A stretch of DNA of 64,000 nt from Saksenaea vasiformis B4078. Its lineage: Eukaryota > Mucoromycota > Mucoromycetes > Mucorales > Saksenaeaceae. The notes beneath the pieces are model-generated. The model made no database searches, was not told the origin of the DNA, and saw only the letters and a list, made by a program, of their open reading frames with translations. The stretch lies in assembly GCA_000697055.1 (NCBI GenBank), contig JNDT01001794.1, positions 62,001 through 126,000 of the forward strand. Reading direction: 5' to 3'. Of the stretch, positions 1-64,000 are shown one piece after another. Numbering within the stretch: the first letter of the stretch is position 1; each line of letters opens with the position of its first letter. A program made the position numbers and the translations under genes.

Positions 1-2
1 GC

Positions 3-3000
3 CGCCACGTTCATAGTGGAACATCGGAGGCAGGTCCCTCCACCGTACCGGTACCGCCTCGCCAGCTGCTGCCAGCTAAATCTGCCCGTCGTCCCGAGCC
101 CGTCGGACATCGCTACCCTGGTACGTCGCCTTTGGACATAATCCTACAGAAAAAGCGTGAAAAGGCGGAAAAGCTTGAACAAGAGGCAAAGGAGCAGGAA
201 CAAGGTAGTGCCATGATACTTCCCTTACAAAGCTAGCTCACATACCCTTATTATCTGATAGTTGTATGCAAGCGATGCCACAGATTAGGCCACCGCGATG
301 CCCGAAGCCGGCAATGTCCCTTAAACAAAAACTTTGATCCTACTGCTCAGGAAGGCAAGCACAATAGATGATATTTTATCTATTTTCTAATACATATATG
401 TAGACAATACAGCATTCAGGAGCCATCGTAAGCGAAAGCTTTCTGAGGCTGAGAAAACAGTAGGGAAAGCTGAGAGACGTCGGGGAAAACGTCAGCGTAG
501 AGAGGCCGTTCAAAACCTAGACGTGTCGAAACGGTGTCCTACCTGTGTTGCAAAAAGGTGCTACGATGATCAAGTCCCTCACGCCTCCCGGCGACATGGA
601 CAGTGCCCATACCATATTGAGTCACTCGAAGAGAGGCTCAAACATACATTGGGTGACAAATACCAGAGATTTGTCCGAAAAATCGGGCTAAGCACCGTGT
701 TACAGCTAACACCAAACCAGAGTGCTGAATTTATACGACATGTCGACGACTTGGTCGATTTTCAGCGAGAAGTTGCTGTCAAATCTCAGTGTTTTGCTTC
801 ATATTATGTGCTGCAAGTTTTGGCTTCTAACCGCGAACCAATGCCTATTCTTTTTTCACAAACATTCTTCTATGCTTGTATCCAGCTGGTGCTTGGTACG
901 TCGATCACAAGCAAAAACCGAAAACTTCCACGAACCGACATGAGACGGTCCTTCCAAGAATTTCATCGCCAATTTCCATCCTGTCTTGTAACAAGCCGTG
1001 ATCTACCTTATGCGCACGCAATGACATCTCTGGCCGTGCAATCGGCGACTATATTCGTCAATTCCATCACAGAACCATTTGAATCTCGCACAATCAAATA
1101 TTTCTTTTTTAAGTTACGAGACCTGGTACAGGTACATACTCACAACCACCTTCTTTACGAGAGTTATTCATCATTATCATATAGGAAATTACAAAGAACG
1201 ATGCGAATGTGATGGCTTGTTACATCTACGACCGTCTATCATTGGTGCGACCTCCAAGTTGGCCATCCACCGTTCGGCGCACCAATGCGTTGCAAACGGC
1301 CGTTCGTGATATCATTCAACGTTGCCGTCCTCGTCTTCCTCCTGGCCCAATTACTTTGGAAACTCTCTCAGCACATCCCGAGAAATATCTGCCTTTCTTG
1401 TATGATATTCTGCAAGGGTTAGAAACATATAACAGAGGAGAAGTGGCACTTGCTGAAGAAGTCCAAACCATTGCAAATCGTAGTTGGGCTTACTCTGTCA
1501 TCCGAACTCTGGATTAATTCGCCGGTCTAGGCCGCCGATATCGTTCTCGACTGGTTACAAGGATAGTTAACGCTGTCAATTCCTCGCAACCAACACCTCT
1601 TGTTGCAGAGCGCTTGTCGCAAGGAGCACTTCGGCAGCTGGAGAACACTGTTGAAACAGCAACGGCCCAAATACGAAATTCAAAGCGATACTTACAAGAA
1701 CTCCAGCAGCTGAGATTCCACAAGCATAAGGCAGGAGGAGTGCTTTTTACCTGAATCCTTCTTAACAGCGAAGCAACGTCGCGTGTTTTCCTTGATGCCA
1801 ATGTATGGTCTCAGAAGGCAGTATGTCACTATCGACATCCAAACGTTTCGACAGTTACTATGTCAGAGCAATATCCCTCTAATTGCGGAACCAGAGGGCG
1901 ATGACCGGACTACAGCACAGTATAAAATGACAACACGGCAGTTCGCATCAATCATGGACTTCAACGAGATCCGTTGCAGAAGGTGAGAAAGAGAAAAATT
2001 AGCAGCGCGTTTTTAATGCATCGAAATAGTTTGTTAGAAGATTTGGAGTTGGATAATCCTCCTGAGATTTTCACGAATCTACTGAGAACTGATGGTTACG
2101 CAGTCGATTTTGTGTTTGCTCGTGCCATTCATGAGAACGATCGTTTACCTGATCTCGAGACCAGTGATTTTGACACCTGGGATCTGGAACATTCGTTCGA
2201 GCTGTGGGGCGCCGACCCCGGTATGACGGAATTTTATGTCGCCAGCAACGGTCATGGCACAGACTCGCATGAGCAACGAAGGATGTCAACCGCAGAATTC
2301 TACACGACGGCTGGATATCGAAAGACGAATGCCAAAATTCTACAAATGAAACGAGAAGAAGAAATACAAGCAATTGAACAAGGAATTACGACTAACAAAA
2401 CAGCCGACATTGAGACCTTGACTACATTCGTGCGGTCACTTTTATCGCGATTACCGCAACTTTTCCGTTTTTGCGATGGAAGACTTACATCTCTGAGATT
2501 TCTCAATTATATCGGCAGACAGCGAGCAGAAGCTGAGATGATCAATATCTTTTTGGACAGCGGAAAAAAGTACAATAGACGGAGGCTAACAACAAAACGA
2601 CGAAAACACAATCAAGGGACCAAATCCGGACGAAGAAACCAAAGGAAGAGAAAAAAGAAAGGCACCAAGTATGTTCCTGGACGAGCAATCATTGTACCTT
2701 ATTTGCTTATATATCTAAATTTTGTAGAAGACCGAAAAGAGATAATCCAAAGACGAGGTATTGAAATGTGTTTAGATACTCGGGATCGGTTTACGAGATA
2801 TACTGTAGAAAATGGCGTAAAGCACCATTGTCAGCACCAAGCAACGAGATCCCTTTAATTGCATTTGGTGATGCCAAGTTCCAGACCAGTATGCGTGGAA
2901 AGGTGTCAGGCCTCGCTGACAGATGTTGCAAGATACTCAAGCGTGCTGAGCGGCAAGGCTTGTTGGTGATGGTGAATATGAAAGAGTACAACACATCCAA

Positions 3001-3256
3001 GGTACAGCCCTCATTATACATACAGTCCAGTTGAACTAATTCTTATGTTTTTCCTTTTTAGGTGTGCTCATTCTGCCGCAACAAGAGCCTCGAAAACCTG
3101 CAGCTGGATAACATTGACGGAACGTTGTACAGTGTACTCGCTTGTAATAGCTGTGGTACGCAGTGGCAGCGCGATGTCAATGCCAGCCGCAACGTGCACT
3201 ATATTGCCACGGTGGAAGCTGGTGGTAAAGAACGTCCAGCCATATTCCTTCCGTAG
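3..3256 (+). pseudogene. Fanzor (eukaryotic TnpB-like RNA-guided nuclease), copy 1, 5'-partial and decayed
   Basis: Fanzors are TE-borne relatives of TnpB/Cas12 with a split RuvC nuclease. Inferred exons: 3-204, 262-354, 413-1131, 1185-1982, 2030-2668, 2776-3001, 3062-3256; splice phases agree throughout. Exon 2 encodes a zinc-knuckle-like CxxCxxxGH...C motif, with a GC-AG intron (355-412) after it. Exon 3 has CPTC...H...CPY. RuvC-I is WGADPG (Asp codon 2214-2216), RuvC-II is the Glu of MKEY (2984-2986), RuvC-III is RDVNASRN (Asp 3173-3175), and a CxxC...CxxC zinc ribbon lies between II and III. Two lesions exist: TAA at 1515-1517, and a frame change in the T-run at 1744-1748; alignment with the copy at 37-40 kb continues through both. 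The gene starts left of the window. It aligns end to end with copy 2 except for an internal stretch of about 100 residues that copy 1 lacks. The family call is firm; nuclease activity is unlikely as it stands. Confidence 0.85.
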
Positions 3257-3386
3257 CTCTCTATCCGTGTAACAAAAACACGCTAGAAGTTTACAGGTAA
3301 GCCATGTTTTATCAAATAATTTTGAAACTCATTGCCAATTTTTTTGTCAGGCGACTGTAGATGCCTCGTTTTCAGTATACCCACAG

Positions 3387-3530
3387 TTAACTCCTATTAT
3401 TGAACAAATTTCTACGTTAACCTATATAAATTCTTTGTCCATGAAGAGTATACGTTTAGTTCCATGTAAAAGCACATATTCCTCTCTGTTAAAGCTCAAA
3501 GCTCCTCAACGCAACGTAATCCTTAAGACA
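3387..3530. repeat. Dispersed non-coding repeat, copy A (short)
   Basis: This stretch resembles parts of 6745-7235 and 11605-12210 in the same orientation. Shared blocks are a CTATATAAATT-containing block near 3410 and a block with GTAAAAGCA followed by CTCAACGCAA near 3465-3515. The middle part present in the other copies is missing. Function is unknown; it may be old upstream sequence of the MACPF-like/Sel1 genes or a decayed element. Confidence 0.45.
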
Positions 3531-3654
3531 ACGCACATGTCTATTCAGAATTCTTCAACCTTATTCTCATTCACAGTGGTAATCACTTAATATCTCAGAT
3601 TCAATTTGATGGATTTGTTCTAAGCAAATAAGCCGAGAGAGAAAGAAAGAAAGA

Positions 3655-6567
3655 CTATGGAAATCGAGAAATCGTGGAAAATAAGGTAAATAAGGTCAAC
3701 CTTTTTGGGGCAACAAAATCACCATCAGTTACTTCGATCAATTGTCCATTCTTTTTTTTCTTTAAATCATCAAGTGCGTCTCTTGCAAACGAGCTTCCTT
3801 GGATCGGCCGCTTTTGGGACCCATCGGATTGCTTCGTCATCTCGCCTCTTTCGTCTCTCGTCAAATCATCAAGTGCTTCTCTCGCAAACGAACTTCTTTG
3901 ATCCGCCGCTTTTTTGGTACCATTCGATTGCTTTGCTGATGTCTTTCTTGTCATCTCTGTAAATATCTCCAAGTTTGGTTTGCGTAATATGAAGTCCTAG
4001 ATCCGCCATTCTTTGGTACCATTCGATCGCTTTGTCGATATTTTTCTTTTCATCTCTGTAAATGTCACCAAGTGTCTATATCACAATATGATATCCTCGA
4101 TCTGCTGCTCTTTGGTAACATTCAATTGCCCTATTGATGTCTCCTTTGTCTTCTCTGTAAGTGTTACCGTGTATCACTTGCGCATGCCCATTTCCTTGAT
4201 CCGCCGCCTTTTGGTGCCATTCAATTGCTTTGTCCATGTCGTCCTTTTCATGATAGTAAATATCTCCAAGTTTCACTTGCGCCTCTTCATCTCCTTGATC
4301 TTCGGGCTTTTTGTACCATTCAATTGATTTCTCAATGTCTTTCTTGTCATATCTGTAAATATATCCAAGTATGCATTGCCCCCAACTATTTCCTTAATCC
4401 GCCGCTTTTTGGTGCCATCCAATTGCTTGGTTGATGTCATATTCCAACCCATTTTCAAGATGGTACATCATTCCACGTGTCAGTTGTGCATCTCCTTGAT
4501 CAGCTGCATTTTTGCGCCATTCATACGCCTTGGAGTACAGTTCTTTGGCTTTCACCCTATTGCTCGTCACGCCACATCCCCAACAATACATGTATGCAAG
4601 ATGATAGTGTCCAATTCCATGTCCCTGATCCGCTGCTTTTCGGCACCATTCAACCGCTTGGTCTCTGTCTTCAGTTACACCTCTGCCATAACAATACATT
4701 TTCCAAGTTTGGTTTGCGCATAGCCATCTCCTTGAACCGCTGCCTTTTTATAGCATCCAACTGCTTTCTTGTAGTCTCGATTCACACCTCGTCCATCTCT
4801 ATGCATATCTCCAAGTCTAGTTTGTGCACCGCTAATTCCTTGGTCAGCTGCCTTTTTGTACCAGTCGTATGCTTTAACGTAATCTTTATTCACATCTATT
4901 CTGCGGTAATACTTCTCGCCAAGATCGAATCGCCCCCACGCATCGTTCCGATCAATTGAATCTTCGTGCAGGTTGGTATAGTCTTTGTTGTCTACCTCCG
5001 CACTTCTTTCATAACTCCGGGTAATCTCACCCTCGTCTTCACTTTCGCGATCGTCTGCTTTTTGCATTATGCTAATATGGTCAATCTCGTCACCGTCATC
5101 GGCATCTTCATCAGCGGACATATTTTCTTCGTGTTCTTGATTGGATGCTTTGTTACTTAGATGAAGGTCTTGCTGCTCTCTGTGCAAGCTGTCTTCATGA
5201 CTGATTAGGTCATTAGAGTCGCGTTGCGCCCCTCTACTTTCTCGGCCAACAGCTTCCAGTTGTACTGCAATATCATCGCTACTGCTGTCATCATCGGAAT
5301 CACCGCTGAATATATCTTTTTCATATCCGTTTTGCAAGTCTTCATGTCCATTGTCTATGGCTCTGCTGCTGCTCTGGTCCAAAACTTGCAGCCAACTCAT
5401 GTCTTCAACATTGTCTCCCATACTTTCATTGCTTCTGGCACGCTGTCTGAAAACTTCTGCAGGGTACTCTTCCACTGCATGCCCAAGCTCGTTATCAGAA
5501 AATGCTTTGTCGTAAACCTCTTCCACTTGTACTCGTTCATACTTCGGAAGAATATGGTAAATTGGGTTCACATCTTTGAACTGGATAATGGCTGGTCTGG
5601 ATCTTGTAGTTGCTTTCCAATTTTCTAATCCATCCACGAAGAATAATCCGGAACCATCGCCTATCGAAAATTTATCTAGCAAGTATCGGAGAGATGTCAG
5701 GAACTTTACCTATGACTTCTCAGTTCTTGTGATTTTTTATGGTGTCTGTAATTCTTTGCGCTACGAACTCACTGGGCTGTATTGCTTCATGCTCATCCTC
5801 CAATTCTCGCCCATTTCCATCCTGTGCCTTTGAAGTCTCTCTTCTACAAGCAAGTAGACCACCTGAACCCAGGGAAGCGGTTAGATAATGTTACACATGT
5901 ATTATCACAGTACCAAGCAAGATTTTGTACGAATGGTAATGTCTAAATCGTCCAAACACGGTTTGCAGGGATTCATACTTCTTCTTATTGGTATCTTCCT
6001 TCAGAGCGTTTTGCACAGCTTCCTTGAAACGTGCAGTTGCTTTGGCATACTCCGGGGATAGATGTACCTGCAGAAAACATCCGATTGAGTCATTCACAAG
6101 TGGTCATTGATTTCCTACTTCTGCCCAAGAAACATAAGAAACGGTGTATCCTATCGAGTCCTTTTTAGCAGACTTTTCACATACTTGACGTGCGCTGCAA
6201 CTAGATTTAGCAGCAATGTCATAAGCAAATGATTTAGACGGCAAGTGGTGCAAGCTGTCATCCATCAATAATCGGTTCATCGAAGTATCTGCCTCGATGG
6301 TTTTCGTACACATATATTCCACAAATGGGCATTTCGCAAGGATGAGTATGAACGAGTCTTAGAGTATTTTCTTTCCCTTCTCCAATTTCTATTGCAGAGT
6401 ATTCAGCGGTGCTCCCGTCAAAATGGAGGCCTCGACTGCATCGGTTGACAATTTCGTAAGTCAAAAATTGACTGAGCTATTCAGAAGATCAGGTAACTCT
6501 ACATAAAGGTATCAGTTTGTCTTGTTATATTAGATAACAGTGCCTCGTTTGACTTGTAGGAACTCAT
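3655..6567 (-). pseudogene. MACPF-like/Sel1-repeat gene, decayed copy S1
   Basis: This is a broken relative of the intact gene at 42801-45979. The 5' exons (6567-6529, about 6470-6120, about 6070-5925) match it closely: ATG start, TYEIVNRCSRGLHFDG-type region, and the FGRF..Y..YKILLG end of the MACPF-like part. A 335-residue block (5682-4675) holds the acidic linker and the first Sel1 repeats. The frame is lost near 4690, where KLGKMYCYGRGV would be expected, and again near 4394 and 4076; degraded repeats continue to about 3655. The first intron donor is AT (6528-6527) where the relatives have GT. A TATA-like ATAAAAGG lies at 6612-6605. Sel1 repeats are protein-interaction solenoids. The MACPF-like label is tentative. 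Confidence 0.75.
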
Positions 6568-6744
6568 GGGAAGCGAATAAAGAAGTGTTTAATTGCCTAT
6601 CCTCCTTTTATCCACTTCAGCGCTCGGTACTGTTCCGCTTAAGTTCCACACGGCTTGGGCTAAACCGACATCGACTGGTACACAAAACTTCAATACTGTG
6701 CAAGTGATAGCTGTATCTTGTCAGCAAACCAATAGCTTGACTAC

Positions 6745-7235
6745 TGTCTATTGAACAAACTTTTATGTTCAACTATAGAAGTTCGCTCGTGGTTAGTAAA
6801 TAGAGTAGGACTTGTTATTTTACTTATTCCTGGAAGGTACTCCCACATGTTTATGGGTGCCACACCTCAAACCGTAATGGGTGGCAGGCAGATGAGGAGG
6901 AGTACTGCGGTGGAGCCTGCTGCGGCGGAGTATGCTGCGGTTTAACGACCATGGTGAGACTAATCAAGATGTCGAAGGATACAGGTAATTCTGCATGTAT
7001 AGTCAATCTCAGTAAGTGTTGGGAACGTTTTACTGAGAGATAGAGCAAAATAAGAAGAAGAAGGGGAAGTAAAGGAACATGAATTTCTTTTCAATACTGT
7101 TATTTTACGTCTTTCCGTTGGCACGTTCTGCATCCATCACAACGAAGCAGCGCAATATACCTTTGGTTCGACGTAATAGTACCTTCTTCTTCACACAGGA
7201 GCCTATTGTTCCTCAGCGCAAATTTGGTGTTAACG
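6745..7235. repeat. Dispersed non-coding repeat, copy D
   Basis: The block at 7095-7235 clearly aligns with 12060-12210: a TTCAATACTGTTATTTT-type start, an ACGAAGCA..CAATA middle, and a CTTCTTC.CACAG...CTCAGCGCAA end. The proximal part around 6745-6850 resembles 11612-11850 and 51880-52120 more weakly. No open frame is preserved. It lies upstream of the decayed S1 gene and ends about 10 bp before a MITE. Confidence 0.55.
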
Positions 7236-7245
7236 GCAAGTAATA

Positions 7246-7417
7246 CAGTGATCCCCTGATGATTTCAACCACCAAAGTACGGGCATCTGGTTGAAACTAC
7301 CGAGAGTTGAAATTGTATGGAATGGTTTAAGGTATAAATACTTCTCCAGTTTCTCTAAAAAGGTTGAAAATACTGAGAGTTGAAAAAATCGAGGGTGAAA
7401 TTATCAGAGGATCACTG
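7246..7417. mobile_element. 172-bp Tc1/mariner-type MITE
   Basis: The two ends are inverted repeats of about 28 bp starting TACAGTGATCC, with roughly three mismatches. The left end reads CAGTGATCCCCTGATGATTT and the right end, reverse-complemented, CAGTGATCCTCTGATAATTT. Both ends are flanked by TA (7244-7245 and 7418-7419), the target duplication of Tc1/mariner elements. No coding capacity is present, so it would need a transposase in trans. Confidence 0.85.
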
Positions 7418-8340
7418 TACTTAAATAACGCCAATCAATCTTCAAAGTCCTGCATTTTTGACCGCTTTATTCGAGCAAGCGACAACATGCCGAGAATCAG
7501 GTCCCAAAAGCTCGTTACCATTTCAGAGTAAAATAGTTTCATCTAACTATTCTTTTACTTTCTCTTGGACGCTCGTCGCTCCCCGCTTCGCTCTTTCAGT
7601 TCACGATGTCTTGCGGGTTTATGCAAATAGAACGTTGGCAATATGATAATGAGTAGCTGTTTGTACATTGTAGCCTTCCCGTATCATCTCCTTGTCTTGT
7701 ATTTCTAGCTTGATCCCTACGCAGTCTAGCAGATTCTCTACGAGCACCTTTCTTGCTAAGACTTTAATAACGAGTCTATCTACCTACGGTACTGACGCAT
7801 TTACAAAAGTAACGTACACAGACCGAATCCCTCTTTTTCATTGATGGGTTATTGGATTAAGTTTTACTCGTTTTTCAATATCCTATTATGAGTTCATAAA
7901 CAGAAAGTCGGACATTTACCGTTATTTTATTCGCCTACAACTCTTCTAATACTAAAACCAAGTATTACATGAACTTGCAGGAGTGGTGCTTTATTATAAG
8001 CTGCTCCCTGTTAACTGGGGATCAGAATGAAAAAGGATGATAAAAAGGATGCATGTGGGTTTCAGCGTTCCCTCAAGAAGTGGTTTTGCACGTGTACCTT
8101 AAGTGATACACGCACATGGTGTTACTGTGTCTCAAACTCATTAGGGGGAAAGGTGAATATGGTTTTATGCTACTCTCATCTAAGCTTCGTAGACGAAGCT
8201 GAATAAACAATAGAAACCTTGTTTTACAGATTTGATTCCAAAAAGTACCTGAATCATACGACATGGAAAGAATACACTGTCCTGAGTTCCGCTGTTGTTT
8301 TTTGTTGATACTAAGGTACTATCTTTTCCTCAGGCTCAAT
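7418..8340. other. Intergenic, no recognised feature
   Basis: Only short open frames without recognisable motifs or codon bias are present. I see no RNA gene or clear repeat here. Confidence 0.5.
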
Positions 8341-8830
8341 TAAAGTAAGCTTGATGATACCAAGATTTGTGAAGAAGAAAAAGACTCGACAGGAATCTGG
8401 ATACGTGAGTAGTGGTGCCCTTATGGGGCATTATATTGACGTCTTGAAGACACTTTATGAAGTGGACAAGTATCCACAAATGAAACGTCGTTACTAGCTA
8501 TAGATAACGCTTCTATACATGATTATGAAGATATTGCAAAATACATTATACCTCGAGGATATCAATGTGCCTCTTGATATTCTTCAAGGGTTGACGCGAT
8601 TGAACCGTCGTGGTCTGTTCTTAAAACAAAAGAAAGCCCCATAGATTTCCGGAAAAAGAGACTTTCAACACAGATTAGTGATGCTTGTAGCATCCTAAGT
8701 TGAAGCGATTACAACGACTTCTTTTCTCATTTACAGTCTTGCTTTGGACAAGTGCCGCAACAGACAGACGTGCAATGCTCCGCGACATCTGTAGTGAGTG
8801 ACCACATGCAACCCAGTGGCTACCATATAT
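8341..8830 (+). pseudogene. Tc1/mariner-family DDE transposase relic (C-terminal part)
   Basis: Translation across frames gives fragments in the order expected for the C-terminal half of a Tc1/mariner transposase: KKKKTRQESG, GHYIDVLKTLYEVDKYPQMK, then the second catalytic Asp in LAIDNASIHDYEDIAKYI with RGYQC, then EPSWSVLK (position of the third acidic residue), then RLSTQISDACSIL. Frame changes occur near 8493 and between the IDN and EPSW blocks, and a TGA follows at about 8702. The N-terminal DNA-binding region and terminal repeats were not found. It is dead, but shows that this superfamily was active in the genome and could once have mobilised the MITE at 7246-7417. Confidence 0.75.
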
Positions 8831-9680
8831 CATTTATAGTTAAAAAAGTCAAGATGAATGCAACAGGATACACAGATAATCAGCATGAAGGTTTGCTGGA
8901 GCATTCCCAAAAATCGGTAGAGTTTGTGGGAAGCGGTTCCCCTTTTTGAATATAGACCAGGCTGTTACAAGATTATCTGTGAACTTTGCTTATCGAAGCT
9001 GAGAGACACACTAAAAACGCATTGTGTTGAGACTGATAACATACAGTGAGATTGAAGGGTGTCGCTTACTCGGGTGGACCAGAACTAATTAGTAGATACA
9101 ATCGTATTTACATTGCCGGATATTGAATTGACACTGTGATAGAATGCATTTAAGACAAGGCACGAGCAGAACTATTTTGGTTTCGATTCCTTGCTAGATC
9201 GATGATGTCTATCAAATCAGAAAGCTGCAATGATGGTTGACAGCGCTGTTCCATGATTTCATGGAGGTGGGACACCTGGCGCTATTCCAGAAAGCCTTGA
9301 GTTTCAGAATGTAGGAAGTTGTGGCACAGAAGAAGGGAAGTCAAGGTACTGATTTCAACCATGGCATCAAGTCCATCATGAACGAGTTTTGTCAGGTAAA
9401 ATGTGATCGCAAACATATACCTTGTACAGGCTAATTTTGCATATGCCTCCACAAAGGAGAGCCGCAAGGAGCCCTTCTCTAGGGCCACACGCCAAAACAT
9501 GAATAAAACAGTGAAGACAATATAGAGGGTTCTCGCATTGTAATTGAAAAGAAACGTCGCACAACTCCACAGCGAATATACGAAGACGAACAAAAAAAAA
9601 AACGCATGACAACGTCATCACATTTAAAATGGTAATAGAATTTTTTTTTGTTCCAGAAAAATTAGATCACTTCACTCATT
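8831..9680. other. Intergenic, upstream of the gene at 9681
   Basis: No gene is supported. Two short overlapping - strand frames (9282-9621) lack motifs. The last 100 bp, with A- and T-runs, are the likely promoter and leader of the next gene. Confidence 0.5.
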
Positions 9681-11117
9681 ATGGCTGATTACCATAATGT
9701 CTTTCAAAGCAACCCTGGTGCCATTTTAGGTGGATCATGGGGTAATGTGGCAGAAGCGAACAAACCACAGTCGGTCGCTTCCCCACCTCGACAAGCAAGT
9801 GGTGCCAGCAGTGCACACATGTCAGAATACTCAGACGACGACGACGAAGAATACGCTCCTATACAAATGTCAAGTTGGGGCTCACAGAAACCCGTAGCAG
9901 CGCAAGATGACGATGACGATGACGACTACGCTCCTGTTCAAATGAGCAGTTGGGGAGCTCAAGCGGAAGCCGATTCGGGCGACGCGCCTCAGATCAATGT
10001 GACCATGGGCGACTGGGGCTCACTTATCGATCCTAATGTCAAGGTTAAGCCTGGAGGATTGGGCTCTGGTGGTCTGCATAGACGCGGTGCCAACTATAAA
10101 CCAGTCGATGAAGTTTTTATTCTGAATCAACGTTTGAAGAATCAACCGATACCTAAAGGTCCTGGCAGTGGTAAGAAGAAGAAGTCTTCTTCCAAACCCT
10201 CTACACCTAAATCGTCAAAACCATCTACACCCAAATCGTCAAAACCATCTACACCCAGGTCTTCGAAACCATCTACCCCAAAACCCAACTATTCTACACT
10301 TCCATCCAGGCGACCTATTCAAACCGGCGGCGAAGGCTCTGCATGGGGTTCGGGACAGCTGGCGTCCACACCTTTTTGGCAAAATTCCTCCGCTGCAATG
10401 ACTCCTCCTTCCTCATCTTCCGAACACGCTCCAGCCCCTCAGACCACCTCCTCCGAATCGCAATGGTCAGCGGGCGGTGCTGCTCAATCCAAGTGGATAA
10501 CAGGTGGTGCTACCGAGTCCAAGTGGGTCACTAGTAGCACTACCACCGGATCCAAACAACCTCCTCAGTCTGGCTGGACTCCCAGTGCTGCTGCTCCTCC
10601 TCCTGCTCAACCCAGACAACCTGCCACGGCTCCCCCTGTTTCATCTGGATGGGCACCCGCTGCTCCCGCTTCGTCGGAAAGACCACCCGCACCTCCTCCA
10701 TCCTCTGGATGGGCGCCTGCTGCTCCCGTTTCATCCGGATGGCCCCCCGCCGCGCCTGCTGTTCAACCGCAACCGTCAACAAGTGGTGCTGCTTCATCCC
10801 GATGGCTCACAGGCGGTGCAGCGGAATCGAAATGGGTATCCGGTGGTGCTACTGAATCAAAATGGTCAACCAATGTTGCTGAGCCACAACAACCACCTGC
10901 ACAACCACCGCAACGCGAGATCATTTTCAGTTTCAGAATTGAACTTGCACCTGGTATCTATGCACAACTTCCGGTATACGAAACGAACAACTATCTGGAA
11001 TTGGTTGACGAATTTGAAGCGAAGCATCATTTGCAAATTGCAGATGAGGCCAAACAGGCATTTGCTTCAAAGATCGGTGTACTTGTGGAGGCACAGCTTA
11101 AGGCCAGAGGAATGTAG
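9681..11117 (+). CDS. Low-complexity Ser/Pro/Trp-rich protein, function unknown
   Basis: A single-exon frame encodes 478 residues. Two acidic runs (about residues 51-57 and 76-82) are each followed by a YAPxQMSSWG motif, and a related GDWGS motif follows near 110. Residues about 165-205 are KKKK plus about four 8-residue KPSTPKSS-type units (24-bp tandem repeat). The centre is rich in SGWAPAAP- and GGAxESKW-type repeats. The last 70 residues are a folded-looking segment beginning EIIFSFRIELAPGIYAQLPV and continuing with LVDEFEAKH, a pattern of beta strands followed by helices. The spaced SSWG/GDWG/SKW motifs look like short linear interaction motifs. I do not recognise the family. A cytoskeletal or trafficking adaptor would fit, but that is a guess. 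Confidence 0.75.
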   Translation: MADYHNVFQSNPGAILGGSWGNVAEANKPQSVASPPRQASGASSAHMSEYSDDDDEEYAPIQMSSWGSQKPVAAQDDDDDDDYAPVQMSSWGAQAEADSGDAPQINVTMGDWGSLIDPNVKVKPGGLGSGGLHRRGANYKPVDEVFILNQRLKNQPIPKGPGSGKKKKSSSKPSTPKSSKPSTPKSSKPSTPRSSKPSTPKPNYSTLPSRRPIQTGGEGSAWGSGQLASTPFWQNSSAAMTPPSSSSEHAPAPQTTSSESQWSAGGAAQSKWITGGATESKWVTSSTTTGSKQPPQSGWTPSAAAPPPAQPRQPATAPPVSSGWAPAAPASSERPPAPPPSSGWAPAAPVSSGWPPAAPAVQPQPSTSGAASSRWLTGGAAESKWVSGGATESKWSTNVAEPQQPPAQPPQREIIFSFRIELAPGIYAQLPVYETNNYLELVDEFEAKHHLQIADEAKQAFASKIGVLVEAQLKARGM

Positions 11118-11604
11118 ATTTGTTGGTACTATATTTTTTTTTTAAAAAAAAATGAATTAATGTCTCATGAGTACTTCGCCCTTGTCTGGTCGGATGCCAA
11201 GCCTGTTTCAAGAGATGTTGCCATCAGTTGTACATTATTCGAGAGGAAAAGGTAGGAGTTGCGGCGCGATCCTTGCATTTTGATCAAGCCATGTAAAGGA
11301 TGTTGTGACAAACACAACAACCCGAGCAGAGGTCCGCATGTGCTGTTCTTTCCGGCCTTGGTTGAGCAGAAAAAGGTCTCTAGACATGAACAGATGGTAG
11401 ATACATATTGCGTGGCTGTCCTTCGTGGGTTAGACAAGGCTGTCGTGATTGCTTTAGTTTCGAGAGATGGGATATGGAATGGGACACTCATGCCTTGTGC
11501 GTTACCCATTTCGCATATAAGCAATGCAAGGTTTTGTATTAGTTGTTTTCCTTTATTAATACTTTTTAAGAGATCCTGCAATTATTTTGTTGTACTTCTG
11601 CAGG

Positions 11605-12210
11605 ATAACCATACTGTTTATTAAGCAAGCTCTTACGCTAATCTATATAAATTTTGCGTACATGAAGGGCTGAATTTGTGTTAAGAAAGGTGTCGACTTT
11701 GCGGTCCTTCATACGTAACTTGGCGGCAATTGATACTTCAATTTGGTCCCCGGTGAACGCGAAATTCATGTAGAGTAGCCCAGAAATGGATTCATGGTTA
11801 GTTAGTAAATGAATGTGCGTTTACTTAACCCTCGAGGGGTAAATGCTACACATTCATAGTAACACATCCGCAACATTTCCGTGAGGTGAGTAAGTGTGCC
11901 CGATGGATTCCAAGATCGAGCATTCGCTTATTTTTACGACCAGGAATCTAAACAATAGATCAAAAATGCTTCTGTGTAGTTAATCCTAGTACGCACCGTT
12001 GCCATTTTGTTGAGAAAGCAGAGCCGAAGAAAAAATAAAAAGGATTCATGCGTCCCCTTCAGTACTGTCATTTTGCACATACCGATTGGCACCTTAGGGT
12101 ACACGTTACAAACGAAGCACCACAATACGCCTTTGATTCGATGTAAAAGCATCTGCTTCTCCGCACAGAGGGTTAGTGCTACTCAACGCAAGATTGGTGT
12201 GGTGTCAATT
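11605..12210. repeat. Dispersed non-coding repeat, copy B
   Basis: It contains the CTATATAAATT...CATGAAG block (11635-11665), shared with 3387-3460, and a 150-bp block (12060-12210) that aligns with 7095-7235. The same order of blocks at several sites shows a common origin. No terminal repeats or frame were found. Confidence 0.55.
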
Positions 12211-13216
12211 CAAATAAATATTCCGAAATCCAGTGTTCTCGTTAGTTTTTGCTGCATATCATTGGCTATTGCTTTTTAGCATGTGAGTCAAGTGAACCTC
12301 GCATAACAATGATAAATCTCCGATAAACTGCTTGCCAATCTCCTCATGGATGCTACTTCTACAGCCATTGTGCCGCCATCTTAGTCAATCTTTCACAAAG
12401 AATTGAATTCGCCTATAAAGCACATGAGTTTCCCTACACTTTCAGTGGACGATAAAAAAGATCAGCAACTAAAGCAGGAGTACTTCACGACGTTTTATTC
12501 CGGTAAAACATTCATAGAATAATGTTCACCCATCTGCTTCTTTCCCCGTTGGCTGGGATATAACGATATGAGGTTTTGTCAGGCATTTGTCAATGCTTTA
12601 TCAAGCTTTGTCAGAAAATTTTTGGAAATCTCCGTCGAGGTAACAATGAACGCGCCGTTACGTACACAACAGAATACATTCCTGCCGAAAAGGCCGTAGT
12701 ACACTACTCTTTGTACCGTCTAGTATGCTCCATCAGAATAAAAACAGCACATACCTGCCTTTGCCGCAAGCATGAGTGGATCGCACAAAAGCAGTGTTGG
12801 ACATATGCAGTGGATCAATATGCATAATGATTAATAGCACGTTATCAATGGTTACCGTTATCTTGGAATTCTCGTCATAGCTCCTTAGACTTAATATAAA
12901 GACATAGATCTCTTAACGTATATTGGCAACGTCATTGAAAAAGACATCGTGTACGCACTGCAATTGAGCTCACTTTCCTAGAGCAGCTTGGAGAAGTCAT
13001 GTTCACCAATAGAGGCGAAAACCCTGTGATGTTCATCTTCCGCGATCCGTAGGAAAAGAACTTGAGGATTTTCATCCTCCAAGAAGTTTGCACAAATACC
13101 ACTGTATCCACATAATGACTATGCAGTCTGCGTTGCCTAGGATGAGCATGCTAATCATCCATAACATCACGTGTTGTGTACCTTTCGCTCGCGTTGGCGT
13201 CTGAGTGTTGGACTGT

Positions 13217-13246
13217 TTCGCGGGGTTAGCGCGTTCCTGACGCGTC
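13217..13246 (+). promoter_or_regulatory. MCB-type (ACGCGT) cell-cycle box upstream of RNR1
   Basis: A perfect ACGCGT lies at 13240-13245 with TTTCGCGG at 13217-13224, about 190-220 bp before the RNR1 start. MCB boxes bind MBF and drive G1/S expression of DNA-synthesis genes in fungi. The role here is inferred from motif and position. Confidence 0.55.
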
Positions 13247-13436
13247 CTTTTTTTTTTTTTTTTTCTCACTGAATAAAAACCCAAACAAGTCGTCTTCTAC
13301 TCTCTTCTTGTCCGTCTTATCGTCTTCGTTTCAAAACTTCGATTTATAAGACCTGGTTTCATCTGATACTGCGCCACAGCCAGCACGGAACACGCATTTA
13401 TAGACCTAACACAACAAGTTTCACGTTAACTCACTT

Positions 13437-16143
13437 ATGCCGATGTTTGTAATCAAGAGAGGTAAGTCGAATGCTTCACGTCTAAATGAGTTCCCAGCTA
13501 ATAGTAACCTTATTTAGATGGAAGACGTGAGCGAGTCGCTTTCGACAAGGTACAGTGAAGACGGCTAGAGGGAATAGCTAAATCATTAGTCATGTTAGAT
13601 CACTGCTAGAATCAACAAACTATGCTATGGTTTGGACATGAATTATGTCGATCCCGTTGCCATTACCCAGAAGGTAGGAAACCTTGACTGTTGCCTACTT
13701 ACGTCTAAACCACTGAAATGGTAGGTTATCTCTGGTGTCTACCAAGGTGTCACCACGGTTGAGTTGGATAACTTGGCTGCCGAAACGGCTGCCTATATGA
13801 CCACCACTCATCCTGACTATGCAATCCTTGCTGCTCGTATTGCCATTTCCAATTTGCACAAGGAAACTGAGAAGGTCTTCTCTAATGTCGTTGAAGCCTT
13901 GTACCGCTACATTAATCCCAAGACAAACAAACATTCGCCAATGATCTCGGATAAGACATATGACATTGTGATGAAGAATGCTGATCGTCTGAACTCGGCT
14001 ATCATCTATGACCGTGATTTTGGTTACAATTTCTTTGGCTTCAAGACACTGGAACGTTCCTATCTTTTGAAGATCAATAACAAGGTTGCCGAGAGACCAC
14101 AACATTTGATCATGCGTGTCGCCGTCGGTATCCATGGAGAAGACATCGATGCTGCTATTGAAACATATAACCTGATGTCCGAGCGTTACTTTACCCACGC
14201 AAGCCCCACACTCTTCAACGCTGGCACACCTCGGCCCCAGATGTCATCCTGCTTTTTGCTAACCATGAAGGAGGATTCCATCGAAGGTATCTACGAGACC
14301 CTCAAGTGCTGTGCCCAGATTTCCAAGACAGCTGGCGGTATTGGTCTAAATATCCATAACATTCGTGCGACTGGTTCGTACATTGCCGGTACCAACGGCT
14401 ACTCCAACGGTATCCTTCCCATGCTTCGTGTCTTCAACAACACAGCTCGTTACGTCGACCAAGGTGGAAACAAGCGTCCTGGCGCCTTTGCCATGTACTT
14501 GGAGCCTTGGCATCCGGATATCTTTACTTTCTTGGATTTGAGAAAGAACGTTGGCAAGGATGAAATCAGAGCTCGCGACTTGTTCTATGCTCTTTGGATT
14601 CCTGACTTGTTCATGAAACGTGTTGAGGCAAACGGCGACTGGAGTTTGTTCTGCCCTAGCGAAGCACCCGGTTTGCAGGATGTCTGGGGAGACGAGTTCG
14701 AGGTACGTAGAAAAAGGGGAAAAGGGAAAGGGAGACAGAGACTAACATGCTTCTGGGGTACAGGAACTGTACACACGCTATGAACGTGAGGGCCGAGCCC
14801 GTCAGACAATCAAGGCTCAGAAGCTGTGGTATGCCGTTCTTGAAGCTCAGACGGAAACCGGAAACCCTTTCATGTTGTACAAGGATGCATGCAACCGCAA
14901 ATCGAACCAACAAAACCTGGGAACAATCAAATGCAGTAACTTGTGTACAGAGATCGTCCAGTACTCCAGCCCAGATGAAGTGGCTGTCTGCAACTTGGCC
15001 AGTATCGCTCTTCCTTCATATGTCATTAATCGTGAAAAATTTGACTTCCAGAAACTCCATGATGTAAGGCTGGGAATAAGGAGAAAATCTTTGGACATGT
15101 GCTAATGTGTTATGCAGGTGACCAAAGTGATTGCCAAGAATTTGAACAAAATCATTGATGTGAACTACTATCCTGTTCCTGAGGCGGAGAGATCAAACAA
15201 ACGCCACCGCCCTATTGGTCTTGGTATCCAGGGTTTGGCTGATACATTCATGTTGATGCGTTATCCGTTTGACTCTCCTGAGGCCCGAAGACTTAACATT
15301 CAAATCTTCGAAACGATTTACCACGCTGCTTTGGAAGCATCTGCTGAGCTTGCTATGGTGGAGGGTCCTTACGAGACCTATGAGGGCAGCCCTGTGTCGA
15401 AAGGCATTTTGCAGTATGATATGTGGAATGTCACACCGACTGATCTCTGGGACTGGGCTGAACTAAAGGAAAAGATTGCCAAACATGGTGTCCGTAACTC
15501 ATTGCTTGTTGCTCCTATGCCTACTGCTTCTACCTCCCAAATGCTTGGTTTCAACGAATGCTTTGAGCCCTACACGTCCAACCTCTACACGCGTCGAGTG
15601 CTTGCAGGTGAATTCCAGATTGTCAACCCATGGTTACTCAAGGATCTCGTGGAAATGGGTCTCTGGAACGATGATGTCAAAAACATGATCATGTCCGACA
15701 GTGGTTCTATCCAAAACATCCCCTCCATTCCCCCGAAGATCAAGGCATTGTACAAGACAGTGTGGGAAATTGCACAGCGTACCATCATCGATATGGCGGC
15801 AGATCGCGGTGCATATATCGATCAGAGTCAGAGTTTGAATATATTTATTGGAGAACCCAACTTTGGAAAATTGACCAGCATGCACTTTTACGGTTGGAAG
15901 AAGGGACTCAAGACAGGCATGTATTACCTTCGTACACGTCCTGCCGTTGACGCCATCAAGGTAAAAAAAAAAAAGAGAGAAAGAAGATAGGGGAAGTAGC
16001 ATCATGGCTCATTTTTTTTACAGTTCACTGTGGATCAGCTGTCTTTGCAAGAATACCGTAAGAAGACTTCACAAGAAGAAAATGAGGCTGCTATGATGTG
16101 TTCTCTCGATAACAAGGACGCCTGTGTCAGCTGTAGCGGTTAA
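13437..16143 (+). CDS. RNR1: Ribonucleoside-diphosphate reductase large subunit (class I)
   Basis: The enzyme reduces NDPs to dNDPs with the small subunit and supplies DNA precursors. Exons: 13437-13461, 13518-13549, 13599-13673, 13725-14702, 14764-15063, 15118-15960, 16024-16143. All junctions are GT-AG and in phase, giving 790 residues, close to the metazoan length. The N-terminal ATP-cone begins [12 protein letters not shown]. Visible active-site features are the redox Cys of PQMSSCFLL, the N-x-C-x-E set in KCSNLCTE, and a C-terminal thiol pair in CVSCSG that would shuttle electrons from thioredoxin. The first three exons are tiny, so a start at 13764 would lose the whole ATP-cone allosteric site. 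The MCB box upstream suggests S-phase induction. No defect is seen. Confidence 0.97.
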
Positions 16144-16343
16144 GGAAGTCTTACCTATTGACTCACTTTTTTCACCCCTTCTCGTCGTAACTTGTTTTCA
16201 TCAGCATCCTTTTCACTCAACTCACTTTCACTCTCACACTCTGTTTTTAACTCATGCCTCTACCAATTTAAATAAACCAACTCTCTTACATTGATGTCAT
16301 ATCGGGTATCTATGAAAAAAGGGTATACAGGATGCTATTTCTT

Positions 16344-17615
16344 TTACTTTTTCAATGGTTTTGTTGGCTTCTTTGGTGTCGGTTCGACTTTAGGAGCCAC
16401 ACTGATAGCTGGCATTGTCTTTCGCCGTTCTTTCTTTAATGCGTCTGCTGCTGTACCTGCACTATTTGGTTTTGGGCGTAGACGACCATTGATGCGCATC
16501 GATTCTGCCAATGCTTTCCTTTTTTTCTCTTCCAATTCTTGCTGTTGTTGTTTTGCTCGTTCTGCTCTTGCTCTTACGGTTGCTGTTTGGCCAGGTCGGT
16601 AAGTAGAAGCGGAGCGGACGGTGGAAGTTGATTTAGGTTCGGCGGTGATTACGGTCGTTGCAGCTCGTCTGGGTGGCGCTGCATGTTTTGATGGGGGAGA
16701 GGGGGGTGAAGGTGCCTTGGTTGCCACAGGCGAATCACAAACGGGTGCTGAGATGTATTTCTCAGTCATTTAGGATAAAGAAAAAAAAAAAGAAGGCATT
16801 TGTTTGTACCTGACATGCGTCGCGCAGCTTTGTTTTCCGCTATGGTTTGTTGAACCAGACTTTTACGACTTCCTTTTTTCGCAACTGATTTTTCGACGGC
16901 AGCGACAGGCTTTTCCAGGAAGGAGCGCAAATCGGGAATCACGTTATTATGGATAGTAGTTGCTCTCCTTGTAGGTCTTTCTGGTGCCGTATTTTCCCCT
17001 TGACAAAAAATCGTCAGTAAAAGGCTCTTTCTTTTTTATAAGTGTACGTACATGGGATCCAGGTAGCAACGGGTGCTCGTCTCGAAATGTCTTGTTCTTG
17101 TTCTTCTTCTTTTCTCTCCTCCGTCTTCGGTTTGGCAGGTCGTTTAGGTTCCGGAGGTTCAAATTCTTTATGTCCCCACCATTCGGGAAATGTCCACGGA
17201 ATGCCGTTGGACACGGCGGGGTTATCTTCTTTGCGGTCATCCTTCTCTTCTACAGTTGTAGTTGTCGTAGAGTCGGTGAGATGGGCGACGCCTTCGTCGA
17301 CATGGTCATCCTTGCTTATCGGAGGCGTCGGGACCTAACATCTCCATATTCGCCGTAAGCTGGTGTCGGAGAGCCTCAAAAAGAGAGAGACAGATACACT
17401 ACCTGGAGTTTTTTGGAGTCTTCTTCATCGTCTATTATGTTGCCAGCTCCTTTCTGTAGCAATTCCTCGGACATGGCAGCAATGCGTGCCCGATCGTTGG
17501 AATATAGTACGGCGAAGCAAATCAACTCGCGAAGTAAGTTGAAGACATCCGTCGGAGGGTGTTTGTTTAAAAATGCATGTACATAAGGTGGTAATGTCGA
17601 TAGAAAGGAATCCAT
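16344..17615 (-). CDS. Four-exon protein of unknown function, charged and Pro-rich
   Basis: Exons on the - strand are 17615-17403, 17334-17052, 16998-16810 and 16747-16344; splice phases agree and give about 362 residues. The first exon, 71 residues from MDSFLSTLPPYVHAFLNKHP, is a helical domain with a conserved-looking NLLRELICFAVLYSNDRAR core and is the only clearly folded part. Exon 2 has an acidic/Thr-rich linker and a WTFPEWWGHKEFEPPEPK segment followed by a Glu/Lys coiled-coil-like run. Exon 4 ends in a Gln/Glu/Lys helix and a basic Pro/Lys tail. The start is the first ATG of the divergent pair. It shares a 142-bp intergenic region with the gamma-SNAP gene. I do not recognise the family; a cytoskeletal or regulatory scaffold is possible. 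Confidence 0.75.
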
Positions 17616-17757
17616 GTCAAAATCACGGAAAAAAATATTCAGAAGAGCCGTACCCCGAGGATCAGAACACGAGGCTGAGAAATACTCAAATTCATTATCA
17701 CGTCACTTTCCCTTATTGAATTTTTACTACTCTTTTACTTGAACATTTTCATTGCTC
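17616..17757. promoter_or_regulatory. Divergent promoter between the unknown gene and gamma-SNAP
   Basis: Only 142 bp separate the two opposite start codons, so the core promoters must share this stretch. No specific binding site was recognised. Confidence 0.5.
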
Positions 17758-19281
17758 ATGGAGGCTCAACGCATTCGAGAAGGCGTCAAACTGATGCAAG
17801 AGGGAGACAAGGCGTATGTCCTTGGTTTCTTTGTCGTTTCTATCTCACGTTTGGTATGCATGTCTGTAGCTCATCCAAAGGTCTCTTTCGAAAGCCCGAC
17901 TGGGATATAGCCTCTGGCTGCTATGAACGTGCAGGTAAATTTTGCTTTAACGCTGCATGAAAGTTTATCTATCTCGGCAAACGGTTAGCTGTTTCGTTCA
18001 AGATTGCAAAATCCTACGACCAGGCTGTCCAAGCTTATGCAAAAGCCTCCGAAGCCTTGTTTAAAGCCGATGCGTACGTTTGTAAAGCTGTCAGCAAATC
18101 CTGGGGAAAAAAGAAAAAAGTAGTACTGATCATGTGTTCTGCAGCATTCATCTTGCAGGAAAGGCAATGGAAAATGCTGCTCTTGTGCTAGCGCAAAACC
18201 TCAATCAACCTCAACGAGCGGCGGAAGCTTATCAACGTGCAAGCGACCTATTTATGACACAGGGCAGCATAGACCGAGCTGCCGAGCAGTTGGAAAAAGC
18301 AGGAAGGTAATATTTACACAGGATGCAACCACGCCGAAAAACTAAATTCTAACCACTTTAGAACCATGGAAAATACGGATATCAATGCAGCTATTGAGAT
18401 GTACAGCGCCGCATGTGAATTATACGAACAAGAAGATCGTGGACGTTTTGCTATTGATATCTTCAAAAAAGCCATTTCATTGCTTATTAAAAGCAAAAAG
18501 TACGTGTCTCTTCATCTCGGAATGGAGTTCTTTTTTCTTTTCTTTTCTTATTACTGACATCTCGTGGGCAGATACGAAAAGGCTGTGGATATGTTACATC
18601 GACAATCACAGACTCTTCAGAAATTAACCAGCCGATCGCATCTATACAAGGCCAACTTGAGTATCATGATTGTTTTGTTCGCTATTGGCGACGAGGTTGA
18701 AGCTGGCAAGCAGTTTAACAGCATGTGCAGGTATGCAAAATTTCTTTCTTTTTTTGGTCTTCCATTTCACAGCCAAGCTTATTGCATGACGGTGCAGCGA
18801 TCCCGGATTTACGCAGAGTGAGGAAGCAGAAATTTGTCAATGCTTGCTGCAAGCATACAATGAAGGGGATCAGGAGTTATTGGAAGCTACAGTGCGTCGG
18901 CAGCATGTGTCCTTTTTGGACAATGAAGTAGCCAAACTTGCTCGAACACTCACTGTGCCTGGTGAAGTCCTTTCTGGTGGTCATCATCATCAGCAAGCTT
19001 CTTATACCCATGACCGTATTCAACCTTCCCCTCGACCTCATCAAGCTCCCCGAACCAATGATATTCATGGCATGTCCCCTGCCCAGGTGCGAGCAGAACT
19101 ATATAAGCGACCCGCGGGACAAGAGGCTCGTGGTAATCAAGACAAGGAAGAATCTTGTAGAGAGGCTTTGGGGCAATTATCGATTGATAAGCAGCCAGAA
19201 TCACGATCCCAGCCAGCTCCGTCACATCCACCACAGGGGCACCATGTGGAAGAAGAAGAGGATGAAGACGATCTTCGTTAG
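17758..19281 (+). CDS. NAPG: Gamma-SNAP (soluble NSF attachment protein gamma)
   Basis: SNAPs recruit the AAA ATPase NSF/Sec18 to SNARE complexes for disassembly after membrane fusion. Exons: 17758-17813, 17870-17934, 17989-18073, 18145-18306, 18362-18499, 18572-18730, 18798-19281, in phase throughout, about 382 residues. The N-terminal 280 residues are TPR-like helical hairpins; gamma-type features include KPDWDIASGCYERA, SYDQAVQAYAKASEAL, QGSIDRAAEQLEKAG and FAIDIFKKAISLLIKSKKYEKAVDML. The C-terminal 100 residues are a fungal extension rich in His, Gln and Pro, ending in an acidic EEEEDEDDLR. The animal protein is about 312 residues, so the excess is this tail. The chitin synthase gene follows 171 bp downstream on the same strand. 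Confidence 0.92.
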
Positions 19282-19452
19282 TTTGATAAAAATCATTAGA
19301 TTACGCACAGACCAATCATGCTCTGGATTCCTAAAATAATGGTCGGATTTTAAGTCAAAAAAAAAAAAAGGAAAAGAAAAAGAAAAAATTGAAATATGTG
19401 CACCTCGCTTTCTCTCTTTTTTTTTGGGGGACCAGTTAATTCCTCCTTTCAC

Positions 19453-22441
19453 ATGAATCAGGAAGCTAGTCCATCATCTCGACTTGTCTCACCTAAAGTA
19501 TTTCCTACTACCGTTTGCACAGGTAACTGTGAGGTTGCACGGTACTCGGCACCTAACCTTCAGAAAACGATACAACCTACACCACAACGCGAACGAACCT
19601 CGGCCATTCATTCACAGTCTGCCTTCTATCGCTTTCCACCCATGTTACAACAGCAGCCTCGACTTTGTCAACCTTATTATCCAGCTTCATGTATCACAAG
19701 TCCAGAACTTGAACGTTCCTATCCTCCGTATTATCGCCCTAATGAACCTGCTGCCGTAAAACATGCCGCGACAGGAACGAGTTCCCCTCATGCACATTAT
19801 CCAAACACAATTCATGCTCTACCAACCTGTCTCCATTGTCATCATTATCTTTCGAATTCACATAGGATGCATCCACAGCGAATACCTGTCGCAACAATGG
19901 AAACAAACCGTAAAACGAAAAAGATTGTGCTTTTCCGTGGTAACTTGGTACTGGATTGCCCTGTACCTACACGTCTATTGGATGCAAGTGCACGGAAAGA
20001 TAAGGAATTTTGTCAGATGCGGTATTCGGCCGTAACATGCGATCCAGATGATTTTGAAAAAAGTGGTTATACGTTGCGACCTCAATTGATGAATCGTCAA
20101 ACCGAACTATTTATCGTGATGACCATGTATAACGTAAGAATAAGAAAGGAAGAGAAACAAAGACGATTCGACTTTTTGTTCTAGGAAGATGAGGTTCTCT
20201 TCTGCCGGACAATGCATGGCGTTATGAAAAACGTCGCTCACTTATGTTCCCGATCACGATCGGCGATGTGGGATGCTGAGGGTTGGAAAAAAGTGGTAGT
20301 ATGTGTTGTTGCCGATGGACGCAAGAAATGCGATCCCAGGGTGCTGGATGTCTTGACGACAATGGGTGTTTATCAAGAAGGAATTGCCAAAAATATGGTG
20401 GATAACAAGCCCGTGCAGGCCCATCTTTACGAGGTATATTACGTAAAACAAACTGTTTACTTAGTTACCAAAGCTAGTACACTACACAACTCTCTGTCGA
20501 TTCCGATCTTAAAGTCAAGGGTGCAGATCGAGGCATTGTGCCAGTGCAAATCTTGTTTTGTCTTAAGGAACAGAATGCAAAAAAGATTAATTCTCATCGT
20601 TGGTTTTTTAATGCGTTTGGGCCGGTGTTACAACCCAACATTTGTGTGCTGCTGGATGTCGGGACACGACCGGGAAACACGTCAATCTACCACCTTTGGA
20701 AAGCATTTGACACAAATCGCAACGTCGGTGGTGCTTGTGGTGAGATATGTGTAATGAAAGGCACGGCTTGCGTCGATCTGTTGAATCCCCTGGTGGCTGC
20801 TCAGAATTTTGAGTACAAAATGTCCAACATCCTAGACAAGCCCTTTGAATCTGTTTTTGGATACATTAGTGTCTTACCTGGCGCATTCTCCGCCTATCGT
20901 TATGCGGCGCTGCAGAACAACTGCAATGGACAGGGACCATTGCAAAAGTACTTTATGGGGGAGCATCAAGACGGTAACTGTACAGATATCTTTGGCGCAA
21001 ACATGTACTTAGCAGAGGACCGTATTCTGTGTTTTGAACTTCTTGCAAAGAAACATCAACGGTGGATTCTTCGATATGTTCAATCTGCCTTTGGTGAAAC
21101 GGACTGCCCTGACCAGCTGCCTGAATTTATCTCACAACGCCGGCGTTGGTTAAATGGGAGTTTCTTTGCAGCTGTTTACTCCCTCTGGCACTATCCACGG
21201 ATATGGAGTACCGATCACAGCGCTGGAAGGAAACTAATGCTCAGCATCGAATTTTTCTTTAACTTCTTCAATCTGATTTTGAGCTGGTTTGGAATGGTAA
21301 CTGACTAACCCCTGGCTTCTCGTTTTCTTTCCTTAACCTCTCATGCTAGGCCAATTTTTATCTTACGTTTTATTTTGTGAATGCATCATTGGCAGAACCT
21401 GATATTGATCCATTTGGTGATGGATGGGGATACCGCGTTTTCCAGTCTTTGCGTTACCTCTATGTCTTTTTATTTATTGTTTCCTTCATCTGTTCTCTTG
21501 GTAATCGACCTCAAGGGTAAGTACGAGACACAATGCTACAAAAAATTGACTTGAAAAGATCGAAATGGATGTTTGTCGTCTCGGTCATGGCTTACGCCAT
21601 GATCATGGGCTATACGGTGTTTGCTGGAATATGGTTATCGTACAAAGGTATCCTTCAAGGTGCCATGTCCGAAGGTTGGAACAACCACAATATGATGAGT
21701 CATTTTGTGATCCTGATGAATCAGCCCGAATTTCGTAATGTCATCATCTCGATGGTATCCACTTATGGCCTCTACATCTTTTCAAGCCTTTTGTACCTCG
21801 ATCCCTGGCATATGATTACCAGTTTTTGTCAGTACCTTCTGCTTCTCCCAACTTACGTCAATATACTGAACGTCTATGCCTTTTGCAACACGCATGATGT
21901 AAGGTATGCAGGACAATGAAAAATTGCCTTTTCTCTTTACATTTCTCCTAGTTGGGGAACAAAGGGAGATAACACGTTGCAGATGGATCTCGGCGTAGCC
22001 AACAAAGCAAGGAGTATAGAGGGAGGTGTTGAAGCCGTCGAGGTTGAATTAGCAGATGAGATTGGATTAATTGATCGATCCTATGACGATGCAATTGAGC
22101 GTTTACAAAGTAAACCGGATATAATGAAGCAGGTTGGAGTAAAAGGAAAAAAATCATGCCTTTTTGACTTATGCAAGCAACTTTAGAGCCGCCCTCCGAA
22201 AACCAAACAAGAAGATTATTACAAAGGATTTCGCACACGTTTAGTTCTGACATGGATCGGATGCAACGCACTGCTTATCCTTTTCGTAACAAGTAGCACC
22301 TTCCAATCTTTAGTACAGCAGAAGGAAGCGTCTGCAGCTGTAGGAAGTGCCTATACCGGATTTATACTTTGGACAGTAACAGCTACTGCTGCTTTTCGAT
22401 TTTTTGGGAGTCTTGCCTATTTGGTCTCACGATGCATGTAA
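19453..22441 (+). CDS. Chitin synthase, division 1 (class I-III type)
   Basis: This plasma-membrane glycosyltransferase polymerises UDP-GlcNAc into cell-wall chitin. Exons: 19453-20133, 20185-20433, 20478-21296, 21350-21516, 21559-21903, 21952-22132, 22187-22441; phases agree, about 898 residues. The first 160 residues are Pro/Tyr/His-rich and disordered. A Chs N-terminal domain follows ([20 protein letters not shown]...[15 protein letters not shown]), then the GT2 catalytic core with [17 protein letters not shown] and the hallmark [10 protein letters not shown]-terminal hydrophobic segments ([51 protein letters not shown] and others) form the translocation channel. An upstream in-frame ATG (19396) sits in T-rich sequence and was rejected as start. 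The exact class cannot be fixed by eye. Confidence 0.95.
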
Positions 22442-23565
22442 CCTGTTGGTGTATGAAAAATAGATAAAAAGAACATTTTTCGTCCAATGATAATTGCTTG
22501 AACACATAAACGATGGTTGCTGGGACAATCAAATTCATTGCTTTGAGCTGGTTCCTGTGATAGGTACTGGATTTTTCCTAATGAATTGCGCTTGACATTT
22601 TTGATCCTGGCGTACACGAATTTCCATTTGGCGTTGCTCAAATTTTCATCTTCGCTGAATGTGTTTCATGCCGCACTTTATGCATGGCGTTCCATCAGTT
22701 TCACTTTGCAGTGATGCGCATATCACTTTGGCACCCCACTACTTAAACAGTGGCGCGAGAAGTAAATCAAATCAGTATCTTGGTTGATCATGGTAACAAA
22801 AGCTACAATTTCTACTCTTCTAAGAGGCATCTTGGGAAAAAGGTAACGAGTGATTTATCCGCCGTTTACCATTGTCGACTGATGGATGTGATGTGGCGAA
22901 AGAAGTTTTCATACAACGGTATTATTTCGCCTCCGACCAGATATACAATTCATGAAAGTGAGAGCCTTTGATCTTCAGCAAACACGAGTCATGCATAGCT
23001 AATACCAACTTACTTCAGGGCTTCCCTTCTTGCTTTTGATAGATCTAAGTTGATAGTTGAGACAGAGAGCATATCGAACCATTCTCCCAGTGACGCTGGA
23101 TTCATTTGACATGCTATCGGATTGCGTTTAGCGAGGGATTCGAATGGGAGTTGGCGCTTAAACTACAAAAAAACACAGGAAGGATAAGGATGATACTTCG
23201 CTACTTCAACCAAAGAATAATCCACTTACTGATTGGCACCCAGGTCGGAAAACCATGTTTCTAACTTCTTCGGAGATAGCCTCTTCTGCTGGAGGTTCAG
23301 GGAGGGAACGAAGCGACCCGTTTCGGGGAGTAACGATATATTAAAAATTATACCTTATGTCAACTTCTAGACATCTAAGTAGCACGACGATGGTCTGTGT
23401 TGATGTATTGTTTGGTAAGGGCAAGGGCGTTTACCTCAGAAACAATGAGAAAATAAGAAAAATACGGCAAAGACTTTCATCAGTACAATGTCGGTGGCAA
23501 CTTATACTACTGACCTTTTCTTGCTCATGCATGTCTTGTGTTGAATAATGTCACTGGTAGAGCTT
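22442..23565. other. Intergenic, no recognised feature
   Basis: Only short frames are present, such as 22750-22971, without motifs. Nothing supports a gene. Confidence 0.45.
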
Positions 23566-23880
23566 CGCGGGAGTCACGCGCGTTGAAGCGGATGGCATCT
23601 CCATCAATCTGGGGGAGCACAAGGCATGTACCCAGAGCTAGCAGAAGGGGACCTTTCGTACAAGCAACAATCTGTTGAAGAAGGGTGCAGCACGCCAGGT
23701 TCTCTACCACAAGAAAGCCTTCACGGGAGCCACGCACGTTGAAGCGGATGGCATCTCCATCAATCTGGGAGGAGCACGAGGCATGTACCCAGAGCTAGCA
23801 GAAGGTGACCTTTCGTACAAGCAACAATCTGTTGAAGAAGGGTGCGGCACGCCAGGTTGCTTTCTTGTTGTGACATTGAT
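23566..23880. repeat. 156-bp direct tandem duplication
   Basis: Two near-identical units, from about 23570 and 23726, share GAAGCGGATGGCATCTCC, the stretch around GTACCCAGAGCTAGCAGAAG and the AACAATCTGTTGAAGAAGGG end; the offset is 156 bp. The second unit is open (DGISINLGGARGMYPELAEG); the first differs by small indels that break the frame. Such high identity implies a recent duplication. It lies just upstream of the decayed gene at 23932 and may be part of its former 5' region. Confidence 0.8.
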
Positions 23881-23931
23881 CGGACAATTGCTAGTTAGGA
23901 AATCCAGTCTACGTGGGGCGGGAAGCTGAAA

Positions 23932-24815
23932 TTGCCGGTTTGGGTGTCAGATGTGCCGTGTGAGCGGTTCATCGCAAACATCATCAAGAGTAGCCCCAAT
24001 CCTCATATACTGCGTTTCAAAACACGTCAACGGGAGCCTGTGCTATCGGCTGACCATTTCGATACCTTTGTGCACTACGATTTGCGCGCCCTTGAATTAA
24101 TAACAGAAGCGTGCCTCGATATCTTACAAGCACCGAGAAACATAATGGATCACGAAGTCGGCGAACGAACTCTGGCCGTCAATTTTACGATACCTTTTAT
24201 CAATGCTTTGTTCCGATGCTTCAACGATATCGTCGAACTAAAATGGTAACATCCTCGTCGCCGAAAGTGCCTTCTCACTGTATGTAAATCATGACTGAAC
24301 AAAATGCTGCTTTACTTAGGTTGGAAGTTGAAAACGAAAATTTGAGAAGACACAAGTGGGATGGCCTTGGATTGGCGAAAAACTGGAACCAAGAAGTAGT
24401 CAGTTTCTTGCTGGAGTTATCGGGAGGAACGTTTGCCAATGATGGAAAAGTGAGAAGCGATGAAGTAAAGCTTTATTGAAACGCACAAAGGTCAGTCAAC
24501 CTTGTATCCAATTATCTCAGCGGTCAGTACCCGATCCGAACGTTCTGCTGCCAATATCATAATAAGGTGCTGTACTTTGAATCACTCACGCTCGTCGACA
24601 ATCGAAGATATATCCGACAGCGCCATGCTGAAGTTAAGATACCTCAGAATGGTCAGGAACTCAAGGGTTTATTGCAAAAAATGCACCTTGTGTTTGGTTG
24701 GAGGGATGCGATTGTCCAGCTAGCTCGGAATTTGAAAGATGCTCGGCCGCTGGAACAAGACAGCTTGCACAGCGAGACTTACTTTGACACAACTTCACCG
24801 CCAAGCAGCCAATGA
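23932..24815 (+). pseudogene. Decayed multi-copy-type gene with PD-(D/E)XK-like motif (tentative)
   Basis: Pieces read in order: 23932-24246 (ends FNDIVELKW), a GT-AG intron to about 24320, then LEVENENLRRHKWDGLGLAKNW...VVSFLLELSGG...EVKLY, then a second intron-like gap and 24567-24815 (YFESLTLVDNRRYIRQRHAEV...WRDAIVQLAR). A TGA (about 24477) follows EVKLY where the frame should continue, so the gene is probably dead. The KWDG...LELSGG spacing resembles the D...ExK core of restriction-like nucleases in Crinkler-type or TE-linked proteins, but Ser replaces Lys. From memory, similar proteins are numerous in Mucoromycota. The function is not established. Confidence 0.45.
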
Positions 24816-26507
24816 TTCAAAGGCACCCATCATGTATATCCCCTGTCACAGAATTGGAATATGTACATAAAATTAGTGAATTATCCTGATGTCATATCGT
24901 TTGTTGACTTGTGTTTGAGATACCAAAACGTTAAAGTATATGTAGGTTCTTGTACAGTTTAGGGATACAATTATTTTGCTTCCCAGGTATGTTAGTGCAA
25001 AGGGAGCTGATGATAAAATGAAGCATGTGACAACAATGCACATCGAAAAAAAAAGGATTTTATAGAAACGTAGCCATCTAGTCCTACAGTTGAGAAGGAA
25101 CTTTTTACGGTAATTTGCGCGCCAGTGTTGAAGTAGCGGGGCGCCAAAGTGATATACGCACCACGCCAAAGGTGAAACTGATGGGACGCTATGCATAAAG
25201 TGCGGCAGCGCCAAGCTGAAACGACAGAACGCCATGTATTAGACATCTTCAGCCAAGATGAGACTCAAGCAGTGCCAAATAGGAATTCGTGTCACGCCAA
25301 GGTTAGAAAAAACCAAGCGCCATTCATTAGGAAAAATCCAATATGACGATATATGCATGATGACTTTGCTTCCCAAATATCTTTTTGTACGAGGTCGGTA
25401 ACATGCTTCCGAAAGCGAAAAGCACGTCTGACTACCAGTTGCTGAAAGCTATATGTCTGCTTCGTACTGCACACTCGGGAGTAGCCAATAAGTTGATAGA
25501 ATTCTCTTATCTGCTGTCGAAGAGACAGCAGAAAGACATCTGTATAGTGTAAACCGATCACATACAGTCATCCGTTTACTGCCCTGTTATCGGAACGAGA
25601 CCTGCATGACGGTCCCTGCTCCTATCTTTTAACATCATCTCCGAACGAAGTGAAATGGGGCTTCTCTCCGACGCATGCATTTTATGATCAGACAACGACG
25701 ACTTTTTGTCCGATTGTATCCTGTCGAGAGATTAAAAGGAGCGTGCTTCTCTGTCATGCTGCTCTTTCGAACGAAAAACTTAATAATAGGAGCTAATCGA
25801 GCTTTTCTCCCATGTCTGCAATATCCTGTTCAACCGCAGGATACTTCTCAAGGAAAACTTTATCATTTGATTCTGTCATGGACGTTAAATCCATCCTTTA
25901 CGATGGGATGCAGCCTCACTCCTCTTGAGCTCTTTCACTTGCAGAAATTGAGGAAGTGTTATCTAGAGAGCTCCTGTATCGTAGCAGACTTCTCGGAGCT
26001 GAGCAAAAAGTGAACATCAATAAACTTAGTGAGACGCTGCTTCTCGTGTTGGGATAACTTTATATTCACTTTTTCCCACGAGGATCGACGGATACTTAGA
26101 ATAATGGCATGATGAGCAACCAAAAGGTGATCGAGGTTTACTTGCGCTACACTTTCTGCAATGATCCGCTTTCCATATCCATCTGTCGGAGTTTTGAGGC
26201 TCCAGATCTTGGGAGTAAATGCATGGGTGACACAAACGGAGAATTTCGTAGCGGGAAGAAGGCGGGATCCATGCTGTTGGCCAATAAATCTGGCTCGTTC
26301 GCTATGACACATAAAACTTTGCTGAACAATGGCTACAGCCGCTTCAGCCAATAAAATAGCTGCATTAGCAATGATTCATAGTTCTGTGAGCCACTCGGGG
26401 TTGATTTTCCCACAATGAAAATTGAGTGTCTGGACACAAAAAAAAATTTTATGTACACATCAACAGCTAAAAAACTATGTACAAAATACTAAGAAAGTAA
26501 AAGGAAT
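24816..26507. other. Intergenic, no recognised gene
   Basis: Several frames of 60-130 codons overlap on both strands without motifs. Around 25125-25320 a CGCCAA word recurs irregularly, possibly very old tandem-repeat sequence. The last 150 bp contain the 3' end of the CSL gene. Confidence 0.4.
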
Positions 26508-28508
26508 CTACACGAGACAAGAAGGACTATTGGAGGCTGCAACAACTGACCATCGACCAGCATCATGATTCACCAAGATATCGCAGATCAGGGCTTTACC
26601 AGAGTGATAGACCATGCCGTCTTGCCGAGCCAGTAGCAAGGGTAATTCAAGGGACCGTCGGCCATTGGGTTCCGAACTTAGAAGATCATGGTTGGCAACC
26701 AGTAAATCGCGTGTGGAAGGGAGTTCGATAGTAAAGTGTTGGGATGAACCAAGCCGTCGAGTAGGCAATGGACCATGTGTTCCTAGCCAACATTCAAGCA
26801 AGCGTGGGGTTGGGGCAGCCTGGATCAGATGTTGTCCGACAATTTCGAGTGTGTGTGATGTAGCGTGGTACTGAATTGAAGAGAGAATTGGAAAAGGTGT
26901 GATCGAACGTGAAGGAGAAGGTGGTGGTGAGGAAGGTCGCGAAGTAGCTGCTTTCATGTCCTGTTCTCCTTCCTCGTCATTGTCTTCGTCCTCAGGATGT
27001 GTAAACGTTTGTTCAAATTTAGCAATGCCAACGATGGTCCAGCATAGATAATCGTCGACTTCTTCGTGTGCCATGTCGAGACTATTTCTGTCCGGTTGTA
27101 CCAAACGAGAACGAGCAAAGTCCAGCCATGCACTTGTATTGTTGCATCCGTTGTCGCCATTTCCCTCGCAATTTTCGTTCATCGTACCCGCAGCACTGAG
27201 ATAAACCGGTTGATCGTCAACAGAAGATGCGAGTTGTAAGGCGATCTTTTGCATCTGGCTGACTGGTCCGAAAGCACAGGAAGCAATTCGCCCCTTATCG
27301 ACCTTGCGAATGATCATGGCCGGGGAGGCCACACCCGTGTGGGCATCTTTGAGGATGATCTCCGTTCCATAGTTGATAGGAACTGCTGCGGTCGACGAGG
27401 GGTAGTGTGTAGGTGCGTGTTGCTCTCCTTCGCCACCGCCACCACTGTTACTGGTACTAGTAGTACCACTACTACTGCTACTACTGCTACCGCTCGTAGT
27501 ACTGTTGTTTATCGGCGGCGTCGCTTGTTGTTGATTTGGCTGACGTACGATAATAATGTCAAAAGGAGACCAGGTTGAATTTTTTGCGCAGAGTTGATAA
27601 TCTTCGGTTGTCATGTACTTTGTTCGAACGGTTTGCGAATTAATTCGGTTGAACAGCGAAACGGGTGCATTAGCTAAGATACAGGTGGAGATATTGCGGG
27701 CTTTTGCTGTTTTCTTTGAAGGTTTTGAGATGATCGAAATTGGGTTGGATAGGAAGGAGGCGTAGGGTTGTGAAGGTGGGGGTGAGGGTCTCGGGCTCAT
27801 CGTTTGAACATCTGTTGAATGTTGATCATTGTCGTCATTGGGGCGATAGAGATTAACGCGCAGACTAAACTGCTTAGCCTTGGCGGTGCCTGTGACATGT
27901 AGATACTTGAAGCTACCACACATATTCTCATCCAAGAGAGTGCGTTGTTCCAATGGACGTTCATTGGATGTGTTATTATTATTTTCACAGACGACTGCCA
28001 TAGAAACTTGTGGTTTCTTGTCAATTCTGTCCTTTGAATGTAACACGACAAGGGGTGGGGGACACAGGAAACGTTTCTCGGAGCCATAGGATTTCTGAGC
28101 AACCGACGCATGCAGACAGGTGACGGTGGTCATGCGTTTTGGTAGGGCAGGTTTTTCCATTTTTTCGCGAATACAACGGCGTATCTTTGTTGATCGATCT
28201 GTGTCTTGAAATTCGTCCAGTCGTTGACGTTTAATTGTTGATTCGGTAGCCACCGAGGGCGTAACGTGATAGCGAGCGTGTTGTTGCTGTTGTTGTCGGT
28301 CACCGTTTGAATCGAGCAGCGATTCGATCGACATTGAGCTATGACCAGCTGTAGTATGATGATGATGATGCTGAGGATCTGGTAGATGGATAGGTTGTGC
28401 TTGGTCGATTGCACTTAACAATGAATCCATTGGTGATAAGCCGATAAATTGGATTTTTCTGCTAGAGCCGAATACTTCTTCTGATACAACGTGAGATCGT
28501 TGTTCCAT
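26508..28508 (-). CDS. CSL-family (Su(H)/RBP-J/Cbf11-like) DNA-binding transcription factor
   Basis: CSL proteins bind GTGGGAA-type sites; fungi have them without Notch, and in fission yeast they control adhesion, cell cycle and lipid metabolism. The gene is a single exon of 666 residues. CSL hallmarks in order: VAQKSYGSEKRFLCPPP (Rel-homology N-domain, about residues 130-150), FKYLHVTGTAKAKQFSL, ISKPSKK, NAPVSLFNRINSQTVRTKYM (beta-trefoil start), EIILKDAHTGVASPAMIIRKV, DYLCWTIVGIAKFEQTF, and a C-terminal IPT/TIG-like domain (LSSIQYHATSHTLEIVGQHL). Long His/Gln, Asn/Ser/Gly and acidic loops interrupt the core, as is typical of fungal members. A perfect CSL consensus site lies about 250 bp upstream. 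The expression is expected to be nuclear. Confidence 0.93.
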   Translation of the reverse strand: MEQRSHVVSEEVFGSSRKIQFIGLSPMDSLLSAIDQAQPIHLPDPQHHHHHTTAGHSSMSIESLLDSNGDRQQQQQHARYHVTPSVATESTIKRQRLDEFQDTDRSTKIRRCIREKMEKPALPKRMTTVTCLHASVAQKSYGSEKRFLCPPPLVVLHSKDRIDKKPQVSMAVVCENNNNTSNERPLEQRTLLDENMCGSFKYLHVTGTAKAKQFSLRVNLYRPNDDNDQHSTDVQTMSPRPSPPPSQPYASFLSNPISIISKPSKKTAKARNISTCILANAPVSLFNRINSQTVRTKYMTTEDYQLCAKNSTWSPFDIIIVRQPNQQQATPPINNSTTSGSSSSSSSGTTSTSNSGGGGEGEQHAPTHYPSSTAAVPINYGTEIILKDAHTGVASPAMIIRKVDKGRIASCAFGPVSQMQKIALQLASSVDDQPVYLSAAGTMNENCEGNGDNGCNNTSAWLDFARSRLVQPDRNSLDMAHEEVDDYLCWTIVGIAKFEQTFTHPEDEDNDEEGEQDMKAATSRPSSPPPSPSRSITPFPILSSIQYHATSHTLEIVGQHLIQAAPTPRLLECWLGTHGPLPTRRLGSSQHFTIELPSTRDLLVANHDLLSSEPNGRRSLELPLLLARQDGMVYHSGKALICDILVNHDAGRWSVVAASNSPSCLV

Positions 28509-29224
28509 TGTTAAAGGTAAAGAAGAAAGAAAGAAAGGAAAAAAGGGGGTTAAATGGGTAAAAAGGAAAAAAAAAAGGTAAAAAGAAGAAAAAGAAGAAA
28601 TTTGCAGTTCCCTTGTTAGTTGGGGAATTCCCCCGTATTTCTTTTATATAGTTCCATCAAAGAGCGGATTTTTTATTTAGGCAATGACCCGAAAATGGAA
28701 TTGATAAGATGCAGTTTGATCTTATCACGTGCGAATTTCGCACTGAGCTTCGATTTTCCCACCGATTTTCCCAGGAGGGTTTTTGCGGGTGCAACATTGT
28801 TGATTTTTTACGCAAAAAACCAAAAAATCTTAGGTTACCAGTAAAGAAAAGTACGCCGCAAATGCATGCAGGAGTTCAAACTAAACTTCCTTTTTTTCCA
28901 TTTTTTCCTTTAACCTAGTTGTTTCTATTCGACGCATGAAAAAGAAAGAAAGTAAGAAGAGAGGAACGAATAACTACTATATACAGCAATGATAAGCAGT
29001 TCTCCCCAATTACATTGGATTGAATAAGTTGACAGGATCGCATGTGACAAGAAAGTTTTGGTTTACCGCATATGGACGAGCATCTATTTTAACAAGATCA
29101 CGCTCCTCTCGAGCAACAAGACACCTTCCCTTTTCGGCTGCGTGGGAAATGAACGATGCGCAAGGAGAGACTGTAATTCTTTTCGGTTTCAGATGAAAAG
29201 GAATGTCGTCATTTTGTTCCACGA
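28509..29224. other. Upstream region of the CSL gene
   Basis: It holds a purine-rich leader (28515-28605) before the CSL start and a CSL consensus site at 28756-28762. No gene is seen; the frame at 29010-29222 is probably 3' flank of the Sec7-PH gene. Confidence 0.5.
28756..28762 (-). promoter_or_regulatory. CSL consensus site (GTGGGAA on - strand)
   Basis: TTCCCAC on the + strand equals GTGGGAA, the core CSL recognition sequence. It lies about 250 bp upstream of the start codon of the CSL gene, and a near-match (TTCCCAG) follows 12 bp further on. Autoregulation is an inference from position only. Confidence 0.4.
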
Positions 29225-31530
29225 TTAGTTGAGTTTGGCATGACGTTGAAGTATATCACTATAACAACGAAACCGTTGTAGTTCGAACACAAGTTGATCT
29301 TGCTGGATTGGTGGTAGTATCTTCGGCGGGAAGGATGATGTTGGTTATTTTGTACAACTTCTATAGTCATCTTACTTTGAAATGACGATCATATTCCTCA
29401 TCAAGCCATACGATGTATCTCCTGATTGCTTCCCACTGGTCTTTTTCCTCCAAGAGACTTGATCCAGCCGACGGCATCAATGGAGGCCAACACTTTGTGG
29501 GACAAGGTAATTTACTTTCAATGGCTGCCCAGTAATTGCATTGATCGATCCACAAACGGACTTGGCATTGTGACCCACAGTCGAAAAGATAAAGACCATT
29601 GACTTGTTTGAGTAAAAAAACATGTGGTCTTCCCTTGTCATCCGCCTGTGCTAATGTGTTTGCGAGATGGATCTCGACGCGCCTATGCTTTTTTGGAACG
29701 GTGAGAATATTTTCTTCACTATCTCCAACCTTTCTTCTGTCTTTACGCTATCATTCTGTGACCCCTTCTCTCTTTTTTTTTCCGCATGAATCGAAAGGAA
29801 AAATGATTGGTTTACGGAATGTGCAACCTACCTGATGACTAGCACCTCCGCCGCCGCCGCCATCATGAACGTAGATGAGGAGATAACCCCGGGCGAGGAT
29901 GACCCAACATGCCTGCCAATCATCATTCGCCTTACAAAATGCGAGTGGTCCTTCACGATAAGGCCCTTGTTTCTCACGGTGTTTCTGTCGTAATCTTGTC
30001 CAGGAACTGCTTCTTCTTCGCGTTACCGTATCACCTGATGGAAATGAATTCTCCTAAAAGAAAAAAAAATCAGGAGGAAAAGCGATACAACATTTCAATT
30101 TTTACTTAATCCAATCACGAACCTGTGCTTTACTTAATCTTCTTGCACCCTCTGCCCCAGTTTCCCGCGACAGTGACACTGAGAAAAGACTCCGTTGTTT
30201 GACAGAAAAATACATATCCTAAATTAGGGATTCATCTAATCAATAAACATACTGTCATCTTAAAAAAAACATACCTGCAGGTAATTTGTCGCTTCTACTC
30301 GCCAACCACCTGACACATCACCACTACTGCCGAGCGCGTGCATGTCACACAATCTTCTCATGGTACGTTCACAGAACATACTGCAGGTCATACGCTTTGG
30401 TGGTTGTTGAATATGCAACTCTATATCCAGCAAGACAAGGGACTGAATGACCACCAGTACTGAAGCTAAGCGTTGTGTATTTTAAAAAATGAGTTTATCT
30501 ATGTTTTTTGTTTACCTTGATCTTTAAATGGGCCATGAGGGTTACATTTGTAATATTGGTATGCAAAAGCCTCCAGCACCTGCTCTATCCTTCTTAATAT
30601 CTTTGTGATCCGTATTTTCGAATAAAACTCCCTATACTGATGAATTTAATACACCTTTGATTGTTGCGCATTGTATACTCTTGTTTCTTACCGAAATGCT
30701 TCGTCAAGCGGCCGTGCGGTACAGACATGGGTTGGAAACCTCGTTTCCGTTCGATTCGAGTGATCCTTAAGATTGACGAACTCCTCAGAAAACCTGGACT
30801 CTTGCTGCTTGTCTGATTGTATGCAAAATAAACCGCTCCAATCAATGTTTGAAGGCAAAGCTTGCTTCCATGGGTGCAATCCAGATTCAGCCTCGTTGGT
30901 CATCCGACTCGGCGTGGCATCATCCGAAAGAATTTCATTCCCGTGCGTTAAGTTGAGGCTCGAGTAAAGTTCATCAGCTGTCTCATACTCGTCGCTATCA
31001 GCGTCGCTACTCATGAACCACGATTCATGGCGACCATCCTCGTCAATTGTCGCCTCATCCGTTTTTGCTGTCGTCTCGGGACTCCCAGGGCGCAGCGGCG
31101 GAGTGTGAATTATCCAAGTAGTACACGGTCTCTCTAAGCGAGCAGAGGATCGTACAAAGTCCTCTGCCTTGTCAGCAGGCTAATTTTTTATTTCGGAGGA
31201 AATTAAACGCTCAGCTTAATCATAATTCGCGCGTAATAGTGTCCGAACGGTTGGAACAAACTACCTACATTTTTGCGCCTGACTGATTTCCACATACTCC
31301 GCCGAACCTGTTCAAAAACATTAGAATATACACAAACAGATGCGCCCCGTGCGAACCTTCTCTTGTTTTTTTCCTTTCTTTAACAGACTGCTGCTACTAC
31401 TACTGCTGCTGCTGCTGATAGGTGGCGTAGGCATCGATTCTATAGCCGGATGGTCCCTTGCCTGTTTAGATCGCGATCCTGTACTTACAGATGAAGAGGA
31501 CGACAATACTGAAGAATTACAGGACAGCAT
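29225..31530 (-). CDS. Sec7-PH protein (EFA6/Yel1-type Arf GEF-like)
   Basis: EFA6/Yel1 proteins load GTP on Arf6-class GTPases at the plasma membrane. Exons: 31530-31357, 31307-31269, 31179-30692, 30631-30516, 30465-30275, 30218-30123, 30053-29832, 29729-29376, 29320-29225; phases agree, about 591 residues. The N-terminus is Ser-rich. Sec7-like helices lie at about 220-320: PLDEAFREFYSKIRI, RIEQVLEAFAYQYYKCNPHGPF, VIQSLVLLDIELH and KRMT, matching LDxALRxF, LExFAxxYxxCNPxxF, YSLIMLNTDLH and KMT. A PH domain follows (WQACWVILARGYLLIYVH, EIHLANTLAQA, GLYLFDCGSQ, WIDQCNYWAA) and then a coiled coil. The position of the glutamic finger (LPGE in active Sec7 domains) reads ITKI, so GEF activity is doubtful. 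The first half of the Sec7 domain is weak. Confidence 0.8.
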
Positions 31531-31933
31531 GATACTGCAATGAAAAAGGTACGAATGTCCACGTTAAAGGAAGATAGGAAAAAAGAAAAAGGGAAAATCG
31601 CGTGAAAATGGTAGCTCAATAGCGTAAACTTTATTTCTCGTTTTTTTGGATTACATCCTTTAATTTTTGTGTCCAAGAAAGCTGCTCTTTCTCTTTCTTT
31701 TAACATGCGATTCTAACATTATCTACGCTGCGTTTGGTATTTTTATGGCGTAGCTTTCCGCTTGTTCGTTTTATATACGTTCAATGTATCAATGGACAAT
31801 ATGTTACTACACGATAGGTTTTTGGTGCTCTTGCAGATGTTTGTAGATGGCTGTGTCCGCTGTGCTTAATTTATGGATCGGAAATACAAGAGACGTCTGG
31901 AACAAGTACGACATTATCACATTTTCACATGGC
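31531..31933. other. Intergenic between FHA gene 3' end and Sec7-PH gene promoter
   Basis: No gene is visible. The stretch must hold the terminator of the FHA gene and the promoter of the Sec7-PH gene, both on the - strand. Confidence 0.5.
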
Positions 31934-33222
31934 TTATACATCTCGAAACAATTCTCCCACCTCTTGATCACTCACGCCTCCACTACTACTTGACCGAAAA
32001 TCCTCCTCATCATCCTCTTCCTCACGATTCTCTTCTGCATGATGATGAGATACTTTCCGCCTCTTCTTATTGGCTGGTGCTGGTGGTGGTACATAGGATT
32101 TGCCCCGATGATTTGGCAATTTTGGCGGTATCTGAAAATAAATGCTGCTGGTCGGTGCTTCATCTTGACATGAACCAAAAAAACCGAGAATGCAACTTAC
32201 CCTGAAAAAGTACTGGGTATCCTTCATTGTGCATTTGCGTGCACCACGTCCAACTTGTGAGTACTGCTTTTTTCTTTCGTGAACCGGGTCCTGTTCGGCT
32301 TGATAATAAAACAAATCTTCCTTCGGTGATCCATCCGCGGTCTTCCCCGTTCGCTTGATGCGACCGATAAATAATGCATTGGTCACCACTTTTACTACTT
32401 CATCGCTTGATACTGAATTTAAGCGGTCCGTAATTTCTCGAACAGTCATGGAGCTTTTCCGTGAACATGCTGCAATAAAGTTCAGTAGGGTGTCCGATCC
32501 CTGGGAACCTTTCCTTTTCTTTTTACCTAGGATTTGGACGATGGAATCGGTCAGATTAGTAAGTTTTTCTGTTTCTTTTGTTATTGAGGGTTCAGGAGAT
32601 GTAGTGTGACGGTTGACAGGTTGTTCTGTGGGTAATGATGGTGATTTTTGCTGTTGTTCTTCCTCTTTTGCTTTATCGTCTACTCCGCTGTCTTCTTTCG
32701 GCCCGAGAAAAATTAACCGGGTTCCCAGTATCTCAATGGTTGTGCCCTCTATCAGTGGCACATGCTCTCCTGCGACAAATACAATGCGATCAATCAATGC
32801 ACCGTTGGGTGATAGGATAGTCAGTTCAAAGCCGTCAAACTGCGGTTTATGCTCTATCACAACATGTTCTCGTGATACCCGCTTATTACTCCTGCCGATT
32901 TGAACCGTCGCGTCATGACCTCTTCCCACTGTTGTGCGCATCCACCTTGACCCTCGAATCAAAACCGGCTCTGTATTCGGTGCAGCCGCGTGTATTGTGG
33001 CAGCTAGTCCCGGGTCAACCTGTAGATATGCCGCTTGTGCTTCAAATAGCTGGGATCGTCTCCGATGCGATTTCCGATTCCCTTCGGGAGCAAGCCAATG
33101 TCAACACAACATCATCGTCATGAGCAAAGACGGACTCGAACAATGAGGAAGAAAGGGAGAAACATACACACACCTGGTGATTCTGTAGTGATGGGAGTGG
33201 CCGTTGTCGTAGTATGCGTCAT
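31934..33222 (-). CDS. FHA-domain nuclear protein
   Basis: FHA domains bind phosphothreonine. Exons: 33222-33174, 33039-32201 and 32131-31934, about 361 residues. The FHA domain spans about residues 40-130 with the diagnostic GRSNKRVSREHVVIEHK (the G-R, S and H ligand-binding residues) and NGALIDR. An acidic Gln/Glu linker follows, then a conserved-looking helical block (IVQILGKKKRKGSQGSDTLLNFIAACSRKS...LNSVSSDEVVKVV), then GRGARKCTMKDTQYFF and a basic KKRRK signal near the end with acidic and Ser-rich tails. The layout resembles fungal transcription-linked FHA proteins but I cannot name the orthologue. The second intron (69 nt) is open and a multiple of three, so its retention would insert 23 residues. 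Confidence 0.85.
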
Positions 33223-35913
33223 GGTCGTGCTGGAAACAAACAAAAATGATACGTTCCGTGATGCCGCCCGCCCGTTTCCCCTCAGCGATGGCGTGACTTG
33301 AAAATCGAATCACCAAGAAAACGTTGAGACTTGTGTCCAATTCGTTCAGATCCGCTATCCTGTGTTAAAAAAGAAGTTCTTAGATTACTTCATGATTTCC
33401 TGTTTGCCCAAGCTGTCAAACGTAAAACCGAAGATAGGCAATTCTTGAAGGGAAATCACCCTTTTTTAAGGAGTTTCCCCTTAGAATCGGAGATCAATCC
33501 TCTTCACCTACAGTGCATCTACTTAGTGGAATATCAAACGGGGAATGAAAAAACAGCTATGAGAGATTTAGCGAGACGATGTAGACTTGTTCTTCATTGA
33601 ACAAAATCCGTTGTGTAGACGGATCGGACTGCGACCATGGAAGAACGGATATTGGTTTTCCGCGTTGTTAGGATCAGATTTCTTTGCTGCCATGTGTGCC
33701 CTATATCTGAATACGGAAACTCGGGGAAGTCCATGGCGTATAAAAAATTTGGTACTAGGATCGGTCAACACTTACATAAGTCCATTTCGAAGTTCACCTT
33801 CACTCCGTTCGACATGAGCGGAGCAAAGAGTATCCATGCACATCTACATGATTTCAGCATCAAATTCGTGCGATAGCGAAACTTTTTTGCACACATCCGA
33901 GCTTGGAAATATTGGATCCATAGGAATCCTTTGTTACTCTCGCAATTATCATATTCTTCTTTTTTTTTTATCAATGCCATGCCTCTACTGTCAGCGGGAG
34001 ATCAATATCTGAGATTAAAAAACAAAAACTCCCTACAATTGCTGTAGCAAGTGCCTCAACATTAGGAACCAGAAATTACAAAGCAACAAGACTGCGAAAC
34101 TTCTGGATCTAGACGGACCTGTTATGACAGCATACAGTAGACTCTCCGTTACTTGAGGAGACAGAGCTGGAGGTGGTCAGAGAAGTTTCCGAGTAAGTCC
34201 CTTATAGATCACATCGCAGAGTTGATAATATGTACGATAGCTCGCTGCAGGAAATGGATTTCTCTAATATATAGCCAACTACTGGTTATATGCAAAATTA
34301 AAAGAATCCAGAATTTCCACATATGCGTTTAAGCATATCCTTGGTCCTTTTTTTTCTTGGATGCTGGCAGAGCTGCCTTTATCAAACATGTTACGCACAT
34401 CCCCAATTACACGACCACATTTTATCAGATGTTCTATGTACTTACCAATAATAGCCCTTAGAGCCTTCATTGCCAGGATTTCTGTGTATATTTCCAGTAG
34501 CAATCTATCACTGCAAATATGCAACCTACATTTTATGTTGAACAATGAACACATTATCAAAGACCGTTGATCCCTTTTACATCGTTTAAAGTGGCCGGAA
34601 TGTACACATCCTGTTAGTGACGAGGATCTTATCTGGTAGCTTATGTTTATATCTGTTTCTTAGGATGACCTGTTTCTTCTATTTGATCAGTTCTGCAAAA
34701 GATCTTCTGGAATTCGCTTTATCCACCAACATAACTGATGCCTCAGGAGGACGGCCAGAAGAATAAAATACCGATGGTGGATCTCTATGTCTTGGGAACC
34801 GACCAAGACGCAAAAAGAAAGGTAATTAGCATCAAGGCTCAAAATTGGGGTGGAGCGACCCAAGACCCAGCCCATTAAGCCCAAACCACCAAGGCTCGTG
34901 CTTTAATAGCCTTATGCGAATGTCAGCCCTCGAATGCATAAAAGGATAAACTGAGTTTGGTTTCACATGATAAGCAATCAACTGGATACACATACATTGA
35001 ATTGACATCTCTGAGACTACCTCCGCATCCGCTGAACTGATACCCTACTGGATCTAGATCTCTTAAACCTCAAAGTCAACACAAAAAATTCGTCTCTCGA
35101 TCTGAAAGGTGACAATTACATAGACAACGCCCAAGCACTCCTTGACGTTGTAAAAAAGTACTAAATTGAAATCACCATTGCTGTCCGATAACATTGGTAC
35201 TTTTTCTTTTTTGTTAAAAGAAGAGATCACTTGTTTGATCCAGAAAGAGACTTCCATGACGTATGGCATGTGAATGTATCAATAACGGACGTTGTGGATA
35301 ACTTGATCGTCCTCTTACGTTATCGCTCATAAAGATAGCGTGAACGAGAACACTGTCAGACGAAATTTTACTCTTCTAAAAAGTTAGAATAAAAGCAATC
35401 TCAAAATCACCTCTCGATGCAAAGTTGAAAAAGTATGGACCTTTTTACAGTGCCATACTATGTGAATAACGTAGCATGTGCGCTATGTAGATCTAGGAGG
35501 CTATATCGTCAAATCAGCCATGTGTTCTGGCTGCTGTCTCCCTACATGCAACATAAGCCGGTGTCATTTACCGCTAGGAACATGTGAAGGACACAGCTCA
35601 TGGAAAAATGAGGGATCATGAGTGATTTGCAGTAGGATGCCATACGCGGTCACCATGGCTGAAAGATGGACGTTTTTCGAACAAGCTAAACTACTCAGCA
35701 GATCGATTTTCCCTCCACCATCAGATAGTTGACATATAGCCATAAGGATAACATGACAAGAGCAAAAGGCTCTGTTGCACACGCGTCATCTACTTTTTTT
35801 TTCCGCAATGGCTACGACATCAAAATCTCGGTAATCACAAATATTGGCTTCCGTCGTTTTGATGTTTTTTATTTGATAGTCAAAGATTTCTCGAAGGAAC
35901 AGGTAATCCTTAT
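33223..35913. other. 2.7-kb intergenic region, no recognised gene
   Basis: Many short frames lie on both strands with no motif. At 34133-34155 a TACAGTAGACTCTCCG sequence resembles a pogo/Tigger terminal repeat, but no partner end was found. I see nothing else. Confidence 0.4.
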
Positions 35914-36573
35914 TTATTTCTCCTACATGGCCAACATCAATATCTTGGAAGTAAAACAAAGTTTTGGTCAACTTACAGGAATCTCGACCTCACCAGCATC
36001 AATGGCATCGCAAAGGTCCTTGGGGCTCTGACCATCGACAGTGCAACCAACAGAGTTGGCAGTACCGAGGATCTCCTTCACGGTACCCTTGAGCTCACGA
36101 GCGTAAGACTTGAAACGCATGGTGCGGGCAATCTCAATAATGTCATCAAGCGAAACGTTACCACTGTGCTTGACTAACAAAATAATGACATTTTAACATT
36201 CCATGCTTCCGCAATCATTTGGTCGACTTACTGTTCTTGTCCTTCTTGCGGTCTCTTGGGGGCTCCTTCAAAGCCTTGATAACCAAGGAAGAAGCGGAGG
36301 GGACAACAGAAACCTGAGCTTGACGGTTCTGGATAGTCAACTGGACGGTGACACGAAGACCCTTCCAATCTTTGGTACCCTTGGCAATGTCTTCACCGAC
36401 CTTCTTGGGTGAAAGACCCAAGGGACCGATCTTGGGAGCGAGAGCGCTGGATGCACCAACTTCACCTCCTATACTTTTGTGTTCAGTCCAATGGGTTTGG
36501 CTTCAATGGTCAAATTACCGGTAGCGCGAAGGTAGATGATCTTCACCTCATTGGGATCGAATTTGGGAGGCAT
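35914..36573 (-). CDS. RPL12: 60S ribosomal protein L12 (uL11)
   Basis: uL11 forms the base of the ribosomal stalk and binds the GTPase-associated centre of 25S rRNA. Exons: 36573-36519, 36468-36232, 36173-35977 and 35922-35914; phases agree and give 165 residues, the normal eukaryotic length. The sequence follows the family closely: [94 protein letters not shown]. The last exon is only 9 nt, encoding Glu-Lys-stop after a 54-nt intron; without it the protein would read through the intron. The start is fixed by the universal MPPKFDP. Confidence 0.96.
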
Positions 36574-37096
36574 CTGTCAATATAATCGTTAATCAATTAG
36601 GTTCATCTTGCTGCAGTCGCGTCATTGGATGGATGCGTGTGGATACCTTGGGACTGAAAGGAGGGAACACGCATCACTTGCTGGTGAGTCTCAAATGATG
36701 GTTTGCCCGGTGGCGGGCATTCAATTTGTTCAACACGGTTTCGACTTGCCTCTTGCTGCGATTGGCTGATCTCCGCGAAGGGTGGAAAGTAAGTGACATT
36801 GGATGCGTCTTTTATGCTGTTCTATTATTACATTACATTCGAGTAAATGAATTTTGAGCTGGAAAGTGATGCATCTTTGCGGTGGAAAGTAGGTCGTTTT
36901 ACATTAATCCAAGGAATAGTTCGCGCCTGGATAACCAGAGGCCTGTATTGGGGCGTTTAAGCGATAATGGTGCGGGGTGCGGCTCCCACAAATGTGTAGG
37001 ATTACCTTCGGGGTAAGTAAAATGACATCCAAATATTATTCCAGTTATTTTCGTTCTTGCGTGCACATATCTTTTGTACTTAGTTGTGCGAAACTA
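36574..37096. other. Upstream region of RPL12
   Basis: No frame is supported. This is the expected promoter of the ribosomal protein gene and ends at the left terminal repeat of the Fanzor-bearing segment. Confidence 0.5.
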
Positions 37097-37212
37097 CACT
37101 ACTCCTGAAAAAGTATCCGGATTAAAATAGACCCGGGGTTAGCAAATAGAGTAGACATGTCAATAGCGTTTACCTAAGCAGTGTAAACATCCACGCGTTT
37201 TTGATACGCGGA

Positions 37213-40200
37213 TCAATGTGGTGGCGACTGTGGTTCGGTTCGGCTGAAAATCAACGGTCGCGCGCCAGAAAGGATACATGATATAGAAATAGCATGCATA
37301 TTTCGCGATGCATTGTGAACCCTTTGCCAAATAGTTCCGCAACTTCTACAGCTCAGAATGCTATGCAAATGTTGATTAGCACCGATCGCAAGGTTGTCCA
37401 ATTCTTGGGCGCCACACTTTGAACATACTTGAGACGTACAATATTCATCGACGTGTATGACCACCAAACGTCCCTCGCCTTCTGCTCGTTTCATCAGCCT
37501 TTTGCAACGGTTTGCCAACCCGGCAGGTTTTGCCCCATATGAGTTACGTCCAAAGTTGGCGTTACCAAAACAAATCAGGGGAACTTTGGAGCTGTCATTG
37601 TCAATAGGCGCCTTTTTCCATTTGCTATTGAATGCAACAAAAGTTAAATACCGATATACTGGAACAAACGAATAGTTACTCACTTTTGCCTAACCGATCG
37701 CTCCATTTGGGGGCACGTTGGAGTTGGTCAGCGGTTTCCGACGTCTTTTGCGTCTTGTTCCGTCTGGTCTCACACTTTGCTGGTAGCTCTCGGGAGATAA
37801 ACCTGAACGGCTTCCTTGAGCGCCACTATAACTTCCGTACTTAACACCACTATCAGTTAGCATATTGACAGCTCCGCGTCCATTCGCTGACGTCCGCGAT
37901 AATTGTTAAATTTCATTTGTTGGAAATCTTTGTCGTAAAACTGGATCAGCGTAGGAAAAACTTCAAGAGCCCTGCCAACATAGTCCCGGATTCCTTCTAG
38001 TGTCGACACCTTTGCTGTAGGCATACCTGACTCTACCGGACCAATATCGGCGTCATCTTTCTTTTGCTTTGTTTTTGCAACTGTTTTGTCGAATCCGGCG
38101 CGCACGTAATATTCGGCGGAAGATATGCGGCGTATTTCATGAGCGCCGTTCTGTTCATCATCGGATTCGTCAGATGAAAGCTCAGGAAGCTCCCGTGCTC
38201 CAACTGAGTCAACACTGGTATAAGCGTCCAAGTTGCTCCCGTCGCTGCCAACAAAAATCTCTGTCACGCCGGGATCGACGCCCCATACCCTAAAGTATTC
38301 CAACTCCCATGGTTGGAAATCCTCAAAATCAAGGGCTGGCAGTACTTCATGACCGGAGATCTTCTTGTTGAACAAGACCGATACCGCATACCCATCCGTG
38401 TCGATGCTATTGTTGAAAAACAATCCTGTATTTCTATATTTGTCCATCCAAATTTTAAAAAAGTTAACTTTTATAATTGATAAGTGCTTCGTTCTTACCT
38501 ATGCGGACCGTGACGGACTGTGGATAAATCAAAGACATTAGTGAAAATGGGCAGAGGCATTAATGGATCGGTTGAGGTGCCCCTTCTCGGAATATAATCG
38601 CTGAGATCGGCTGCTCGAAGTAGCTGTCCTAAGATCTGCTGGTCAATATGTATGTGCTTTTTAGTGAACTGGGGCTTTGGGACCAGAGAGAGAAGACGTT
38701 CGGTCTTGGCTACGTGGTGCAATTCTGGACGGAATGTAAATGGCAACAGCTCTCTATTTCCGATATGATCCTCGAGATAGACACCAGAAACCTCGATTTG
38801 AACCTGTGCCTCGTTCACGGCATCACGAAGCAGTCGCACGGACTCCTGAGAAATGTTTGTGATTGCCTGCGCGTCAAATGGACGTTGCTGATCCACAAGC
38901 CGACATAACAAATGGGAAAGTGATTGTTTGCGACGACGACCCATAGTGCTGTGTTTAGGTAACGTCTTGAGGACGTCCCTCGCCCAGCCAATGGGGGCTT
39001 CAACTTGCGCATCATCTGCTGAAATTACCTGCTGCTGGTTGTATTCCTCGAATTGTTGCTGTATCCGAAAGGCGAAGTGGACGAAGAACTGGGGATATCG
39101 GGATAAAAGCATTGTTGTTAAATGTTTTCTTGAGGACTCTTGCCCATCAGCAACGGTAAGCCTCCTAATTTCACGCAATAGTCCAGTATCACCAAATACA
39201 TCCGCCGTCATGGACATATGAGCAGCATAGTCTGCGTGTCGTCGAACACGATTAGCATTAGCAATGGCTTGATGATAGGTATTCATGGAGATCATCAACG
39301 CTTCGGTTGATGCATTGACGGAGATATTTGCTGATAGTACAGTCGGTGTTGCATCTTGATCGACTTCTGTCAAAGCCGAATCCACGAGCGATCGTAACTG
39401 GGTCATTATTTGGAGGCAACCATGGAGGATTCCATGCGTTAAGGAGAAATCAAAGCCGTCTGTGTTCTGTAAGCTCAAGGCACCAATGATGGTATTCAAC
39501 GCATGTAAAACAGAGTCAATAAGAGCCATAATGGTAGGAATATGGTGGAATTGGAAAGAAGCTCCAGGATAGCTGAGAGCGATGAAACCGAGGTGTGTGC
39601 TTCAATAACAGCAAATATGGTTTCGAAATCAGTCGTTGTCCCATCCACTAGTCCTTCAACAGCGTCATTGATATTATCCGCCATGCTTTCATCGATGTGA
39701 GTACTATCCGGCCATACCGGAGGGAAGAGTACATCATCAGCACAAGTCTGATAGATAAATCTGGCCAGCTTGTATGCATCATTTTTTCGAAGGTCCTAGG
39801 CATCGATTAATATGAATATAAGATGCGCTACAAGGTGCTCACTTACAGGAACTAGTTGCCGTAACAGCAATTGTAACGACGATGCAGTCCATGCGGCAAA
39901 ATTCTCGACAATATTGTTAGTCATGCAAGCGCTATATGTTTCCGCTGTTGAAGAAAGCATATGGCTGTACCGTTGTTCGCCATGAATGGGTCGGACCCAG
40001 CAGGTTGGGAACTCGACAAGGAACTCTCGAAAGCTCAATGTCAGTGATCCTCTCAGTTCGTCCGTGATAACCACAGTGTTTGTTATTTGCTGTCCCGTGA
40101 TGAGCTGGAAAACCGAGTAGAAGAAATCTTTGCTGAAGACCAGTGCGGGTAACGGTTGCTGATTGTTCAGTTACCGATACACAAAGAAATTGACAAACAA

Positions 40201-40690
40201 ATGGCTCTTGATTACGACCTCCCGGTTGTAATCAACTACATCGTCAATCACGCTTATCAGTGTTTTTCTCAGAAGATGGTAGACTTATAAACTTGTCTAA
40301 ACCGGTTTTCCTGACAGTCTTTCGGACTTTGCCTACTTCCTGGCGAAGTTGCGCGATATTCCTTAGCTTCTGGTACGGGCAAAGAAGAGAGGAGCTCCTG
40401 CTATGTGTTTTGGCGGTATCAAAGCTGTTATTTCTCAAGCACGTGGGACACTGCGGACGAGGTTTCTGTACATCATCTTTCCATCGAAGGGAACGGGCAG
40501 TGCTCTTTTGCAACGTTTCGTCGGAATTTTGCTTCCGCTTTTGCGCTCGTCTTCCAGCCGGCCGTTGACGTCGCTGCCTATCCGATGGGCCAGGTTGATC
40601 ATCGCTTTGATTGCCAAGCTGTTGTTGGCGTTCTTCTAACAGCTCCATATTAGCGATTCGTGTGAATATACTGCTCCTCTGTACTCACCC
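37213..40690 (-). pseudogene. Fanzor (eukaryotic TnpB-like nuclease), copy 2, decayed
   Basis: It aligns along its length with the copy at 3-3256. It starts upstream of 40689 (intron 40688-40636), then the CPTC...H...LLCPY region, a long helical middle, WGVDPG (RuvC-I Asp codon 38276-38274), VDEY (RuvC-II Glu 37446-37444), a CSKCG...CRSCG zinc ribbon, and ends at 37213. RuvC-III reads RVHNASRN instead of RDVNASRN: the catalytic Asp is Val (codon at 37320-37318). Further lesions are a +1 shift in an A-run near 40262, a TAA at 40173-40171, a frame change near 39530 and a one-base loss near 37870. Introns matching copy 1 occur after the RQLVP/RDLVQ block and before the RuvC-I exon. The gene is dead as a nuclease. 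The zinc-knuckle exon of copy 1 was not found here. Confidence 0.85.
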
Positions 40691-41203
40691 TCTTTTGCCG
40701 CTAACTGCTTTTTTGGCCGTTTTTTAATAGGATTATATCTCGGTGAGATATTCCTTCGTAACTGATCAATCGTGGTAAATCCATAAGTTTTTGATAATGA
40801 GAGCTCTGACAGGAAGGAGAGGGAAAGAGTGGGAAGGTACAAGGAAAAGCCCTTGATAAGAAAGTTGCCTTTTCTTCCAGTCAGAAACCAGTCATCCAGA
40901 AAAGAAAATAGTCTTTCCAATCTATCAGAAACCGATCACGCAGAAAGACATTCTTTGTTTCATCAGATACTGTGAAATCCAAGTAAACTTCAAAAGAATG
41001 AAAAACATGTATAACAAAAATAAGTCCTTGAAAGGGATCGTAGTAGTTTCGTGAAGTGTCACGATAATAAGAAATAGGAGATTTTCTGCGAGAAGGACCA
41101 ATGGCCGAAGTGTAAAAACACTTACTAAGTTGCGTCGTTTCCCGTCTTTTGCTGTACTGTGCAACACGTTTGGTCATTGTACTTTACGTGAAGTATTATT
41201 TTG

Positions 41204-41604
41204 AAGGAAATTGCTACGGACACTCAGCGTCTGCGTCTTAGGGACACTCATGTAACACAATTTAGAGAACTGTTAGATAGATAGCTTAGAATTCTCTAAT
41301 GAAGTCTGATCGTATGCGAATACTAACAAGTGTTTGATTCTCCATGGATCGGCTGTTTAGGCTTAAATAGATGAACGGGATGATATCTGCATGTAGGCGC
41401 TCGATGAGGGCTTAACAGGCAGACATTCAGCTCATAGGCACTCATCCTATGGACGTTGGCTTCAGGGATACCCACGCCTTGGCTTTTATTTGAGCACAGG
41501 CATACTTGCATCAAAATTCGGGAAGACCTTTGCACAGCCGCAGGCGAAAACGCGTTACATGAGTGTCCCTAAGGGGTAGATTCTGAGTGTCCGTAGTAAT
41601 TCCC
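41204..41604. mobile_element. 401-bp non-autonomous TIR element (MITE), hAT-like target duplication
   Basis: The ends are inverted repeats of about 50 bp sharing CTACGGACACTCAG and CTTAGGGACACTCATGTAAC, with a few mismatches between. The flanks carry TATTTTG at 41197-41203 and 41605-41611, a 7-bp direct repeat (8-9 with one mismatch) consistent with a hAT-type duplication. No coding potential is present. It is nested within the Fanzor-bearing segment and so inserted later. Confidence 0.85.
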
Positions 41605-41852
41605 TATTTTGGACCTGTTTGTGAGCAGCAAAAATCTGGCTCGTAGGTTTAAGTTCCTGAGATTATTTGTAGTTGTGAGTCTATGTTGTTAGCTAACTAC
41701 CAAAATAAAAGAATAAGCGTATTCTCTAATGACTTTTGCATTTTCAAAGGTTCTCATTTGCTCTTCTACGTGTTTTGTCATGCTTGTTGAAAATTAAGTT
41801 TTTGGGACTGAATTTTTCAATCCAGATACTTTTTCGGGGAGACTAATTTGTA

Positions 41853-42432
41853 CAAAATACAGGTCCGAGATCACACTCTACCTGACAAACCTGGATCACG
41901 ACAGATTTTATGCCACGTTCGAAATTGGGCACCTTGACTTTCCGTATCCTTTGGCACGGTTTCCTACATTTATGATCCTCAAAAACCTGCATACTTTACT
42001 CCTTGTATGCCAAGCTTTCTGGAAATATTGCACAAGTGTCTCATCTACTTGGTATCATCCAACAACGCCGTCGGTCCTCATTGCAACGCGGTGATTTGAT
42101 AAACATCACGGATCCAGCAAGCGGTCGAGACGGAAATTGTTTCATTCGCTTGCGTACATTTTAGCCTCAATAAACGAAATTTGTAGATGCAGTACTGTAC
42201 TCTATACACATACAATCCCGACATTCTCGACCATGCTAACTGTCCTGTCGCGCTCGATCTCGGGACAAGGAAGTATTCCAACTTAAGTGTCCCGACCGAG
42301 TTCAAGAGAAAGGTGTGTCCTGTCTCGTCTTGTCCTGTCTTGCGCATCCGGTAGCTATTGAAAGGGCCATCTCAGATCACGCTGTAGCAGTTGGTCACGC
42401 GATACCAGTAACCGTAAATTTGAGGGATTGCT
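41853..42432. other. Intergenic, no recognised feature
   Basis: Nothing beyond short frames is seen. A weakly repeated TCTTGTCCTGTCTTG word occurs near 42320. Confidence 0.4.
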
Positions 42433-42669
42433 ATGTGTGTCAACTGCGCCCATGAGAACACCTCACTGGAGATCCACCTTCAAGCTCTATCTTCCATAAC
42501 ACCTTTTGCAAAGGTTCTTCGAAAACGCCAGTATGCAGAATTATCTGGCGAGTTATGTAAGCTACTCAACAAGCATTGGAAGTTTCACCCTCACGCAGCG
42601 TTCACTCAACCTTCGGACGTTCTCAGATGCAGTAGTGATGGGCACATAGCAATAAACGATGAACAATAG
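42433..42669 (+). pseudogene. Short fragment related to the unknown gene at 48.0-49.2 kb
   Basis: The 78-codon frame matches the other protein: CVNCAHENTSLEIHLQALSSITPFAKVLRKRQYAELSGELCKLLN against CTHCANVNIPPNVHIKALLS-type sequence with ISPYAKLLQRRRYTDLSDELCDLLN. Similarity ends after the LLN. The upstream frame is closed by TGA at 42421, so start and downstream exons are missing. It lies about 130 bp beyond the 3' end of the intact MACPF-like/Sel1 gene, on the opposite strand, and appears to be a truncated duplicate. Confidence 0.6.
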
Positions 42670-42800
42670 TTGAGTTTTTTTTTCTTTTCTCCTCGGATTA
42701 CATGACACAATATCAAAAACAAAACCGGATCCAGAGACCGAAGAAAGTAAAATAAAGTAAAACCGTCAATTATTTTTATACATTTTCCATCTTTCTCTCT

Positions 42801-45800
42801 TTAAATTATCCAGTGGCCATGTGCCCGCCGATTTCTTTGATCCACTGCTTTTTTGTACCATTCAATAGCTTTGTCGATGTCTTTCTTTTCATCGAGGTAA
42901 ATATTTCCAAGCGTGTATTGCGCATCTTCATTTCCTTGATCCGCCGCTTTTTGGTACCATTCAATTGCTTTGTCGATGTCTTTCTTTTCATCGAGGTAAA
43001 TATATCCAAGATTGATCTGCGCACCTTCATTTCCTTGATCCGCCGCTTTTTGGTGCCATTCAATTGCTTTGTCGATGTCTTCCTTTTCATCAAAGTAAAT
43101 ATCTCCAAGTGTGCATTGCGCATCTTCATTTCCTTGATCCGCCGCTTTTTGGTACCATTCAATTGCTTTGTCGATGTCTTTCTTTTCATCGAGGTAAATA
43201 TATCCAAGATTGATCTGCGCACCTTCATTTCCTTGATCCGCCGCTTTTTGGTGCCATTCAATTGCTTTGTCGATGTCTTCCTTTTCATCAAAGTAAATAT
43301 CTCCAAGTGTGCATTGCGCATCTTCATTTCCTTGATCCGCCGCTTTTTGGTACCATTCAATTGCTTTGTCGATGTCTTTCTTTTCATCGAGGTAAATATA
43401 TCCAAGATTGATCTGCGCACCTTCATTTCCTTGATCCGCCGCTTTTTGGTGCCATTCAATTGCTTTGTCGATGTCTTCCTTTTCATCAAAGTAAATATCT
43501 CCAAGTGTGCATTGCGCATCTTCATTTCCTTGATCCGCCGCTTTTTGGTACCATTCAATTGCTTTGTCGATGTCTTTCTTTTCATCGAGGTAAATATCTC
43601 CAAGTGTCTTTTGCGCATCTTCATTTCCTTGATCCGCTGCTTTTTGGTGCCATTCAAATGCTTTGTTGATGTCTTCCTTCACTCCATGTCCCCAACGGTA
43701 CATCTCTCCAAGTGTGTATTGCGCATTTTCATTTCCTTGATCAGCTGCATTTTTGCACCATTCATACGCCTTGGAGAACAATTCCTCTGCTTTCTCATCG
43801 TCCTCCTCCACACCCCACCCAGACCAATACATCGCTCCTAGATTGTTTTGTCCAATTCCATGTCCCTGATCTGCTGCTTTTTGGTACCATGCAGCTGCTT
43901 TCTCATTGTCTTCGCGCACACCTCGTCCGTGATAGTACATATCGCCCAGTTTGATTTGTGCATCGGCATTCCCCTGCTCCGCTGCCTTTTTGTACCGTTC
44001 AGCTGCTTTCTTGCTGTCTCGACGTACACCTCGTCCATGTTTATACATATCCCCAAGTTTCGTTTGTGCGTCGCTATTTCCCTGGTCAGCCGCCTTCTCG
44101 TACCACTCGTGTGCTTTAATGTAGTGTTTATCCGCACCAACATCCGAGCAGTATATATCTCCAAGCGCGAGTTGCGCCCATTCATTACCGTGATCCGCTG
44201 CTTTCTTGTACCATTCAATTGCTTTGGTATCGTCTTTCTTTACGGCAAGTCCGTAGAAATACATATTTCCAAGGTGAAGTTGCACATCCTCATTTCCTTG
44301 GTCAGCTAACTTCTCATACAACGTAATATCGTTGGTGTAATCTTTGCCCTCGTCGCTGTAAATAACTTCAGGTCCTTCCTTAGTCTCGTTGCTCAGTTTG
44401 GGGTCTTTGTGATCTCTTCCTCTCCTATCGCCGTGACCATGTATATCTTCATTTCCTAGACCTACAAGTCTTCCATCTAAGTTCACAGGGTCTTCATTTG
44501 TTGCGCCCTCGTGATTAAATACATCTTCTTCAGGCTCGTTTTGCACATATTCACTTTCTTGATTGGCAGCTTCTGTGCTCAGACTGACGTCTTCCTGATA
44601 TTCATGCAAGCTGCCTTCAGGGCTCGGTATGTGACTAGAATTGTTTGAAGTCTCTCCACTTTCTCGAGTAACAACTTCCAGTTCTATATTAATATTGTCG
44701 TTATCATCAGAATCGTCGCTGAATATATCTTTTTCAGGTTCGTTTTGCAAGTTTTCATGTCCATTGTCTATGGCTCTGTTGCTGCCTTGGTCCAGAACTT
44801 GCATCCAACTCATGTCTTCAACCTTGTCTACCGTACCTTCATTGCTTTTGGCGAGCGTTTTGAAGACTTCTATTGCATTTTCTTCCACCACGTGTCCAAG
44901 CTTATTATCCGAAAATGCTCTGTCGTAGACCTCCTCCACTTGAAGCCGTTCATTCTCCCCAAGAATGCTATATATCGGCTTCACATCTTTGAACTGAATA
45001 ATGGCTGGCCTGGATCTCGTAGTTTCTTTCCAGTTTCCTAGTCCGTCTACGAAAAATGTTCCGGGATTGCCACCTATCACAAGTTTACTTAGCAACAATC
45101 AAAGTTATGTGATGGAAAATACCTATAACTTCCCAGTATTTATGATTTCTGATAGCGTTTGTAACGTTCTCTGCTACATTTTCACTGGACTGTATTTCTT
45201 GACGCTCGTTCTCTAGTCCACAACCGTTTCCATCCTGTATCCTTGAACTCGCATTCTTACAAGCAAGTAGACCACCTGAACCATGAGACAGTTAGATAAT
45301 GTTACACATGTATTAATCACAGTACCAAGTAATATTTTGTACGGATAGTAGTATCCGAATCGTCCAAACACTGTTTGCAGGGCTTCATATTTCTTCGTAT
45401 TGGTACCTTTCTCCAAAGCATGTTGCACAGCTTTCCTAAAACGGTCCGCTGCTTTGACATGTTCCAAAGACAAGTGTACCTGTAGAAAATATGGAATTGA
45501 ATCGTCCATAAATTCCTAGCTGATTCCTTACTTCTCCCCAAGAAACATAAGAGACGATGTATTCGACCGAGTCTTTTCCAAAAGACCGTTGGCGTTGTTG
45601 ACGTGCGCTGCAACTAGATTCCGCAGCAATATCATAAGCAAACGTTTTAGACGGCAAGCGGTGAAAGCTGTCATCCATCAATAATCTGTTCATGAAACCA
45701 TCCGTTTCTATGGCTTTCGTACACGTATATTCCACAAATGGCTTTTCGCAGGGATGAGTGTGAACGAGTCTTAGAATATTTTCTTTCCCTTCTTCAATCT

Positions 45801-45979
45801 CTATTGCAGAGTATTCGGCTGTGTATCCGTCAAAATGGATGCCTCGGGTGCATCGGTTGACAGCATCGTACGTCAAAAATTGACTAAGCTATTGGAAATC
45901 TTAGGCGACCGCATGTAGAAAGACCACTTCGCCTTGTTACATTAGATGATAATTTCTCTGTCGTGTCGTGCAAGACCAT
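42801..45979 (-). CDS. MACPF-like/Sel1-repeat protein S2 (intact)
   Basis: Exons: 45979-45941, 45888-45532, 45479-45326, 45275-45123, 45073-42801; all introns GT-AG and in phase, giving 991 residues. The start is supported by the matching first exon of the decayed S1 copy and by a TATA-like box 36 bp upstream. Residues 1-about 290 resemble fungal MACPF-like regions: a FGYYYP..ILLGG motif reminiscent of the MACPF signature and a later YWEVIG...PIYSIL segment. No signal peptide is visible. An acidic linker (about 290-520) with DSDDND and EDVFNHEG-type runs follows. The C-terminal half is about 14 Sel1 repeats of 33-36 residues (DIDKAIEWYQKAADQGNEDAQ), an alpha-solenoid for protein binding. Three decayed relatives lie nearby. 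The MACPF assignment is tentative; Sel1 is firm. Confidence 0.85.
42955..43600 (-). repeat. 198-bp perfect tandem repeat inside the Sel1 gene
   Basis: Identical landmarks recur every 198 bp: GATTGATCTGC ends at 43020, 43218 and 43416; CAAAGTAAATATCTCC starts at 43091, 43289 and 43487. Each unit encodes two Sel1 repeats (66 residues) that differ from each other, so the higher-order unit is a dimer. Near-zero divergence between units means recent unequal exchange or gene conversion. Copy number is likely to vary between strains. Confidence 0.95.
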
Positions 45980-46007
45980 TGAAAAGAAGAAGGGGACGTC
46001 GTAGAGT

Positions 46008-46030
46008 CTGTCATCCTTTTATTAAGAAGA
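46008..46030 (-). promoter_or_regulatory. Conserved TATA-like core promoter of the MACPF-like/Sel1 genes
   Basis: ATAAAAGG on the - strand at 46022-46015 lies 36 bp before the start codon. The same word occurs at 6612-6605 (38 bp before the S1 start) and at 51795-51788 upstream of the third fragment. About 40 bp beyond it an AACTTAA-containing stretch is also shared. Conservation across diverged copies supports a core promoter. Confidence 0.6.
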
Positions 46031-46339
46031 GCGCTCGGAATGGCGCCATTTAAGTTCCGTTCAGGTGCATGTAAGCCGACGTGAGACAACGGACGCCTAT
46101 CATCTTAAAGTGGAAAGCAAAAACACTCTCAGACGCGGAAGGTCCGTATGTTGGCCAGTGAACCGGTGATGGGCACACAACCGCAAATATGTGCCTTCCA
46201 TTCAGAGAATGTGGCAAAATGTTGAGCACAAATTGAGCGACGTGCATCTCTCTTCCTTCATTTACACGACACAATGTCAAAAACAAAACTAAATCAAGAG
46301 ACTGAGGAAAATAAAATCATTATCTATTTTCTATCTGTA

Positions 46340-47400
46340 GATCTAACAGTCTCGCTTTCGCCAACCAATATCCTTGATCCGCTTCTTTTTCGGTACTATT
46401 CAACTGCTTTGCCGACGTCTTCCTTTTCATATCTGTAAATATCTCCCAATCTATATTGCGCAATATCATTTCCTTGATCAGCCGCTTTTAGGTACCATTC
46501 AACTGCTTTGTTGATGTCTTTCTTGCTTTTTCTGTAAATATCTCCGAGATTGAGCTGCGCATCTTCGTTTCCTTGATCCGCTGCCTTTTGGTACCATTCG
46601 ATCGCTTTGCTGACGTCGTTCTTTTCATCTTTGTAAACATTTCCAAGTCTCCATTCCGCCCGCATACATCCTTGATCCGCTCCTTTTTGGTACCATTCAA
46701 TTGCTTTGTCGATGTCCTTCTTTTCATGTCGGTAATATATCCAACCGCGAGTAGCGCGTCTTCACTTCCTTGATCTTCCGCTTTTTGGTACCATTCAATC
46801 GCCTTGTCCATGTCTCTCATTTCATACCTGTAGATATCTCCAAGTCTCATTTGCATATCTTCATTTCCTTGATCCGCCGCTTTTTGGTACAGTTCAATTA
46901 TTTTCCTGTAATCTTTAGCTACACCGCGTCCATATTCGTTCATAATTACAAGCTTGGTTTGTGCACCGTCATTTCCTTGGTTTGCTGCATTTTCGCACCA
47001 CTTAACCGCCTTGCAGCACAGTTCCTCCGCTTTCTCTTTGTCTTTTTCCACACCCCATCCAAGAGAATACATGACTCCAAGATTGTGCTGCCCAATTCCA
47101 TATCCTTGATCAGATGCTTTTCGGTACCATTCAACTGCTTTCTTTCCGTCTACATGTACGCCTTGTCCGTGATAGTACATATCGCCCAGTTTGGTTTGTG
47201 CATTGGGCTTCCCCTGCTCTGCTGCTTTTACGTACCATTCAGCTGCTTTCTTTTTGTCTCGATTTACACCTCGTCCATATCTGTGCATATCTCCGAGTCT
47301 GGTTTGCGTCATGCTATTACCCTGACCAGCTGCCTTTCTGTACCATTCCGTTGCTTTGAGGTAGTCCTTATCGGTGATAGCTTGGTTTAGCGAAGGGTAA
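46340..47400 (-). pseudogene. Sel1-repeat gene, decayed copy S4 (3' part only)
   Basis: The frame from 47400 to about 46700 encodes about eight Sel1 repeats (RLGDMHRYGRGVNRDKKKAAEWYVKAAEQG and following). The frame shifts near 46730, and repeats resume in another frame (46665-46396). All 5' exons, including the MACPF-like part, are absent. The 3' flank at 46260-46330 (CACGACACAATGTCAAAAAC...) matches the flanks at 42690 and 47695, showing tandem duplication of the locus with its 3' end. Confidence 0.8.
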
Positions 47401-47789
47401 TACGGTAAATATCAATACAAGTATTTTATCTGGAAAATGCTCGACTGGACATTATCGTGGTGTCCTCCTCTCATACTTTTTTGGCGTGGTTAGCGAGCGT
47501 TGATTTGCCCAAACTCAACTTTGATTGGGTGCTTTCAATCCGAATAGAAAGCGGAAGCACCATCAAACACGGAGATTCGTATGTTGGCGGGTGAACCAGT
47601 GATGGGAGCTTGTAATAATCATGTACCTCCTATTGGAAGAATATATACAAACGCTGAGCATAAGCGTTAACGGAAACATATCTCTTTTTTCCTGAGTTAC
47701 ACGACACTGTGTCAAAAACAAAACGGAGTCCAGAGACTGAGGAAAACGAAAACAATTATTTAATCAATTATCCCTTTTTCAACTTGTAA

Positions 47790-47980
47790 GGCCATTAGGC
47801 TCGCTTCGCCAGCCAATATCTTTGATCCGCTGCCTTTTGGTATCATTCGATTGCCTTGCTAATGTTGCTCTTTTCACAATAGTAAGTATCTCCAAGGTAG
47901 AATTGCGCACATGCATTCCTTTGATCCACTGTCTTTTGTTACCATTCAATTGCTCTGCTAATGTCGTTGTTTTCATAATA
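47790..47980 (-). pseudogene. Sel1-repeat fragment S5
   Basis: About two degraded repeats remain (ISKAIE.YQKAADQR-type sequence with internal stops). The preceding 3' flank at 47695-47790 matches those of S2 and S4. It is the oldest visible remnant of the tandem array. Confidence 0.65.
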
Positions 47981-48013
47981 TTAAAATTAAAAGTAAAAAA
48001 TAGGGATGATAAT

Positions 48014-49239
48014 TTAGTCGATGACAAATGCAAATGAGTGTGCAATCGCATTTTCCACAGACTTGTTGCCGTTTGTGATATAAGGCTGCAGTAGATCAGC
48101 CAATTCCTCCAACTTCCTATTCAAGCCATTATTCTTCAAGATCGTAATCGTCATAGCGTTTTGAAAGAGATTCATGATTTCTTGCAAGGAGGTCCGTATT
48201 TTTCCATTGCTGCTTGACAAACATTCATCTACTAGATTTCTGTCAAGCAAAGCATGATCACCATCTTTCAGCACATTGATTGCAACACTAGACAAAACTC
48301 GAGTAGCAGAATTGCGTCCACGGTCGAGATCAGCCAACGTAAAAAGGGAATATGGGTGGCACTGGTGAGCTCTGGTTATTGGGCCAGATGCACGACACAG
48401 GTAATACGTTGAAGGTACGTGGAATTTTGTTCGCAATTGTCGAAGCTGGCTCATGATATCACTTCTGGTAATAGATGTTGCATCAATGTTTTTGGCCAGT
48501 GCCAGCGCTTTGTCCACAGATTCTAGATCAAGGTAGATGCAGGTTGAGAGCAAATCCGTAATGTTGGACAACTTGAAGATTGTAGTGATGGCACCGACGC
48601 TAGGCTTTACCACTTGATCAAGATGCATCGCTGAGGTAACTAGTGCGTTGTGCGATAGTGTGCCAATTACTAACTTTGGTCCTTCATTGGTGTCAAGAGT
48701 GGTTGGCCACACGTCTGGATACCTTGTTTGAATGGGTGGCGGTAATGAAGTAGGAATGACAGATTACTTTCTAGTTCCAAATGGCTCACGGTGGGCATCT
48801 ACACCCTTTTTTCTGTCATATACCTCGATCGTATTGGCCATAATCGCAATACCAGTAGTGCCATCGCGGATGATTGAACCTGCAAGCAATTGAGCGGCGG
48901 CATATTTCATATGAGGATGAAACGTTCAATCGTGTTTAGTAGGTCGCACAACTCGTCAGATAAGTCTGTGTACCGGCGTCTTTGAAGAAGCTTTGCGTAT
49001 GGCGAGATCGAAAGGAGGGCTTTAATATGAACATTTGGTGGAATGTTGACATTGGCGCAGTGGGTACATATATCAGTTTCATCAAATTTCCGTTTCACTG
49101 GTAGTGTTTGTGCGACTGTTATATTATCGTCTGAGATGACTTTTTGAATGACAACGGGATGCGCAAGTGCATTATATTCTATGCCACTCGTGTTTACCAT
49201 TGAAAATGGTTGTAAGTTGAGGGTATCAAGGGTATACAT
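48014..49239 (-). CDS. Protein of unknown function with CxxCA/AKxL...ELCxLLN motif
   Basis: Exon pieces on the - strand run from 49239 (MYTLDTLNLQPFSMVNTSG...), through a 44-nt GT-AG intron (48938-48895 approximately), into RSIIRDGTTGIAIMANTIE, and on to a long last exon (48712-48014 plus upstream) that reads DVWPTTLDTNEGPKLVIGTL and ends SFAFVID. The junction before the last exon could not be resolved. The first exon contains DICTHCANVNIPPNVHIKAL and ISPYAKLLQRRRYTDLSDEL, shared with the fragment at 42433-42669, so this is a multi-copy family. The last exon is Leu/Ile-rich and helical with no known motif. A frame upstream (49484-49194) may be another exon. No function can be proposed. Confidence 0.5.
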
Positions 49240-49556
49240 TGTCTTTTTCTTGGATTGATTAGGCGGATGTCCAGAAGTTTTGTAGATATGAGATTGTTTT
49301 CCAAATCAAAAGATGACGAATAAATATGCAACGTTTCAACGGCCGCTGATGTTTTAAGAAATATGATTGATTGAAATGATCGCCGATGTACGAGTAGCAT
49401 AAACGCTTCTAAAGAGGACGCACTCGTTTTATTTAGAAGGGGTCGTTTGAAAGAAATGACGTGTGATGTGCGAACATGCAGCATTTACTAAACTTTCGGA
49501 CGTTCCGATGAGACACGACCATCCTCCTTATCTGTATCAACTTGTTGGCATGCATA

Positions 49557-50138
49557 TTAAGTCGCATTTTCACGGTTTCGTTGATAGTTTTCGGCAATGT
49601 TGGATGTAGGCTCTTTTAAAGTTGGTACAGATACTACTCGTGGGACTGTAACCATATTGCGATCGCTGTCTAGTTCATTATCTGTGAGCTGTTCGAGTAC
49701 TTTGTGCTGTTCACTACATGGAAACAAAACAAACAATGAGTGCATTGCCTCCCTTCAGTTTTCCTACTTGTTATATGTACTGTCAACTGGAACGTCTGTA
49801 CTAATTGATTCATCATGCACAGTAACATGTTCAGCAACCTCTTCAAGTGTTTCAAACTGAGAAGTACAGCTTGGACATAAATAATAAGTACATATTTTCA
49901 ATGTTGCTTGAGAAGAAGAGGTTTTATCTTGGGTGGGTCTGCCAATATAAAATCGCTTCAGGCACAAGTTATGTTGTTTCTTCACATGGCTTCGAAGTTT
50001 AGTTCGATTACAATATTCATCATCGTCTCTGCATAAATGGCAAGCTAACACAGAGCGGGTGATTCCAAATCCACTGCCATGCCTGTTGTTTGCATGATAA
50101 GATGAAAAGAGAAGTTGAGTACTGTTTTCCTTTATCAA
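49557..50138 (-). CDS. C2H2 zinc-finger protein, 5' end unresolved
   Basis: Two exons are supported: about 50138-49768 and 49713-49557, with a GT-AG intron in phase, about 176 residues. Two C2H2-like fingers are visible: CHLCRDDDEYCNRTKLRSHVKKQH (the first with a long Cys-His loop) and CPSCTSQFETLEEVAEHVTVH. The rest is polar. No in-frame ATG precedes the first finger in 50138-50200, so either a 5' exon lies further upstream or the gene is truncated by the T-rich repeat region that follows. It could be a transcription factor or a TE-derived DNA-binding protein; the setting among repeats favours caution. Confidence 0.55.
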
Positions 50139-50283
50139 GTGTTTTTTATCTTCTATTTTTATTTTATTTTATTTTTTTTTTTACTTGAGTCGCGTTTTAC
50201 TTGGTCGGCCTTCCCTTTTTTTCTCTTTTCATGTGTCCGCGTTTCTTTTACTTGGCCTCTTCTTTTTTTTTTTTAATTTTTTT

Positions 50284-50447
50284 CTTATTGGCCGGTAGCC
50301 TTTTCCTTATTGCCTGGTAGCCTTTTCCTTATTGCCTGGTAACCTTTTTCTTATTGGCCGGTAGCCTTTTTCTTATCACTGGTAGCCTTTTTTTTATTGG
50401 CCGATAGCCTTTTTCTTATTGCCTGCTAGCCTTTTTCTTATTAGCTG
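50284..50447. repeat. 22-bp minisatellite, about seven units
   Basis: Units of the form TTATTGGCCGGTAGCCTTTT with one or two further C/T repeat head to tail with substitutions (GGCCGGTAGCC, GCCTGGTAGCC, GGCCGATAGCC, GCCTGCTAGCC). The array follows a T-rich tract (50140-50280). Confidence 0.9.
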
Positions 50448-50558
50448 ATGCTAGGGGTCGGCGCGAACAGATACGACAATAATAGATATCCGTATTCGTT
50501 AGTCAAATAAAATGGATGTCCATATTTGTTCGATTATTCGAGTAGTGCAGCTTTATGC

Positions 50559-51151
50559 TGTAATTAACGAGATGTCATGTAAGCGAGAGGTTCAGTAGAG
50601 GAACATTACGTAGTTCGCAAATGCTTTAGTTAACGAGTGGCCGTTAAGTTATAGGATCAGTGAAGCAAAAAGGGAAAGGCATAATTCGGAAACGTAATCT
50701 AAGAGTGTAATATTTAAGTGACTTAAACAAAAGGGAGACGGCGTAACCTCCACTTTTTTCCTCTTTCTTATTTTAGCCCTTATACTCAACTGAAGTCATT
50801 GACTTGCATGAAGAACGACGACAGTCATATTCAACTCAAAAATGATGCATCAACACACCTCGACAGTCATACCGAGGTCAGAATTAAACTTCGACACAGC
50901 TCGACAGTCATACACGAGTCAGAATTAAAGTTCGACATACACTAGCGGTCATACTGCATTGACGAGTCAAGCAAGTCATGCCGCTTCAGAATAGTATTCC
51001 CTTTTCTTGCATTGATGAATTTTGTATAAATACCCCAACCTTTCATCAATAAATCGACAGGTTATTCAAAGCTTAAACACAAGCTATTCTAAGGCTATTA
51101 CGCCTCTCAAGCAATCTTCTCAAGGCTTTCTCTAAAGGTTTTCTTATTACA
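50559..51151. mobile_element. Candidate solo LTR (593 bp)
   Basis: The segment begins TGTAAT and ends ATTACA, a short inverted terminal pair with TG...CA ends. It contains TATAAATA at 51025-51032 and AATAAA at 51048-51053, in the order promoter then poly(A) signal. The flanking 5-mers (TATGC and CCTGC) match only at three positions, so the boundaries are uncertain; an alternative right end lies near 51515 before a TGGTGCTCACAC stretch that could be a primer-binding site. No gag or pol sequence is present. Confidence 0.3.
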
Positions 51152-51639
51152 CCTGCCTATTCGCTACACCTCCGTTGGTCACTCTCAAAAGAAACCACCG
51201 TTAACCCGAATCTTTTGATTCTCCTTTTTTTTTATCCTTTTCTTTTCTCTTTTCTTATCTTTTCTTTTATTTTTACCGAGATCTTATTTCTCCCGATCCA
51301 ACTCGCTGATAACCAGAGTAATACTTATACCTCACACATACATTCCTATTTGACAATCCAACACGAGATCACAGGTAATCTTAAACACGATCTAACTAAC
51401 AATCGGATTCCTTTATCAAATAGAATCTCGCAAGTCTTGTCTATCGACGACTTCACCCCTATTTATCTTCTCTGATAAATATCTTAGTCTTGGTGTTTGA
51501 CTAAAAACCACACCTGGTGCTCACACTTAACGGAATCTGAATATCTGAAGTCTATCCAAAATTTGAATCCCTTTTAATCCGAAACTTGAATAATTGAACT
51601 TCTCCGGTAAAATAACAGCGTTCACAACGGGTACATCGA

Positions 51640-51860
51640 TCGACAACATCATCCGCCAAAATTGACTGAGTCATTGGGAATGCTAGGTAAAAAGGTCATT
51701 TTGTCTTGTTACATTATATAATAATGTCTCGTTTGAACTGTAGAAACTCGTCGAGAGTGAAAAAAGAAACGTTTTAGCGCCTATCACCCTTTTATCCACA
51801 TGAGTTCTCGGGACTGCTCCGTTTAAATCCCACAAGGTCTATGTTAAGCTCAGTATATCA
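51640..51860 (-). pseudogene. 5' fragment of a MACPF-like/Sel1 gene (S3): promoter, exon 1, intron 1, start of exon 2
   Basis: It aligns with 45850-46075 and 6440-6670. The TATA-like ATAAAAGG (51795-51788) and the intron donor AATGTAACAAG are kept. The start codon position reads ACG, the intron acceptor reads GA for AG, and exon 2 breaks after about 15 codons with a one-base loss. No other exons follow. This is an isolated 5' fragment about 6 kb from the intact gene. Confidence 0.75.
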
Positions 51861-51876
51861 ACTATTAGCTACTGCT

Positions 51877-52130
51877 TTCTGGACAAATTTCTACGCTACT
51901 CTAAACAACTTTTGCATCCAGAAAGAACCAATCTTGCGCTGAAAAGAAGTGAGCGTACGCAGTTAATATACCAATTATGGCAGAAAGACCGTACATTACT
52001 TACATGAAGTTTGTCCTCCCGCGGACGCAAGGTTTATTGGAATGGCGTAGAACATATTTCATGACTAGTAAAATGAAACGAATGGTGGTATATTTTACTT
52101 ACCCCTAAGGTATACTGCCGCTCGTGCCTG
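51877..52130. repeat. Dispersed non-coding repeat, copy C (weak)
   Basis: The start (GACAAATTTCTACGCTACTCTA) matches 3397-3420 well, and the part near 52060-52120 resembles 11800-11850. As at 6.7 kb, it lies directly upstream of a MACPF-like/Sel1 5' region, suggesting it was once that gene's distal promoter. Confidence 0.4.
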
Positions 52131-53205
52131 AGACATATCTCTTTTGTATTTTATAAAGACAGGACGTTAATGATCGGTGCTCGTTGCCTCAAAGATCATA
52201 ATCTGAATTCGTGCTCAGATATACTGGAGTCATACAGTTGCATGACGTTTTCATCACTTCTACGGCTACATGTTTCGTTTACCAGATTATTTGCCATACG
52301 TTGGATTGACAAAGAAGGCGAAGAAATGTATTAAAAAAACAAAACTTAGTATTCCCCTTAAGTACACGTTACTTCCTGTCACCCGGAACATAACTTTTGC
52401 GTGAGACGATAGGACTCTATCACCGACACGATTTTTACATGAGTCAACGGAATCCCTGCTTATGACATACCGCTTGCATGACATAACAAAATTCGATCAC
52501 TGATACACCTTTTGCAAGAGACAAAAGATCCCTATTTGCAACACAAAGCAATCGACATGAACGCAACATGAAAGAGTATGACACGCAAATCATAGTGTTG
52601 AATAAACGTGGAAGGCCATTCTTCAAAACGCAGACCTCATCTGGAGGATCTCAATCAAAATATCACCGATGTGTCCCGGCAGACCAATCACATCCAGATA
52701 TTGATGGTGTCCATTCACACTGTCATTCCATCTGCCTTTGCACAACAATGCCATAGTCAGTCAAACTGTCTCTTTAGGTGTCCTTCATCTCTAAACGCAA
52801 GTCGATTATTATTAATGAAACTATCAAAGGGTTATTATTGACCGTTCCATCGAGATAGATACACAGTAATCACTGTCAAGTAGTTGCATCTTCGATATGA
52901 AGCAATGGATAAAGCCACTGTAAAGATTATGCGTTGCACCATCCTCTGCAAACTGACGATTGCTGCCGACCTAGGCTCCTATTAGCAATACTAAAAGGTC
53001 AGGAGCTTCTATTGAAAAATAATTATCATTATGATATGAAATAGAATCATCTTTGCTATCCACGCATCTCTTTCACAGAGACAAGCTCGTCGTAAGTCCA
53101 ACGTGGAATGTGACTCGGAGATGCAACTCCCGAGAGCGGATGTCGAATTGAACCAATGAAGACGGTGTGAGGAAGAAGCACGAACGTGCATACAGTTCTC
53201 TTTCT
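52131..53205. other. Intergenic, upstream of EXO84
   Basis: No gene is supported; short frames on both strands lack motifs. The last 100-150 bp probably form the EXO84 promoter. Confidence 0.45.
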
Positions 53206-56165
53206 ATGAATCCAGCTAGTGCTCTACGAAAAAAGGCGACAGGGGTTGATGCGTTTAGGAGAAAAGACAAAGATAAAGAACGATATGGAAAAGGAACCCC
53301 GTATGCAATGGCAACGTCATCCAGTAATTTATCGCCACCCATGACGATGCAAGCGAGATCGCGTGTTTCGGGAAACTTTCCGACAGCTACTGGACCAATG
53401 ACATTAGATATTCATCGTTTCGCAGACGACAACTGGCAGCCCGAGGAGTGTATGTCTAAGTTATCATTTTCTGAGTCGATGGCACTTATGCTTTTCCCGA
53501 GCCAGATGTCCGACGAGCGCTCGCTGATGCCAACGAAGAATCTATTCGTGGATTCCATAGATCGCTTGTAGATGCAAAACATGTTGTAGGCGGTGATTTA
53601 CAACGCAATGTCTACCGGAATTATACGGAATTCGTAACGATTTCTAAAGAAGTCTCCAATTTGGACAGTGATGTGTTACACCTCAAAGGTTACTTGAATG
53701 AGCTGCGAAGCATTTGGGAGGGGATTTCTACATCTGTAGGAGCCTCCGACGAGGTAGTTCCATCGAGTAAGGCTTATAATAGAACAATGCGACCACGGGA
53801 TCGTTAATTGATTGTTTTTTTTTTATGCAGATGCAACTGGCCTCCATAGGTCGATCCTTCCGCATCGCAGACGAAGCGAATTTATGGCAACAGATATGCA
53901 AAGTATCTACCGAGCACAGATCATGGATCTTTGGGAAAATGTGGAAGGATCACAGGTGAAGGCAGTAAAAGGGGTGGATTTTTTCTTTACCGTGTTATCG
54001 ATCGTAGAGATTCGTGACTTATGCACCCCATCGACATATCATTCGAGAATGCGTCAACTTTTTCGAATTGAACCCACAGACACTTCAGCCTCGACAAGCG
54101 ATCCATTTCATTTTGTTAAATGACTGTCTCCTCGTGGCATCCCAAAAAAGACGCTCCATGTCAAACACGTACAGATTAGTGGCTGATCATTGCTGGAGTT
54201 TGCAGGATATGACAATCGTTGATATCAGAGACTCAGCCGGTTTGTAGGAAAAAGCGTGATTACGGAAGAACTGATCAATGGTTCCGAGTAGAGCTAACCA
54301 ATGCTTTCAAGATCGTGATATACCCTCAAACATTTTTATACCGATCGGAACAGCCGGAGGATAAGTATGGATTGATGCATGCATATCGTTTGGTGATGAA
54401 TGAAAATGAGGATCAGCAGCAAGAGCTGCTACCTCCAGGTGAGTAAATATTATTCTTTTTGTTTTCCTATATTATGACAAGCAAATTCTCTAATGTTACG
54501 TTGATGAAGTTTCCCAGGCAAGTTCCATTTCCTTTCATTCCTACAGATACTGATGAACGCTACTTTGCTACAGAACACAACTTCAGAAAACAGTGCCAGA
54601 CAAGCTACTGATGTCAACCTCAGTCCCGCTGATCAGAAATGGCTGACGGAGTTGTCAGACGAGTTAGAAGTGATGATTGCACTCCGAGAATTTGAAGAGG
54701 CTGTAAGCAGCATCGAAAAAGGTACACTGGTGACATGTGCCTGCATGTGTTATAATGTGGTTGATACTTTGTTTATCACAGCACGGACGTTATTTGCTAC
54801 ATGTCATACGGACGCCCCTTTCTTGCGTGAAGCTCAAGCAGGTGTGAAGAAATACACAGACTCGTTATGCACCATGATAAGTCATGACCTCGGAAATACG
54901 CTATTAACCAAGCTGCAATTCCAACGATTTGTGGGATGGTTATTACGATTGGACAAAGGGAAACAGGTACTAGATTCACGGGACATGCATCCATCCCGTA
55001 CTGATAATGGCATAGGCGCGGGAAGTGTTCTTAGCGACGCGATCACTGATTATTAAAAAGAGGATAAGGAAAATAACATATGTCCTAAAAAATGGCTTAC
55101 TGATCAACTCACAGACAGCTGGTGTTCGAAGGCGATATCCCTACATACATCAGTGAACTTGCACTTGTTGTGTTCACACTGATACGAAACACATGTGGAT
55201 GGTATCGTGACTCATTCAAACAGAATGATATGGCCTCTGGCTTTGTTACATGGGTGAAGGAACAAACAGAGATTTATGCCGAGATCTACAAGCGACAAGT
55301 CTTCAATAACAATCAAATTGACTGCCAACTTATTGCCGATTGTTTCAAGTCGACATTAGAACAATGTGCCATAGTAAGCTTTTGACGAATGATGAATGTA
55401 TGCTAAAGATGACGTTTTTAGCTACGCAAAGTGGGACTTGACCTTAAATTTCTACTAGAGGATTTGTTTCAAGAAAATATCAAGACAACAATTCTTACAT
55501 ATGAAGCTCGAAACAAAGAGAAAGTGGAGAAGTTCGCATTATCAGATAACTTCGCCGTTGTTTCCAGTCAAAGCTTGGGTAAAATGACTCAGATTGCACA
55601 TCAACGGAATGATCTTATCAGTTTGAACAAGGCCCTAACGTTAAGGTGACATCGAGTGTTGTGAGCTTTTATAATCTGCTCATGAAATTTGTAAACGACA
55701 TCTGTCTTATTGCGAAGCTCCAGGTAAGACGATTCCAAGACATGCATGATCCTCTTCTGTATTAGTACTTACTTTTTTCAATACAGCTGTACGATACTGT
55801 TGTCGGGAGTGTCTCAAGGCTATCTGAACACTATCTTCAGACCATGATAAATCAATCACGCGAAAGAGGATCTTCCAGGGATGAGGTAATAGCAGAACCA
55901 TGAACGATCCATGATGTTGGTATTAACTATATCTGTAGCACACTGCTGCTTTAAATTTGGCTTTTGTTCTAGATAATATTGTGCCGCGAGTTTCGTCGCA
56001 GCTCGATGTAAGATTCCGTTGACGATGTCAAAAGGGTATATAACGATATTCTTTTAGTATCATTTTGATCGTCCAATACCTGAGCTTGATTCTCTCCGTG
56101 CGAGATTAAGATGTAAGATGCAAAGGGTTAACAACTGTGATCTAAAGCATAGCTATCCATTTTGA
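53206..56165 (+). CDS. EXO84: Exocyst complex component EXO84, with coding discontinuities
   Basis: EXO84 is an exocyst subunit that tethers secretory vesicles at growth sites. Order of conserved parts: FADDNWQPEEYVRRALADANEE, VGGDLQRNVYRNYTEFVTISKEVSNLDSDV (coiled coil), RHIIRECVNFFELN, a PH-like fold (AIHFILLNDCLLVAS, QWFRVELTNAFKIVIYP), DQKWLTELSDELEVMIALREFEEAV, VFLATRSLIIKKRI, QLVFEGDIPTYISELALVVFTLI, YHFDRPIPELDSLRARLR. Good exons include 53206-53449, 53506-53766, 53831-53955 and 54008 onward. Three breaks remain: a frame change near 54243, a non-GT donor (GA) after 55065 where conservation requires splicing, and a frame change near 55640. Either sequence errors or recent decay could explain them. 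The ATG at 53206 is the first in frame. Confidence 0.85.
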
Positions 56166-58556
56166 CATAGTAATTGCTCAACGAGGTTCAAAGTAAAACG
56201 CGAATTAAAAAAATTGTTGCACATTATCAAGAGAAACAAAGGAAAAAAAGAGACATGGTTACAAAAAGATCGTTTGCTTGCGGTATAGAGACGGATAATA
56301 GTTATGTTCTGAATACTGCTTTGGTTTCAAAAGCGGTATATCGTTCAACGTGCTATTTGGGGTATACGTCGACTGTCGTAATGCCCATCCTATACAATTG
56401 TGTTCCATAACAGGAAAGATCGAGGATTAATTGTGTTTCCATATACAGTGAACTTCTCCACTGGAACACCAACTGAAATCTTATCATCTATAATTTAGAC
56501 TTATCACCGAGTTCAGTACAACAAGGTAGCACACCGTCATCACAGTAATTGATCCATTCCATAATCCACACCTAATACCGAGAAGAACGTTCACTAATCC
56601 TTATTTCCGATAAAAGACTGAAGCATATAAATAGGCAGACAATCTAATTGAAATAAAGACATCCAACAGTCTCAAAGGATTCTATCCGTCTACTATCTCA
56701 ATAACTTACCCATACAACACTATTGAAGTATCAGCCATGATTTTGAAATCCGAGTGTACCATACGTACAGAAATTCTTCGACGTGACTTTCCGCGCAGAG
56801 GCCATCGCCAGAACTGGCGGAGCCAAACGCTTTCCGTTTAAATGCCTAAAACTTTAACTGATACAAGTGGGTTAGGGCTTGTGTGGTGTATGTACTGTGA
56901 CTTGTATCGCGGAACGTCGATCATCACGGGCTGCACTTTTATCGATTTTCTCATCCTTATGCTATTTTCTCTTTGATGTTTGTCTCTTCTTAACGATCTT
57001 TGGCATTTTGGAGCTAATCAATGACAATAAAAGCAAGGTTCTAGTCACCTGTGAAAAGGAAAGCTGGAATCATCGTCGCCGTTGGATATGATAGGTAGAG
57101 CGAAGTCAGTCGCCAGTTCCCACCCCCGAGTGTGTATAAACATTGTAGTCGTATCTTGAGTAGTTGGTCAGTCAGAAAATGAAGCAATCAAATAAACGTA
57201 GGTTCGATATACTTCATGCTCATCATAAGACCAGAGATAATACGTAGAGGCCATATTCAGAAAATGAATAGAAGATAAACCAGCAGGTGTAGGTGGAAAG
57301 GTGAAACTCGCGAATGGACGCTGAGGGACTAGCTGGGACGACACCATACTAGTTATTCCACGCCCACCACTCGGAGCATACTCTGGGCGTACCATGAGCA
57401 GTCCTTAAAAAAAGAAGGAAAAAAGGGAAGGGGAAGAATCAGCATGCACGGTTAAAATTTGTATCGGATTTTCTATTTGCGTCCCCGACTTCAGTCCCCA
57501 GCCAAATGGGGCACTCCGCCAAACTAAGCTTTCCAAGCTTTTGACCTGCCAATTTTTTTTCCTCTCGAGACGTTTCTGTTCGCTTTTTGTATTGTATCCC
57601 ATCAGATAACGTGGTTGTTGTCTCTCTGCAATTGCGTACTTCAGTCTTTGAATTTTTATGTCCCTGATTGATTTGCTTATAGCTGATGTGCATTACTGCG
57701 TTTAACGGCCAGGTTTCTTAAGGAACGTTTGACAACTGACTTCAGCTGACAATCAATTCGACGTTGAATCCAGACAAAAAGGGCGTTTCAGCATTAAACA
57801 CTAATCGGAAGACGTACGTAAGAAACCGCCGTCCCTAGAAACCTTAACGCGATTGCGCTAGAAGTATCTCATTTCCTTCTTCGAATAAAACTTACAAGCG
57901 TACCAATGAACATCGTTTTCTTCAATCACATCATCTCTAGCCTGCTTCCGATTCACCAGAGATGAAATGTCAGGTAGAAAAGTGAAGGAGATAACAGTAA
58001 CGACGCCATTATTCGCTGGCGGGGCTTCAAATGTGGGGACCTCTAGGGACTTTCGGGGACTTGCCCAAAAGATAAAGTAGCACTATTATTGATGCCTCTC
58101 TTCTGGTATGTTCATTCTTCTTACAGCTTTTGCCTTTGTCTGTTTTTCCACTTCTTTTATATCCTACTTATGTGCATGTTATTGCGTACTTTACGTTATC
58201 TGGATGGCGTACGGCAATAACCAGGTACTCCAGCTGCATGGTTCTTGCTGGGTTTCAATAAAACCTAAAACGAAACTGGCCAATCAAAAGTTAGATCTAG
58301 TAGGTTCCATAGCCCAGACCAACGGATGTGGACCTATCCGAACGAAGAGCGATCACCGTTTGAAATCAGCACCATGACAACTTCGATGACGCGTCTATTT
58401 GGTTACCAAGCACAACATATAATTAAACATAGACGATAGTGATTGCTCAAGGAGAAATTAGCGATCTTAAAACGGAGAGGACTTGCTGCGGAAAGTTCAA
58501 GAACAACAAACATCTCGTGTAACCATTTGCGCTTCTTCCCTTTTTCTCACCAAAAT
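56166..58556. other. 2.4-kb intergenic region, no recognised gene
   Basis: A - strand frame at 57168-57395 (MVRPEYAPSGGRGITSMVSS...) and a + strand hydrophobic frame at 58108-58377 are open but not supported by motifs or splice structure. TACAGTGAACTTCTCC at 56447 resembles a mariner terminal repeat without a partner. Confidence 0.4.
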
Positions 58557-60582
58557 ATGTCAACTGCGTCCACTGAAGAAACTCTTAGCCCTTCTGTTTT
58601 AGAAGGTAGGCCACCTTTATAATGCAATATATATGATCGATATCGAGTGATTACCTGGATATCAAAGTTTTCCGGCAATACTTCGCGTCCGAAACTGGGA
58701 TACCGAGCTTGGCGGGCTTCTGTGACAAGAACTATGAATATATCTTGAAAAGCGATGGAGATCCATCCGTAATAGCGACGTGGAAGAAGCGATTTGCGAC
58801 GGCAACTAAGATGCTGAAAATAGGAGTAGGTGGCGAAGATGGAACACTTTTTTTTTGGTCGACGTTAGCTGATTCGTAAAGCAGAAATACTCAAAAAAAC
58901 AACCCGACTGGGGAAGAATTTTACAAGCTAAGCTTAACGCAAGTGCCCTTACATGTTCAGTGATATGTTAAAAGTATTATTTTAGAGGATAAGAAAACCA
59001 GATGATAGTGATGCCACAGAGAGCATCGCACCTTCAACACCTTCCAGCAGCGGTTCACAATCGACTAAAAGCCGTGCATCCAAGGTTCAACAATCGATTC
59101 GATGCGAGTAAACTGTCATGCTAAAGTTTTGAAAATACAGTTAAAACCGCTGACGAAAGAGCAGTGGCAATCGTTTGAGCAGAAGTTCCTGCGAATGAAG
59201 ACAGAAGAAAAGTGGGAGCTATGTCCAGGTGTATTTGTCGAAGATAGGATCCATGAATTTGCAAAAACGTGCAGCTACGAACAGTGAGTATCCAAGGGAT
59301 TCTTAATCAGTAATCATTTATCACATACGGATATAGTGCCGCGCACTCTTTTATACTTGACCTCGCGGACAGTTGCTGGGAGTCGGTCTTTACGACCAAT
59401 GAACGCGAAACTTTGCAGCGTTATAGGGCTCCTGTGCTGGAAGAGATTCCAGAAGGCTTGCGCGAGTATCTTGCGACGTTTGAAAATAAGGTGCAGTGAG
59501 GACTTGCAATGTGACTATGTTGCTGACTCGCCCAAGACAACGTTAGGAGAACTCTGGGATGCAGCGGACTGTAGCGAAAGGTTCCACCCAGTCGAACAAT
59601 TTGACGAGGATTGGTCCCGACGCACGGCTCTGGATCTCCTTTCTGCGTATCGATGGGGGGTAATCTCTAGAATCGCCAGTGTCGGCCTAGAGCGAGACCT
59701 AGTGATACGGATTTGGCGTTGCATAGATTTATGCTTTGACAATATCCACGTCGAGACCTGGAGGCATGTATAGTATTTGATGGATATGGTATACGTGTTT
59801 GTCTAACTTGTGACATGATATTTATGGTCTCGTGAAGGAGCGACCAGCAATGCATTGCAACTTCAATGCGAACCAATGAGAATAGGAAACGTGCTGATGG
59901 ATCGCTGTTACCAAAGCTACGCGCTTTGAAGCCGGACTTGATATTGTGCAAGGATTGCGTGGAGTATGGCTGTTCTGAGATTGGCACCTTGGACGAAGCA
60001 GGCGTTGGTACGAAGGAATTGCTTGAACGTGATATCAAATTGCCGAAGGTGATGAAAGATATGTTTTTAAGAGCCTGCTCGTTATTGGAAAATGATTTGG
60101 ACGCAGTAAGAAATTTGCGCATTGTTGGTTTCTCTCATACGCGTAAGAGTTTTGGTCTTCTTAGCAAATGACAATCCGTAATTCAATGTTATGTAGATTT
60201 GCGTATGACTCCCATGGTAATGGACAATCCGAACGGTTATGTCTGCCGACTGCTTCGGCTAAACGAGCAACGCATCCCAATCCAACCAAGCCTATTTTCG
60301 AAGTGTGTGGTACCGCTACTAGAAGCGATTTGGACAGTTAAGGTAACCAGTTGTGAAGAATTATTGGATTCCAAGCGTTACTCAAACCGTGGTTACTTTC
60401 AGTCCTTGGTAAAAAAAAGCATTGGAACCATGGAGGCTGGGCCCAGTCAGCGCAAGAGCACCGGTTTCCAATTCAGCGAAACAAACACGAGGAAGGCAGA
60501 TATACCATTTTGTTTGAACACACCGACACCAGCATCATTGAAGAGGAAGCGAAGTGATAACAATGAGCCTGAAGAGCAATAA
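58557..60582 (+). pseudogene. Lineage-specific multi-exon gene of unknown function, with two frame breaks
   Basis: Exon pieces: 58557-58605 (MSTASTEETLSPSVLE), an exon with VFRQYFASETGIPSLAGFC, a Ser-rich exon near 59000, RVNCHAKVLKIQLKPLTKEQWQSFEQ (59102-59283), AAHSFILDLADSCWESVF (from about 59337), FDEDWSRRTALDLLSAYRWG (to about 59765), RADGSLLPKLRALKPDLILC...EYGCSEIG...LPKVMKDMF (to about 60142) and a last exon to 60582 ending in a basic tail (KRKRSDNNEPEEQ). Most junctions are GT-AG in phase, but the frame breaks near 59100 and near 59490. The PDLIL...EYGCSEIG spacing recalls a D...E metal site. From memory, similar proteins form large families in Mucorales. The role is unknown; inactive copy or sequence error cannot be separated. 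Confidence 0.5.
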
Positions 60583-62235
60583 AGATCTTATACGTTTGGT
60601 TCTCGGGTGTGCAGGCACTGCAGCTGATGAGGTTTTCTTTTTTTTTTCAGCCGAACGTTCGTCACCATTACAGCCCACAAAATATGGCATAAATGGACCT
60701 CTTGTTATCTTACTTCCACCAGGCTCTGCAATCGCCTGCTATGTAATAGTTCAGCCGTCTTTCAAACGTTTCGGCTGCTGTTAGAGTATGTAGACACTGA
60801 AGCACCATGTACCACCGTAAAGGCGTCGTTCTGTCTCAAGCGGACCCAATTAGAATCTGGCGCTTTGCAATTCCAAAAACTGTCTCAATCTTCATACATC
60901 TCTGCGAGAAAGTTGCCTTCTCTCCTTACTGCATATTTATCTGGTGCTTTCCCACCAAGCGGTAATATATCTTTTACAATTGTAGACTTTACTTCATCAT
61001 GCACGCAGAAAAGTAGCTTCCCGTGACTCCGACCAAACACAACACTCCTTCTGATCTGAGGATCTCCTTTTGGGATGCAGGTTGATCCCCCATGATCATT
61101 AAACATAATACGTTTGATACAATCTAGTAACAATGCAAATCTTTGTGAAAACTGTACTTGCGTTTTCGCTATGCTTTCCATCGTAAATTGAGCGGTGAAC
61201 ATTCTGAGTACAGACATATATGTCGGTGCTACGCGCTCAGTAGCACATATAACAGGAGAATTACGAGTCTGGGCGGAAAATAATCTCTTTCCAAAGAGTT
61301 CAATAACCGGGTGGCATTACTTGACAGAAAATGATGTTCAATTTATCTGTGATTACAGTAATTGAAGCAGCCAGAAACTAATTGGTGTTATGCAAAATAT
61401 AGAAACGCTTTCCTTAGATCTTGAACCACTGTACTTCTGCACTTTTCCCGGAGGGCCTCGAATCTGGGTATCTCCGTATGTGGTGTATCTCTTAGACACG
61501 TCTACATTATCTATTTAGCTCTTGTGATTCTCTCATTTCTACGCGATTTCCTTTTTGTCTATTATCTAGACACAGTAGCCATACTTTCTCCGTGTCTCAT
61601 TGAAAATAGCTAAGACGGTTTCGAGACAGTCGTAATACCAAGGATTAACATGAGATCATCTACGTTTAACGACCTGCTTTCAGTGGAATGTGAGTAGGAG
61701 CAGGATGGTGTTAGGAATGCCTCGGTCCTTGCAACAGCTTCTATAGCGATTCTATAGTTCTACGTGGCTATATTCTATAAACATGCACTGAAGCAGCGAA
61801 TGTAATGGTGTGCACATTCGAGTCTGACCGACTTTCTGAATTTTTTGTGCTTCACTAATCAGCTTATACACGCGGAATTTCTTGGGTATCTTACTCATCT
61901 TTATACCCATCGTTTTTACTGCTGCCATCGCCCGTTCCACGTTGTGAAAGATTGACGGATTGTCGCAGTAGGAAACTGAGTTCACAAAGGAGGAAGACAT
62001 TGACACGTGAAATTGCTGAAACCTACTGTCATTTTTTTACAGGTTTCCGGCGGGTCTGTTTCACTGTTGCTCCTTTTTTTTTTTTCCTTTTGTTTGTTGT
62101 ACGATCAAACATCTTTTCTCCTTTTGCAACTTTTCTGTAAATGCCTCGATTTTGTACAGCAACCGTTTTTTTTTAATTTCCTCTCCAATCCTTTTGTGTG
62201 TCCGATAGATATTTATATAGCCATACCTGCGTTTA
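60583..62235. other. Intergenic with one unsupported ORF
   Basis: A - strand frame at 61217-60885 (110 codons) contains the fragments NDHGGSTCIPKGDPQIRRSVVFGRS and FCVHDEVK, and looks more protein-like than its neighbours. I cannot place it in a family and it may be an exon of a decayed gene. T-rich runs near 62070-62180 precede the next gene. Confidence 0.35.
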
Positions 62236-63915
62236 ATGTTGATACCTGACACAGGTTCTACGCGGACGCTCGTCCTTTCCGCCATACTTCTTCTATCTGC
62301 CATAGCACCGGCTTCGTGTGCTTATGCTACCATTTACATTACGAATCGCCAAGCTCTACTTCCGATACTACTGTCAGTTATTTGTCAGACAATGATACCT
62401 CTTGTGTCAGCAATCATCCATATCTGGTTGGCACTGGAAATTGCTTTTTGGGTGTATTTCCTTATCACGCGAAAACGTCTTCAGAAAGAACGGATACCAG
62501 TCCGTCGACTTACATCAAAGGAGAGAACCGCAATATTTTGGAACTGTCTTCACACGATTCCGGATATCAAAATATGGAGTGTCGGTTGGTACTACGACGC
62601 TGAAACTAAAGAACACCCAGAGTTCGAAGAAATCAAACGAGAAAATGTTGCACTATGGTAACATTGATCATGCATTACGAAGTTCCTTGTTAACTAAGAA
62701 AATAATAGGTTTGCATGGGCCTTCTGGCATGATCAACTTGCACGAGTGCGACAGACAGCGGAGCACAAGGCAGAACTCGACTGGATGATCAGTACTGCCG
62801 AAAAACATTTTCATGTTCAGTTCGCCGAGGGTTACAACGACAAATTACAATGTATTCGCTTGAACCTGGATCCGGTGCAAGCCATACATAGACCATTGAT
62901 TTTCTACGCTGCTATTTATGTTGCTACCATTGTGTTCAATGCTACTTTTCTCAAAATGGTTTGGGGATTTCGACAATACAGAGCTTCACCTGGTATTGTC
63001 TGGGGCGGTTTCTTCTCATGGATCGATCAATGGCGTTGTCATGACATGAAGTCATTGTCTTCGCATCCACTTGCCTACTGGTACCGCGATGGAACTGATC
63101 CAAACAGAACACCTATTATCTTTATTCATGGCATTGGTGCTGGTCCCATGTGCTATGGAGAGTTCGTTCATCACTTGGCTCATCTCGATCGACCAATCTT
63201 CTGTGTTGAGCTGCCCTATGTATCCATGCACTTGGTTGAAACGGTACCGACAGCGGACGAAACTGTCAAGGCCATTGAAGCAATGCTTCATACACATGGG
63301 TATCAGAATGCCACCTTTGTCTCACATTCGCTTGGTACAGCTGTGACAAGCTGGATGATGTCCAAGGCACCGACCTGCATAGCTGGTGTAGTCATGATAG
63401 ATCCCATTTGTTTCTTGTTGCACTATCATCATGTTGGATTCAATTTCGTCCACCGCGTACCAAGACGGGCACTAGAGGTAAAATTCGTACGTCTTCTTTT
63501 AAGAAAATTGCTAACCGATGCTTGGTAGCATATCTTGTATTACTGCGCGTCTCGGGAACTCCATATTAGCCACTATATCTCGCGTCACTTTCAATGGTTT
63601 GAATCCATCTTTTTTGTCCATCCGGCTACAACATCCAAACCACCACCTCTTCCAGCAACCGTCGATCCAAATGGTCCATTAAGTAACGCTGTCATTTTTC
63701 TATCGGAACATGATGGAATTGTTGATGGACCAACCGTCACCAGTTACCTAAAAGAGCGAGGAGTGGATGCACGACTTATGCCAGGAATGGAACATGCAGA
63801 ATTCTTACTGAACTGGCGATGGCGCAAACAAATTTTAGAGCAGGTAGAACAGGTCGCGAAAAACGCAGATGACGAAGGCGTGATCATCATAGACAAATCT
63901 AACAAACTAAACTGA
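62236..63915 (+). CDS. Membrane-anchored alpha/beta hydrolase
   Basis: Exons 62236-62657, 62709-63477 and 63529-63915 (GT-AG, in phase) give about 525 residues. The N-terminal 75 residues form two or three transmembrane helices (LVLSAILLLSAIAPASCAYA; LLPILLSVICQTMIPLVSAI; IAFWVYFLI), and another hydrophobic stretch lies near 225 (PLIFYAAIYVATIVFNATFL). The hydrolase fold follows: IIFIHGIGAG gives the oxyanion HG, FVSHSLGTAV is the nucleophile elbow with Ser (S-x-S-x-G, the first Gly replaced), LSEHDGIVDG supplies the acid and GMEHAEFLLN the His. All triad residues are present. A lipid or ester substrate at an internal membrane is likely, but the substrate is not known. The gene is complete. 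Confidence 0.88.
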
Positions 63916-64000
63916 ATCGTTATTTTTTTTTGTATAAGGAATGGTAATAATAAATAGTAATATTAATCATCACAAGCAAGAAGAGAGAAAGAGACTAAGT

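Follow-up and report, generated by a model that had tools for sequence, protein, structure and literature searches.

A relic of a Tc1/mariner-Fanzor1 transposon whose right end resembles a two-stem omegaRNA with a candidate intron

The left edge of the window (the whole stretch of 64,000 nucleotides analysed here, part of contig C376) carries a Fanzor copy, copy 1 (window 1–3359), which by its sequence is a recently broken relic of a composite Tc1/mariner-Fanzor1 transposon. A composite explanation, according to which this is a broken copy of an element that would combine transposition at TA, cutting at AGTA and a candidate spliced omegaRNA, is in our judgement very probably correct. Homology of copy 1 to other copies, as found by blastn, runs from window position −881 (C376:61120) to about 3360. 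The start at position 3 given in a preliminary description was thus only the window edge, the homology of the element beginning 881 bases further left; this left part (C376:61120–62000) lies outside the window, and the left terminal repeat is missing. The features of the copy and of its right end are collected in Table 1.

Table 1. Coordinates of the features of copy 1, its right end and copy 2 in the window.
Feature	Position	Strand	Basis or remark
Right part of Tc1/mariner-type Fanzor1 element	1..3359	+	blastn against other copies
N-terminal exon, end part, with SPLDIILQKKREK motif common to paralogues	1..204	+	
Zinc-knuckle exon (knuckle 267–317, CKRCHRLGHRDARSRQC)	262..354	+	Exon end approximate (GC-AG intron)
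Exon with C-x2-C...H...C-P-Y-H module (535–615) and helical REC-like domain	420..1131	+	Model of paralogue C484
Exon with two lesions (TAA 1515–1517; frameshift near 1705–1715)	1185..1982	+	
Exon with TDG motif and RuvC-I (WGADPG, D at 2214–2216)	2038..2668	+	
Short basic exon	2728..2757	+	
Exon with RuvC-II (E at 2984–2986)	2809..3001	+	
Last coding exon: C4 zinc ribbon 3065–3154 (PF07282), RuvC-III (D at 3173–3175), stop TAG 3254–3256	3062..3256	+	
Candidate omegaRNA stem-loop 1, CGUGU-AACAAAA-ACACG	3266..3282	+	Other families have a similar loop and differing arms that still pair
Stem-loop 2, 5' arm (UACAG)	3292..3296	+	
54-nt GT-AG intron-like segment (GTAAGC ... TTTTTTTGTCAG)	3297..3350	+	Putatively spliced
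Right terminal inverted repeat	3334..3357	+	
Stem-loop 2, GCGA loop and 3' arm CUGUA, including TA target duplication (3358–3359)	3351..3359	+	
Flanking DNA, would-be guide	3360..3380	+	Adjoins right end; predicted from Fanzor1 reRNA layout in main text of PMC10711439
Copy 2 (family II), which has a stem-loop 1 and an intron-like segment of its own	37218..40700	−	

The last four coding exons of copy 1 join into a single frame whose sole stop is the final codon. Six introns had been called for; with ends adjusted by eye, we count seven coding introns, six with clear ends (205–261, 1132–1184, 1983–2037, 2669–2727, 2758–2808 and 3002–3061; 51–61 bases each) and an uncertain GC-AG intron from about 355 to 403–419, the start of the exon that follows being approximate (404–420). 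The frame had also been described as broken only twice. This is true within the window, where a TAA codon and a frameshift were found, but an additional TAG lies just left of it. The copy adjoins Sel1-repeat genes (window 4076–5709, − strand, and C376:60001–61091; PF08238, E 1.2e-16 and 1.2e-15), and its left flank is a duplicate of window 5573–6663 (76% identical).

Membership of copy 1 in Fanzor1 is well supported. All four motifs named in the preliminary description, WGADPG, MKEY (MKEYNTSKVC), a CxxC...CxxC ribbon and RDVNASRN (QRDVNASRN), are present, and the profile check proposed there gave a PF07282 match at 3062–3253 that lies barely above its cut-off (27.4 versus 26.3 bits, E 3.7e-6). 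A regular expression for the motif of Bao and Jurka (2013), D-X(125,275)-[TS][TS]-X2-C4 finger-X(5,50)-RD, matched the joined exons 2038–3256. As regards the features set out in the main text of Yoon et al. (2023), copy 1 has DPG at RuvC-I together with the rearranged glutamate E-x6-CxxC (WGADPG, EYNTSKVCSFC) and the TDG motif in WED (LLRTDGYAVDF); its spacings of 219 and 22 residues fall outside the filter given in that text (120–160 residues, 12–18 in the finger). The T and G of the TDG column are invariant in profile A1, and C484 reads TAG. When the family profile was run against the PDB, SpuFz1 came first in both of two profile searches (E 1.3e-9 and 7e-9), and PpFz1 (Parasitella parasitica; PDB 9cf0–9cf3) was a weaker sequence match (E 0.016 and 0.022). 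Fanzors were the best fold matches both of a predicted model of the N-terminal exon of paralogue C484 and of the predicted model of a homologue (VIA-align; pLDDT 51.7, pTM 0.30). Profiles were needed for these matches: a single-sequence phmmer search with one paralogue found none in the PDB, nor did a word search yield any in the protein database. Nuclease activity can be presumed for the family. The RuvC-III motif of copy 2 reads QRVHNASRN where its sister locus L053 has QRDHNASRN, so that the third catalytic aspartate is lost.

The N-terminal zinc motifs claimed earlier held up to different degrees. A zinc knuckle was located in its exon, but its match to zf-CCHC_6 (E 0.0051; 4e-4 in a paralogue) was below the cut-off in both sequences. 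The CPTC...H...CPY motif is present in copy 1, in the form listed in Table 1, and recurs in copy 2 as had been stated. The C, C, H and C of this module are invariant in seven of seven rows of alignment A5, and in A4 (24 rows) two of them are invariant and the other two conserved in at least 90%; the seven A5 rows and copy 2 have in common C-x2-C, an H in an S/R-rich stretch and C-x2-[HYQ]. A shortened zinc module was seen by eye at the N-terminus of homologue P0016. The zinc knuckle was found in groups I, I', C484, L120-type and L123-type, and the upstream sequence inspected for copy 2 and for family III showed none. Sequence searches of the PDB with the N-terminal profiles A4 and A5 returned no Fanzor (A5 at E up to 10). 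Upstream of the knuckle (L058:4817–5177, L060), an acidic DDDSQLQLAVQLSRQ motif resembles a ubiquitin-interacting motif. A ubiquitin-interacting motif at the N-terminus was rejected: of four N-terminal pieces the best scored 15.2 bits (E 0.019; Pfam cut-off 21), another 12.5 bits, and two gave no score.

A search of the whole assembly for paralogues (38.7 Mb, 666 contigs), as had been suggested, excluded a chance resemblance. It returned at least 137 TNB matches from the 150 of 388 candidates that were scored, copy 1 being absent among the matches listed, together with 141 matches to the N-terminal exon and 132 to the RuvC exon, counts in which a single locus can yield several matches. Grouped by eye, the right ends of the Fanzor elements are of at least eight kinds. 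Profile A1 retrieved 19 proteins, eight of them from Helicostylum, Thamnidium, Radiomyces, Apophysomyces, Halteromyces or Cunninghamella and annotated as hypothetical, uncharacterised or unnamed. Four of these six genera are placed in Mucorales by the taxonomy, and the remaining two presumably belong there as well. On this basis the host is probably a fungus of the Mucorales. For the N-terminal exons, dN/dS was 0.20–0.35 in seven of nine usable pairs, with weaker constraint for copy 1 versus C630 (0.66) and L117 versus L121 (0.75); four of the 13 pairs compared had saturated dS and were dropped, including a mis-framed one (L018). The low dN/dS supports past selection on the Fanzor family. Family VIII (L072, L073; C419, C525) is a distant Fanzor family: L072 is a single long open frame of 772 codons with RuvC-I reading GADPR, and L073 has an N-terminal C-x-C...H...C motif. 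A second copy of the C484 type, which would have fixed its right end, was not found, the search returning, besides the locus itself, a single partial match.

The ends of the family are of the Tc1/mariner type, with a TA target duplication and CAGT-type terminal inverted repeats. Left ends read TA-CAGTCRC.TGAC... and right ends ...GTCAGGYGACTG-TA, of which copy 1 keeps the right end only; the C391 copy is 4308 bases long. Elements with the same repeat match PF01498 (L056, E 1.3e-20; L058, E 5.6e-19), Tc1-type transposase reading frames lie ahead of Fanzor pieces in L055, L057 and L058, and DDE_3 matches were found beside the same terminal repeat at C658, C325 and C254. The first 280 bases of the copy 1 element align to L059 at 70% (blastn E 1.3e-20), and the start of the C391 copy aligns to L059 in tblastx (E 6e-26). 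For the C391 relic, the identity is 61% over 38 residues; a Pfam search with a 49-residue piece of it gave no match. Judged by these alignments, the 5' end of the copy 1 element, outside the window, is a Tc1 transposase relic, which is described here for the first time, as are the related elements that combine such a transposase with Fanzor pieces. A search for empty sites returned only the locus itself and C342, which also adjoins a Fanzor element.

The dinucleotide AG precedes TA at 16 of 17 left ends versus 2 of 26 right ends, the background being 508 of 7208 (7%). It is present at all 12 left ends with the I' repeat (L055–L059, L135–L141) and at four of five with the I repeat (C391, C104, C358 and C633; C282 has AC). 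Right ends, read inward, had AG at 1 of 21 (L147) before L143, L146, L149, L152 and L154 were added, of which L146 has AG. Outside these counts stand the TIR-like matches L142, L144 and L145, which fit neither end, and the left end of C206. Because the bias is left-only, a pattern not to be expected from a transposase that recognises TA symmetrically, it predicts a TAM of AGTA, a prediction new to this work. Alternatively, AG may be part of the element or a preference of the transposase, a view that we consider rather unlikely. It draws on the fact that no empty site in the genome fixes the element boundary, and some of the left ends come from transposase-bearing elements (L056, L059) whose right part is unread; moreover, Tc1 transposases can show flank preferences. 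It is countered by the confinement of AG to the left, as for TAMs, and by a parallel in the text of PMC10432273 available to us, where CA is conserved upstream of the Spu-1 left repeat and the SpuFz1 TAM is CATA. Read as the trace of a TAM, the left-only bias suggests that RNA-guided retention shaped where the elements persist.

The 3' end of copy 1 looks like a two-stem omegaRNA, a resemblance that is also new here. Stem-loop 1, near the stop codon, has a nearly constant loop among the families (AACAAAA, AUCAAAA, AUCAAAG or AACAGAA), and its arms differ yet pair (CGUGU/ACACG, CUGU/ACAG, UACGU/ACGUA, CGCGU/ACGCG and CUCAU/AUGAG). The 5' arm of stem-loop 2 pairs with the final bases of the element including TA, as UACAG/CUGUA in I and I' (loops GCGA and GUGA; GCAA in C206 and C500), UACACUGCU/AGUAGUGUA in II, UACAGUU/AACUGUA with GAAA in III and UACAUC/GAUGUA with UUCG in VIII. 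In each of these, the arms are separated by a segment that starts GTAAG, GTAAA or GTATG and ends AG. Splicing of this segment would, in families I, II, III and VIII, join the scaffold to the guide, an arrangement proposed here for the first time. Model R1 of the omegaRNA retains only 8 pairs. Families V–VII (L076, L079, L080, L084, L085, L089, L097) have compact right ends with GTTA or GTTAT; in contrast, within the same genome, their copies show the intron-like pattern in none of seven cases. In family IV (L048, L090, L096, L101, L106, L109, L110), a motif resembling GAC-NNN-GUC close to the stop codon is followed by a strong donor, GTAAGTAT. Were an inner acceptor, TTTTTGTAG, used there, AUGUC/GACAU arms could pair across; inspected by eye, this helix carries a mismatch in L048, and in L109 its U-A pair is replaced by C-G.

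GT-AG ends with a pyrimidine-rich acceptor were found in I, I', II and VIII; branch points were judged by eye. All tests of the segment are post hoc, the split-guide idea having arisen from families I–III before VIII and the numeric criteria having been set after all families. A loose test, asking for a GT-AG pair and a hairpin as good, was reached per 1000 dinucleotide shuffles by 17 (I), 27 (I'), 0 (II), 4 (III) and 72 (VIII); family IV forms no such hairpin. A strict test required that the donor fit the consensus, that a pyrimidine-rich acceptor lie no further than 12 bases from the end, and that a tetraloop stem form flush with 5 or more pairs. It was reached per 20,000 shuffles by 2 (I), 2 (I'), 4 (II) and 3 (VIII), and family III fails at the acceptor, which is weak (AAAAG). 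Real sequence passed it at 22 of 127,808 positions for length 96, 24 of 127,788 for 106, 22 of 127,758 for 121 (four in each case being this site) and 15 of 127,580 for 210, a rate of 1.2–1.9 per 10,000 positions. Copy by copy, with L008, L094 and L103 of family II left out, 6/10 passed in I/I', 6/7 in II and 2/3 in VIII (14/20 together), 0/8 in III and 0/11 in IV–VII. The I/I' failures were C282, where much of the segment is deleted, C206, where the donor is changed, and C500 and C202, where a shifted stop codon put the donor outside the tested stretch. Splice sites are altered at the donor in C206 and L094, and at the acceptor in L053 (family II, G lost) and C175. Families I and I' are related and have common terminal-repeat constraints and so are not two independent cases; support from family VIII comes from L072 and L073, without L107.

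Variation between copies was also compared. In six copies of family III, with L005, L006 (C175) and L091 left out, none of 33 columns varied in the flanks versus 32 of 146 in the middle; L005 and L091 have a single-base difference in the 3' exon, and C175 is without the acceptor AG. The variable columns of family II were 10/52 in the flanks, 5/8 in the donor stretch and 23/54 in the middle. Its arm helix shows a double change in L092 and a G-U to G-C change in L008, a covariation that is weak (165 of 500 shuffles attain it); a local hairpin spanning the donor is conserved to the same degree (98.3% of cells). A search for the intronless junction pattern gave 8 matches versus 15 for the reversed control, none above the control. 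A sequence one mismatch from the family I junction pattern, TTTGCAGGCAACTGTA, occurs twice, inverted, on C517 (G000:C517:1573–1588 and 10678–10693) and once on C519:8270–8285.

From these patterns we propose that several Fanzor1 families may encode split guide RNAs, with scaffold and guide on separate exons, from which the spliceosome would have to remove a small intron at the right end of the transposon to create a hairpin that abuts the guide; our confidence in this proposal is evenly balanced. Its chief competitor, somewhat less probable but to be taken seriously, is an unspliced omegaRNA: the GT-AG segment would have been inserted into the loop of stem-loop 2, with arms that pair at a distance or give way to a local hairpin. 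When folded unspliced, I, I' and VIII pair the identical arms, a local GUUUAC/GUAAAC hairpin is kept in family II, and the region past stem-loop 1 may be unconstrained according to the section of PMC11423790 available to us. An unspliced RNA leaves unexplained, however, why GT..AG ends with pyrimidine-rich acceptors occur in the unrelated families I, II and VIII, why the 54-nt length is near the 51–61 nt of the coding introns, and why the flanks are invariant in the six copies of family III. It is also conceivable, at low probability, that host transcripts use the acceptor at the right end to splice out the whole element, as happens with IStron group I introns, guide adjacency being a by-product. 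Such a role would suit families I, I', II and VIII, whose strong acceptors are 5–10 nt away from that end, but no consensus donor was seen by eye near the left ends of I and I', and the conserved donor sits 3' of the Fanzor stop codon.

In working relatives of copy 1, then, a transposase of the Tc1 type would move the element by cut and paste at TA, and an omegaRNA, spliced or not, would be made from the 3' end of the element and load the Fanzor1 protein, its guide being host DNA at the right flank. Fanzor1 would cut the empty site beside the TAM (predicted AGTA), and repair would copy the element back. With a split guide, the GT-AG segment would separate the scaffold (stem-loop 1 and the 5' arm of stem-loop 2) from the 3' arm and guide, and its removal would create a short stem immediately ahead of the guide. 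Observed for this scheme are the Fanzor1 kinship, the ends, the transposase relic, the AG-TA bias, the intron-like boundaries and the stems, the last both in sequence and in predicted folds; omegaRNA expression, splicing, cleavage and homing are what we infer.

The known system closest to the family is SpuFz1 (Spizellomyces punctatus; PDB 8gkh, 9ceu–9cez), the best profile match and among the best fold matches. Both have the order REC, RuvC, TNB and the D-E-D triad and, as far as the accessible texts of PMC11423790 and PMC10432273 describe it, SpuFz1 likewise has a two-stem omegaRNA ahead of the guide and a conserved dinucleotide left of its element. Unlike SpuFz1, the family adds roughly 200 N-terminal residues with the zinc knuckle and the C-C-H-C module; copy 1 also differs in its 219 residues from RuvC-I to RuvC-II, its candidate omegaRNA intron and a predicted AGTA instead of CATA. 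In that part of PMC11423790, one stem-loop stands between stem-loop 1 and the guide in SpuFz1 and PpFz1, and the predicted folds of the spliced form would have the same single stem-loop before the guide. PUl-1, PUl-4 and PGv-1, in the sections consulted of Bao and Jurka (2013, PMC3627910), likewise have a TA duplication, Mariner repeats and Fanzor1 with or without a Mariner transposase. Those sections name MuDr-type Fanzor families in Rhizopus, Phycomyces and Mucor and one unclassified Mucor family, whereas the elements here are of the Tc1/mariner type in a Mucorales-like genome. In the SfAV Fanzor1 reRNA, according to the main text of Yoon et al. (2023, PMC10711439), the scaffold takes in the terminal repeat and the target duplication, as here, and reads reach about 15 nt beyond the duplication; 'intron' and 'splic' occur there 0 times. 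No spliced Fanzor guide RNA was found in the literature searched by title and abstract start, a search with most subscription journals outside it; the nearest theme, from the abstract-level text of PMC12558985, is circular omegaRNAs in archaea.

Little is known about how Fanzor guides are produced in eukaryotes and what role they have for hosts or transposons. For such questions, a genome with at least 137 TNB matches and eight or more kinds of right end lends itself to comparison. If the split-guide proposal is true, an RNA-guided nuclease of transposon origin would depend on nuclear splicing for its guide; guide production would be tied to the nucleus, and a bacterial-type guide RNA would have been adapted to eukaryotic transcription.
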